Assembly: GCF_000001735.4 (NCBI RefSeq)
Contig: NC_003074.8
Location: forward strand, 5,270,101-5,334,100
Reading direction: 5' to 3'
From: Arabidopsis thaliana
Lineage: Eukaryota; Streptophyta; Magnoliopsida; Brassicales; Brassicaceae
Length of the DNA stretch: 64,000 nt
The notes under the pieces are model-generated. The model did no database searches. It was not told the origin of the DNA and saw only the letters and a program-made list of their open reading frames with translations. Of this stretch, positions 1 to 64,000 are shown in pieces (the stretch's first letter is position 1; every line of letters begins with the position of its first letter). The translations under genes were made by a program, and so were the position numbers.

Positions 1-166
1 CAATACACTCCCACTCCCACATCTCTACATATATATATATATATGCATTTGTTTAGTGTTTGTGATCAATATGGTTTTATTCATTGTTGTGCATAAAAAG
101 ACTTCCCCATTGTTTGCTCCTCCATGTGTAATAACAGCTTGTTGTGTTGTTTTCATTAATTCAAGA

Positions 167-1600
167 TTAAGACATAGATTTTCTCCACCTTGAAGGTGTT
201 GTTCTTCCTTTGACAAGCCTTGTCTTCATATTACCAGGAGTCCGTGGCTCAAATCCTTCACCATTGTCACCAGATTCTTCCTCGCCCTTTTCAACACTAA
301 CACTTCCTCTAATTGACGGTACTAACCCGAGCCTCTTCCACCGGAAAAAACCTTTACTCCCACCACTACTCTTCTTCTCCATAAGCCTCTCCAGCTGGAA
401 ATGCATAGCGCCACACTGACTCTGCAGCCTCACCACATCCTCCCGTAGCCTTCTTATCTCTGCTTGTTGAACATTCATCTCACGTTTAGACAAACACCGC
501 GCTGCAGAACCTCCCTCGAGGTAATGTGAACCAGAAGCGTTTGTTGGACTCCTCGTAGTGCTGCTTATCGAGCTACTATTACAGTCAATGTGACGACTTA
601 GCTTTGTCTGCTCAGTGAACAACACTCCAATGATTGCTCTCACCGGTAAACGATCATTCTGAGCCGCGTGAAGAGCTGCTTCCGGTGATAACTTTCTGCT
701 ATCAATAAGTCTACAAAGTTCCTTCCTTTCTTGCTTCAACACCTGAGGATGTGCCTGCAATAGAATCCAAATCTTGAATTCAGTCTTAATTTTCTATCTC
801 AACTTCAAAGTTTCAAGCTTTATTTATACCTTGAGATATGTATCAATGGCTCGGTACAAGCCATCCTCTGTAGTACGAGCATGGCTAGGAAGAGCTGTGA
901 TTAAGGAAATAAACTCCGGTAAAGCTAAACCACCGTCAACGGCAGCTTCAGCGAGGTAGGAGTCAACAAGCTTGGCCACTTTAACAAGAGCCGCAGCGGT
1001 TTTAACACCTTCACTATCCAATCCAGAAAACTTGTTCACGAGACGCGTCACAAGCTCAATGTCAAGCAAAGTACCAGACGTGTAGCTGAAGGAAGGTATC
1101 ATAAGCTCCTTGAGAGAAGCTTGGTCGAGCTGCCACGATACTCTGGTTTCAAGCTCCGTTAAATAATTCGGATTAGCTCCGACCATTTTCGCTGTCCTGA
1201 GGAGACGGAGGAGGAAATTGCAAGGAACAGAGTCTTTCTCCGGTGGGAGGATTCCGATTAGTGTTTCGACGAAAAACCGTTTCTTCATTACAGATGCAGT
1301 GACGCTCTCTGGCTGTGTGTCATTGTGGTTGTTCTTGGATTCTAAGGAGGTGGAGGAAATAATGGCGGAGACATTGCCGGAGAGATCAGGGAGCCATTTT
1401 GAAGCGTAATGAGCGATGATGGAACCGATAAGGTCTGGTCTGATTCCTTTGGATTTGATGCCGGTGATTGTTTTGACGAAATAGTTCATGTCTTGGATAC
1501 AAGATTCGTCGAAGTAAGTGTAGTACTCCATATCACCGACGAAGGTTTCTTGGCGATTGCCGTAGATGGTGACGGGTTCCGGCGAAAGTGTTTTCTTCAT
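167..1600 (-). CDS. NPH3-domain protein without a BTB domain
   Basis: Two exons on the minus strand: 1600-830 and 754-167, joined in phase 0 (exon 1 ends DTYLK, exon 2 begins AHPQV). They encode about 452 aa. The NPH3 domain occupies roughly residues 20-330. It is recognised from the early stretch around FVGDMEYYTYFDESCIQDMN, the GILPPEKDSVPCNFLLRLLR segment and the strongly conserved YRAIDTYLKAHP, which spans the splice junction. A heptad-like coiled coil follows near residues 350-390 (AEIRRLREDVVRLQ), then a basic Ser/Thr-rich tail. Family members usually carry an N-terminal BTB domain that binds CUL3 and are about 600 aa. Here the first in-frame ATG sits almost directly before the NPH3 domain, so the BTB is absent. 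The family acts at the plasma membrane in phototropin and auxin-related signalling; the role of this member is not inferable. Probably AT3G15570 (recollection). Confidence 0.9.
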
Positions 1601-3974
1601 TTGTTTCGAGTTTTTTTCTTCACAGTGAGCTCTCGATGTGTAGTGTAGTAGAAGATGATTTTCTATAGAAGAGAGCAAAGTGAAGTGATGGTCTTTTTAT
1701 TTAAAGTTTGGTTTTATGGTTTTTTGCTCGAAAAGCTCATCACAGAACATAATCATGACTTCCACAGAATTTCAAAAAGTTTTGCGATTTTTAGAAACTA
1801 ACGAACGAATTAGTTAGATTTCATTTTCGTGAAAAATTGATAAACATAATATTTATTGATACATTGTAGCTGCCTAATAGTGACCGACAATCAAATCGTA
1901 ACATTTTTTCTGATTTAAAATTGAAAAAAAAATATTTCGTTCAGATAGAATTATTGACTATTAAAAAAAAAAAAAATGACTACATGAAAAAGTATTTTAT
2001 TATATTTTCGGATTCAAATTTATATAGGTTCCATGCAAAAAAAATAAAATATATGTATGCTAAAACATCGTTTGATTAAAAAGAAATTAAAAATTGAGGG
2101 TTACTAGAATGATATGAATATGCAAAGATGTATTGAAGATTATCCATTATGTAGCATAGATTTTACTCTGTATTATGAATTCAGCTGAATAAGAATATAT
2201 GTATAATGATCTAAATATGTGCTACGGTTTTGATTAGAGATAATCCTAATGTGAGAGGATTGAGAGGTTGTGGAGGAAGATAGGGATAAGAGAAGGATGA
2301 AGACAATTTCCCTTGATTTGCCTTGTATATTAAAAACAATTATAGAGATATTTTACCTTATATATATGACAAAGAGAATGAAATTAATGCATAGACTTGT
2401 CATTGTCTTACTCTGAGATGCTAAATGGCATTTGTATTCTAGTGTTAACCAATTAATTACTATATACAGTGAACGATTTTTAGTTACATTCTTAGTTTTG
2501 ATTCTGACTGTAAACTAAACTCCATCATTATGGTTTAATTTGGTTTTGGTCGTCTAAGATAAGAATTACCTAAAAAGGATCATTTCGTTTGACACATTTT
2601 CAAACAGTAACTGTTTTGTATAGATTTTTTCATAAATCATAACACACGAAGTACATTCACGAACGACTACAATTTTGACCGTGGAAAGAGACTAACTAGA
2701 TAAGCTTCTATGCATTTAGCTAAAAAAAACCAATATTTCGAAGAAGACAAATAAATCATAGTCTCTCTGTTTCGATATTTTGTAATATCCTTCTCTCCAT
2801 GTGATTTGTAAATAAGACGACAATGAATGGTCCCGTTTTAGAATATCATGACCATATGCCGGTTGTATTATCACAATTCACAACCATACGTACATGCCAA
2901 AAATAAGATTCTCTCTTCCTTTTCTTTTTTATTCCCATTGCACATTCATTATCACATCACATCACGAGTGCGAAATCATACCAACCGGTTTAGCCCATTA
3001 AAGGCCCATTTACAGATATGGGTTTGGCTGTTCTTTGTTTTTTTTTTTTACTTTCCTTGACATAAAGTTATATTCACTCATCTTTTATGTAAATCAAGAG
3101 CTAAATAACTCCAACCTCTAGACAAGGCTGGTTTTTCTTCTTCTCTCCAGAGGTTTCAGAACAAAGCTTATACCTTTTGGGCACACATTTGAAAGCACTG
3201 AAAACCGTTCATGGTTTTGGAATTTGTCACCAAAATTTTCTGCCTTGAGACATTTGAAGGATGCAAGCACATTTGATTATGTTGGCTTTTGATGGTAATG
3301 AAAAGTATACCTTTGTTCAGAAGAAGAGCCTCTATTTTCTTAAAAGAAGATTGGAGTTCTTGAATGCACAAGCCATTATGTAATTAGAAGCCAGAAAAGG
3401 TGTAAGAACAGAAAAAATAGCCACAATACAAATATATAAACACTAGGCATTTACCATCAGAAATTGCGAATATGTTAACTCTATACTTGGAAAGATTATC
3501 CAGATATCAGACAGACAATACATGTGTATACTCTTCCACACTGTTTCCTCTATATTCTTCCAAGTTTTTGTTTAGTGTTTTACCTTTACAATGTCAAGTC
3601 TTATTTCTTATGTTTGTAGCCCAGAGCCTGAACCAGAATCTAATAAAGATACCAAAAGTAGCCAGAACTATTTGCCGGTTGGTGGCCACTTCGTGGTGCT
3701 TGCTGGAGAGGAAGCACAAAACTCTTCCCCTAGTAAAACAATCCATTGGTCTTTTGCATTTTCAGGAAGATAAACAATGATGACAAAGAGAGCGTTAAGG
3801 GGAAATACTAGTTGGAACTGAGACTGTAGTAGAACGATTGTGCACAGATGAACAAAGTCTAAGGATAAAACAAGCAGCAGTCATATAAAGCTTAACAAGT
3901 GTTTGATGTCTTTTGATGTAGTGAACATCTTATGTTTAAAGTATATGTACACAGACACTAACATCATTATTGGA
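1601..3974. other. Intergenic region, NPH3 promoter and ATG8I 3' side
   Basis: AT-rich spacer of 2.4 kb between two minus-strand genes. It contains homopolymer A/T runs and short open frames with no recognisable domain. A GGCCCA motif lies near 3003-3008. No RNA gene or repeat was recognised. The part nearest 3975 should include the ATG8I 3' UTR. Confidence 0.5.
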
Positions 3975-4900
3975 TCAACCAAAGGTTTTCTCACTGCTAT
4001 AGCACATGTAAACGAATCCATCATCATCTTTGTAAGATTCGTAGACCGAGTCCATCAGAGCAGCTGCAGAGAAAAGGAAACACAGAAGACATCAAACAAA
4101 CTATTCCTAGAAAAAGCCTAGAAGCAAAACCCAATTGAAGCAGAAACTCACCAGTTTGAGGGAGAGTGTTGTTGACAAACACGAATAAGGCTTTACCAGG
4201 AGACAAATGTAACCTAGCACTCAATATGTAGATGAATTGGCCAACTGACATATCTCTTGGAACCAGAAACCTAACATTCAAAGACAACTCTCAGATCATA
4301 TTGAAACCACTTATTCAAATCAAAAGTGATAACTTTGAAACTAAATCAGCTATTTAACTCCTAAAAATGTGTATGAATCTTTGAAGTTATAGGATAAATT
4401 AGCTTTCAGTAAAGCATAAATTGAACCAAAGATGATTTTGGTAATCAAACAAGTCATAAGCTAGGCAAGACGAGATCATCAAAATCTTAAGATGAGAAAT
4501 TTTTACTTCTTTTTCTCGATGGCAGGCAGATCCGTTTTGCAATACTTCTCAGCAATTACCTACAAAATTATCCAATTCTCAGAAAAATTTCCAGGTTTAG
4601 AAGTTCATTGTCATTGAACATAAACAAACAAAATCATCTTCTCGGGTACATCGGATAATTGAAGAGATCGGAGGAATCAATTTGAAAAGGAATTAGAATT
4701 GAGCTGGATATATACTTACTGGAATCCGAGTAGGGTACTTAGCGATTATCTCCCGCGACTCCGCGAGCCTTTCATCTGCAGATAAGAGATAAGGTTATTG
4801 ATTACTTTCGTTTTTAATCAACCAGAGAACAATTAGAGAACGGTGATCGATCTTGAGATAGAAACGAACCCAACGTGTATTGTTCCTTGAACGATTTCAT
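3975..4900 (-). CDS. ATG8I: Autophagy ubiquitin-like protein ATG8I
   Basis: Five short exons spell an ATG8 of about 115 aa. It begins [19 protein letters not shown] (start codon 4900-4898), continues through [16 protein letters not shown] and [17 protein letters not shown], and ends [13 protein letters not shown] followed directly by the stop codon at 3977-3975. ATG8 is conjugated to phosphatidylethanolamine and decorates autophagosomes. The N-terminal helices, the ubiquitin fold and the hydrophobic surface that binds AIM motifs are all represented. Most plant ATG8s end with extra residues that ATG4 removes to expose glycine. This one ends at the glycine itself, the known hallmark of the ATG8H/ATG8I subgroup. 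Exons are small (about 10-40 codons each). Probably AT3G15580 (recollection). Confidence 0.93.
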
Positions 4901-5048
4901 CTTCTTCGACCGCCCGGAGATTTCTTCGTCGTGTGTGTTTTTGTCTCCGTCTCTCAAAAGCAAGCGGCGAAGTCAAAAGGAATAATTGAGAAAATAGAAA
5001 TTTAAACTAGAGATTAATTATTTGACGTATCGTTAAGGTAACAACAAA

Positions 5049-5053
5049 GCGGG

Positions 5054-5096
<43 letters not shown>

Positions 5097-5121
5097 GCGT
5101 GTTCGATCCACGCTCACCGCA
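5049..5121 (+). tRNA. tRNA-Phe (anticodon GAA)
   Basis: A complete 73-nt cloverleaf with no intron. The acceptor 5' arm is GCGGGGA and the D-arm AGCTCAGTTGGGAGAGC. The anticodon stem-loop is CAGACTGAAGATCTG with anticodon GAA, and the T-arm is GCGTGTTCGATCCACGC. The discriminator base is A. The acceptor pair 5-68 is G-A, a mismatch also present in the classic wheat-germ tRNA-Phe. Plant pol III context is present: a CAA-type element (AACAACAAAG) just upstream and T-runs (TTTTTGTATTTTTC) directly downstream as terminator. Confidence 0.97.
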
Positions 5122-5467
5122 TTTTTGTATTTTTCAATTCTCTTATAATCTGCTGGGTCCCACGTCATTGGATATACCCAACCCGGTTCATGTCGGCTCT
5201 GATGTGTTTATTTATTTACGGTTCAACTTCTCGGTTTCGTCTTCCAATTTCTACTAGTCTAGTTTTTGCTTCGGTTCGATAATTTTTTCCACGTACCTCT
5301 AGTCCAGTTCAATTTTATTCCAGTTTATGTCACTTACAAAAAACCACAGGAACACAAACTCAAAAATGAGAAACTTTGGAAGAAAAACGAATCCTCTGTT
5401 TATTATTTCCTAGCTTGGAAGCAACCAGAACAAACACTTAACAGCTCAATACATAAGATGATTATCG

Positions 5468-7558
5468 TTATATGTCAAGTAAAACAGACACTGGACACTT
5501 TTTAAACGGATTAACCTGAGCCAGTTTCGCAGCTAGACTCTTGTTCGGGAACACATTGTCTGCCTTCATCCTCTCAATCATCCCGTAAGCAGGAGTTTTG
5601 GCGTTGATATAAGCCAGGAGCACGGTTTCATACTGCATAAGCTGAGCTGCATAGCTTGCCCTTTTCATTTTCATGAATACCTTCTCTGTGTTATGAACAT
5701 CGCCTCTTTTTGCATATTCTTCAAGAATCGCCATGTAAGTAGTGAACATAGGTCTCATCTTATTATCCTTTGTAGCTCTGTTCAATATCAACTCAGCTTT
5801 TCCAACTTCTCCTGCTTTGATGTATAGCTTCACAAGCGCGTGCCATGTCGACGGCCCAATCGCAATCCCTGCATTTCCCATTCTTTTAACCAGATCTCTG
5901 CCTTTTGCTAGCATCTTGTTCTCTGTGTATATCTCCATGAGGGCAAAATATGGCATCATAGGGAAAATTTTGTATTTCTCCACAAGTCTCTCAAACACTG
6001 CCTCTGCTTCTTCGACTTCCTTCAGCTTTCCCCATGCTTTAATGGCAGAAATGCAATTATCGTATCTCGGATTTTGATCAACAAACCTACTCAGTCTTCT
6101 CACATTGTCACTGTCTCCTATGTCTGCATAAAGTGGGAGTAATGACCGGCACACCCATGGAGTTTGTTGCAAACCTTTCCCTTCTATCTCCTTCATAAGG
6201 TCTTGTGCTCTTTCTTTAAGCCCCGCTCTTATGTAGTACTTAGCCAGAATAGACTGCAGTTCAGGATCTAGTTCGATGCCTTCTTCCTTAATTGTCTCCA
6301 CGATCTTCTCCATTCCAGTTATGTCTCCGGCTAAACCTTTACTATTGATTAAAAAATGATAGGTAGCACGACTCGGCTTGATGTTTTCTCTCTCCATTAG
6401 CAACAAAACATCACTTATCTTCTTTCTATCATGCATACTGTAGAGGAGAAGCAGCTGGTTGCAAGCAAACACACTTGTTGGAAATTTTAGCTCTTTCATT
6501 TTGTTGAAAATGTCTTCAGCTTTATTTACATGATGCTTAAGTACACAATTTGCCAGCAGGGTTCTGTATACTACTTCTCCCCTAGAAGATTCTGGAATAT
6601 CTTTCAAAAAGATTTCAGCTTTTTGTAAACTATGTACCTTGGCCACCAAATCCAACTGAGAAGCATAATTTGCCTCTGTGAACTCAAACTGCGTATTAGC
6701 TCCCAACCACTCCCACAACTGCAAATGCCAAAGCCCAAGCAAAGACATACACATTAAGAGGGTGATAGAGACAGAACAATAAAAGATTTGGCAAAGTGTA
6801 AAATGAGAACATATTTACCTGCAAACACATAGCATAGGATTTGCGTTTACGCAGATTGTGTATAGCAAGAGTAACCTCAGCTTGACTCAAATCTTTTCCT
6901 TCTTTGACCCATTTTTCAAGAACATGTTTCACTGATTTATAAGCAACAATGGATTCGTACAGCTCAGATTGACCTCTTTTCTTAGTTGGTTTCCCACCAT
7001 CTTTCGAATGCTTCTCTTCAATTTCAAGATCATCATTGTCACTACCAAGTTCAGGCTCGAACAAAGAATCATCATCAACAACTCCCTCTGGTACATCCCC
7101 AGAAACAGGAACCGCCTCCTCTGATTCAGACAGCTCCTCTTCCCTAACTACCTCATCTCCTTTATCTTTAGCATCAGCTATAGAAGAAAGCTTGTGGATG
7201 CCAAAGAACCGTGAAAACACATCTCTTGCGGAATAAAGTCTGACTAAACCTTGAGGTTTGCTATAAATCAATCCAAATGATTTAAAGACCCGTTCTTTAT
7301 CACCACCACTTGATACTTCTAATTTACTGACCGCACCAAACGAAGAAGGTGCAAAGTTATATCTTTGACTCCTAAATGACACAATCAAGTAAAAAATAAA
7401 ACTTTCAATTCAAATAAATCATAACAAACCCCATAAGAGAAGATCTAATTTGCTTGCTGCTAAACCACACACAAGAGCTCTAAAAATTGAAAAAAAAAAC
7501 CAAAATTTATAAATTAGAAAGCTTTTTACCTTTGGAGAATCCTCGAAAGCGAATACAT
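5468..7558 (-). CDS. P-class pentatricopeptide repeat (PPR) protein, organellar
   Basis: Three exons on the minus strand. A 29-nt first exon starts at 7558 and encodes MYSLSRILQ. It is spliced to an exon from about 7376 down to about 6819, and then to the large exon from about 6720 to the stop at 5468. The total is about 610 aa. The N-terminus is basic and Ser-rich, fitting a mitochondrial or plastid targeting peptide. An acidic linker follows at about residues 80-150 (EEELSESEEAVPVSGD). From about residue 200, degenerate 35-aa PPR helical pairs follow, such as AEDIFNKMKELKFPTSVFAC, GKAELILNRATK and NTEKVFMKMKRA. P-class PPR proteins bind organellar RNA. No DYW or E motif is present, so RNA stability or processing is more likely than editing. 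The transposon begins about 300 bp upstream of the start codon. Probably AT3G15590 (recollection). Confidence 0.9.
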
Positions 7559-7856
7559 AACTTCCTTCAATCAATTGAGGTTAGGATCCTGAAAAGCAAC
7601 ACAACACAAATAAGAGTCGACAGTGATAGTATCAACAATCATTTTAACAAGCCGTAAGAATCTTCTAGTAGAATAAACACAAAAGACAGAGAAAATTCGG
7701 TGAATTTCAGAATCTGAAATGGAAGCTGCTGAAACGCTAAACCCAGAAATGGAGACGTATGAGAGAATTACGATTTCGAGGGATTTTTTCGCCGGAGCCG
7801 GAGAACAGTGATCCCTAATTACTTTCAGGGTTTAATGTCTCTGCTAGGGTTTATAC

Positions 7857-7865
7857 GTGCCAAGG
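7857..7865 (+). repeat. Left target-site duplication of the MULE (GTGCCAAGG)
   Basis: Nine bases identical to 16633-16641. A 9-bp duplication is the typical Mutator-superfamily target-site length. The base preceding each copy is also C, giving a 10-bp direct repeat. Confidence 0.8.
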
Positions 7866-8356
7866 GGACCAAATTCTCAGCGGCTCCTCTTGGTTGAAGA
7901 GTAATCTCATATACTCTTTTTATAAAAATTTGTTTTTGATTTTTTTTATTCCGTAAACGAAGTAAATTACTCAGAAAACCCTAAGAATATTGCTTAATTA
8001 CAACCCAACCAGGGCAAATGGATCCTAAAATAATCCAAGTCCACTGTTTTCGGGTCAAATCCAAATAAAACCCTAATTCCCCTAATTCTCTGCGGTAAAA
8101 TCGATTCACATCTCTTTTCCTTTGTTTCTTCTTTATTTCTTCACTGTAAAATCCAGTAAAATCATTCTCAATTCTCGTCAACGACAACAATATAACTGTT
8201 CGTCGATCTTGGTATATCTACAGGAAACTAAGAAATTGGGGTAAGTGATTTAACTGTTCGTCGATTTGATTCGAGTTGTTTCAGATTGGGTTTTGTGATC
8301 GAAATTGATTGAAGAGTAGTGCTAATCCAAATGATTTTGTTTGTAGGTTTGGAGAA

Positions 8357-11317
8357 ATGGCTCGAACAAAGAACGCATGTGTGCCGTTGGCGGTGGCGTC
8401 CGCGGCGGAGGTGGTGGTTTCACAGACAATCAATGACGAAGTAGTAGTAGCGTCGGCTGTTGAAGTGGATTCTGAAGCAACAAATTCAATCTCTAACGAC
8501 GATAGAGCGGTATGAACTTTAAACTTTACACAATTAGAAAAGTATAACTATGTATGAATTTGGTATATCTTTGTTGATATTGTAACTTAGAAATTTTAAA
8601 AAGTATATCTATGTATAAATTAGTATATCTATGCATAAATTGAGTATATCTATTTTGAATCTAACTTAGAAATTTTCGAAACTAAAAACTAGGTATATCT
8701 ATGTTCGAATATAACTTACATATTTTAGAGACTAAACAATATATCTATGTATAAATTAGGTATATCTATGCTGATTTCTACCTTTAAATTATATGAAACT
8801 AAAAAGTATATCTATATTTAAACTAGGTATATCTATGTTCGAATATAACTTAGATATTTTAGAGACTAAAAGGTATATCTATTTTCAAATTAGGTATATC
8901 TATGCTGATTTCTACCATTAAATTATACGAAACTAAAATGTATATCTATATTGAAACTAGGTATATCTAAACTTGAATTTAACTTATAAATTTTCAAAAC
9001 TAAAATGTATATCTATGTATAAACTAGGTATATCTATATTCGAATCTAACTTATAAATTTTCAAAACTAAAAGGTATATCTATGTATAATCTAGGTATAT
9101 CTATGTTGATTGCAGGATTCTGATGAGGAAACTGAAGCTCTTCAACCTCTTAAAATGTACTTCGGTCCGAGTGAGTATACAAAGCCATTCAAGATTACAG
9201 CAAAGTGTTATCTTCATAAGGCAGTCGGATTATTGGAGACTCATCTTAAAGAGTCTGAGTTGAAGTGGTTTTTGGAGCACCCACAATTCAAACACTTCTT
9301 CCACATGCATAAGGATCCAAATCATAAGGTGATGGGTATGTGGCTGTTATTTCTTCGTACAACATGTTTAGATAAGAAGAAGGAAGTATGGTTTATTGTC
9401 AATGGCGTACCGATCCGGTATTCTCTCGAAGAATTTGCACTTATGTCAGGATTATACTGCCATAATTATCCCAAACCCTTGGACAGCTTGGGCTGTACCA
9501 CTTTTGCTGGCAAGATGTTTGGACTCGGAGCAACAGTTCAGTATCTTGATGTGGAGAATAAGTTATTGTCTATGAAAAAACCTTCTGATGCTCGTCTGAG
9601 GGTAGCTGTACTATATTTTTTATGTAGTGTAATCGTTGGAAAGGGTAAGACAGGACCAAACGCACCAAATGTGGAGAAGTTCTTCCTTAGGGCTGTGGCT
9701 GATCTAGAGTTGTGCAAAACATTTCCGTGGGGAAGATTTGCATTTGAAAAAAATGTGAAAGACATTTTCTATCTGATGAAAAAGTGCAATGGAGTAGTTG
9801 GTCCACAAAAGGTGTTTCCTAGTTTTGTTATGCCTTTGGAGGTATGTCATTTCATTATGCATTTATGAATTGTTTTAAGAAAGTTAAACTGTGTACAACT
9901 GTGTTTTTATTAGCAGTTATACTTATTAGTTTTTGAAAAATCTTGTATTGTTTTTATGTAGTATCTAGCATTTGAGGCGATCCCAGTTCTCAGGGAAAAT
10001 TTCTGCGAAGATATTGAATCCGCAGATCCTCAGTGTCCCCGGATGTGTAAAATGAAGTTTAAATCAAGCACTATGAAAGGGTTTCCAATGTCAGATGTGT
10101 ATGACAAACTCGGTACAACTAAGGTTAGTGATGACATATTTATTAGTTATCTATCATGTATCATGTATGTTCTATCATGTATGCTATATTAATTACTTTC
10201 TTATCATGCACAGGACATTCAGAGTATCTTGGCTCCAACTCCTGATGAGAAGCTACTTTTGGAAAGAATTATGGATAAAGAGTGTGGAGTGAATGATGTC
10301 GATGATCTAATAGCTGATGGTTGGAAGAAACGTCTAGTTGATGAGGAGAGGACTATATGTTTTGAACCGTTGTTCAATGAAGATGTAGCACACCGGAGCT
10401 TTGTGGCTAATAAAGCTCCGTCTACTGTGGTAAAAGCTCCAAGAAAAGCCGCAGTGGAAAAGAAAGGCAAGGGAAAGGCTGCTGCAGCTCTGACTAGTCC
10501 AAGTGATGAAGGTTTGACTAGTCCAAGTGATGAAGGTTTGACTGAGGTTGTAAACGAAATGAAGAATTTGATGGAGAATGGATTTAAGTCCATGAACAAG
10601 AGGATGAAAGATTTCAGTAAGAAGTATGAAGAGCAAGATAAAAGACTGAAACTGTTGGAAGCTGCAATCAAATCAATTCAATCAGGCATTAGAACTGAAG
10701 ACGCTTGTGGTTCAAAGGAGATTGATGATAAAGAAAACGAGCTGGAGGAAGGGAGTGATGCAGAGACTGAGATAGACAAAGAGGTGGCTCAAGGTGATAA
10801 GGAGAGAGAGGTTGGAGAAACAGAGACTGAGATAGACAAAGAGGTGGTTCAATGTGACAGTGATAAGGAGGTGGCTGAAAGTGAGATTGGGGTGGCTGAA
10901 AGTGAGAAGGACAAAGAGGTGCCTCAAGATGATGAGATGGATGGAGGTAAGGTGGCTGAGAGTGATGGAGAGATGGATGGAGAGAAGGACAAAGAGGTGC
11001 CTGAAGATGATGAGATGGATGGAGAGAAGGAGAAAGAGGTGGCTGAGCCAAGTGAGATTGGGATGCCTGAAAGTGAGAAGGACATAGAGGTGGCTGATAG
11101 TGAGAAGGAGAAAGAGGTGCCTCAAGATGCTAAGGTGGCTGAGCCAAGTAAGAAGCGAGGAAAGGCACATGAGGATGGAGATGATCCTAGTGAAGAGGTA
11201 GTTAAAAAGCCTAAGGTGGTCAAGAAGCTGGCAGAGTCGAGGACGGATGCTAAGCCGGTGTATCGGAGTCCTACAATGACGAGGTATAGGAGGAAAAAGA
11301 CAAAGAAGAATGTTTAA
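8357..11317 (+). CDS. Transposon-encoded DUF1985 / coiled-coil / acidic-repeat protein
   Basis: Four exons join in phase 0: 8357-8509, 9116-9841, 9962-10123 and 10214-11317, giving about 714 aa. A leader intron ends just before the ATG (TTTGTAG acceptor at about 8346). Exon 2 holds a DUF1985 domain, typical of proteins carried by Arabidopsis MULEs. Markers are YFGPSEYTKPFKITAKCYLH, HFFHMHKDPNHKVMGMWLLF and GVPIRYSLEEFALMSGLYC. Exon 4 encodes a basic Ala/Lys linker, a perfect 24-bp tandem duplication (LTSPSDEG twice), a coiled coil (EVVNEMKNLMENGFKSMNKR) and a long acidic region of near-repeats (EKDKEVPQDDEMDG and variants). It ends in a basic tail (MTRYRRKKTKKNV). DUF1985 proteins are often joined to a Ulp1-type protease; none is present here. 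The role is unknown. A DNA- or chromatin-binding accessory protein is possible by analogy with VANDAL elements only. Confidence 0.85.
8510..9115 (+). repeat. Tandem motif array in intron 1 of the DUF1985 gene
   Basis: The 606-bp intron is built from about eight degenerate 67-bp units. Each unit carries the motif GTATATCTA twice, with spacing alternating about 21 and 46 bp. I count 15 exact copies plus near-copies such as AATATATCTA and GTATAACTA. All point the same way, commonly as AGGTATATCTATG. The donor (GCG|GTATGA) and acceptor (TTGATTGCAG) of the intron are intact. Confidence 0.9.
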
Positions 11318-11674
11318 GCAATTTCAACTCTTGGTTTGTTTTAAGTATAACTATGTTGGTTGTTGAAAACTTGGTACATCTGTTCGAACTTGGTACTTGG
11401 TTTTTTTTTGTATTTCTCCTTAAGCTTTTGAAAACTTGGTACAACTGTTGAACATGTTTATTAGGGTTTTTGTTTTATTTTGGTATATCTACTTATGTTT
11501 TGTAACACTAGGTATAATTATATGTTTTTGTAATTGATAAGAAAAGAATTTTAACCGAAATAACTAGATTCAACACAACACTTAGTCTTTATAATTAGAT
11601 TCATATCCATTCATCACATCAAATTCAACACTTAGTCTTCATAATTAAACATTACAACACTTACGCTTGAATTT
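11318..11674. other. Non-coding spacer inside the MULE with scattered motif variants
   Basis: The 3' side of the DUF1985 gene. It carries GGTATATCTA at about 11482, GGTATAATTA at about 11511 and weaker forms (GGTACAACTG, AGTATAACTA). The convergent GRF gene ends at 11675. Confidence 0.6.
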
Positions 11675-12245
11675 CTACGACAAACACAACATGCCAACAA
11701 TTGCCATGGTTATTAAACATCCAGAACTAAAAATGATTATCATATTAAAGTCCTTCCCCTTTTTGTTCTTTTCCATCGGATCTCTTTCCATCCTCTCTTG
11801 GTTCCTTTCCATCTTCATCACTCTTACTTCTTCTTCAAGAACACCGAGTTGAAATTCCAATTGTTCAATCTCATGTGTAAAAGCCTCATCTACCCACTTA
11901 AACACATGATTGTCGTTCATAAGCTACATTTTGAAATTGTAAAAATTGTTAAATCACATGTATATCTATGTATAAACTAGGTATATCTATTAGGTATATC
12001 TATTAGGTATTTCTATTAGGTAAATCTAGGTATTTTAGTGACTAGTCAAATTAGGTTTATCTATACCTTTTTTCTGCAGCTAAACCACACCGGTAATAAC
12101 GACGGTACGGATTTGGATTTGATCTTGAAATCCTCTCAACGATTTCATCGCCACACCAACACTGCTTTGGAATTCCAGGAACCATTGGTCTTGGTCGGGA
12201 AACGGAGGTTCCACACGAGTTCGATGCTCCTGAGAGGTGGCTCAT
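11675..12245 (-). CDS. GRF-type zinc finger / coiled-coil / membrane-anchor protein of the MULE, probably frame-broken
   Basis: Exon 1 starts at the ATG 12245-12243. It carries a GRF-type zinc finger recognised by CWCGDEIVERISRSNPNPYR followed by RYYRC. Exon 2 (from about 11929 to 11675) encodes NDNHVFKWVDEAF, a coiled coil (EIEQLEFQLGVLEEEVRVM), a basic linker and a C-terminal membrane segment (FNMIIIFSSGCLITMAIVGM). This finger/coiled-coil/TM layout recurs in small proteins carried by plant DNA transposons. The exons do not join cleanly. The only good donor (AAAAAAG|GTATAG, ending at 12067) leaves two bases, and the obvious acceptor (AAATGTAG|CTTATG) then gives AGC TTA TGA, a stop. A one-base change, perhaps in the A6 run before the donor, would explain this. 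The intron holds copies of the GTATATCTA motif. Confidence 0.6.
11940..12066 (+). repeat. Second cluster of GGTATATCTA-type motifs
   Basis: Located in the intron of the GRF gene. Successive plus-strand copies are TGTATATCTATG, AGGTATATCTATT (twice), AGGTATTTCTATT, AGGTAAATCTAGG and AGGTTTATCTATAC, spaced about 14-22 bp. They read as AGATATACC along the GRF transcript. Confidence 0.8.
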
Positions 12246-13345
12246 AATTCCCTGAGTTTTGGATTTAGAAATTCTAGAATATTTAATAGATAAACCAGGT
12301 TGTACAATATGAATCTTCAAACTCCGAAATCGAAAATTGTCAATTGCATATCAGAAATCTATAAGTGAAACGTGAATTGAATGAAAAATGTACCCAGAAA
12401 AACGAAATGCTTACCAAATAATTCCACTCTTCTCTCTTTTTCTCTCTTCTTCTCTCTTCTGAGTCTTCTCTCTTCTTGTCTTTTCTTCTTCTTTTTCGAT
12501 TTGATTTTCTGATTTTAATTCATAATAGGGTTTTAAAAAAATTCTGCGAATTGGGGGAAACGAAAATTTTGGGTGAAAATTTTTTGATAGTGTGAAAAGT
12601 AATGTGAACACGTTTCTTATAGTGTGAAAAAGAATTAACCGTGGGACCCGCGTACGAGTTGTTCGGAACAAAAAAGGTGGGGCCCGCAAACTCTTTGCAC
12701 ACAGATATTCCAAGTTAACAGGTTGTACCTGTGTATACACAGTTTGACTTTTGGGGGTTTTATAATTTTATTAGATATACTTAATTTTAAACTAAACAAA
12801 TTTAGTTATACCAAAGAGTTTTGATGTTTTATAAACATTCCACATATTTTCATAGGAAAATATGTCTGAAAAATTCAATTTTGTGTGTTTTGCAATGTTA
12901 TGATGATAATAATTATAAAGTCATCTTCAAAGTGTAAGGTGTTTCTTGTATAACAAATGAATTTGGTAACGACTAATTTTTTGAAGTTTCATTAAATTAT
13001 GATTTTATCAATCAGTAGTTTTAATACTCAACATAAGTGGTATAATTTGTATAAGAAATAACATTACATCAAATTTTGTTGCAAATTAAGCACATTTGTT
13101 ACATTTGTGATAGTTGTACCTTTACAAAACCAAGTTTAAACAAGTTTTACAAAACCAGAGAGTACAAAAAACACGAATTTAGAGACATACATAGTTCTAC
13201 CATTTAAAAATTAAGTTTAACCGAGTTTTACAAAATCTGAAAGTACTTAAAAACATGAATTTAGAGACATACATAGTTCTACCATTAGAGAATAAAGTTT
13301 AACCGAGTTTTACAAAATCTGAAAATATTTAAAAACACGAGTACA
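12246..13345. other. Intergenic part of the MULE upstream of the GRF gene
   Basis: A polypyrimidine tract (CTCTTCTCTC repeats, 12426-12495) lies in the likely GRF promoter or leader. The rest is AT-rich with no recognised coding domain. A tandem repeat lies at 13130-13340. Confidence 0.55.
13130..13340. repeat. Tandem repeat of about 80 bp, 2.5 copies
   Basis: Units contain AAGTTTAACCGAGTTTTACA, then ATGAATTTAGAGACATACAT, then AGTTCTACCATT. The first copy is more diverged (CAAGTTTTACAAAACCAGAG) and the last is cut off just before the transposase stop codon. It probably covers the transposase 3' UTR. Confidence 0.85.
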
Positions 13346-15781
13346 TTAATTTCCGCTTGTGTTTTGGCTAACACTTTCGTGGTTTGGAAAAAACCAGCTC
13401 TCCAAGTTTCTGCCTTTCACACGCTTATTCTTGGGGCGACGTTCTCCAACTGATGGGTGTCTAGTTTCTTGAACTCTTCCCTTTTTAACAACATGAACCG
13501 GAGGATATGCAAACAATTCTTGGATTTCACTTGGAATAACCCACTCTGACTTATGCGGCACCGGATAAATGGTTCTAACATATGCCATAACCCACATCTC
13601 AACAAAGTAATATTTTGTGATCAAATCATATAAACTTTTGACCTCCTCGGATCTATCTTTCTGTTTCAAGTGAGTCATCACAGCCGCTATTGAGTGTACA
13701 CAAGGATACTTGTCCAAGTCAAAACAACGACAATAACAACTTTTATTCCTCAAGTCCACCACATAGGTCTTACCATCGCGACCAATGACACTATATTGAA
13801 GCTCGTAGGTGTTAAGCTCTATCACCGGTAATTTTTGTGCAACTTCACATGTTTCATGTATCTCGTTCTCCACAAAAGGAACAAGTCTATGTGCATTTGA
13901 TCCACTTAAGGCTTCCTTCCTATTATTGCAGCTCCATTCCGCAAATTTCCCAATAATTGCATCTATCATAGGTAATAGCGCATACCCTCTCACATCCCTA
14001 AACACACCATTCATAGACTCAACCGCATTACTAGTGTCAATGTTGTACTTTACTCCCGGAAAATGACATCTTGCCCATTTTTCCAAATCAGTGTTTTCAT
14101 CAAGATAGGTGGCTACCTTAGGGTGCCTTCTTCTAAACTCTGCATATTCATGTTCAAACTCAGACACTGAACAAATGGATGCAATTCTTCTGAACGTTTT
14201 AGCAACCCCTTCTTTGTTGTATGCAACTTTCGTTCTCACATTCTGTGACAAATGATACACACAGTTTCCATGGTGAGAGCTCGGGTACACCTCAGCCACT
14301 GCCTTGATGAGGCTAGAATTTCTGTCAGACATAAAGACCAATTCCGTACTGTCTGGTATAACAGTTTTGAGAGTTTCGAAAAACCACTTCCAAGTAACAT
14401 CTTTTTCGCCATCAGCTACAGCAAACGCTAAGGGATAATGGTGATGATTCGGGTCTTGAGCTGTGGCAAAAATGAGCACACCTTTATATATAGTCTTCAA
14501 AAATGTTGCATCCACAATAATCACTTTTCTCATGACTTTAAATCCTTCAATGGCAGCCCCCAAAGCGACAAATAGGTACTTGAACCTTTTTTCTTCATCT
14601 AATACCACACTAGTCTTTGTGCCAGGATTCACCTTCTCTAACATATACAAATATTGATAAACCATCTTGAAACTCTCCTCGGGACAAGCACGAATATCAC
14701 TAACAGCTAGTTTTTTTCCCCTAATAGCAGTCGAGTATGACACAGTTGTACCATGTTTTCCCTGAACAAGGCCAATGAGACTTTTAGGAGTTGGGGTCTT
14801 GTACTGACCTGGATAATCTTCATGCAGTACGGTTGCAACTAAACGTGGTGTACCTCTCCTTTTAATGCCTGTAGCAGTATTCGACCGTACACATGTATGT
14901 AACTTCCTATATGTTCGAACCGAGAAGCGAGTTGAATCCTTAGCCTTCGAAAATCGTATGTACCATTCACACCCTTCTTCAGCACATTTTACCACATACC
15001 GCTTCTTATTCGAGTTGAGTAATGTTAGTCCAAAACAATTCCTATTTGCTCCTGTCTCTACTAAATATTTCACATCATCGCTATTTTCAAATTCTTGACC
15101 TATTACTAGATCAAGACCATCATCCCATGGACCTTTAAACTTAGAATGTTGGCTGTCACGTGGTTCCTCAACATATTCACGAATACCATCATTCTCCTTA
15201 GTCATACTCAGATTACTATCAACACCATTATCCACATCTCTAAGAGGCTCCAAAGGCTCTAAAGGCTCCAATGTCTCCAAAGGCTCAGCAAGTTGTTCTC
15301 CTAGTGGCTCATTTGCGTAAAGAGTTATAGCACCAACATTAGCTCTATCATCATTATCTAGACCACCGAAATTCTCCTCTTCATAATTCACACCAACTGA
15401 ACTCTTTCTTTGTACTCTCGATTGTTGCTCGTTTACGTCAACCATTTCCAACTCATTACCGACTTCTACATGCAAGACACTTCTACTTTTCTCTTCATCC
15501 AACGTGGTTAGATAAACATATACATCATCATCATCCCTAATATATAAATATGTAGGAGGTTTAACACCCGTTGGAATGTAACTCAATTTCCGCTTCATCG
15601 TAGATTCATCTATCTTTATCTTTGTGCATATCTTATCCACTAACCACGAATAAGTAATCTCCTCCATTGATGATGTCCTAAACAATATACCATACAAACC
15701 AACTACTCTTGGATTCCATTGATATGCTTCTCCGGTTTTTGAATAATATCCATCATAATCAAAATATATGATTATGCCCAT
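13346..15781 (-). CDS. MuDR/MULE transposase, 811 aa, uninterrupted
   Basis: A single open exon from the ATG at 15781. Residues about 225-300 form the MuDR N-terminal DNA-binding domain (GQEFENSDDVKYLVE to RTYRKLHTC). Residues about 410-510 form the MULE catalytic domain. The first Asp is in VIVDATFLKTIYKGV, the second in VFMSDRNSSLIKAV, and the C/H motif is HHGNCVYHLSQN. A SWIM zinc finger (CYCRCFDLDKYPCVHS) lies near residue 705, and the tail is basic. The N-terminal 180 aa are acidic with a short repeat (LEPLEPLEPL). The 5' leader probably contains an intron, since TTTTTTTCAG|GATAATG lies directly before the start and a candidate donor (ACA|GTGAGC) is near 16302. No frameshift or internal stop is present, so the protein could be functional. 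Confidence 0.93.
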   Translation of the reverse strand: MGIIIYFDYDGYYSKTGEAYQWNPRVVGLYGILFRTSSMEEITYSWLVDKICTKIKIDESTMKRKLSYIPTGVKPPTYLYIRDDDDVYVYLTTLDEEKSRSVLHVEVGNELEMVDVNEQQSRVQRKSSVGVNYEEENFGGLDNDDRANVGAITLYANEPLGEQLAEPLETLEPLEPLEPLRDVDNGVDSNLSMTKENDGIREYVEEPRDSQHSKFKGPWDDGLDLVIGQEFENSDDVKYLVETGANRNCFGLTLLNSNKKRYVVKCAEEGCEWYIRFSKAKDSTRFSVRTYRKLHTCVRSNTATGIKRRGTPRLVATVLHEDYPGQYKTPTPKSLIGLVQGKHGTTVSYSTAIRGKKLAVSDIRACPEESFKMVYQYLYMLEKVNPGTKTSVVLDEEKRFKYLFVALGAAIEGFKVMRKVIIVDATFLKTIYKGVLIFATAQDPNHHHYPLAFAVADGEKDVTWKWFFETLKTVIPDSTELVFMSDRNSSLIKAVAEVYPSSHHGNCVYHLSQNVRTKVAYNKEGVAKTFRRIASICSVSEFEHEYAEFRRRHPKVATYLDENTDLEKWARCHFPGVKYNIDTSNAVESMNGVFRDVRGYALLPMIDAIIGKFAEWSCNNRKEALSGSNAHRLVPFVENEIHETCEVAQKLPVIELNTYELQYSVIGRDGKTYVVDLRNKSCYCRCFDLDKYPCVHSIAAVMTHLKQKDRSEEVKSLYDLITKYYFVEMWVMAYVRTIYPVPHKSEWVIPSEIQELFAYPPVHVVKKGRVQETRHPSVGERRPKNKRVKGRNLESWFFPNHESVSQNTSGN

Positions 15782-16632
15782 TATCCTGAAAAAAACAAAA
15801 AAAAAACGTTAGCTATACCTAGATTTTCCTGTTCTAGCAAATTGTACTTCAAACAGCTATACCACGCTCATTTTCAGAAATACCAGTTATACTATTGAAA
15901 CAGCTATACCACGCTCATTTTCAGAAATACCAGTTATACCATAAATAGTACTTCAAACAGCTATACCACGCTCATTTTCAGAAATACCAGTTATACCATA
16001 AATAGTGCTTCACACAGCTATACCACGTTTCTTAGGTATACCTAGATTATTCTGTTCTAGCAAAGATTTTCGGACCAAAAACAGTAATCTGCCTAAGATT
16101 AACTACGAATCAACCATTACAGTACATTAAAATGTCTTAATAGACCCAGAATATATAGTTGCCAACATAATGTCCCTTAATTTCCAACACCAATTTCAAA
16201 TCTATCAAATCTAATTGAAATCTACAAAATTCAAACACAACAACACAATACTTGATGAATTAAGATGTCCAAAGTATAAGAAAAGAATGGTAAAGCTCAC
16301 TGTGAATAACAGAAGCAAAACGACGACGAACTTGGTCGATTGGATTCAACGTCGAAGGATTCGACGATAGTTGCAGTCGTCGATTTGGATTTTGTGAGGG
16401 AGGAAAAGAAATTCTGGGAATTTCTGATAGGTTAATATTTTGTGAATTAAATGGTATTGGTTTGGAGACTTAACCGTAATTAGTTGGTTTGGTTCGTCCG
16501 TCCGGTTCCGGTTTGTTGGGTAAGGGTAAACAAGGATTTTTAAAATTCATTAAGAGTATAGGAGTATGTTAGATTATATGAGAGTATTTAGATTCATTTT
16601 AGGAGAGTAGAGAGTATATGAGATCATCGTCC
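15782..16632. other. Transposase 5' leader/promoter and right end of the MULE
   Basis: Besides the repeat at 15850-16030 and copies of TATACCTAGATT near 15813 and 16036, this contains AT-rich sequence. The last 80 bp (16553-16624) are rich in GAGTAT steps, ending AGAGTATATGAGAT and then CATCGTCC. No coding sequence was recognised. Confidence 0.6.
15850..16030. repeat. Triplicated leader repeat containing CAGCTATACC
   Basis: About three tandem units of roughly 58 bp, each with CAGCTATACCACGCTCATTT followed by TCAGAAATACCAGTTATACC. Read on the transposon minus strand these give GGTATAGCTG and GGTATAACTG, related to the GGTATATCTA motif in the other arrays. The repeat lies in the probable leader intron of the transposase. 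Confidence 0.85.
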
Positions 16633-16641
16633 GTGCCAAGG
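16633..16641 (+). repeat. Right target-site duplication of the MULE (GTGCCAAGG)
   Basis: A perfect match to 7857-7865. Joining the flanks at this repeat restores a continuous pre-insertion sequence, TTTATACGTGCCAAGGAAAT. Confidence 0.8.
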
Positions 16642-18190
16642 AAATAGTACTCTTTTTTTCCCAAACACGTGTGAGGTGGTTTAAAGGGTATAATTGTCAA
16701 TTTCAAAATAAGAGGTTTATTTGGTGCGAATCTCAAACGTCCAAAATGTTTGAAATCATATAACCATGGGTTGTATTGTAACTATAGCTTACCATCCAAA
16801 TCATAAAAACAATAAATGATGTGTACATTTTTCCAACAGCGATCATGCTTATTTCTATGAAAAATGATTTTGACATTATTTGAATTGATCTTTATACAAA
16901 TAAATAAAGTTTTCTACTAGTTTAAAAAAAAATATAAATAAACAAATGAATTATGAATTTATGATTACGTCTCTCTATAATCATATTTGTTCTTTTTTAA
17001 TCATTGAAAGCTAAACTTATGGGGAATGAATGATCTGAAATGACAGCTTCCTAATTTTTACAGCTACGGTAATATAGGGTAATGGGTCAAGTAAATGTAA
17101 CGTGTTAAAGATTAAAAAGTAAAAGACGTGCGTCAAAGAAACAGAGACGTCAAGATTAGTTTAAAACTTACTAATTACAGTAGTTAATTCGGAATTAAGC
17201 TAAGTCCAGAAAATTCCATGAAGCAGCATCCATCGTCAGCATCTTCAAGTCACACTTTTTCTTATTTTCGCAAAAACCTTCAAAAACCCGTTCCGGTCTG
17301 TTTTCTCCTCTCGAAACCCTCGATCGTTGCCGCGAAACAGCTCCGGTGACCTAAAATCGTTCGACGAAACGGTTTCTCTTCCTCCTTGTCGTTTTCACTT
17401 TTCACGTCGTTCATTGCATCTATAGGTCTTCGTTTGTTCTGCATTGTACGGATTCTCTTCCGATCGACGATTCAGCTTCCGGTATAGCTTCTCCTCTCTT
17501 CCATGGTCTTTAAATCGTCGTTTCTGTTTGATTTTTAGTAACGTTGAGCTGCTTTTGTTTTATCGGAAGCAACGTCCGTACAGGTTTGCATTTTTGTAGC
17601 TTAACGGTGAGTGTTTTCCGGTATATTTGTTGGATTTTCTGATCAACGTTTGCTAAAAAACACCGTGTTTTATACAGATTATCTTTGGTATTTCGAATTA
17701 ACTGTTACATCTGTTGCTTTTGTGTGGAGCTTATGAACAGTAAGCGATTATTTTCAGGTATTTGAGTCTCTGAAGTTTAGGTGGCTTGATTTTGTGGGTA
17801 AAGTTTCATATACAGTGATGACATTTTGTTGTTGCTTCGTAAAATGGCTTTGTTATACAGTAATGACTTCAATTTCTGACAAGTTTATACTTGTGAATGG
17901 TGGCAACTGTTTAGGTTAGTAGATGAAATGTTGCCTTGTGTTCTTTTGTGGGGTTGTTTTTGACAATCTTCTGTATAGGTTTTGGATGCTTTAGTGAACC
18001 TTATACTTTCCTAGTTAGGGAGTACTTCAATCATGTGCTTGCAAAGTTTCCTTTTGAGGTTGAAGACGCCTTAGGTTTAAAACTTATATCCATGATCTTA
18101 CACTCTCTAGGACTACTTTGGTTGTATCTTATTATGTTTATCTTGTTGTCTCTTTTACAGTTTGGGATATCTCAGCAGGATAACTTCTCT
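16642..18190 (+). other. Promoter and leader region of the BAH-RRM gene
   Basis: 16642-17250 is AT-rich spacer. From about 17250 the sequence becomes pyrimidine- and CG-richer, like a plant 5' UTR (CTTCTCCTCTCTTCC at about 17487). Several possible splice signals precede the first exon, including the acceptor TCTTTTACAG at about 18160, so one or more leader introns are likely. Exact leader exons cannot be fixed from sequence alone. Confidence 0.45.
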
Positions 18191-20773
18191 ATGTTGCAAT
18201 CGAATAGTGCTGGTGGAGAAGACAACCCTGATTTTAAGTGGGGTGCTAAGAGAGGGGTGGGACGGAAAGATAATAAAGTCCGGTTCTATGAATCATTTAC
18301 CCTTGAGGGCATCGAGTACCGGCTTTTTGACTGTGCTTACTTTTACGTACATGGTCAATCTGAGACTTCAATCGGGAAGCTTGTCACATTTACCAGACAT
18401 CAACAGGTGAGAAGAAAGTCAAGGTCATTTGGTTTTTCGACCTATCGACATCCAGCGCTTCTTGGGAGAGTATGAGCCACAATGGGATGAGTTGTTTCTG
18501 GCTTGTGGTGATGAAAAAGGGGTTTCCAATATCAATGATGTGGTAAGTTTGCTGGCTTTTCATCTCCTTCTCTCCTGCTTACTGAATCGAAATAGTAATC
18601 TGAATTGATGATATGTTTACTATAGATGTAATATGAGTTTGGGTTTCCTGTGTTGTTGGTCCAGGAGACCATCATGGGGAAATGCAATGTTGTATGCACA
18701 TCTGATGACCGAAGAAACCCACGACCAGGAACCAAGGAGCTGCGGAGAGCTAAATATATCTTCTCCCGCACTTTTGATACAAGACTCAGAATTATATCAG
18801 AAGACTTTGCAGATGCTATAGCCGGAATTGGAGGTTTGGATTAGAACAAATGACTATACTTTATTGTTCAACCCCTAACACTCTTCGAGTATGGATCTAA
18901 TGAAGCTAATTTTAGTTTCTACTGGCTCTAATATTGCAGTGGATAAACTCTTCAACATGAGAAGAGATAAACAGCCTGTAAAACGTCTAAACTCAAGCGC
19001 AGCTGCCATTACTAGGGCTTCTCCAGTTAAATCTTTTCGTCCAGATTTGGGATCAACAAAGTTAGGTAAACATGATAACAGAGATGCAAAGCTGATGAGT
19101 AGAACAAGCTCGTTAAAGAAAGGTTGATCCTTTTTCCTATCTGTTCAGGCCACTTATTTCCTATATACTTGTGAAATGGACAAACCAGATTGACACTTAC
19201 TTTTATTTTGCAAGTCACTTTTCTGGAGGACCGTGCTGATCATGTACATGTGAAAAGGAACCCTCCTGTCAATACTGAAACCACTACAAGAGGTCAGATA
19301 CCGATACTCAAAACAAGAGCATTTGGGGAGTTATATGCTTCAGGTTCATCAGTGAATGCTAAGCCTTCTAAAAAGAGAAAGCTTATACTCAACACGCCAG
19401 AAACAGATGATTCAGATGATCAAGGCCCTCAATCAGGAGAGAAGAAATTAATTAAAAATCCTCCTCTTGTAGAAAAGGCTCCAAGTCAGAACATCGTACG
19501 TACCATCTCTATCCTTCTTCTTTCGGTGGATTAGCTGAGAGAAATGTAAAGATTTACAGCACAAAAGTAGTGTATTATTTCTTTGCTTGAGCATAGCAAA
19601 AAGATTATTCACACTGTTGATTAGATAGTATTAACTTATGACATTTCCAAATTATTTTCTCCTTTTGTCTGCCTTACAGGAGAAAAAAAGCTGGTACAAG
19701 AAACTGGTAAGTTCTTTGACGCTTCTAAGAAGAATCTGAAAACATTTCATTCCAATAGCCATTTTTTCATGCTATTTGGCTTTCATCACACGAAATCAGA
19801 CCAAGGGAATATTACTGTTTATAGAAACTATGAAATAATTAAGATAAAGTTGGTTAAACGATTTGTCCTGGTTCAAAAGAAAGTCTAAAATCACTAGTTT
19901 CTTCATTTAACATTACTATTCCTTTTTCCAGCCTTTTGAGGACGAACTAAAGCCGGCTATAGAAAAAGGTAGGGTGCTCTTAATTGAGAACCTGGAACCA
20001 TCATACACATCGCTGGAGGTAGAGGTATGTGTTAGTGATTCTACAACATTCTCTGGATCTTATTTTATGTTGTTGTCAATGCAATGCCATCTACATATGT
20101 TGATCAAAGACACGTGGAATTAGCAATCATTCTAAAAACCCTGTAAAATATAACTCTCCTCGCCGTTTCCTTTTTGTTCTGTTCAGTTTCTTTTTAGGCA
20201 AGCATTCAAAGAAGGAGTTGATGCTAAGATGATCCCTTCAAGTCCCATGTCTAGCCCACATAGTGGTATATGTATATTCTTACACCTTCCTGTTTGCTAT
20301 TTGTTAGCTCATAATGTTAGGAAAAAAAAAAAAACTGTCAATATATCAAATTAAACTGCATTTATCTAAACAGGCAGGGCTCTTGTGATTTTTGGAACCA
20401 CAAAGGCAGCTGATTCTGCTATGTCGCGGTTAAATGAAGATTGTCTGATGTTATCTGGCCAGAGGTTACTTACTACTCTTTTATATTCTACTTCTCACGT
20501 ATATGTTAACTTCATCAAATCCTTCTTTCTTTTACTATCTAATATGATGATCCATTTGCAGAGCTCTAACGGGTAGCAAAAATGTCCCAGTCGAAATTGG
20601 AAGATGTAGAAGCTTTACTGGCCATTTTAACATGGTGGATAGATCTCTGATGACGGCTCAGAAGGTAAGTTGTTGCATTACTCTGCGCTTATTTTCAGTT
20701 GTCATTTCACTTGTCATGGTCACACATCGAAAGCCCAACAGCCCATGCCAAATTACTGAATATTACAAATTGA
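18191..20773 (+). CDS. BAH-RRM protein related to ASI1/IBM2, with disrupted BAH domain and short C-terminus
   Basis: The start MLQSNSAGGEDNPDFKWG at 18191 leads into a BAH domain (VRFYESFTLEGIEYRLFDCA, then MGKCNVVCTSDDRRNPRPGT and AKYIFSRTFD). A basic linker follows, then an RRM-like domain (GRVLLIENLEPSYTSLEVE, RALVIFGTTKAADSAMSRLN). This order is that of ASI1/IBM2, a nuclear factor that promotes proper 3' processing of transcripts with intronic heterochromatin. The reading frame is lost twice in the BAH: near 18385 (GKLV to IYQTSTGEKKVKVIWFF) and near 18437 (WFF to RPIDIQRFLGEYEPQWDELF), each a -1 shift. A 49-nt GT-AG stretch (18407-18455) would restore the frame but removes a core BAH strand. 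After the exon ending at 20663, the next possible exon stops at 20773 without the usual C-terminal part. Probably a decaying paralogue; possibly AT3G15605 (recollection). Confidence 0.7.
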
Positions 20774-20975
20774 CCCCACTATTTAGTCTTATAATCGTAA
20801 ACAGACCCCATAAATTCGTAAATTTTCAGCCACATCCATAAACTTGACTCGAATGAAGATTGACAACGACTGTTTTTCAAACACTTGTTTTGAATTTCCG
20901 TATATTCAGTCTGGAAGTAAAAACACAGTAAGAAGACAAAGAGAAGCAGCCATTTTTCTTGGTTCTTTTCTTGGT

Positions 20976-22696
20976 TTAAGCATCAGATGGTTTCTCTGCG
21001 GTTTTTCCTTCCTTGTTAATGTGAAAGCCTTCAATCTTACGAGCAACCTCATCCACACTCTGCTTCGGCTTTGACTCGCTGATCTCTTCAGGATTCACCG
21101 GTCCAGTTTGCCAAATTCTGATTGTACCATCTTCAGACCCTGAAGCATAAGACTCACCTGTTGGTGCAAATCTCACACAGTGAACCGGACCATGATGTCC
21201 CTTGTTGCATCCTAAAGTTCAGACAAAAAGAAACCCATCAAAACCAAAGGCTTTATGTGACTTAACTAGAACAGCTTAGTTAATCTGCTTGTAGTTTTTA
21301 GTCACTCACCAATCTCCTTTCCGGTGTGGAAATCAAAGAGTCGAACCCACATATCTTCTCCACCAGCAACGAATTTGTTGCCAGATTTTGGCTCAAGCGA
21401 TGCAGATTCGATATTGCAGGGCATGTCGTAACTTTTCACTAGTCCAAAACTGGAAGTTACCAAGACAAAGATAAACACTTTCAGGAGAAATGCTAAGGAT
21501 TAAAAAAAAAATCGAAAAAAAAGGAATGAGAGAGCTTACTGATTTGCATCCCAAAATTTAACAGTTGACCCATCGGCAGTTGTTATATACCGTCCATCTT
21601 GACTCACTTCAGCACTGGTGACAGGAGACTTGGTTTCTAGAGTTTGCACTATTTTGCCACTCCTCACATCCCATAACCTGTTCGAGAAGATGAGACAAGA
21701 AACAACACTTGAGTTTCTCCATCTGTCTAAAATTCACAGACAGTTTTTTTTTTATGAGATATTTACTTCATACCTCACACCACCAATATCAGTGCAAGAA
21801 CTTAATATTGTTTGATCACCGTGAAGCCATGTTAGTGTTCTGATAGAACCAGGAGATTTATCAATTTCTGTAGGAGGTGCATCCAAGCGATTCAAGTCGA
21901 AAACACGAAGAATTTTCTCAAATCCTCCTGTGATTAGATATTTCGTATCCTGATCAAAAAGAACCATGTTAGACACATGCTTGATTCTTACATAATACAT
22001 TGACTTGAGCAATAACACATGAACAATGAAGGGATACATATAGCAAGACCAGTACAACATAGTCCAATCTACCTTAATCAACCAAAGAGATTTACTATAC
22101 CTGAGAGAAGGCGCATGCTCGAACAATATGCTTGTGCTCAAAAGAATGCAAGACATCCCCAGTCAAAGCATCCCAAAGCTTCCTAAAGAGATTATAGATG
22201 TAGCAGGACATCAATCAAACCGATTCGAGCATAAACCAAAACCAAAATCAACAAGAACAGTTGCTTTCATTCCTATTTCTCAATCACTTACGCTGAAAAA
22301 TCAGCAGATGCAGAAGCTGCACGTAAAGCATTGTTATCAAGACAAGAACTCCACACAGCACCTTTATGACCTTCAAATGTACCAATCCAATCTCCAGTTT
22401 CCCCATTTCTCAACATTGGTTGAGAATCTAATCATCAAGAAGCCATGAAATAATATGAAGAGAGTTTGCAGCAAAACATGTTTCATAGTATACAAAGCCA
22501 ATCAACAACAATAGTGAACAGAACAGATTCCCCAAATTTGGATCTTACAATAACAAATCTAGAAGATCATATTTTTACCTTTACTTGCGCTGATGAGGAA
22601 GAAACCATCAGGAGTGATTGGACTGTAGAACAAATCCACAACAGGTCTCGAATGGCCATGGCACACTAGCGGAGTCGCGACTTTCTTCTTCTCCAT
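20976..22696 (-). CDS. WD40-repeat protein, STRAP/transducin family
   Basis: Seven exons on the minus strand, start at 22696 ([20 protein letters not shown]), about 341 aa. Approximate exons are 22696-22579, 22427-22292, 22182-22101, 21949-21774, 21677-21540, 21450-21310 and 21211-20976. Seven WD blades are visible, for example [78 protein letters not shown] and DGTIRIWQ. A Lys/Glu-rich C-terminal tail of about 40 aa follows. The closest animal relative is STRAP/UNRIP, an adaptor in SMN assembly and TGF-beta signalling. In plants the family acts as a scaffold; specific partners cannot be read from sequence. It converges on the BAH-RRM gene. Probably AT3G15610 (recollection). Confidence 0.9.
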
Positions 22697-23374
22697 CTCT
22701 CTTTACTAATTTTAACAAAACACACACTTAAGAAGAAGAACCCTACTTAGATCGATCGTAAGACCAAATCTTAGCTTCTAATCAAACGATTCAGTGGTTA
22801 AATTGGCGCTAAAATTCACAGCTGATTCAATACGATCCGACAAAACAAAAATTGCTGTCTATTTTCGATTCCTTTTGATATATAAATCTAATTTGGAGAA
22901 AATAATTCTCGAATCTAAAACTTGGATCGATCTATAATTTTGATAGGAAGATTTTGCAGCTCCAGTGGAAATGCTGCTTCCCGAAAATTCAAAAGAAAAA
23001 AAAAAGAAAGGAAAATTACAAAAGAAAAAAAAGTGGCTAATCGAAGAAGAAAGTAACTGTAAGAAGAAGAAGGAAGCTATTGTTATATGTCTGAGAGATT
23101 TCTATTTCGGGAAGCTATTTCTTTGTCTTCTTCAATTTTGATTACTATATGTTTCCTTTTTTACAAATTCGCCTCGTTACTTTACTAATTACATCTCTGT
23201 CCAAAAATTCAAATAATTTATATTTGCCTCAAGAGAAGTGTTACATGACACATTGATGCATAACAGATTTTTTTACATAGAAATAGAAATGTAACCATGA
23301 TTAAGTCATACCAGCTAGAATTATTGTAACAATACACACTTCATCAATTTCAGAAAAGGTTTTTAATCCTCTAC
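22697..23374. other. Divergent/tail spacer between WD40 and UVR3
   Basis: Holds the WD40 promoter and 5' UTR (about 22697-23100) and the UVR3 3' UTR (about 23200-23374). A purine-rich A/G tract lies at 22990-23070. No further gene was recognised. Confidence 0.5.
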
Positions 23375-26300
23375 CTATTTGAGTTTTGGTCGTTGGTTCC
23401 TGATTTTGGACTCTTCATGTTCATCTTTCTGAAGCTTTCTCCTCAAATCCCTCAAATTTTCTTCATCTACTTTACCATCCATCTTCTTGTTCAATGCATA
23501 TGCTTCACCCATCTTCCTCTTGCACTCCTTGCTTGCTGAATCGTGCAATACCACTGCAAACAACGAAGTTAGAACTATGGCAACTTAAAGAAGACTTTAT
23601 CTATCAGCAACCTCAAATTCACTAGAACAACTAGCTTCATGATATTGATCACATCATTTCTCAAAATTTTAGACACAATAATGTTTGTATCTTTCTACTA
23701 TGTATATGTAAATAGAGACGGTATTACTAACTTGGCTTTGGGTAGTCCTTCCCGACTATGCAGTTTGCTTTAGTTTGAACGCTCAATGGTGCTGTCCATG
23801 GCTCATATATATATTGCTTTGGCATATCTGAATCAGAAAACTTATTAGCTAATGAAAGAATACACAGTAAACAAACTTACCAGGATGGTGGAAACAAACT
23901 TCAGTTACCTTTCAGTACCGGTAGAAAATGCCTAATGTACTTCCCATCAGGATCATACTTCTTTCCGAAAGATATAGGAGAGTAGATGCGGTTGAACTAA
24001 AACCATAACAAAACATTGGGACACAAGTGTAAGCATCACAAAAGTTGCTTTACTTCAATTTAACTATACAGAACAAAAAAGCTAACAAAGCCAAAGATAA
24101 TTAGAAAGAGAAACAGAAAGGAGAGAGTGCCTGGTAAAAGAACGACGAACATGATAACCACATCCAATTTCCATTGTTGATTGCCCAGTCTGAATCGATC
24201 AGAAGTCTCTCAAACACATCACGCCCTTGTTCCCAATGTATGAACTAACACCAGAAACTAAGCATGTCAGTGAAATCCTCGGAGATAGAAACCAATAATT
24301 GTAGAGGCAGCATTACCAGATCCCCACGAGTAAGAAAACAGGCTACACAGTGACGCGCTAGATGGTGCATCCAACCCCATTTCAGAAGCTATAAATTTCA
24401 GAGAGAGAATGATTAAGAAATGATGCTTAAAAGGAAAGCTAAAGGCATTCAGTTTGACTAAAATCTAACCTGAACCATGATGGCATCAATCCAAGGGTAT
24501 CCTGTCTTACCGTCCCTCCAAGCAGCCAACATAGCATGATCCTCGTTCCATGGAATCTAGTTTGCGTATGGAACAAAAATATTGGTCTAAAAAAGCATGA
24601 ACATCTAAAAAATGAAGGAACATCATCAGGAAACTATACTACAGTTGTTACCTGTTTGCAGATCCGGTTTCCCTTCATTTTGTCAAAGTTAGGAGTTCCA
24701 AATGCAGTGGTATAGAAAAATTCTCGCCACAACAACTAAAGTAAAAAAGTAAAGCAATCAACTTTCTGCAGTCAGGCAGTATAAAAAACGCTCTGTAAGT
24801 CAATGACTGACCTGCCCCAGGAGAGAAACTGGCGGCGATGTATGCTTTTTAACATCCTTATAAATATTTTGAAGGCATTGATAAAAGTACCTCGAAGAAA
24901 GGCATCCGAACTTCTTAAATGTCAGGAATTAGATGGAAATATTAGGAAAATCGAGGGTGAAGCTTAAGTGGGCAAAACTATGTCATGAAACTCACTTTCA
25001 AATATGGTGACATAACTGTAGTAGCAGGCTTCAAGAAAGCAGATGGATCACCCTTTGGTTTCTCAAAGTTTGCCACCCATGCCTACACTACAAATAAAAC
25101 CCATAACGAATTCAGCCCTTGACTTTGATAAAGAAGATATAAATCTATGAAGTCAATGTAAGAATATCAATTCTAAAATCTTAAAGTGATAAAATTCAAG
25201 TTCTCCAGGAGTAAGTTTCCTTCAGTCCGACAAAGTACTCAATCGAGCAGATTCCTACCATTTTTTTCTAAAAGAGAAAAACTTCCAAGTTCTTGACCAT
25301 ACCTTATCACTGATTGATTTAGTCAATCTTTTTAAGGCTTCTGATTCACCACCTCTAAAAGGAGTCCAATCAGCCTACAGACATTTACATGAGCATAAGA
25401 TTCTCAGATGGATAAATTGTTAAACGACCTAAAGAAAACAGATCACCTCTTACTTGTTCATCATCTTTGTAGCCAAGTTCCTCAAGAGATGGTACTTCTG
25501 AAATGCCAAGGTTTCCAATATCTCCAATTGGAGGAAGTGAAGAATAAGACATCACAAGTTCAGATTTAGCACATGAGGGCTCCCCAGCAACCTTCAGAAA
25601 TGATTGATAACTCAAAGGTGGCTTCCCACCGTTCTAACTTGCAAGAAAACCACACAAATGTACATAAATATTACAGTTCCATAAATGAAACATCTAAACT
25701 AACTCGGTTAACACTACCACTTACTTTCTCTATAATGTGTGCGGGATTGAACAGAGTATGGCTCACTGGAGAGAAAACCTCAACTCCAGTTGAAGAAGCA
25801 TAATCCTATAGAGATTATAAAAATGCACTTGAGTTAGCTAAAATCTCAATGACACGCATAGTTCAATCAGTGGTAAGCAAGATCAAAACTTTAAGGCGTA
25901 ATGAAACGAATTTTACCTTAACCTTAACATCTAAAGCTTGATAATACGGATCTGTATCATATTCAAAGCAAAGCCTCTTCACCTTCCACTGCCAAAAACC
26001 CCATTCATAACATTTCAGATTTCTATGTCTACAGTAAACCAATTTCACAGCTTTTAAACACACTGTCGAATAAGAAACACTACATTACCTCTTGCAAGCA
26101 ACGAACTAGTACTTCGCCAGGTTCACCTTTAAAAACAAGCAACCGTGAACCAAGTTTCTTCAGGCTAGAATCGAGATCCTTGAGACTCTCAAGCAAGAAC
26201 CGGATCCGGTTTACCCCGGCGCGAGACGAACCGGGAGAGAACGCAGATGGGTCTGACTCCATATAATGCGGGTCGATAACAAAAACCGGATACATAAATT

Positions 26301-26448
26301 CAGAACCTTTTGAGGCGTATTCAAGAGCCGGGTTGTCGTGAACCCGGAGACCTTTCCGGAACCAAATCAGTGAACCGGATCCAGTAGCCATTGATGTTAT
26401 GGGATTGAGACGATAACTTGAAGGTGAACAGACGCAGAATCGTTGCAT
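23375..26448 (-). CDS. UVR3: (6-4) DNA photolyase UVR3
   Basis: A many-exon minus-strand gene of about 556 aa if the ATG at 26448 is used, or 537 aa from the in-frame ATG at 26391 ([20 protein letters not shown]). The N-terminal photolyase domain (antenna region) is followed by the FAD-binding part. The latter includes [34 protein letters not shown] and NNGNWMWLS. The two His of MHHLARH are the residues characteristic of (6-4) photolyases, which use light to repair pyrimidine(6-4)pyrimidone photoproducts. The Lys-rich tail ([20 protein letters not shown]) may serve nuclear targeting. The 19-aa N-terminal extension is basic and Ser-rich, so alternative starts could change localisation. The downstream ATG aligns with the usual family start. 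Probably AT3G15620 (recollection). Confidence 0.95.
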
Positions 26449-27087
26449 GAATATGTTTGAGATTTCTATAGAAGTTTCTTTTGAGAAATTCGCGCCTTTG
26501 AAAAGCGCGAGAGAAGGTTTCTTAAGACGAAGATGTGGTTAATATACGCTTCTTCAACTCTGTGTTTGCTAATTTGCGCGGTAATCAGCGTAAGATAAAA
26601 GAAGGGAATAGGTTATTATCAACGGTTATATTTAGGCCACGTCATTACTAAGGAGCAACATCATTTGGGCGATGTGTTCAATTATCCAACATTTAGTGCT
26701 TATTAGTATCCATGATTAGTGAAATTAAGAAAATTTACTTCATATATTTGAGATTGCAATCGTAATTATATTTGTATACTAACATTTTAATCTTTATACG
26801 TGTTGAACATATCTACCGATCCAACAGTTAGCATTAACAACTGAGGAAAAAAAAAAAAAGCATTAACAACTGACAACAAATAAAAAGCTAAACTAACTAA
26901 TGATCCAACGGTTCACAATAAAGCAACATCATACACGATCCAGACCGTACAAACAGAAAACGACGCCGCACAATAAAGCGGTTCTTGAGTATCATCGTAA
27001 ACAAAAAGTTATTCTTCATCCCATAAAAGAGAGACATTTTAAGTTCGACGAATTATTGATTATTTCTGGATCCGTGACCCGATCCAG
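26449..27087. other. UVR3 promoter and spacer
   Basis: UVR3 promoter and leader up to about 26640, then AT-rich spacer. A short direct duplication, AGCATTAACAACTGA, occurs twice near 26830-26875 around an A13 run, and GATCCAAC also recurs nearby. No gene was recognised. Confidence 0.5.
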
Positions 27088-27411
27088 TTACTTCTTGACC
27101 CGAACGTCAGACGCGAGTCGCGACGCGATCGCAGAATGGTACATAACGTCGTGGAATGTAGAAGCTTCGGCGGTTTTCCTCCGCAGCTGCTTAGCCTTCT
27201 CCTCCGTGAGACAACATCGCAGAGACCTCTTTTCAGCTTTATCCAGATCTGATTCCAGATTCACGGTTTTGTTGACGTAATCAGGTTCCGATGACATGCC
27301 AAAAAGAGGAGCCCACCATGAAACCGACGAAACAGGTTTCTTACGGGCTGGATCCGATTCGGAAGATGCTCGGATCGAGGAAAGAGCGGAGCAGGAGATG
27401 ATTGTAGCCAT
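27088..27411 (-). CDS. Small plant-specific protein of unknown function, 107 aa
   Basis: Single exon, ATG at 27411, ending in RLASDVRVKK. The N-terminus (MATIISCSALSSIRASSESD) is Ser-rich and could act as a weak transit peptide. The middle contains SWWAPLFGMSSEPDYV, and the C-terminal half is charged and probably helical (KAEKRSLRCCLTEEKAKQLR, then STFHDVMYHSAIASRLAS). I recognise it as one of a small family of short angiosperm proteins but know no function. Codon usage and GC (higher than the flanks) support real coding. A TATA-like TTTTTATAG sequence lies in the promoter near 27560. Probably AT3G15630 (recollection). Confidence 0.8.
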   Translation of the reverse strand: MATIISCSALSSIRASSESDPARKKPVSSVSWWAPLFGMSSEPDYVNKTVNLESDLDKAEKRSLRCCLTEEKAKQLRRKTAEASTFHDVMYHSAIASRLASDVRVKK

Positions 27412-29172
27412 TGTTAGGTAAAATGTGGTTATCTGAGAGAAAGCTCAAAGCTGTTTTTAGGAAGAAGAGAAAGATTAAGGATTTGTAAATTTTTGGATTA
27501 AGAAAAGAAAATGGATATGTAGATATTTAGGTGGAATCAGCTGCTATGCGGTGTGGTTTTTTATAGTGTGGAATGTTCGTTTCACTGGTTTTTATCAACG
27601 TAAGGGTATTTTCGGAAAGAGTGTGCAACGGTAAATGCGTTGTGCACTACGATAAGTACGGTGGAGATGAGAGCACTGGATTATAAAAAAATTTAGGAGA
27701 TGGATAAGATTGAAGGCGTGGAGCAGCGTTGCCAATTGTCAAATGTCTTCGTCTTCACTTTTCGCTTTAATTATTTGTTGATTAGGATATTTTTGTTTGG
27801 ATTTTACATTGCTTGTGTGACTTGTCGCTTTGACAATATCCAAAATGACGTGTACTCATTGGAAAATAGAGTTCAACTATTATGGAATATTCTTAAATCA
27901 GGAATAATCGTCGGTGATATTTGACTATATCTCTTTCAACGTATTTCGAACTCGTAACAAAATGTCAGTCTTCTTTTATCAAACGGCAAAATGTAAAGGT
28001 AAATGCATGTATATGATGTGATCATTTGCATGGAATAGGAGTTTTTGTTAGATTTACGAATGCTGAACGCATATAAGTCTTTTAAGACTCATGGTATTAT
28101 ACTATTATTGCATGTTTCATCAGCCATAAATAATGTGCAGAGAAAAACTAACTAACAAAACATTGATTATATATTTTATTGTATCTAATAAGTAATAACT
28201 AAAATAATTAGAGCTAAGTGATTGACTGATTTCCTTCGTTATTTTGAATTCAATTTTTGGGCTTTTTCCTATTTGGCAGATTCGTATCACATTAGCAACA
28301 CTAGGGATTTCTGTTTTAGTTGCAAGAGAAGATAAAACGTTATAAAGCCCAAAAGACCCAATTGGTGAAGCAAGCCCGCATAAGAAAAAACCCAAATGTT
28401 GAACCAAAAAGATGAGGATGCAAACTTTTCACGCTAGTGTCGTACTAACGGAAAACTTCATATTTGGAGACATCGAGTAGATTTTTTTTATCTATGAGAA
28501 AAATAATTCATCTAGAATTTTATTGAGGATATGAGTATAAGATAATAATGAAAGAAACTATTAATTGTGTACGTCTTTATCGTTCATATGTTTTGTTCAA
28601 TGGACATATATATACATTCTACACACAAACTACTATACCACGATTTTTTTTATGCTAACATTACCTCTAGCTACAGACAGAAGTAGAAAGAAAACCAAAA
28701 CCATCAGGTATTACATTTGAAGTTTTGAATTGTGGAATTCTCAACGAGGTTCGAGGAACATGAATTTGGTTGCTAACTAAAGCAACTTGCTTGTGCCTGT
28801 GTGCATAACTGGACTGAGGAAAAAATAATCCTTACATGTCCATTTCATCATAATTTCATTTTGTAGTATATGCATCATTGTATCATTATTTCCACTTGTA
28901 TCACTAATTCCACTTGAAATGTCACACAATATAGGGTCCCCTGACACGTGTGTACTATGTAGTTTCACACGTACCGGTTAATATCGAGATTCCAAGTAAA
29001 AAAGTGACCAATTCTAAATTAAGAATCTCTCTAATCTCTTCCCAAAGAAGAATCATCACTGAGGAAGAATAAAACATTTGGGGAGTTTCTTCGCTAATCC
29101 TTCAAGGTGTGACCTGAGAATCACAACACAAAACAATCTCACTCGAAATTCCTTTGACTCATCATCATCACC
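27412..29172. other. Divergent intergenic region between the 107-aa gene and COX5B
   Basis: Two promoters face away from each other. Motifs of the AGCCCA/GGCTTT type occur near 28338-28375 and may be site II-like, as expected near a respiratory gene, though they lie about 800 bp upstream of COX5B. Otherwise AT-rich sequence with no supported coding region. Confidence 0.5.
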
Positions 29173-31271
29173 ATGTGGAGAAGAATCGTCTCCTCTCAGC
29201 TCAAAACCCTAGCCGCCGATGTCGTCGCTGCTTCTCCTCGTCGATCGATAGCCGCCACCACCAGACCTGTCGGTTTCTATCTCGCCGCCAATCGATCAGC
29301 CATTTCCGCATCTTCTTTCGTTATCCCTCGTCGTTTCAGCTCCGATTCAGGTGATTCATCGTTGCTATAGTTTACGCATTTTCAGATCTCGGCTCAGGAC
29401 TCTTACCTGCGCTGGAATTAGATTCGATTCACTATGTTTTCTTCATCGCATATTAGAGGATAGACTTAAATCTGTGTTGGTCTCTTAGATTGGTGTTGCT
29501 GCAATTTTGTTTTCATCTTCTCAATTGGAAGGTGAATGATTGTTTATTACGGATTGTATTTTGCAGTAGAGACTCCTGCGACGAAGAAGGTGGAGGATGT
29601 AATGCCCATTGCGACTGGACACGAGAAGGAAGAGCTTGAAGCTGAACTTGAGGTGATTGCTTATGTTTACTTTATGTATTGCAATTTTAAGATCTGAGTA
29701 TGATTACAATTGTGTTTGTGATCATGACTTCACTTCTCGATAATTTTCTGGTATAGCAATGCCAATGGAGTGTATATTTCTGCTTGATAATACACTTCAG
29801 TTGAGGAAAATTTGATTTTGACTTTTTCATTGTTTTCTTGTGATAGGGAAGGAGGCTGGATGATATTGACTTCCCTGAAGGTCCTTTTGGAACTAAGGTT
29901 AGATAAGTTTCTTTTACCAGAGATATGTCGTGACTCCTCTTTGAATATCTTAACCTTGTTTTTTACTGCAAAGTCATCAGTGTTTCTAGGCATGATATAG
30001 TTCTTATGTTCATCACTAACACACGGGCATACGTGAAACAAACCAAGGACACTTAACTTAGCTCGAGTATTATGAATGGCTTTATGATAAATGTAGCTGT
30101 TTCAATGATCTCAATTAACTAGAATAAGTATGTATCTTGAAACTTATTGCTTCTTCAAAACTAATATGAGTCCAGCTGGTTTACTGACTTATATCGATCA
30201 ACTTGCATTCTTTGCTATGGTTCATAATATTGCTTTAGCAGGATTACTATATCATGCAGCAATCACTTTGTTATGTCGTTTTGGAGCTAAATCATCTTGA
30301 TATTACACTGGTCATATTTCTGGATTTTTATTTTTTTTTGTGAATAATGTAATTAGTATATTTCCTTCAATCAAGCACTAGCTTGGGGTTGAATCATATA
30401 TTGGTTTTGGTGAATTAAAATTAACTCTAAGCTGTGTTTGTTAATTTACGGTGGCTCACTGCCTATGATGCTTTTGTGCACGATAATGACGAAAAGATTG
30501 CGGATGTCACATACAACATGTGCAAGTGTCTGTAGATCATGGAAATTCAGTTCTTAACATCCATAAAAAACTTGCTCCAAATTACTGAAGATATGTAGGA
30601 GTATATGACTGTTTTGCATGCTATGACAAGACATTTGATTTTTTCATTTTCTTGTGTCATTTTATCTTTTGAGTGAGCAGTATTCATTTTCTTTTGGCTA
30701 CACAATTGGATACTTATTTTTTCATTTTCTTGATACACAAATTTGGATGTCATTTTGTATTGCCTTAGGAAGCTCCTGCTATTGTGAAGTCCTACTATGA
30801 CAAGCGAATTGTGGGCTGCCCTGGTGGTGAAGGCGGTAAGTTCTTCCCTTCTTCAAACTTTAGTCGCATATTATGGACAATCTTTAATCGGCAATCGTTG
30901 TTGTCATTGAATATATCAAGACACATTATTTACCAATCTAACTTTCTCCTGAAAACTGCAGAGGACGAGCACGATGTTGTCTGGTTCTGGCTGGAGAAAG
31001 GAAAGTCCTTTGAATGCCCGGTTTGCACTCAGTACTTTGAGGTAAGTGAAAGTCGTATCAGATACTCTACTCAGTAAATAAATCGACCTAGCCTCTCATT
31101 TCATAGTCATAGGCCAGACGAATCTGTCAAAGGATTAGAGCAAGAACTCATTAAGCTTTCGAATTCAGAATATTGAATTGGTTGAATAATGTATGCTTGC
31201 AGCTGGAAGTGGTTGGTCCTGGTGGTCCTCCGGATGGTCACGGTGACGAAGACGATGAGCACCACCACTGA
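29173..31271 (+). CDS. COX5B: Mitochondrial cytochrome c oxidase subunit 5b
   Basis: Six exons: 29173-29350, 29567-29652, 29847-29897, 30769-30835, 30962-31041 and 31203-31271. These sum exactly to 176 codons plus stop. The start MWRRIVSSQLKTLAAD opens a long Arg/Ser/Ala-rich mitochondrial presequence with a typical RRFSSDS processing region. The mature protein has GRRLDDIDFPEGPFGTKEAP and the zinc-binding fold with RIVGCPGG and the closely spaced pair in KSFECPVCTQYFELE. It ends in a His-rich tail (DEDDEHHH). Subunit 5b binds one structural zinc and sits on the matrix side of complex IV. Intron 3 is large (about 870 bp). Probably AT3G15640 (recollection). Confidence 0.96.
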
Positions 31272-34200
31272 TTCCGGCCTCTCCCTTGCCGCAAATTTTT
31301 CTTTTTTTATTTGCACATTTTCATATCTTTAAAAATTTTATGAATGGAATAAAACAAAATATCTACCGTTTTGGTGAAACACAGTTGAAAATGTTTTTTG
31401 ATCTTTTTAGAACAAGACTCGGCATCAGAGTTTCCCAAGTGCCAAAACTCTTATGACCGTTGTTTTTATTTTTGTAACACTCTTGAATCAGAATCAGAAT
31501 CATTCTTGGCTTTTGCTTATTATATGATTCACCTTTTATTTATTTTTATGGTTCGATGTCTTTTCATATAGGGACGTTTTGATCGTGTCCTTGATTCCTT
31601 GTGAACGGTCATATAATTCAATAGATTATAGAAATTCCAATTTTCTTCAAACCTTCTTTGTTGATTGGTTAAACACTAATTATTCATACAATGCACCTAA
31701 TTTTACTTTCCTTAATTTATTGTTTACAAAAAGAAAAATAAAACGGTGGAGGTCTGTAATACATCGAGCCGCTTTTACTCCTCCGCGCAGGTGTCTTTCG
31801 ATCCTGTCCTAACGTCTTTCGATTTTTTATTTTCCTCAAAGGTTAACAAATTATATATATAGAATTGAAGGTTAACAACTTTTAAGACCAAATTTTACTT
31901 GATATTGGAAACGAAATCATGCATGCATGTCGTTACTATTTCAAAATTGCGTTATTTAGCTATTTATGTCATGTACCTTTGATTTTCTCATTCTCATATC
32001 AATATTTGTTCATACTTACATGACCAAGCAGAGATTCAAATTATAGTATTTTGTTTCTCTTTGCGAACGTACCACCGTGTGAAACCAAAGCAAAACCTAA
32101 CAAGCTATAAAATAGATGATAATAAAGATAAACAAAGTAGTATAGCGTTGTCGGAATTTACCCGAGGAATATATTCCAAACAATTCTTAAAAGGAGGAGT
32201 CATTAAAATAAACAAATACAACTCTAAAGAAAAAGAACGTCCGAGTTCAATATTCTGTTTCTACTTAAGACAAATCACCAAACATACAATTATTCTCTAA
32301 TGTTCGACACAGCTTGCCCTCATTACAAATCCTCTCGTTTTCAAACATTTTTATTTGGTAAATATATCTCTCCTTTTTCAAACACGCATGCATGATGCAT
32401 ATCAGCATATATACATACATCTGGGTTTTCTACCTCAACATATATACATATATTTTAAAACATAATTTGATGTATGTCTAGTGTGATTGTGTGAAGTTAG
32501 ATATAAGTACAACTAATCATATTATCGGTTTAGAACTAATGTCACGACTTTACACCGTCTCCGCTTGTGTGTTTAACAAAATAGTTAAATAAACACGTAG
32601 TATTAGCTGACTAATATACACGTGTTTAATATACTTTTTTCTCTTCGGTGTTCATACTTAAGTTTTCGTTTTGGGTCACGACACATATTTTTATATATGG
32701 TATACCAAACTTCCTTTACATATATGATATGCTGATCATCCATCCATGTGTCTCTCCGAGTTCTAATGTAGCTGCCGCATCAGAATTTTTGTCGAATTCT
32801 GAGAAAGTTACAAATATTATGTCGTATATATTTCTTCAAAATGTAACATACGGAAAAAGAAGAAAGAGTATTCTTTTCAAAATTATCATCTTTAGTTTTT
32901 AGTTTAACCAGAACTATTAAGAATACCAGAAATAAATTATAATTTGCTGATAATTTTGAAGAATGAGACATAAAAACTAAGTAACTAACTAATATAAATT
33001 CAACATTAACCTTATTTTGCAATGAAAAAAGTCTTTATTTTTCAAATTTCTAGGTAACGCTGATCTTATTTAAAAGTTAAAACATCCACTGCTGAAAATT
33101 CATGCAAAGTAGAGAGTATTAGCGCGATATCAAATACCACTTGTCTCCCAATTAAAATACTAAAAAAACTTGTAAATTGCTTGCACAAAAAGATCAATGC
33201 AATATGACTAATTTCTCTAAAGTATATATTAACATATTTCAATGTTTATCCATACAGCTACGGGACATTTCATCCTTCACTCCTTTAACTCACTCACTTG
33301 CTAGTTGCTACTTGATAATACTTTTTTTTACCGGATAATTTACAGATAAATGAACAATATATACTTTAGTGAGTTGATTAAATTAACTTATTAAGGTTGA
33401 AATCAGTATAAAGTGATAATGAAATGTATACCTATGAATATATCTCACACACTAAGAAAAACCTATGCAATCTATTTTTGTATACAGAATTACAGACGAA
33501 GTCACGAAGGCATCTCGTATCTTGTATTATGTAGAAAGAAAATACCCTTCTTTGGAAGTATTATATTCATCAATTCAACTTCTATATTAGAGTAAAATAA
33601 TCATGTTGGTATTTTTTTTTTCTCGTGTCTAAATAGTTTAAAATTAATTGGCAGAGACACATTTCAGTGATCGCTAATAACCTTAACCAAATATAAAGAA
33701 TGGCACGAATAGTACTTCTTTTCGATGTGCTCGCTAGCTCGAAAAAAATAGTACGAGAAAAATATATAACAAGGAAGACATTGTTTTAATCTGCAGACAT
33801 GCTATTAGAATTCTTTACTATTTCCTCGGCAGAAAAGAAAATTTATTTATAAGTTTAAGAGTACATATTCTCTAATCGATGGGATTTATGCAAGTCATAT
33901 TAAAGTTGCATAAACCTTTAATGGGTTAACCTTTTATTAAACAAACTTTTAATGGATTTTAATAGCCCTTCATCACACGAACGAACAAACGCTATATACT
34001 TTTTAATCCACAAATTAGCAAACTAACATTGTAGTGCTGAAAGCATCTATTGTCTTGTTTTGTGTCAATTAATAAGAAATAATTTATCAACCATTTTTTC
34101 TAATTTGGGTTGACTATTCACCACCAATTTTAATGAAATCGGTGGGTCACTAAAAGAGTTGACTAGCCAAAAGCTAAAACAAGTTATAAAAAAAAACGCA

Positions 34201-35905
34201 AAAGTTGTTGACCTTTGTTAAAAGTTTATGTAATCTGATGCCGTCATTACTCACTACTAAAAACTTGCAAGTAATGTCAACAATCAAATATATCATTTGC
34301 TTAGACTAAGCATTGTTAAACAGTTTTCACGGCGAATAATTTTTTTTATTTCTTATATATTTATAATTTTCTAACATACTATTGAATCTTCAGCTTCTAA
34401 TATATTTAAAACTGTTGAAGTTTTAATAAGAAGCAAAAGAAAAATATCATTACTTCCCAAAAACAGAGAAATAATTTCGAAAAATTACATTTAAAATCAT
34501 AAAATAACATTTCTGTAAAAGTAATCTATATAATCATAAATTACTCTAATATTGCCAATTAATATGAATTAGAAATCAAGTAGCCAACTTATTAGCAGTT
34601 GATATTTCTTCACGGATGATTAATAATTAATCATGTCGGAAGATTAGTAATCATTTCGTAAAATCTATGAAGATCTTTGTGGTATAATAGAAAAGGGGAG
34701 ACAAAAGACAATCATTACGCATATACATGTAATGTAACCATGTTCGTTGTTCAGTGTTCACTTGATATTCGTCTCTTTATTTCTATAATTTGAACACAAC
34801 AACTACATTAATGCAAAATAGTAGACTAGATGATCTGGTCAAATAATTTCATGCAAATTTACATCTTATCAGATGCTTTAAAACATACTCTAATAATCGC
34901 AGTACATTTTTTTAAAATCTATATACCATGAAGAAAATGAGAAATAGGTGAAATAAGTGGGCTTGATATCGTCAGCCAATTTTGCTGGACAAAAAGCAAC
35001 AGTGGCAAACAAGAGAGGGCAGAGTAATGAAAGAAGCGTTGAAAGGAGATAGAGAAAAGATCAAAGTCTTTTTTGGTTTATTGCTGCATGCTCCACATGA
35101 AAATCCAGCTTGGTCACTTATGTTTCTTACGCATCATCATTACACTCAGTGCTCTCAGATTTCTCAAATCCAAGAACCCTAAAATAAAATATGTAATTCC
35201 TTTTCCTTTGTACATTGTGTAATGCAAATTTTTAAATCTTTTATTTTTTCTCGTAAAGTTTCAGACTTTTTAAGCTTTCTGGTTAATGGGTATCCATCAA
35301 TCATCTCACTTTTGTTTTTCATATATATTTCATTAAACAAATGATTGAACAAGTAGATTTTTTCTTTCTTTTTCAATTTTGGATTATGCCCTCATGTTTC
35401 TTGTAATATATATACATACTTGTGTTATGCTATAATATATTCTTTTACGCGGTAGAGTTTTTATTTTCCTCCACTGCCACAAGGCATTGATTCTCTCTTT
35501 CTCTCTCTCTCCTCTGTGTAGTTTTGCCGCTAGCTCTGCTCTGGTTTTGATTTTGATTCCTTGTGTTCCCAAAAAGATTTATTTCTTTTGTTTTTATAAC
35601 GAGAAAAAGAGAAGAAAATTGATTGTCTCTTTCCATGGATGCCTTCTCTTAGACTACGACTAGTATAGTTTTTTTTTTTGTGTAGCTGTTGTACACATTT
35701 AACATCCCATAGTGAATGATTCAGATTCACATTTCTTTTCTTTTATTCCTTCCTCTCACCATCACACCTCCAAATTTGCTCTATAAATACACATTTCCCC
35801 TCCCTTACCTTCTCTTATATTTTCCATTGGTATTTCAAACTTTTAACTACTATATCACAACAAAGTCTCTAAATTGTGGTGAAAAAAGATCATTGAACAA
35901 CAACA
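31272..35905. other. 4.6-kb intergenic region without recognised genes
   Basis: COX5B 3' UTR in the first 150 bp, then strongly AT-rich sequence with no coding domain, RNA gene or clear transposon end. The last part is the esterase promoter and leader, with a CT microsatellite at 35492-35512 (CTCTCTTTCTCTCTCTCTCC) and a probable TATA box (CTATAAATA) at about 35780. Confidence 0.6.
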
Positions 35906-37664
35906 ATGAGCTATTCTCGTCAAAGCATGGGTTCTGGTTTGTTTCTCACTTACTTGTTTGGTTCATGTTAGTATTATCTTAAGTGTGTCACTTGTGTGCT
36001 TATGTGATTACTCTGCTTTATATATGTTTCTGGCAAAATCTTTTGTAGGTAGTAGAAGTACAAGGGGCTATGAGTTTGGAAGGACTTATGTTGTGAGGCC
36101 TAAAGGAAAGCACCAAGCTACTATTGTTTGGTTGCACGGTCTTGGAGACAATGGCTCCAGGTATTATAATACTATCTCACTTGCCTTGTTTTTATGAACA
36201 AAATCAAGTAATAAAGAAAGTTTTATGCTTTGAAAGCTTAAAGTCATACTTGTCAAAACAATGCCTAAATGACTTTAATAGATATCAAAACAAACTCTTC
36301 TTAGGACAAAACTTAACACTTTTCCTCTGTTAGTTGAACAGTTTCAAGTATAAATGTGTTATGAAAAGCTTTAACTTTTTGGTTTAATTGACTACTACAA
36401 ATAAAATGAGCTTTAGAAAGTAGAATTTTGGCGTGTTCTTTGATAACAACTTCTCACTTTGGCTCTGTTTCTTTCTGCAGCTCGTCTCAGCTATTGGAAA
36501 GCCTACCTCTTCCAAACGTAAGGATCCATGGAAACAAACTTGGAAGTAATTTTTTGTATCACTAAATATTCTTAGTGAAGGTTCTGATAAAAGATATATG
36601 GTATTCTGTCAGATCAAATGGATTTGTCCAACTGCTCCTTCGCGTCCTGTTTCGCTTCTCGGTGGATTTCCTTGCACTGCCTGTAAGATCATTCAGTTAG
36701 CTTCTCTAGACTTCATCAAAACATTATTTTAAGCGTTTGCCAATAAAACCAATTTCTTTGCTCCTCTCAGGGTTTGACGTGGGAGAAATTTCTGAGGATC
36801 TTCATGATGATATAGAAGGCTTAGATGCTTCAGCTGCACATATTGCTAACCTATTATCTGCTGAGCCAACAGATGGTAAGCCAACCATGAGTTATATATA
36901 TCTTCATTCCTTTGTCACAGGTCTTGATATAATATATCATAATCTCTAGCTTAACTTGAAAATGTTATTTGTGGTTTGTGTCAGTCAAAGTTGGGATAGG
37001 AGGTTTCAGTATGGGTGCAGCAATAGCTCTCTACTCCACGACGTGCTACGCTCTTGGACGTTATGGAACCGGACATGCTTATACTATAAACCTACGAGCT
37101 ACTGTAGGACTTAGCGGTTGGCTTCCTGGTTGGAGGTATAAATATATGTCTTCAACCCTTTCTTGTCACTTGTTAACACAGAGACTTAACATTGAAAGCT
37201 TAAACATAACAATGCAGGAGCTTAAGGAGCAAAATAGAAAGTTCGAATGAGGTTGCAAGGCGCGCTGCATCGATACCGATCTTACTTGCACATGGAACTT
37301 GTATGTTTACATATATCATTATATGATTTACTGTTTCAAGATAAAATCACCGAAGAGAATCTAGAATTTTATTCACTTTATGTGTTTTTTGGTTGCAGCG
37401 GACGATGTAGTTCCTTATAGATTTGGAGAAAAATCTGCTCATTCACTTGCCATGGCTGGATTCCGACAAACTATGTTCAAACCATATGAAGGGTAACTGT
37501 TCAACCTATATCCCAAAGTTATCATTATCAATCTAGTTGTTTTAGTCTGAGATTGTGAGGTTTTAATGTGATTGTGTAGGCTTGGTCACTATACGGTTCC
37601 TAAAGAAATGGATGAGGTGGTTCACTGGCTCGTCTCAAGGCTTGGTCTCGAGGGTTCGCGTTAA
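35906..37664 (+). CDS. Acyl-protein thioesterase / carboxylesterase-like alpha/beta hydrolase
   Basis: Nine exons join in frame to 255 aa: 35906-35936, 36049-36160, 36481-36517, 36613-36682, 36771-36875, 36985-37135, 37218-37300, 37399-37492 and 37580-37664. The start is MSYSRQSMGSG. The alpha/beta-hydrolase signature follows: the oxyanion-region motif TIVWLHGLGDNGSS, nucleophile serine in GIGGFSMGAAIALYS, catalytic Asp in GTSDDVVPYRFG and catalytic His in GLGHYTVP. This is the phospholipase/carboxylesterase family (pfam Abhydrolase_2) that includes acyl-protein thioesterases, which remove S-acyl groups from proteins, and lysophospholipases. The substrate of this plant member cannot be told from sequence. 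No signal peptide is seen, so a cytosolic enzyme is expected. Probably AT3G15650 (recollection). Confidence 0.93.
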
Positions 37665-38033
37665 ACTTTACAAGCATCTTCTCAGCATCTCTATAGCTAT
37701 TATACGATGGTGTAGAATATTTATATTATATATATAAGGGGTGGGGGGTTTCTTGGGGTATACGGTGTTCTCTCATGTTTCTACTGTTTTGTGATTTATT
37801 CATGCTTTTCTACTGTTCGATTCTTGATTATGAATAATAAAATAAATAAATAAGGCTCGTTGGGCTTCTTTGATTTTGCTATCTTAGTTTACCAAAGTTT
37901 TTATTCATACGAAATCCAAAGATTTTTGAGTTTCTGAGACATTATTTTACCGTACATGAAAAGACATTCTTATGAAAAGAAAGAACAAAAACATAATAAC
38001 TTCCACTCGTCAGCATAACTTCCAAACTTTGGA
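37665..38033. other. Convergent 3' UTRs of the esterase and GRXS15
   Basis: Contains AATAATAAAATAAATAAATAA near 37833, a plausible polyadenylation region for the esterase. The short spacer between the two convergent genes holds nothing else. Confidence 0.6.
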
Positions 38034-39283
38034 TCAATCTTGGTTTCCGGAGACGTCTTTAAGCTTCTGCTCCAATTCACCTTCCTAGAATAGTAAAAGA
38101 GACTTGTGATTAAACAAACACAATGGAAACGGGGGAAAAAAAAGTCAAACAGGGTCTGCTTTAAGTGGAACTAACCTTGTGCATGTTAAGGATGATGTCT
38201 GAGCCGCCAATGAACTCTCCCTTAATGAAGATCTGTGGAAACGTAGGCCAGTGGCTGCAAAGAAATAAAGACTTGAAAATCAAAGGGAGGTCTAGATCAT
38301 ATAGGTCAAAGATTAAGGAATGAACGGTAACGAACTTCAATAACAAAGCCAAACTTTATGAAAAAACTTTGAGAATGAGATTATACAACTCTCTGTATGA
38401 AACTTTCATTAAGTGTCCACATACTCACCTGAAGGATTTCACAGCGTTTTTCAACTCTTGGTCTTCTAGAATGTTTCTAGAACTGATAGGAACATCTAAA
38501 GAAGGATATCACAAGATAGTAGATCAGAACACAGAGCCTAACGCCAATAGTAAAGAAAATTCACAGAAGGCTTCTTCAGTTTCAATCAACATTTCAACAA
38601 AACTTACTATATTGCTGCAAAACTCTGACGGCTAGTGAGCTAAACCCACACTGAGGAGATTCAGGGACACCTTTCATGTAGATCATAACAGGATTATCCT
38701 TCACATCCTACACAACCACCAAAGCTAAAACAGCATTAGCAAACACCTAACAAAGAAACATTCAACTTCAAATCTAGAGAAGCTGGAGTGTACATTCTCA
38801 ACGATATCTTTAAGTGAGTCCGTAGAATCGGGAGGGACTTTTTGTGTAGGCTTGAAATCATCATGTGTATCTGAATCACTTGGCACTGTTGAGGAAAATC
38901 TCATCATCCCATTTTGGTAGACTGATGCAGACGTCTGCAAACAAAAACCACATCATTCTTCTCCATGTTAAATTCAACTATCAAATGATCATCAATACCA
39001 TCTTCTATTGGAAACAAATTCATTTTCACATAATTCAAAACCATACGCTCACGTAACTATCTAATCCGGTTCAACTAACAAAAGAATCAGAACCTCAAAT
39101 GTTATATAAAGGAGCAATTTTTAAGTGATTCAAGATGGGAAAAGAGAAAACTTTATTGAGCAAACATTAGATACATCAAAATTGAGTAAAAGGGTTATGA
39201 GAGAATCTAACCAATCTGCTAGAACGAACAGCTTTGAGATTAGCGATTCCTTTTATAAGTCTGCTCGATAAAGAAGCCGCCAT
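38034..39283 (-). CDS. GRXS15: Mitochondrial monothiol glutaredoxin GRXS15
   Basis: A multi-exon minus-strand gene, start at 39283 ([20 protein letters not shown]), about 169 aa. The basic Ser/Leu-rich N-terminus is a mitochondrial targeting peptide. The glutaredoxin domain has [16 protein letters not shown], the monothiol active site CGFS, then the [20 protein letters not shown] block, which contains the conserved WPTFPQ and GG-D glutathione-binding motifs. CGFS glutaredoxins coordinate a [2Fe-2S] cluster with glutathione and transfer it, and GRXS15 is the mitochondrial member needed for iron-sulfur protein maturation. Exons are small and the active-site exon lies near 38590-38710. Probably AT3G15660 (recollection). 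Confidence 0.94.
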
Positions 39284-40040
39284 CTCTAAATCACGCAGAT
39301 TTCTTCAAAGTGTTCCGCGGTTTTGTTTAATCGAAATCTGTCTAGAAAACTATCAAGAACAGGAATGAGAAAAAAAGATTAGAGAGGGTAGCTACGAGGA
39401 AGAAGGACGGAGCTAGAGATCTTTACAATGTCGCGACCGCTTCTCTTCATCTCCAGTGACCGACCCAGAGAACGACGTCGTGTCATTACTCATAACCCTA
39501 AGATGTTATACGATGTCGTTTCGGATGGTCACCAAAGTATACGTCCGTTGACGTCTTGATAAATTTATTTGGTTTGCTCGGTTTAGATAAATTACTATTC
39601 AATTTTTTTGGTTTACTTCTCTCATTTTAGTAGATCTATGAAATTGAACGATTCGTAAAACGTAAAAGCAGACACAAATGTTTTATTGAAATTTTTGATA
39701 AAAGAAATTGAAAGATTAGTAAAACCCGTTTGGATTAGCAGCTATATCTGTATAATGCTAATGCTTGATGACCAACATACGAAGTGGACCATGATGTGTA
39801 TTAATAACTGTTTATTGTAACAAAAATAGAAATTTGAGAACACATAAGTTGTAACAGGATCAAATCTAAACTTATTGGCTGGAAATTAGAAGTCTCCAGG
39901 ATCACCGTCACAACAAGAAACACAGCTGAACCACAACCATAAAGAAAGACACAACGGAAATTACAAAAACACAAACACAAAACTCAAAAGACCAACTAAC
40001 ACAAAGATACTTTCATATCGTTCTCAATTTTGTTTTCTCA
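39284..40040. other. GRXS15 promoter and LEA 3' UTR
   Basis: GRXS15 promoter and leader in the first part, AT-rich spacer, and the LEA 3' UTR toward 40040. No gene was recognised. Confidence 0.5.
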
Positions 40041-40801
40041 TCACTTCCTCTGATAAGTCTGATGAGTCGGATCAGTGGTTCGAGTAGTTGCAGTAGTGGT
40101 AGTAGTACTTCCTGGATAATGCTCTTTGTCTTCTTCCTCAGTAGCCATCCCAAAAGTATGCTTCACTGCATCAGCTGCACCCATTGCCATTTGCTTAACA
40201 TGCTCACCAGTCTGGCTCAAGAATCCACCCGTCTTGTCTCTACCGGCTTCAGCCGTCTCCTTTGTGTACTGTGCCGCACCTTGAGCCGTCTCCTTTGTAT
40301 ACTGAGCAGCGTCTTGAGCCTTGTTCTTTATGGCTTCGCCTGTCTCCGATAAGTAGCTCCCGGCCTTGTCCTTGGCCTCGCGAGCTTTGTCGCCAGCTTG
40401 AGATGTCTTTTCTTTTGCTGCTTGCGTCGTCTCATGGGCCTTTTGCTGTGCCGTTTGGGCAGTTTGAGATGTCTTCTCTTTTGCTGACTGGGCCGTTTCA
40501 TGGGCCTTCTGCTGAGCCGCTTGGGCAGTTTGAGATGTCTTATCTTTAGCTGACTGGGCTGTCTCATGGGCCTTCTGTTGGGCTGTTTGGGCCGTTTGAG
40601 AAGTCTTGTCCCGGCCCTCCTCAGCCTTGTCCCTCATCGTTCCCATAGCTTGTCCAGTCTTCTCCTGGTATTACACAGACAAATCATCTTAGAGCTTATA
40701 TAATGTGGTTTTACGTATACACATACACAAAAATATATTCTTATTACCTGGGCCTTGCCTCTGGTCTCACCAGCTTTGTAGCTCTGTTGGTTGGATGCCA
40801 T
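40041..40801 (-). CDS. Group 3 (LEA_4) late embryogenesis abundant protein
   Basis: Two exons: 40801-40748 (18 codons, [18 protein letters not shown]) and 40664-40041, joined in phase 0 to 225 aa. The protein is almost wholly 11-residue repeats of the [11 protein letters not shown] and [11 protein letters not shown] type. It is strongly hydrophilic and predicted to be unstructured until drying induces amphipathic helices. A second block has [20 protein letters not shown] and a Thr-rich tail ([16 protein letters not shown]). The internal DNA repeats of about 66 bp (two 33-bp half-units) show recent expansion. LEA_4 proteins protect membranes and enzymes in desiccating seeds. An ACGTG-type ABRE core (ACACGTATT on the plus strand, near 40949) lies in the promoter. 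Probably AT3G15670 (recollection). Confidence 0.94.
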
Positions 40802-43800
40802 TTCTTTCTTCAAATGTGTATCAAACGAAACTAGATAAGTTTTAAAAGCTTTTTTCGTAAAAGTATTTGTTGTTGTAGTAGAAACTGTGATTTGTCTCCC
40901 CAAACCATCGGGACATTTGTAGTGTGTCTTGGTCGGCGGAGAAGAAGACACGTATTAGCACATTGAAACGTGTATAGCTGCGTGGTGTGTTGAGGTTAAA
41001 AGAAAATTAAAAAAATAGGAGTTTAGGGGTGTTGTGCTTTACGTTGCAAGCGTTAGTATGCGGTTTCTCGGTCTTGTCCGTGTTGTCCTCTGAGGTTGCG
41101 ACACCTCATGGTTAAGAGGAAGATGCTTGCTACGTGGCAACACCATAAGTATCGTCGTCGCATGTTATGAGATTGCTAATTTTCATTTTTTTATTGTATC
41201 ATGGAAATCGGCCGTCGGTCGGTACATGTTCCGTGACGTATTAACTATCAACTAACATTTAGATTATCACGATTAAAATACTCTTTAAATTATTATCTTC
41301 ACTTACAAGAGCCAAACTTGATCTCATATAAACCAAGCAACTTCGAGGTTATTAGCTTTAACTACTCACCTTCACATAAATAGTGTGACAATTAGCCAAG
41401 GAAATTTGCCTTGTGTGAATCATATGCAAATATTTAGATGATGTAATTAGTATTGTATAAATACTACTAATTAACATTTAACTATAGTCTATAGACACAC
41501 TGAGACAACTATCACTGCTACACAAGTGTGACAAATTTAGATGTAACCAATATACATATACGATGTCAGACAAAAAAAGGGGATGAGTACTAAAAAGTGT
41601 ATTTATCAAACACAAATGAACCCACTACCAAGCCTCGAGCAAATTTTAGTGGCCTCCTTGATCAATGGATCCACTTAAAAAGAATTACATTGATATTTCA
41701 AAATTTTCACCAATTGATATATTCTCTACTTTCACTTTGATTACTTGAAAACATTGATCCAAAACGTGTTATGGATTAAAACATATATAAGAACAAATGA
41801 ACAATATGGCACTCTTTTGGAACAAACGCCATCGCAAAACCACCGAGTCATCCCAATTATAAGTTTGACGGTAATAATTAATCGTTGGTGGCCATCTATT
41901 TGTAAGAAAATTGTTTTTGTTTTTTCCTTTTTCAAATTGTATTGAACGAAACCTTTTACTATGTTTAAAAACATTTTTGAGCGTTTGAGACCGTAATAAA
42001 GGTTTTGTTATTTGTTATGCTTGCAGTTAAAAAAGCTAATTACTTAATCTTGTAAAATAATAAACATAAAAGTAAAATGAAACTATGAAAGAGGTGATGC
42101 ATGGATGGGAGTCCCAAAGAGAATCGAATCAGCTCAGTTCCTTTTTTTTTGTTTGCCCACTTTACTCTTCTCCAAGAGAATGGACTCCAGATATTAGCAG
42201 TTTCCCTCTCTTTTTTATTTTGTTAATTATAATAGAAAATTTTAGTATATTTCGAAGATTGCCCATTTTTGTGCTTTGTTCTAGTTAATTTTAAAAATTT
42301 TATGGGAATAAACAGCGAGAGAAATAAAGGAAAATTAAAGTGAGAAATAAAGGAAAAGATGGTCAAAACGAAAACATCGAAGAATTATTCCGTCACCATC
42401 ACCCAAATTTATCTTTATTGAAACTCTCTATTTTGCCTCATCCCTTTTGATTTTCCCTTTATCTTTTCTTTTCCCCTCTTTTTATGTTTTTTTGACCCAT
42501 AATTATACTAGATTTTATTTTGTTCACTATCATATTTGTATGGTTCTCTCATATCTATTATTTATCCCATCGACGCATTTGTAATCATTTTGTTGGTTAT
42601 ACCCTTTTAAACTTAAATTATATGAACATCTTCTTTACAAAACTTGGGAATGATTTTTTTTCCCGGTATTATTAATGTATTGATATTAAAACTGATATCA
42701 ACAATATATTATGAGAGGTCATATGTTAGCTCAATTTTGTTCATAAACATCTATTTTACTAATAACATGAACCAAAAATTTGTAAATGTAATCAATGAAA
42801 ACAAAGAATGATAACGATAAAACGAAATTATATGATACATATTATAGAGAAATTTATGTTCTAACAAACTAAATATATTATCTTTATGCATATTTGACTG
42901 CAACCTATTTTTTAAAAATTATATACTTGAATAAAATTGGGAACCCATGTATCACTCTATAGTAAATGAAAAAGTCAGAACACAGTTTAAAAAATGTTAA
43001 AATACAATAAGATTTTGTTTTTACCACTTTCAACATATAAATCGACGTAAGAGCTTCAATTATATTCGTTATTAATCCACTTTCAATATTATATATTCAG
43101 AGTAGAACAAAGAAATAGGGCAAGCTAGAAGCATCGTTTAAATATGACAAATCCTAACACACCATGTTAAACTTATCAATATCCATCTTATTGATCATTC
43201 TTTAGTTTTAAAGGTTACAAAATTTTGTTACGTTGCCGCTAAGCAAAGGAGAATTTGTATTATATTTTTTGTAAAAAGAAAAGAAGAACAAAAGATAGTG
43301 AATATTCAAAATTCAAAAGTAGTATAAATTTTTATTCGTGTCTCGGATGTCGATTCCTTTGCCTCCTTAAAGTATAAATGAAAGAGACTTACCATAATAT
43401 AATTATGAGATTAAGCTGCCTTTTCCTATATCAACCAAAAGCTTATACCACGTAGAAGATACCGAATCGATTCTCTATTCAAAGATATATCATCTTTATA
43501 GTTGTATATGTACACCTTTATCTAATTTCATTTAGAAATTTTGTTTACATTTTTTGTGTCCTAAGCGATCGATTTCCTAGCTAGGGTTTATTAATGCCTA
43601 TTATTATTCACTCACAAAACGGTCTATACGTTAAGAAATATATGTATGTGTATGTATATTTAGGTGTGAAAATTTGAATTATCAGGCTTATAATGTTATA
43701 TATATAACAACTTATCACAATGTAAAGTACTTTGTAATATTACCTTTACATTTAAAATAAGATCTAGAAACGAATATATAACGTCATAGATTAAATCTTG

Positions 43801-45336
43801 TAATTTCAGAATTAGTTGTAAAATAAAAGTATCTCTTCTTTTTCAACTTATTATATATAATACACATCAATATATTGATTTTTCGTTGTGATGAATCTCG
43901 TTACTTCTGTTAACATTAATGTGTTAATTTGTTTGTGATAGGTAAGCAAGGTCGCCTAGCCTAGCTATAGCCACTAGCTACTTGAATTAAATACGATCGT
44001 TCATTGGTAACTGAATGATGAGCTTCCTTGGTGTTGAAGCGTATAATAATCAACTAATAAAATATAGTTATGAATTACATTAGAGATAGAGGGTCGAAAA
44101 AGGTACGAGTCAAAGGACTTTTGTGTAGAGCTAGAGGTTAACAAGATCTCTTTCTTTTAGTTGTATGTGGGCTCCTAAGTTGTTTTGTTAGCTTCTTATT
44201 ATGACTCTTAATTTGCTTAACATTACACTATGCTTTGACCCAAAATTCTAACCAAAGTACTTTAAATTTACAACTGTTATACAAAAACAAAGAAGTGATC
44301 AAGAAGATAAAAAGAACGACTGGTGACAAAAAACAAAACATGTCGAGTAAAAATCAAGTTGTGGCATCAACTGTTGAGTCTATCTTTGACTATATATAAT
44401 TTTGCATAAAGGAAGATTAATTTGAAAAACCTATCAAAACATCCGTGTTTCAACAACATGCATTACGCATGTTTCATTCATGTGGTAAATTTTATATCCA
44501 TATCTAGTATAACATATTTCTAATTTTAAATTTTTTTAATTCTTGAATATGAAGTAGTAGTCCATGTATTTGTGAGTAAGAGTAACATCATAATACAACA
44601 AAAGCTATGGCCAAAGTAATTATCTATGTTATAAATTAAATTAAACAAATATATATATATATCATAATACAAGAAGTACTCTAAGCTATGGCCAAAAATA
44701 TTATAGGCTTGGGAATCTCAGCCGGAATTTTCACTTAGTTTATTTTAAATATTCTCGTTTTTTTTGTTGCTCTTCTTTTGCGAAAGTTTACAATATTGTG
44801 GTGAAGAAAACGAAAAAGTAATTATTATTATTTTTTTTCTTTATTTTTTTTCAAACGAGCCACCAGTTGTTCTTGTGTGTTCTATTTAAGCCCATCCTCT
44901 TCGCATCACTCTTTCAAAGCCTCGTGTCTTGATTTCTTTCACCAAACTCATATAATCACATATCTCTCCAAGTTCATCAAGGTCAGTCTCTAATTTATAT
45001 TATTTTGTAACTATTTGATTATTTTAGGTATATTTTCAGAAATATATAGCCACAAGAAATTGACAAATAATTAATACAAGTAAGAAAAAATTGATCTTCA
45101 AAACTAGACTAAGTGCATATATCCAGTACTATACATATTTAAATTTGTTAACCACACACATCGTGTTTTTGTCCAAAGTTTTAACGTAAACAATAGTAAG
45201 ATTTTTTGTTTTTCTTAGAAATATTTCTATTAATTTCTGTTAATCTTTTTAATGGAAATATCTAATAGAAAGATTCAAATTTCTATGCATGATGTTACAG
45301 AAAATAATATAAACACACACATACAAGAACTGAAGA
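40802..45336. other. 4.5-kb gene-poor region, plus NZF gene leader
   Basis: LEA promoter at the left (GACACGTATTAG, ACGTGTATAG and CTACGTGGCAAC are ABRE-like ACGT elements). From about 41,200 to 44,800 the sequence is very AT-rich with no supported coding region, RNA gene or transposon end. At the right lies the NZF gene leader, with a probable 5'-UTR intron from about 44981 (AAG|GTCAGTCT) to 45300 (GATGTTACAG). Confidence 0.55.
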
Positions 45337-45948
45337 ATGAGCAGACCCGGAGATTGGAACTGCAGGTCATGCAGCCATCTCAACTTCCAGCGCCGTGACT
45401 CTTGCCAGCGATGCGGTGACTCTCGTTCCGGCCCCGGTGGAGTTGGTGGCTTAGACTTTGGTAATTTCGGTGGCAGAGCCATGTCTGCTTTCGGATTCAC
45501 CACCGGCTCCGACGTTCGTCCCGGTGATTGGTACTGCACCGTGGGAAACTGCGGGACACACAACTTCGCCAGTCGCTCCACCTGCTTCAAATGCGGCACT
45601 TTCAAGGACGAGACCGGCGCTGGAGGCGGAGGTGGTGGCATCGGCGGTCCGGCCATGTTTGACGCCGACATTATGCGGTCTAGAGTCCCCGGTAACGGTG
45701 GTCGCTCTAGCTGGAAATCCGGCGACTGGATTTGCACTAGGTACCAAAATGAATATACTTGGTTGATATAACTCGATTTATGACTATAATATATAGTTTT
45801 TATACGTACCTATCTAAAATTTTGATTGATAAAGATTATAATTGAACTTGAAAACAGGATTGGTTGCAATGAGCATAACTTTGCAAGCAGAATGGAATGC
45901 TTCAGGTGCAATGCACCAAGGGACTTCAGCAACAGAACCTCTTTCTAA
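45337..45948 (+). CDS. Triple RanBP2-type (NZF) zinc-finger protein
   Basis: Two exons, 45337-45740 and 45858-45948, giving 164 aa. Three RanBP2-type fingers are seen. The first starts RPGDWNCRSCSHLNFQRR and closes with CQRCG. The second has RPGDWYCTVGNCGTHNFAS and closes with CFKCG. The third has KSGDWICTR at the end of exon 1, continues IGCNEHNFASR in exon 2 and closes with CFRCNAPRD. Gly-rich linkers separate them (GAGGGGGGIGG). Such fingers, with the W-x-C and N-F residues seen here, usually bind single-stranded RNA in the ZRANB2-like class, although some bind ubiquitin. A long AT-rich promoter and a leader intron precede it. Probably AT3G15680 (recollection). Confidence 0.94.
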
Positions 45949-47007
45949 GTTATACAAACTGCTTTTGAAGTAGCCTTGTCTCCAATTTCTTAGGTAATTC
46001 AACTTTCAAATATTTATATATATTTCGTTACACAAATACTATTTCTGCCTATGATTAAAAATCTTTATATAATTATACTGATATGTTTGAATATGCTTGA
46101 TTTTTAGGCACCGTTTCGATCAATGGAAAGGAGAAGCAGGAGCAAAAGAGAGAATTAAAAGATGATAATTTTGTTAGATGTTGCAATGAGAGCCAATATT
46201 GTAACTTTAGCTGTCGTGCTTTTGGATGTATTATCCATTTTTATTAAGATTTCTTTTCATTTTCTCCTTAATTCGTAATTTTTCTTTTGCAGTTTCTTTT
46301 TAAGAGTTTTATTATTCTAATCATTGTACGCTGCATGTCTTTCTTAAAAGAAGATTCTCTTCTCAATTTCATCGCTTTATACATGAGTTGCTACTTTCTT
46401 TTTGTTTTTGTTTCTTTGTTGTCCAGCCTTTTCACCGTATATTCTTATAGCTAGACTGTAATATACTTACTATCACTTTTTAGTAGACATAATTCTATCA
46501 ACCTAGTGACCAGTGACTGCAATAATAATCAAATTTTTTACAAACACACCCCCAAAATTGTCTAACTTCCAAACTATCTGAATTTTAAAATGCTTAGGAG
46601 ATAATAATATGGAGATTCTTAATCAACCTAAGAAATAAAAAATAATATTTGATGTTCTTGTCTGTATTTCCAAATGAATATGATCAATAATGCAAAAACA
46701 ATTCTCTTTTAAAGAAAAATTGGAGCTGAGAGTAAGGGCCAATAATGGGCTTATATGGGCTATAAAGGCCCAAATGAAACAAAAGTTGAAGTTTCGTGCT
46801 TCGCTGTACAAAGACACCACTCTGGTTGTATCGAACGAGCGAAACCCAACCAACGACGAGCGTTCACCTCAAATATTTTGATTTGATCAAATCATCTCCA
46901 CACTCGCCAAATCGTTGTGTCCTCGTTCATATCGTTATCGTATCAGCTCAAAAATCTCAATCTCTCTTCCTTACATTCTTCTGTTTCTCGAATCCTTGTC
47001 TCCCTCC
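45949..47007. other. NZF 3' UTR and BADC3 promoter
   Basis: The NZF 3' UTR may contain an additional intron (GTAATTC... to TTTTTAG near 45993-46108). Toward BADC3, at 46735-46775, there are several TGGGCY/GGCCCA motifs. Confidence 0.5.
46735..46775. promoter_or_regulatory. Cluster of site II-type (TGGGCY) elements
   Basis: Within 41 bp there are AAGGGCC, ATGGGCTTATATGGGCT and AAGGCCCAA. Such motifs bind TCP factors and are common in promoters of housekeeping and organelle-related plant genes. They lie about 240-270 bp upstream of the BADC3 start codon. Confidence 0.55.
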
Positions 47008-49335
47008 ATGGCTTCCTGTAAGTTTCTCTACCTGTCTCTTGTTGTCTTGCTTGTTCCAGTTTTCTTGGGATCGTACACTAAATTGGGTTTGTGTTTCCTC
47101 ATTCAAATTTGAATGCTTTCGTAGTTTTCTGCTCTCATAGAATCATATTCATCGAAAGGTTGTAACTTTGGGGATTCTGTTTATTGAGTGATAGGAAAAC
47201 TCAGAAAGGGACTTAACTTTGAACAATTAGGTTGATTTTGGTATAAATTAGAGATCTAAAGTTGAAGAATTTGTCTTCAGTATCTGTTTCAATGGAGATG
47301 AGATTCAAGTTACTTCATTTGATATTGAATTGCCAAGCTAATCTAATTGATGAGTTTGGCAGTGATAAGTTAATTTCATAATTTGTATCTCTTAATATGA
47401 ATTACTCGACAACATTACTTAATCTTTCACTGTTGAGTATACGTGGAGATCGGTTAACGTGAGTTTATTCTAAGACATTATATTTTGAATTACTTAAAAC
47501 TTTCTGGAGCTATCTTGGATTGAGTGTATAAGATTTGCTTATGCTCAATTTTAAAAAGTGAGGGATCATATTGAAGATAAGTGCTTATTTAGTCTTTCTT
47601 TTTGACTCTGTCTTGTTTTGGCTGATTTCCCATATTGAGACCTTGGCGTATGACGTATGTTACAGGTAGCCTAGGAGTTCCTAAAATTAAAATCTCGGCA
47701 GTAGACCTTAGTAGAGTAAGATCTGGAAGCTTACTGATACCATACAATCAAAGATCATTGCTTCGACAAAGGCCAGTGAAGTACTTGAGTCTGAAGACAA
47801 CATTTGGATCTGTGAAAGCTGTCCAAGTGTCTACTGTCCCAACTGCAGAAACATCAGGTACACTTATCTCTATATGTTTTCTTAACTTGAATATGCTCAT
47901 TTTTACCGATTTTACTATCGATATGTTTTGCACATCGAGTGTGTTCACATGTGGGCTGATGTGTTCCTAGAAAGTCTCTTTTAGTTTTCCTTTAATGCTT
48001 TCTGATTTATTCTTGTTATCAACAGCTACTATAGAAGTAAAAGATTCTAAAGAGATCAAGTCATCTCGATTAAACGCTCAGCTTGTTCCCAAGCCTTCTG
48101 AGGTGGGTTTTGATTTTCCATTTAATGTTAGAATGTCAATTTAAGAACTCTGGTTCTTCTCCCTTATTGTCAAATGGAAGAGAAGAAATGTGTTGTCTTG
48201 AGGATTAAGTGGAGAATTCACTTGTTGCCTGCACAATAAAACCATTTGAGTCTGTTTTTTTAATTGGATGCATTCAATATGATTTCTTTTTCGATCTTTT
48301 AGGTGGAAGCCCTTGTAACTGAAATATGCGATTCTTCATCAATTGCAGAGTTTGAACTGAAAGTAAGGCTCTACTCAATTGAATTGTTGTCATGTTATTG
48401 CTCTTTTGCAGAGTCATCTCAGCTAAGTTTTTGAATAGGATTCTTATCTAATAATTTCGGCCTCTTTCATTTGCACATTCTAATAGCTGGGGGGTTTCCG
48501 ACTATATGTAGCAAGGAACATAGCTGACAATAGTAGTCTACAACCTCCGCCAACTCCTGCTGTGACTGCTTCAAATGCAACTACCGAGAGTCCTGAGTCG
48601 AATGGATCAGCTTCCTCTACTTCACTGGCTATCTCAAAACCAGCATCGTCAGCCGCTGATCAGGGTTTGATGATTCTCCAATCTCCAAAAGTAAGAGACC
48701 ACACAACTCAAAGGCAAAATGTCATATACTCTGTTGGAAAATGCTATATTTTATAGTTTCAATCAGAAAGTTGATCCCAATCTAAATGGTGTGTAATATG
48801 TGCAGGTAGGGTTCTTCAGGAGATCCAAAACCATAAAGGGTAAACGCCTGCCTTCGTCTTGTAAAGAGGTATAACCAATCTTCTTGAACAGAAGAGAGTG
48901 TTTGATTTCATGGGGGAAACCACTGACTAATCTCTTATTTGCTCTTGTTTAATCTGACAGAAAGACCAAGTGAAAGAAGGTCAAATTCTGTGCTACATTG
49001 AACAACTCGGTGGCCAATTTCCAATCGAGGTTAGATAATATTCCATTTTAATTCCTGATTTAGTAATTACTATCACTTGCTTCAACCAACTCAGTTAAAT
49101 TGCTTCTCTGTTTATCGATCAATCTTCTAGTCTGATGTTACCGGCGAGGTAGTCAAGATACTCCGAGAAGATGGAGGCAAGTCTCTCGTCTTCTTTAACC
49201 TTTCTTCGTTTTTCTTAAAACCTCGGTGTAATGATTTTTCTTATCGTTTTCTCATTCGGAACAGAGCCTGTAGGATACAATGATGCTCTCATCTCCATCC
49301 TTCCATCCTTCCCTGGGATCAAGAAGCTTCAGTAA
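47008..49335 (+). CDS. BADC3: Biotin/lipoyl attachment domain-containing protein (BADC), plastid ACCase regulator
   Basis: Nine exons, starting with a 10-nt exon (47008-47017). The others are 47666-47857, 48026-48102, 48303-48362, 48487-48690, 48806-48868, 48961-49029, 49131-49176 and 49265-49335, totalling 263 aa. The N-terminus (MASCSLGVPKIKISAVDLSR) is a chloroplast transit peptide. The middle contains a Pro/Ser/Thr-rich linker, and the C-terminal 80 aa form a biotinyl-like barrel (VGFFRRSKTIKGKRLPSSC, then EGQILCYIEQLGGQFPIESD). In true BCCP the turn carries the biotinylated Lys in A/M-K-M; here it reads EQLGG, so no biotin can be attached. BADC proteins replace BCCP in the heteromeric acetyl-CoA carboxylase and damp fatty-acid synthesis. 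Intron 8 is a GC-AG intron. Probably AT3G15690 (recollection). Confidence 0.92.
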
Positions 49336-49614
49336 AACCAAATTCGAGCTGGTTTTGAGTTATGACACTGTGCCTTGTGTATGCTTTTAGATAAAGAAAC
49401 TTCATTCATATTTGTATTTGTCTTTTGCTTGTATGAAAGTTCTTCTTTAAGACTCTTTTATTCTGTATGCTTTTTCTTATATATAAAAACATTATGGTAT
49501 TTTTTTTTAATCGTACATAGATGATTTATACACATACAATCCCAAGATTTTAACGATAGGTGATTCTAACAGTTAAAGATTTGGACATTGCTGTTATTTG
49601 ACAGTTGATTATTC

Positions 49615-49821
49615 CTAACGTTGGAGAAGAAGCTGCTTTCGGAATCTTTGTATAAATGCCTCTGCTCTTTCGTTGATGTCACGTTCCTTCACCACTGGCT
49701 TCCTCGCCGGAAATTTCTCCACCGTCGCCGCTGCTCTCTTAGGCTGTTCTACGGCCCTCCTTGGCTCATAGGTTGATGATCTGTAACCAGAAAATATGAG
49801 ATGAGAGAAACGTTGATTCAT
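49615..49821 (-). CDS. Short DUF761-type protein, 68 aa
   Basis: Single exon from the ATG at 49821 (MNQRFSHLIFSGYRSSTYEP), ending in INERAEAFIQRFRKQLLLQR. The last 20 residues match the DUF761 (cotton-fibre expressed) C-terminal motif, with D/N-x-R/E-A-E-x-F-I-x-R-F. The segment before it is basic (RRAVEQPKRAAATVEKFPAR). On the minus strand a TATA-like TATATATAT lies near 49900 with a short upstream ORF (MII stop) in the leader, supporting this start. An internal GGTTACAG could be mistaken for an acceptor. Function unknown. Confidence 0.6.
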   Translation of the reverse strand: MNQRFSHLIFSGYRSSTYEPRRAVEQPKRAAATVEKFPARKPVVKERDINERAEAFIQRFRKQLLLQR

Positions 49822-51035
49822 TTGGTGGTTCTTTATCAGTAATGCTTAGTTCTTGCTGTCTTCTTTTAGTACTCAAATGATCATTTGTGTGAACATATAT
49901 ATAGATAAAAACATGCGTATATTATTTGTAATGTAGTATCATGTATGGTTAAAGATGTGGCTCTAGATACATTGAACTTTTGATAGAATAAGCTTTTTTG
50001 GATTAAGATAAACATTAGTTTATAGTGCTAAATCATTAGATACGCATATGTTTGTGTATTTCTTTTTGAAAATTCCTACTATTGCATCTTGATTTTTTTT
50101 TGTTAAAAAACTTGCAAAGAATTTTCAGGTTTTTATTTTCCTCATTTTCCTGAAGATTATCCTACTTTCGACTATTAAACATTCCGATAATATATTCTGA
50201 CTACATATTTATTCATATAATATTTTCTTTCACGAATTAGTGCATATTATAAGATATATTAGTATATAGTGAAATCTGAGTCGATGATTTGAAGTTTCGA
50301 GAAAATACAAAAGACAGATAAAGTATGTGCCGTGATGAAGACAAGACAACCATAATATTAATCATAGGAAGGAATACAATTATTGAAGTATGGCCTAAAT
50401 TTGTGCCTAACTCTCACTTTAATTGGCTAAGCAAATCATCCTTCAGGAGATTTTGTTTTTATCCTTAGATATTTGAGATCAATAATTACGGAAAAAGGAT
50501 ATTAATCCATGCGCCGCATAATTTAAAGAGATGACATCATCTATATTTAACGAGAATCAAACTTTCTTTTAGTTAAAAATGAAATACAAAACCAATAAGT
50601 AACCATCAAAACATCGCAAGCTTCACCAAATTCTTCAAACTCTAACCCGTGGCGTAAATAATACAATAACTCTCAAATAGAATACACAAATAGACTAAAT
50701 GATTAATCTCCCTAATCAAAATCTACGCAACTATCTTTAAGCTCTCCATGCACAACACGGTTCCTACAAGGAAAAAAAGAAATGACAAACGAGTTTGTAA
50801 GAAAAATATATACAAATTTGTCTGATGAACAATTAATGGACTAGGTATAATCTGAATATCAGAAAAGCTAGTAATTTTAAAACATGCCAAAGTATTACCT
50901 CGATCGAGTGTACATATTAGTTCCTGTCTAGTAACTTGAGAACTGTTACACAATTAAATAAAACCTTAGTAATAATATATATGAAATGAAGCCTGTGTAG
51001 TAATAAACTAATAATATATCTATATATTAAAAAGT
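49822..51035. other. Intergenic region between DUF761 and the CNL
   Basis: DUF761 promoter at the left, AT-rich spacer and the 3' side of the truncated CNL at the right. I looked for LRR remnants downstream of the CNL stop and saw none in any frame. Confidence 0.5.
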
Positions 51036-52276
51036 TTATAGAATTGGACCTGAGAAATTAGGAGGAGAGGTACTCAAGATGTACAAAGCGTCACGCCATT
51101 CCTGAGGTGTTTTCTTAGAGGCCATGGCTCGGCCAATTGTGACCAGAGCCAGCGGGAGGCCATCACACTTGGCTGCAACCTCTTGAGCAACTTTGGTTAT
51201 GTCCGGGTGGCTCTTCACTATCTCTTCTCCAGCATTCATCTTAAACAAGTCCCAAGCTCTCTCCCATGGCAGCTTCTCCATTTTGATCTTAGTTTGTGCT
51301 CCCATTTCTTGACAAACCTCGTCCGAACAGGTTGTGAACACGATCTTAGACCTGTTCAGTCCATCCGGAGGCGGCACACCAGCTTTCACTATTATCAAAA
51401 TTCAAATCCCTAAGAATTAGGACCAAGGGTAACACAAGAAGACTTGAGTCGCAAGTCATATATAACGCAGGATTCTTGAATCACAAGTAATTATTTGTTA
51501 CCTAGATCGACTTTCTCCCAAACGTCATCGAGGAATAAAGCGAATCGTCTCTTGCTAAGTATCTCGAAGATCTTACCGGCTTTCTCTTCCTCTGTCTTGC
51601 TCATCCACGACCTATCAAGAAACCCTATCTTCTCTCGGATCGTGTCCTGAATCTTTTCAAGATTCACATTCTTGGACACAAACACCCAAATCACAAAGTC
51701 AAACCCATTTAACTTGTGCTGAAGCAACCTGTTGTTTACCTGAGTCAACACCGTCGTCTTCCCAACACCTTCCACGCCGTACAACCCAATAATCCCGGTG
51801 TTATCCACCGTCATACACCTCCACACTAGCCCGGAAACCGCCTCCAACCCAACCGTCTGATCATCTCTATCAACATTCGAAATCATCATCGATCCACTAC
51901 CAATGCCACTATTCTCAACCACCACATCGAATGTTCCTCTGCTCTTTATCTCCTGAACCTCTTTCAGCTTCTTGCAAAGCTTCTTGTCCAGCTTGTGAAA
52001 ACTCATCATGCTCGATCCATTAGAAGAAGAGGAAGACATCAACGTTATCAACATTTCTTCTGCTTCTTTGATCGCTACATCGGCTTGTCTAAGCCAGACT
52101 TGGACTTTCTCGAGCCGCTTCAGCTTCTGTTGGTCTTCATACATTTTGACCCTTTTCATCACAATGTTGCGTAAATCTTTGAGCTCCTCTGTAGCGGTTT
52201 TCAGCTTCTTCACGTTATCGTTCTCTTTTCCGACGTAGATGCATCGTGTCACCATACTCTTGAAATCTTTCCCCAT
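51036..52276 (-). CDS. Truncated CC-NBS (CNL) resistance-type protein without LRRs
   Basis: Two exons, 52276-51502 and 51388-51036, totalling 375 aa. An N-terminal coiled coil is present (residues about 20-120, NDNVKKLKTATEELKDLRNI and VQVWLRQADVAIKEAEEM). The NB-ARC then shows the P-loop GVEGVGKTTVLTQV, kinase-2 FALFLDDVWEKVDLG, RNBS-B SKIVFTTCSDEVCQEMGA and GLPLALVTIGRAMASKK. The protein stops after WRDALYILSTSPPNFSGPIL, before the ARC2/MHD motif and any LRR. The sequence type is that of the RPS5-like CNL clade, in which full members are about 850-900 aa. Truncated NB proteins can be signalling helpers or decoys, or simply decayed; sequence cannot distinguish these. Probably AT3G15700 (recollection). 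Confidence 0.9.
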
Positions 52277-53463
52277 CCTTACAAAGTTACTTAGTTACAA
52301 TCTAATTTTCTTTAATTCAAAGAAGTAATCACTCAATGAACATATAAGTTATAACCATATAAGTATATAGAAGATCGTGTTAGCCATGGCTTGTACTGAC
52401 CCGCACGTTGTGTTTTCTTTATTTATTCAAGTGTTAGTCGTTGGAGGACCTCAAGATTTATTTATCCTATTTTATTCGATCGTGTGATTAATATTTAGAT
52501 GAATTGACCAGCTACTTTGACAATAATATGCATTAGTATACTGATTTCTCTTTATTAAACCAAAATAATTCGTTGATTGTCTCGTGTTATGGTTATCATG
52601 TCATAGACATACAATGATGCATACAAATTTAATGGGGAAATGCAAAATATGAGAATCTTGTTTTATAATCTAGTATATGGCTCTAGCTAGTAGAGTTTTT
52701 CAACTTTTTTCCTCAAGATAACGATCATTGGTCTGAATGTCACAAACTAACCAGTGTACATGTAGTCTTGAAAATTAGAGTATCATACTATGCAATCTCA
52801 TGATCAACTTCCAGTTAACAACAACCAACATTGTCTGATGGAGATGGGAGGTTTTACATTGGTTTATACAAAGTTGTGTTTTCTAAGCCTCATTTGCTAA
52901 ACCATGAAGATGTCACAAGAATGCATGGAAATACAAAAGCTGCCTTGATAGAATGGTATAAATGGATGTATAAAACTCTGTTCTTGAGAAGAAAAGCATT
53001 TGCAGAGGTAAGTGCTCATAGAACTGAAGAGAAAGTAAGCTCTTTAGGAGGTTCATAAGAATGATTTTGAAACTGGCAGAGGATCTGCATTGCCCTGACT
53101 GCTTCTGTGAATTCAAACTGTAATCTTTTAACACAAGTTATTGTTTATTTTCATTAAAAGCGTCATATTTCAATCGTTTTTTTAAAGTTCAGCCGCTCTT
53201 TTAGAATTTAACAAATTAGTATGTCCCTTCAGAGCTTAGACCATTCACGAATTTCACTTCCCTAAAACTATTCGAAAAAATCATAAACAACACTGCGAAA
53301 GAAGAAATTGTCACAAAACGTAGCTGATTTAAAGATAAAAGTGTCTATAATTATAAGTTGAGGTTTATATGATTCTACAGTTTCAAAGATGATGGCTACA
53401 AAGATGATGACCCGAGCGTTGCAGAAGCTACCTCCTTACCAACGACCAGCTTGTTATGTAGTC
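52277..53463. other. Intergenic region, CNL promoter and SEC11 3' side
   Basis: AT-rich spacer. An open frame of 75 codons (52831-53058, +) has no recognisable domain and is not called. The right end is the signal peptidase 3' UTR. Confidence 0.45.
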
Positions 53464-54685
53464 TTAGTCTTTCGATGTTATAACGAGCAAACCCAATGCA
53501 CCAATGAGTATATACTAAAAGAAGAGAAGATGAACAAAAATCTTCTGGTGAGTACATATATCTCAAGTCAAAAACCATGACATAAATTGCAGGCCGTGTT
53601 AGAAGATTGTACCTTGATGATAGGCTTTTCTGTCATGATAATAGTAACCCATCCAACATAAGGCAAGAATCTGAAAAGAGATCAAAAGGGAACAATTTAC
53701 GGCTCTTGAACATTTCGCACCAGTTTCAAGGAGATCACAGGGGCACAAAAGCTTGTTGAATTAGAGTGTTTACCCAACAGCTCTGCCCATGATATGATGC
53801 CTGTGAAGCCAAAGCTGTCCTTCAGCATAGAGACCAATGTCATCAATGTCATTGTTGTCACCTGGAAAATGTTAAGTTGTGTCAGGAATTGGTTACTATA
53901 AAGGGTTATTCATTCATACCAACAAAAACTTAGCACCTTTTGTTAGAACATCAACTGCTTTAGTATCTCCTCTCTCATGAACCTGTGATGTGTTAAAACA
54001 ACAAACAAGCGAGTAAGCAATCAAGTGTAAGTATCCTGAACCTCTGATGTCCAGAGATGAGAAAAAGTACGAGAAACATTACTTTGATTGCTCGATGAAC
54101 AATGGGAATTTCACGACCCTGAAAAACGAAAGCATCAAGACAAATTAAACCACGAGAATCGAAGAAAGATAGTGAATTGATGGAACAGGACAAGAGATAC
54201 ACTAACATCAACACTGAACACAACAATCTCGCCTGCTCGAATAGGCTCATCAGTCATCCGCAAGAACAATATATCTCCCTGTGTCACATTAGCCTCAAAA
54301 TCAATAACCAACAACCACATAATCAAATGCAATGAGTAAAACATAATGTGACTTACTCTCTGAAAGCCAGGTTCCATACTTTCAGAGAGAACAACAACCA
54401 CTGGTGATTCACTGCCAGTGACACATATCAATGCCTTCCAAATTATCAATGCAGATGTAACGATCATACCTAAACCCAAAAACAAAACCAAACCCATTAT
54501 ATACATATTAAGCTTCTCAAGATGTGACATTTGGTGAGATTTAGATACCAATTTCTCGAAATCTAAAACGCAAATGAGAGTAAAATCAATTGATATCGAA
54601 ACGAACCGAGAGTGATAGCCTGAGTGAGAACTTGACGGATCTTGATAGATTTGATGGAATCTACAGTTTCTCCGATGAAACCCAT
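53464..54685 (-). CDS. SEC11-type catalytic subunit of signal peptidase (S26)
   Basis: A minus-strand multi-exon gene, start 54685 ([20 protein letters not shown]), ending in a 17-codon exon (53514-53464, [16 protein letters not shown]), about 180 aa. A membrane segment ([17 protein letters not shown]) is followed by box B with catalytic serine in [18 protein letters not shown], box C/D with catalytic histidine in [16 protein letters not shown], and box [13 protein letters not shown]. The Ser-His-Asp arrangement, with His instead of the bacterial Lys, marks the ER signal peptidase complex. This enzyme cleaves signal peptides of nascent secretory proteins. A C-terminal hydrophobic segment closes the protein. 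Probably AT3G15710 (recollection). Confidence 0.94.
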
Positions 54686-55228
54686 GATTGATTCTTCCTT
54701 CGATTTCGTGTTTTTCCCAGCGAAAGTGATAGGATCAGATCCCTTTGACCCTTCTCCTTCAAACGCGTTTCAGTGGAGAAGAGAATGAAACACAGATTTG
54801 ATTTGATTCACGAGCGTTTCTGCAAATCGGTTTAAATATCGAAATGTCGGTTTACTACTGTTAGTTAAACCGGTTTAAATATTAATGAATATGTTTGAAT
54901 TTAAACCTTTGACTATATCTTTATTACGGAAATACCACCATTTATGGCTATAAATAGCAATAGATTTGATTTTGATATATGTGAAATTTTGGGGTTTTGT
55001 TATAAATGGTAAGAAAATCAAGTAAATGAAAAAATAATCTCATTGAAAAAAATAGGCTGTTGAGAATAAAAACAAGGGTTTCATTTTTTTTCTTTGATAA
55101 TTGGTTAATTAAACCATTCAGAAAATAGTTCTCCTGTTTGTAACATAGCGGAGTTTGAATCCATGTGGATGTGGTGACACTTATAAAAACAATTAGATTA
55201 CAAATTTTACTCGCATAATATATGTAAC
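54686..55228. other. SEC11 promoter and polygalacturonase 3' UTR
   Basis: About 150 bp of SEC11 leader and promoter, then AT-rich spacer running into the 3' side of the polygalacturonase. Nothing else was recognised. Confidence 0.5.
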
Positions 55229-57357
55229 CTATCTAGCTAAAATATATGTAACCAAAGAGATAAATGAAACTAATATGGCAATATTGTAAACTCTAAGTTG
55301 TTTCCCTCTGCTTTGAAAAACCCATATTGGATCTTGCATCGGTTGTGTTGTTGTTCTTGGTTGCACTGATTGTGCCGACATGCAAGTTTGTTCCAGCAAT
55401 TGCGCCGATGAAAACATATCTGTGGAAAGTTCTAAACATTCTAGACCTGGTACAGCAATTGTAGACGCACCTCTCACGTTTAAACACTGTCCTTGTGCGA
55501 CTTGTCCTGATCCTGATGATGCCGTTTCTATTTTCATGTCTCTCAAGAAAATCTCTGTGCATGGAACTCTCTCGCTGCATCGGAAGTCAACACCGTACTC
55601 TGACTTTGACGTCCCAATGAAATTACTAAACACCACTTTGCTCACTTCCACTGCCGACGACTACAAAACCGAACAAAAAAACTTAAATTTTGTTATTAAA
55701 AACAGTCTTATGATCAAAGTAAATTTGAGATACGTACCTTACGATCTTTGGCATTATCGGAATCGCCACCGTTATAGAACTGATCGATTATGATTGGATT
55801 TTCAACATTGTCTAGAGTAATTCCATTGAAAGTAATCATTCTCGCGTAACCCGATCCGCCCTATGTATATATAACCAGAACTTATTTAAAAGAACAAGAA
55901 AAAGAAACACATGTAAGGTGACTGAAACATGAGAGTTTAATAAGAAAATTCAAAAGTACCTGCCAAGTTTTGATCCGAGCTCCATTCATAGTTCCTCTAA
56001 AGTTACAGTTTTGGACACATACATTCTCCACTGTAGCTGTCTCTCCATCTTTTCCCAAGCTTCCTATGCTATACATTTTACAATATACATGGTTTATCTA
56101 TATATATGTAAAACATAGATAACATTTTGTAGTACATTTTTAATTTGGTTAACCTTATCCCATGGCCTGGTCCGCAATCTATACCGGAAATGTGGATGTT
56201 AGACGTCCCCGAATTAATCGCAATGCAATCATCACCTGTCAATGATGATAATCAGTAAATTCCAAATGACATTATTTGGATAGGACATTTGGTGGACCGT
56301 CTATTTTGACATGTAAAGATTGCATTCATACATCAAACCCGTTCCAAAACTTGCTTTTGTTTTTCAATAATGTATATAAATTGAGCCAATACTAACTGTA
56401 TTTGTAAATTTGCCAAGAGTCTCCAAAAATCGAGTTTATTCATACCGGTTGCGATGATGCAATCCTGGATGACAACGTTGGATGAAGCCCCTACGTCGAT
56501 TCCATCGGTGTTAGGACTTGATTCAGGTGCATTTATTCGTAGGCTTGAGATGGTCACATAGTTGCACTCGCTTATGTGAATGTGAGCCATTGGACTATCT
56601 AAATGCGTTAACCCACTCAATCTAAGGTTGTTGCAGCTCCTGAACTTCAATGCCTAATCTCATAAATCATAATTATCTTGTTTTTAATTTAGCTAAAACT
56701 GCATACAAAACGAATCAATGTTTTGGGAAAACAAACAGCTAACGTGATACTCACGGTAGGTCTAGAGCCTTTGTGTTCCCACCAGCTCGAACCCTGGCCG
56801 TTAATTTCACCGTCACCTTCAATCACAAGTCCTTCAATGTCTGTAAAAAGAATCCATTGATCTTTGTCCCCTTTCCAATTTCCTTTACTCGGTGCAACCA
56901 GCTTGCCTAACATCTTCAATTAAATTACAAACTAGTAATTACTTACTTCAAAATATTCGTCATTAATATCCAAGGAAAAAAAAAACAGGGGAAAAACAGA
57001 GTACCTGAACAAAAACAGGGGTGGATTTGCAAGACCCTTGAAACTTCAGGGGCTGTAACATAAATGTCATCCCTGCCGGAACGACAAACTGCCCATCTCC
57101 TGTTCCGCTACACACAGCTTCCCAAGCTTTCAAGAACGCCTTTTGTTTTTTTAATTCCAGGAAAAAACTTTGATATTTTAGGAACTTTTTCGGATTATAA
57201 TGGACAAATGACAACTACAGAACTTAGTTTTTACCTGTGAATCGTCTGTAACTCCATCTCCAACCGCTCCGAATTGAGTAACATCCAATGCATTCGAAGA
57301 TGTGAAGATTTGAAGAAAGAACAGTGAGAAATTCAAGAACCAAGTCTTCTTCTTCAT
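55229..57357 (-). CDS. Polygalacturonase (GH28) with C-terminal hydrophobic tail
   Basis: A multi-exon minus-strand gene of about 450-460 aa, start at 57357 (MKKKTWFLNFSLFFLQIFTS), a clear secretory signal peptide. The GH28 beta-helix follows. It opens at DVTQFGAVGDGVTDDSQAF and the active-site motifs come in order: SPNTDGIDV, ATGDDCIAI, CGPGHGISIGSLG and ARIKTW. All catalytic residues (Asp, Asp-Asp, His, Arg-Ile-Lys) are present, so it should hydrolyse homogalacturonan in the wall. After the usual Cys-rich end, the last exon adds about 45 aa with a Gln/Thr-rich linker and a hydrophobic tail (VYNIAILVSFISLVTYILAR). This tail is unusual for GH28 and might be a GPI-attachment or membrane-anchor signal. 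Probably AT3G15720 (recollection). Confidence 0.92.
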
Positions 57358-60300
57358 ATATTTTGAAGAAAAAGCGTTAAAATCATGAATGAATATGTTT
57401 ACGACTAAAGAAAAAATGTTGTTGAAGCGAAGGCTTTACTACACTAGCTACTATATTATACTACTTACATAAGATACATATGTACATAGAAAAGAAGATG
57501 CTAAAGGACTTTACCATGTTCAGCGGATATTTGTGGGACAGGGGAAGACAATGTGAAGAAAATGGATACACGAATATACAATTTCTTAACAAAATAATGA
57601 TGTAGTAACTATCAAATCTCATATTTATTACCAGTGCCCATGAGGCGTCAGAGTGGGCACTGTATTAATTAAAAATAAAAAAAGGTTCTCCTAAAAGTAC
57701 GTAGCATTGTATTATCTGTTACAATATTAAATAAATGTGTCTTCATGTTTTTTGGTTCCATTTTTTAAAGATGTTTTTTGGTTCCATTTCCCTTAACTTC
57801 GTTTGATTTTCAAGGAAATGTCAAATATCTGCAATTATATAACATAGGTAAAAAAAGAGAGGTTATAATCAGCTGTACATTAAACACATAGTGTATATGC
57901 CGCGATTTATATGATAGTCTCCGTCCACTCAACAAAAACTTAAATCTACAAAATAATCTGAATTGATATTTTGAATGCATATTAAAAAGGTGTTATTTGA
58001 GATATCATTTTTGAATCCTACTTGAGAGAAGTGGTCCACGGATTTGATTACATGATACTCGAGTGTGACATGTTCAATCCTAGCAAAAAGATATCATGCT
58101 AAATTTGTCTTCTTTTGACAAAAGTTTATTGGTTTTCAGTCCTAGAAACTTGTAAATTATGTAAGCGAGTGACAAAGTTTATTGGTTTTCAGACCTAGAG
58201 AGCAGTGAATGACAAAGTTTATTGGTTTGCAGACCTAGAACTTGTGAACGGGCAGCGAATAAAGTAGCTCATATCATTACGCTTTCCCGATTCTAGTTCC
58301 TTGGTTTTATATGACGACGGTTATCTGTTGTGATTGATAAACCGGATCGTATAACTAATTAGTAATTCCTTTCAAACTTTTAGTTTGAAGAAGATGTTGA
58401 GCCAAAAAACATTTATATAATCTATCCGAAGAAACTTGTGTTTGCTTCTTAGGCCATCTTCAACGGTAAAATTAGGTGGATTATCTTAAAATATTGTTTT
58501 TTAATTATTATCATATAATATTATTATTTACTTAAATAATTATTCTGAAAATAATAATTTAACCTATTAAAATGTAACCTATTATTTACTTTTCTCTCTC
58601 TCCTACTTTATTATTATTTTATATTTTTTAGTTAGTGAAAAACCATACTAGAGACTACTGATGGAGATGTTCTTATCTTTTCTGTCTATTTTTGACTTTC
58701 ATGATTCGCTTTTAGTTTCTTTTCTTCGGCTTCGCTTTTGGGTTTTCTATTTTAGCTTTTTTCTTTTTGCTTATAAGAAAAAAAAAAAAACTAATTATGT
58801 ACTTATTGTAGTTTAATTATAGTAATATTCTTTTGATTTTTTTTCTTTTTTTTCCTACTAAACAGTTAAAGATTCACGTACTACTTATCAAATTCAGTTC
58901 AGACAGTCGGACAATATCAATAGGTGCACCTAAATTTCATTCCAAGTTTTACCCTACCACAAAAAAAAAAAATCATTCCAAGATACAGGCCTAAATACGT
59001 GTACAGAATGTTAAATCACCAGGCCCAATTATGGCCCATATTCAAATATCAATAGCACCTAAATTTCTAGTTTCTACGTCCCTTCTTCATTTTTTCCTTG
59101 GGTCAACTAAAATTCAAAAGTCCTATTTTCTAAAATAAGCTAATATAGAAGCAAAACAAAGGAATTGGGTTATTTTAAGTCCAGATTTTTCAGACAAGTC
59201 ACCGGTGAGCGGTGGCTGCGTATCAGAAACCTTGCCGTGAGCATTGCTAAATAATAAACATAGATAGGGGAATAAGCTCCAAAATAAGCTCCCTTGTATC
59301 CTACCATTGTGTTACAATTTAGCATTACGCCGAGTTGCCAATACTGTCTTAATTTTCCCTTTGATCCCCATATATGAGACACCTCTGATCTGTTCTTCAC
59401 CGCATTTTTATGATTGACGGTTTTGCTGATGGTTAGTACATTAGAACTTATTAGATACCAGAGAATGCAAATACATTGTATAATCCCCATGTGGCCACGT
59501 TCCGTTTATGAGGAGTAATATTTTATACAACTATCACATTCTTCTTTACCCAAAAAAAACGAAAAAAAAAACTACCCAATCTTATAGCGAAGATGTGTGA
59601 GATCCAATGATGAAGCAATTAAATTATTGCTAGTGAATTCATGTCATTATGCGAACACGTACTACTTGAGAAAAGTACACCATATAGTTTTCTTGTGATG
59701 GACGGTGAGGATTCAGCTTGGGAAACGATGTCGTAACGTTTGGATGCAGAACGTCGGGCGCACGATTTGGATATCTCTTTTTTTTTTTTGTCTCCCCTAT
59801 CCTCAAGTCAGGGATTTTATTACAACTTTGAATATTTATTTCCTTTTTTTATGTCGGCCTTCTTAAAACTTTTCAAGATTTTCAATTAGTCACTAAACTT
59901 TCCATTTTATCTTTTTCACTCTATTATATAATTTTAGATGTAACGTAAAATATTACTATTAGGATGTGAGATAACATAATCCAACCACAATTATATCGTT
60001 ATCTAGTAACATTAACTATATATTATAAGTTATAAATTGAAAGGAATCTCTTGAGAGTAACTATTTAGGGCCTAATTGTGAAACTAAAAACGTGTAGGGC
60101 TGAAACTAATAACAATTCGTACGTTGGGTCACTATTAAATCATCAAAGATCTGTAGAAAATAATGAAAAAGTGGCCCCACACGCTCCAATTAAATTACAG
60201 CAGCTCCACAAAGTAGCTCTTAAAGAGCTTCCATCACGGACCAGATCCCGAATTCTTCTTCTGACCACCGAACGATTGAGTTTCTCCGATCAGATCTCAG

Positions 60301-60734
60301 TTTCTGGGAATAATTCGAAGTTAGTATTTCTCTACTTCATCTCTATGAATCTCATTCATTTTATCTTTATGTTTCTCTTTACTTGTTTTGCGATTAAAAC
60401 TCGTTTGATCATTTAGGTGGTTCTTTGTTTTGTGAGATAAGTGGAACTCGCTGACTTTTTTTTTTTTCTTTTTGGATAATCAACGATCGGGTTCATTTGC
60501 TATTGTCCTCTAGTGTTACACTGATACGATCTTTAGTTTTGAGTTAGATCAGTGACTTTAGTTTCACTATTCAACTAGTGTTCCTTGTTTTTAGGACAAT
60601 ACTGCGAAAATTTAGCTGCTCTAAAATTTTGATACCAGATCTTTGAGATTCGTAGATCTCGCTTTTCTTTTTTTTTAGTTTTTTCAGAAACTAATATTGT
60701 GTTCTGGTCAATTCTTATTGCTAAAGGTGAAAAA
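57358..60734. other. 3.4-kb intergenic region, PG promoter and PLDalpha1 promoter/leader
   Basis: Mostly AT-rich. A local direct repeat lies at 58114-58245. GGCCCA motifs (CAGGCCCAATTATGGCCCAT) lie at 59020-59040. An open frame of 106 codons at 59170-59490 (-) lacks any recognised domain. The last 500 bp are the PLDalpha1 leader, in which an intron is likely (the sequence turns T-rich between about 60320 and 60720). Confidence 0.5.
58114..58245 (+). repeat. Three tandem-like copies of a 28-bp sequence
   Basis: GACAAAGTTTATTGGTTTTC followed by AGACCTAGA occurs at about 58117 (one-base variant), 58171 and 58211. Spacing is about 54 and 40 bp. Confidence 0.85.
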
Positions 60735-63374
60735 ATGGCGCAGCATCTGTTGCACGGGACTTTACATGCTACCATCTATGAAGTTGATGCCCTCCATGGT
60801 GGTGGTGTTAGGCAAGGCTTCCTTGGCAAGGTATAATAAGATCCATTGTTATTGCATCATTTTTGCGCCAATCCTGACGTCTTATTTTGTAGTTCAAATT
60901 AGTCTGTGGACTAATACACAGTTTGATCTTTATTTTTCTGATGAAACTTTCAGATTCTGGCAAATGTAGAAGAGACGATTGGTGTTGGTAAAGGAGAAAC
61001 ACAGTTGTATGCGACGATTGATCTGCAAAAAGCTAGAGTTGGGAGAACCAGGAAGATCAAAAATGAACCTAAGAACCCAAAGTGGTATGAGTCGTTTCAT
61101 ATTTACTGTGCTCACTTGGCTTCTGATATCATCTTCACTGTTAAAGATGATAATCCCATTGGAGCTACCCTTATCGGAAGAGCTTACATTCCTGTTGATC
61201 AAGTCATTAACGGCGAGGAAGTGGATCAGTGGGTTGAGATCTTGGATAATGACAGAAACCCTATTCAGGGAGGATCAAAGATTCATGTCAAGCTTCAATA
61301 TTTCCATGTTGAGGAGGATCGTAACTGGAACATGGGTATCAAAAGTGCCAAGTTCCCTGGAGTGCCATACACATTCTTCTCGCAGAGACAAGGCTGCAAA
61401 GTTTCTCTGTACCAAGATGCTCATATTCCAGACAACTTTGTCCCTAGAATTCCTCTCGCTGGAGGGAAGAACTATGAGCCTCAAAGATGTTGGGAGGATA
61501 TTTTTGATGCTATTAGCAATGCAAAACACTTGATCTACATTACTGGTTGGTCTGTTTACGCTGAGATTGCTTTAGTGAGGGACTCGAGGAGGCCTAAGCC
61601 TGGAGGTGATGTGACCATTGGTGAGCTACTCAAGAAGAAGGCTAGTGAAGGTGTCAGGGTTCTTTTGCTTGTTTGGGATGACAGAACTTCTGTTGATGTG
61701 CTGAAGAAAGATGGGCTCATGGCTACTCATGATGAAGAGACCGAGAATTTCTTCAGGGGAAGTGATGTCCATTGTATTCTGTGCCCTCGTAACCCGGATG
61801 ACGGTGGTAGCATAGTCCAAAGTTTGCAGATCTCTACTATGTTCACGCATCATCAGAAAATCGTTGTTGTGGACAGCGAGATGCCAAGCAGAGGAGGATC
61901 AGAAATGAGGAGAATTGTGAGTTTTGTTGGCGGTATTGATCTTTGTGATGGAAGATACGACACTCCGTTCCACTCCTTGTTCAGGACATTGGACACAGTC
62001 CACCATGATGACTTCCATCAACCTAACTTCACTGGTGCTGCTATCACTAAAGGTGGTCCAAGGGAGCCTTGGCATGACATTCACTCCCGTCTTGAAGGTC
62101 CAATTGCTTGGGATGTCATGTACAACTTCGAGCAGAGATGGAGCAAGCAGGGTGGTAAAGACATTCTGGTTAAGTTGAGAGATCTTAGTGATATTATTAT
62201 CACCCCTTCTCCTGTTATGTTCCAAGAGGACCACGATGTGTGGAATGTCCAATTGTTTAGGTCCATTGATGGAGGAGCTGCTGCTGGGTTTCCCGAGTCG
62301 CCTGAAGCTGCTGCGGAAGCCGGGCTTGTAAGTGGGAAAGATAACATCATTGATAGGAGTATCCAAGATGCTTACATTCATGCAATCAGACGTGCTAAGG
62401 ATTTCATCTACGTTGAAAACCAGTACTTCCTTGGGAGTTCTTTTGCTTGGGCAGCCGATGGTATTACTCCTGAGGACATCAATGCCCTGCACTTAATCCC
62501 AAAAGAGTTGTCGCTGAAGATAGTTAGCAAGATTGAGAAAGGAGAGAAGTTCAGGGTCTATGTTGTGGTTCCAATGTGGCCAGAAGGTCTCCCAGAGAGT
62601 GGATCAGTGCAAGCTATATTAGACTGGCAGAGGAGGACCATGGAGATGATGTACAAGGATGTGATTCAGGCTCTCAGGGCCCAGGGTCTTGAGGAAGATC
62701 CAAGAAACTATCTGACATTCTTCTGTCTTGGAAACCGTGAGGTCAAGAAAGATGGAGAGTATGAGCCTGCTGAGAAACCAGACCCCGACACTGATTACAT
62801 GAGGGCGCAAGAAGCACGCCGTTTCATGATTTACGTCCACACCAAAATGATGATCGGTAAGTTCACATTTCAACGGAAAAAAACTTGAGAAGTATACATA
62901 AATGTTGTGCCTGATTCATTTGATGAAATCCATTTTGCAGTTGACGATGAATACATTATCATTGGGTCTGCTAACATCAACCAGAGGTCAATGGACGGTG
63001 CAAGAGACTCTGAGATAGCAATGGGAGGTTATCAACCACATCACTTGTCCCATAGACAACCAGCTCGTGGCCAGATCCATGGGTTTCGTATGTCACTCTG
63101 GTACGAACACCTGGGAATGCTCGATGAAACCTTCCTCGATCCATCAAGCTTGGAATGCATTGAGAAAGTTAACCGCATTTCTGACAAGTATTGGGACTTT
63201 TACTCAAGTGAGTCACTCGAACATGACCTTCCTGGTCACTTGCTCCGCTACCCGATCGGTGTAGCCAGCGAAGGCGACATCACTGAGCTTCCAGGATTTG
63301 AATTCTTCCCGGACACAAAGGCCCGTATCCTCGGCACCAAATCAGACTACCTGCCTCCAATCCTTACAACCTAA
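60735..63374 (+). CDS. PLDALPHA1: Phospholipase D alpha 1
   Basis: Three coding exons, 60735-60830, 60954-62856 and 62941-63374, give exactly 810 aa. The start [20 protein letters not shown] opens an N-terminal C2 domain (residues 1 to about 125), which binds calcium and phospholipid. The catalytic region has two HKD motifs: [18 protein letters not shown] near residue 330 and [19 protein letters not shown] near residue 660. The second HKD is interrupted by intron 2 (ATG ATC G|TT GAC). PLD-type [19 protein letters not shown] and the C-terminal [20 protein letters not shown] are also present. The enzyme hydrolyses phosphatidylcholine to phosphatidic acid, acting in ABA signalling, stomatal closure and membrane turnover. 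Length and motifs are full for the family. Probably AT3G15730 (recollection). Confidence 0.98.
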
Positions 63375-63778
63375 TCTCACTAAGCATGTCAAGTAATGAT
63401 CTCTCTCTCCCTCTCTGCTTTGCTGCTGTTGTAGCTTTGAATAAAACTTGAGTGTCTACCTTTAGAATTAAGAAGTCAAATGGTTGTTATGATGATGCAC
63501 TTCTTTACCCCTTTGGTTTTTATATTCGTACAATGACGTGGTGAGAGAATGTAGCTTTGTGATCTTGTTTTGTTGTTGTTATGTACCTTTGGACTTATGA
63601 ATCTTATATCTGATCCTTTTCTTTTTATTTAGTGTGTTTCACATCAAAGTTTAAACAAAAATAGCAATGAACTAGGTAAAACATACTTCATTAGAAAAGT
63701 GAAAGTGACAATCTAGAGATAAAGCATGAAACTAGGGTTCATATAGCACAAAACTAATACAAAAGGGGTTTTAAAGTT
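63375..63778. other. PLDalpha1 3' UTR and end of the convergent RING gene
   Basis: GAATAAAACTTG at about 63438 is a plausible polyadenylation signal region for PLDalpha1. The rest is short spacer. Confidence 0.5.
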
Positions 63779-64000
63779 TTAAGCCGGAAACAGGGCACGA
63801 CACACCGGACAAATCCCACTGTTCCTAAGCCATTCCTCTCCACAAGTACGATGAAACACATGCGAACACGGCATTCGACCCGCTTCCACATCTGACCCAA
63901 CTCGGATATTATCCATGCATATCACACAATAGCCTTCATTCTCAACAACAAGCGTCTCCAAGTGCATCTCCACCGCCTCATCGTTCGCTGGAGCAACCGC
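63779..64000 (-). CDS. RING-H2 zinc-finger protein, 5' end outside the window
   Basis: The frame is open to the window end, and the visible C-terminus is 74 aa ending in SGICPVCRALFPA. The RING-H2 finger is complete: C-V-I-C in EGYCVICMDNIRVGSD, then C-S-H-V-F-H in RMPCSHVFHRTCGEEWL, then CPVC. The order C3H2C3 marks an E3 ubiquitin ligase of the ATL/BTL-like single-finger type. The N-terminal part, including any membrane segment, is not visible. Codon use is typical coding. Probably AT3G15740 (recollection). Confidence 0.88.
   Translation of the reverse strand, partial: AVAPANDEAVEMHLETLVVENEGYCVICMDNIRVGSDVEAGRMPCSHVFHRTCGEEWLRNSGICPVCRALFPA

Follow-up and report, generated by a model that had tools for sequence, protein, structure and literature searches.

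The window analysed here, a 64,000-nucleotide stretch of Arabidopsis thaliana DNA (NC_003074.8), contains a three-gene MULE whose non-coding DNA is filled with variants of one short motif, which raises the question of whether the arrays are read by a protein of the element itself and, if so, by which one. The original prediction had named the DUF1985 protein or the GRF-finger protein as the candidate reader, in a third accessory-gene architecture for sequence-specific anti-silencing. We consider it highly likely, judging from sequence comparison, that the element is a VANDAL transposon of intact appearance and sister to VANDAL21, and that its VANC protein would bind the element's own arrays so that methylation is lost there.

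The borders proposed for the element proved to be exact: the same 9-bp direct repeat lies on either side of it, the ends match in inverted orientation only as GGAC...GTCC, and the alignments of its three best relatives begin at query base 5-6. A target-site duplication of 9 bp is a feature of MULEs. Degenerate terminal inverted repeats are given as a VANDAL feature in PMC10398659, and the element combines the two.

Table 1 Features of the VANDAL-type element in the window (positions are those of the window)
Feature	Position	Strand	Details
VANDAL-type MULE	7866..16632		only GGAC...GTCC inverted at ends
Left target-site duplication	7857..7865		GTGCCAAGG, 9-bp direct repeat
Right target-site duplication	16633..16641		GTGCCAAGG, 9-bp direct repeat
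VANC gene	8357..11317	+	homology to VANC21, DUF1985, DUF287
VANC CDS model	8357-8509, 9116-9841, 9962-10123, 10214-11317	+	714 aa, GT-AG introns, open
VANC intron 1 array	8510..9115	+	16 GTATANCTR, all on +; 15 are GTATATCTA
DUF1985 domain (PF09331)	9353..9754	+	E=2.9e-25
DUF287 domain (PF03384)	10217..10375	+	E=9.1e-25
VANC/VANB 3' spacer	11318..11674	+	2 GTATANCTR, 3 further GTANNNCTR
VANB-like gene	11675..12245	-	exons 12067-12245 and 11675-11923
VANB-like second exon	11675-11923	-	coiled-coil-like, hydrophobic end (judged by eye)
VANB intron array	11924..12066	+	13-bp TAGGTATATCTAT units, antisense to VANB
VANB-like GRF-type zinc motif exon	12067-12245	-	PF06839 E=2e-4, under curated cut-off
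82-bp tandem repeat	13110..13340	-	three units, each with TAGTT[G/C]TACC and AGTTTTAC
VANA transposase	13346..15781	-	MULE, MuDR DBD, SWIM, Plant_all_beta; stop-to-stop frame 820 aa
VANA leader array	15800..16045	-	units with CAGCTATACC, CAGAAATACC, CAGTTATACC

The element is a standard three-gene VANDAL. Its VANC gene, modelled with splice sites inferred from sequence, encodes both DUF1985 and DUF287, the two domains with which VANC proteins are marked in Hosaka et al. 2017 (PMC5735166). Residues 57-408 align with the VANC21 crystal chain (PDB 9lnj; also 9lnk; phmmer, E=5e-98), the sole PDB sequence matching the protein at E<=0.001, and beyond residue 408 the protein ends in a charged tail in which peptides are repeated; VANC proteins have been reported to contain variable regions with tandem peptide motifs (PMC5735166). 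A meeting report (PMC8756742) announced the crystal structure of VANC21, which is now present in the PDB; a model of our DUF1985 exon made by AlphaFold without an alignment had a mean pLDDT of 39.4 and was set aside. With the two domains of the VANC proteins and this alignment, the DUF1985 protein is not the new kind of reader that had been suggested.

The VANDAL21 (Hiun) locus at C2:10.003-10.009 Mb has the same gene order and orientation, with VANC forward and VANB and VANA reverse, and in the alignment part listed its DUF1985 exon matches the VANC21 chain. VANDAL21 also has DUF1985 followed by DUF287, a VANB with a similar zinc-type motif, and motif sites around VANC and VANB and in the VANA leader. 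On the other hand, identity is 50% over the DUF1985 exon and 46% over VANA, the charged repeats precede DUF1985 in the VANDAL21 locus but follow residue 408 in our VANC, and the VANDAL21 motif is YAGTATTAY, absent from the whole of 7866-16632, whereas ours is GGTATANCTR. The VANA frame, with its first M at 15781, encodes a MuDR-type transposase as in other VANDALs. The GRF exon is identical in 16 of 33 aligned residues, the C-C...RYY-C pattern included, to the exon that occupies the VANB21 position in VANDAL21, in which Pfam gave no match to a GRF domain. There is no third architecture, since the two accessory genes correspond to VANC and VANB, in the order and orientation of VANDAL21. The KIU or Ulp1-bearing VANDALs, non-TIR MULEs with VANC-related genes, are reviewed in PMC13317346; a Pfam scan of VANC exons 2 and 4 and of the VANA frame found no Ulp1 domain.

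The GRF-type zinc motif, which falls under the curated cut-off, could make the VANB-like protein the reader, but we regard this as extremely unlikely. Even with VANA21 and VANB21 missing, a VANDAL21 transgene causes sequence-specific loss of methylation (PMC5735166), and the relative at C2:3.59 Mb keeps the array while no GRF exon turned up in its aligned 1-kb stretch. In the window copy, moreover, the two VANB exons (12067-11923, minus strand) do not join in one reading frame under the simplest GT-AG model, so VANB is possibly broken or differently spliced in this copy.

The motif counts bore out the claim that the non-coding DNA is rich in the motif and the coding exons lack it. In the 3759 bp of non-coding DNA we counted 16 GGTATAWCTR, 23 GGTATANCTR and 35 GTATANCTR sites, with 0 of each in the 5006 bp of modelled coding exons and 0, 0 and 3 in the other 55,235 bp of the window; 500 dinucleotide shuffles of the non-coding DNA gave means of 0.048, 0.064 and 0.43 (maximum 1, 1 and 3). 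Because tandem duplication leaves motif copies non-independent, there were fewer independent events than the observed counts suggest. The wider form YAGNNATACC occurs 27 times in non-coding DNA, 0 times in coding DNA and once in the rest of the window. Single GGTATAWCTR sites are not enriched genome-wide (890 versus 988 for the reversed control). When pairs of GTATATCTA with a gap of 4-34 bp were counted in the 119.7-Mb genome, 30 were found versus 4 for the reversed control: 9 in the element, 19 in five related places (C1:13.72, C2:2.37, C2:2.38, C2:3.59 and C3:15.43 Mb), taken as relatives because they match the left 1247 bp of the element; the last 2 lie elsewhere. The element thus has what is seen with VANC systems, a family-specific short motif in tandem non-coding arrays.

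A de novo 8-mer search in ten elements ranked the motif top for the window element and for those at C2:3.59 and C3:15.4 Mb, and not for the one at C2:2.38 Mb. Of the three elements on the VANDAL21 side, two had the known VANC21 word at the top; in all three of VANDAL6 type, simple repeats scored above the VANC6 word, so a known word is detected by this method only if it is dense.

Sites were found where they had been placed, in the first VANC intron, the 3' spacer, the intron of the GRF gene and the leader of the transposase. From 8760 the VANC intron 1 array alternates spacings of 46 and 21 bp in 67-bp units, and 21-bp motif pairs recur among the array spacings; over all arrays the spacings show no 10.5-bp helical phase (resultant 0.19; 0.44 at 9.5 bp). 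The 82-bp repeats between VANB and VANA, absent from the earlier account, carry the frame variants TAGTTGTACC and TAGTTCTACC. The VANB intron of the C2:3.59 Mb relative has one 13-bp unit more than the window copy, which fits the expansion and contraction described for VANC targets.

Such arrays might also be by-products of AT-rich tandem duplication, or serve splicing or another RNA function, with no protein recognition. The clear tandem units of 13, 47/57, 67 and 82 bp agree with duplication, and GGTAT resembles a 5' splice site. However, related words reappear in separate units of different size, clade-specific words flank the same genes in relatives, and the words are antisense in the VANB intron but sense in the VANC intron and the VANA leader, a mixed orientation that does not fit an RNA role. 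We think this explanation very improbable. The array appears to be a real, functional-looking self-recognition array.

A further candidate for recognition is the transposase. Subterminal repeats of other transposons are transposase binding sites, one array here lies near the right end, directly 5' of VANA, and the transposase and VANC relatives of the family adjoin each other in the genome. Nevertheless, most sites are internal, in VANC intron 1, the VANB intron and the spacers, and the non-coding motifs of VANDAL21 were bound by VANC21 in both ChIP and EMSA (PMC5735166), so that VANA binding sites seem a poor explanation, with little chance of being correct. The same ChIP and EMSA results, taken with the transgene lacking VANA21 and VANB21, favour VANC as the reader by analogy.

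For the element at 7866-16632 we observed the gene content, the homology to VANC21, the family-restricted arrays and a motif that tracks the VANC clade. We infer by analogy that the element's VANC carries out binding and demethylation. Most probably VANC, with its DUF1985 and DUF287 domains, is the protein that binds the YAGNNATACC/GGTATANCTR arrays of the element's non-coding DNA; its core would prefer GGTATATCTA/CAGCTATACC DNA, and once bound it would cause methylation to be lost at the arrays, leaving the element's genes expressible and the element movable. The idea of a self-encoded, VANC-style reader is thus probably right, given the homology and the family-restricted arrays, while its novelty as a reader type has gone.

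Co-variation of motif and DUF1985 sequence among related MULEs, another expectation, was also found. A search with the DUF1985 exon gave 151 matches, of which the best 30 were taken; L047 is the same element as L043 and was removed, leaving 29 loci. Three words were counted in the flanking DNA, up to 1.5 kb in either direction, and 24 of the 29 loci could be labelled with one motif, the other five (L040, L055, L060, L062 and L068) having too few sites or a tie. On a maximum-likelihood tree of the 29 exons the labels need 3 changes (minimum 2), as few as in 0 of 200 shuffles, a clustering inflated by near-copies. Because VANA has the same ancestry, the tree alone does not select VANC over VANA as the reader. 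L040, 65% identical in DUF1985, adjoins the element's family on the tree with just one GTATANCTR in its flanks, and the VANC clade of L055, L060, L062 and L068 has no array of the three counted words in its flanks (0-1 sites each). YAGTATTAY occurs 1 to 8 times per locus in all eight VANDAL21-side DUF1985 loci.

As for VANDAL6 and its relatives, they likewise have a VANC-type gene and tandem motif arrays, and the AC-type word of VANC6, AGTTGTAC, is one base off the element's AGTTATAC. Their DUF1985 is more distant (44-46% in most loci), and the element has only 5 AGTTGTMC sites, its main arrays using another word. The target words of VANC21 and VANC6 are given in PMC5735166, VANC1 targets VANDAL1, 2, 22 and related types (PMC10398659), and VANC6 motifs have served for classifying a small element (PMC12312487). 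VANDALs with VANC are already published, and what may be new in this element is the motif. No paper linking GTATATCTA to VANDAL and VANC was found in a literature search whose scope did not extend to a 2022 VANC survey. That survey (Sasaki et al., EMBO J) reportedly counts at least ten VANC systems in Arabidopsis, and the element's family may therefore already be described.

The words of the different families can be aligned. Taken from the opposite strand, the word published for VANC21 is AGT-AT-TAC and that for VANC6 (AC type) AGT-TG-TAC (PMC5735166); those of the element are AGT-TA-TAC, AGA-TA-TAC and AGC-TA-TAC. We propose, with slightly less than even confidence, that VANCs read a common AGT-nn-TAC and retarget via the central bases they accept, the VANDAL21-sister clade, with words of both AGT-AT-TAC and AGT-TA-TAC type, being a transition between two specificities. 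The accepted centres would be AT in VANC21 and TG in VANC6, and in the VANC of this element TA, together with a relaxed third base; the shared frame, we infer, comes with a family-specific centre that sets specificity.

Ranked by the lowest z across three clades (25 of the 29 loci, group E left out), AGTnnTAC with its complement came first of 4096 three-two-three frames, a format picked after the motifs had been seen, and the reversed frame ranked 1352. The three clades have 24, 77 and 45 sites, or 3.3, 6.7 and 2.6 times background. An earlier ranking on 14 of the 29 loci, with clade C represented by six rich in the VANC6 word, also placed it first. Among the nine formats run, the frame was first only in 3+2+3 and the mirrored 3+1+4/4+1+3, and GA/CT-rich simple words ranked first in the other six.

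By group, with the DUF1985 and transposase match ranges removed and reversed controls in brackets, GTANNACT was counted 65 (23) times in 26.8 kb of the element's family, with A at the fifth position in 61 of the 65; 80 (8) in 17.3 kb of VANDAL21; 54 (14) in 18 kb of its sister group; 13 (8) in 12 kb of group D; 7 (2) in 3 kb at L040; and 37 (50) in 78.8 kb of background. The VANDAL6 types, at 63 (56) in 54 kb, are barely above the reversed control, with 40 GGACAACT in addition, and group E, at 8 (10) in 24 kb, is not above it. The sister group has centres AT 15 and TA 13, or TA 11 and AT 9 without L038, which was grouped by words and not by tree; L019, L026, L028, L029 and L037 belong to none of the groups. 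AGTnnTAC itself was absent from L041 and occurred once in total across the four group E loci.

If the frame holds, target switching by VANC reduces to the bases at two or three positions and the residues facing them, which is checkable against the solved VANC21 structures, and the targets of uncharacterised VANCs become predictable from sequence, an aid to locus-specific demethylation tools. Without a shared frame, the element is one more VANDAL family with its own word.

Four VANDAL21-side loci (L031, L038, L066 and L067) carry both YAGTATTAY and GTATAACTR words and possibly represent a transitional specificity. L067 is an exception on the tree: it lies inside the VANDAL21-sister clade but has five GTATANCTR sites, the word of the element's family. 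The same locus (C1:13711002-13714667) also contains GGTCGAGT 16 times, versus 0.17 expected, near a VANC-like gene.
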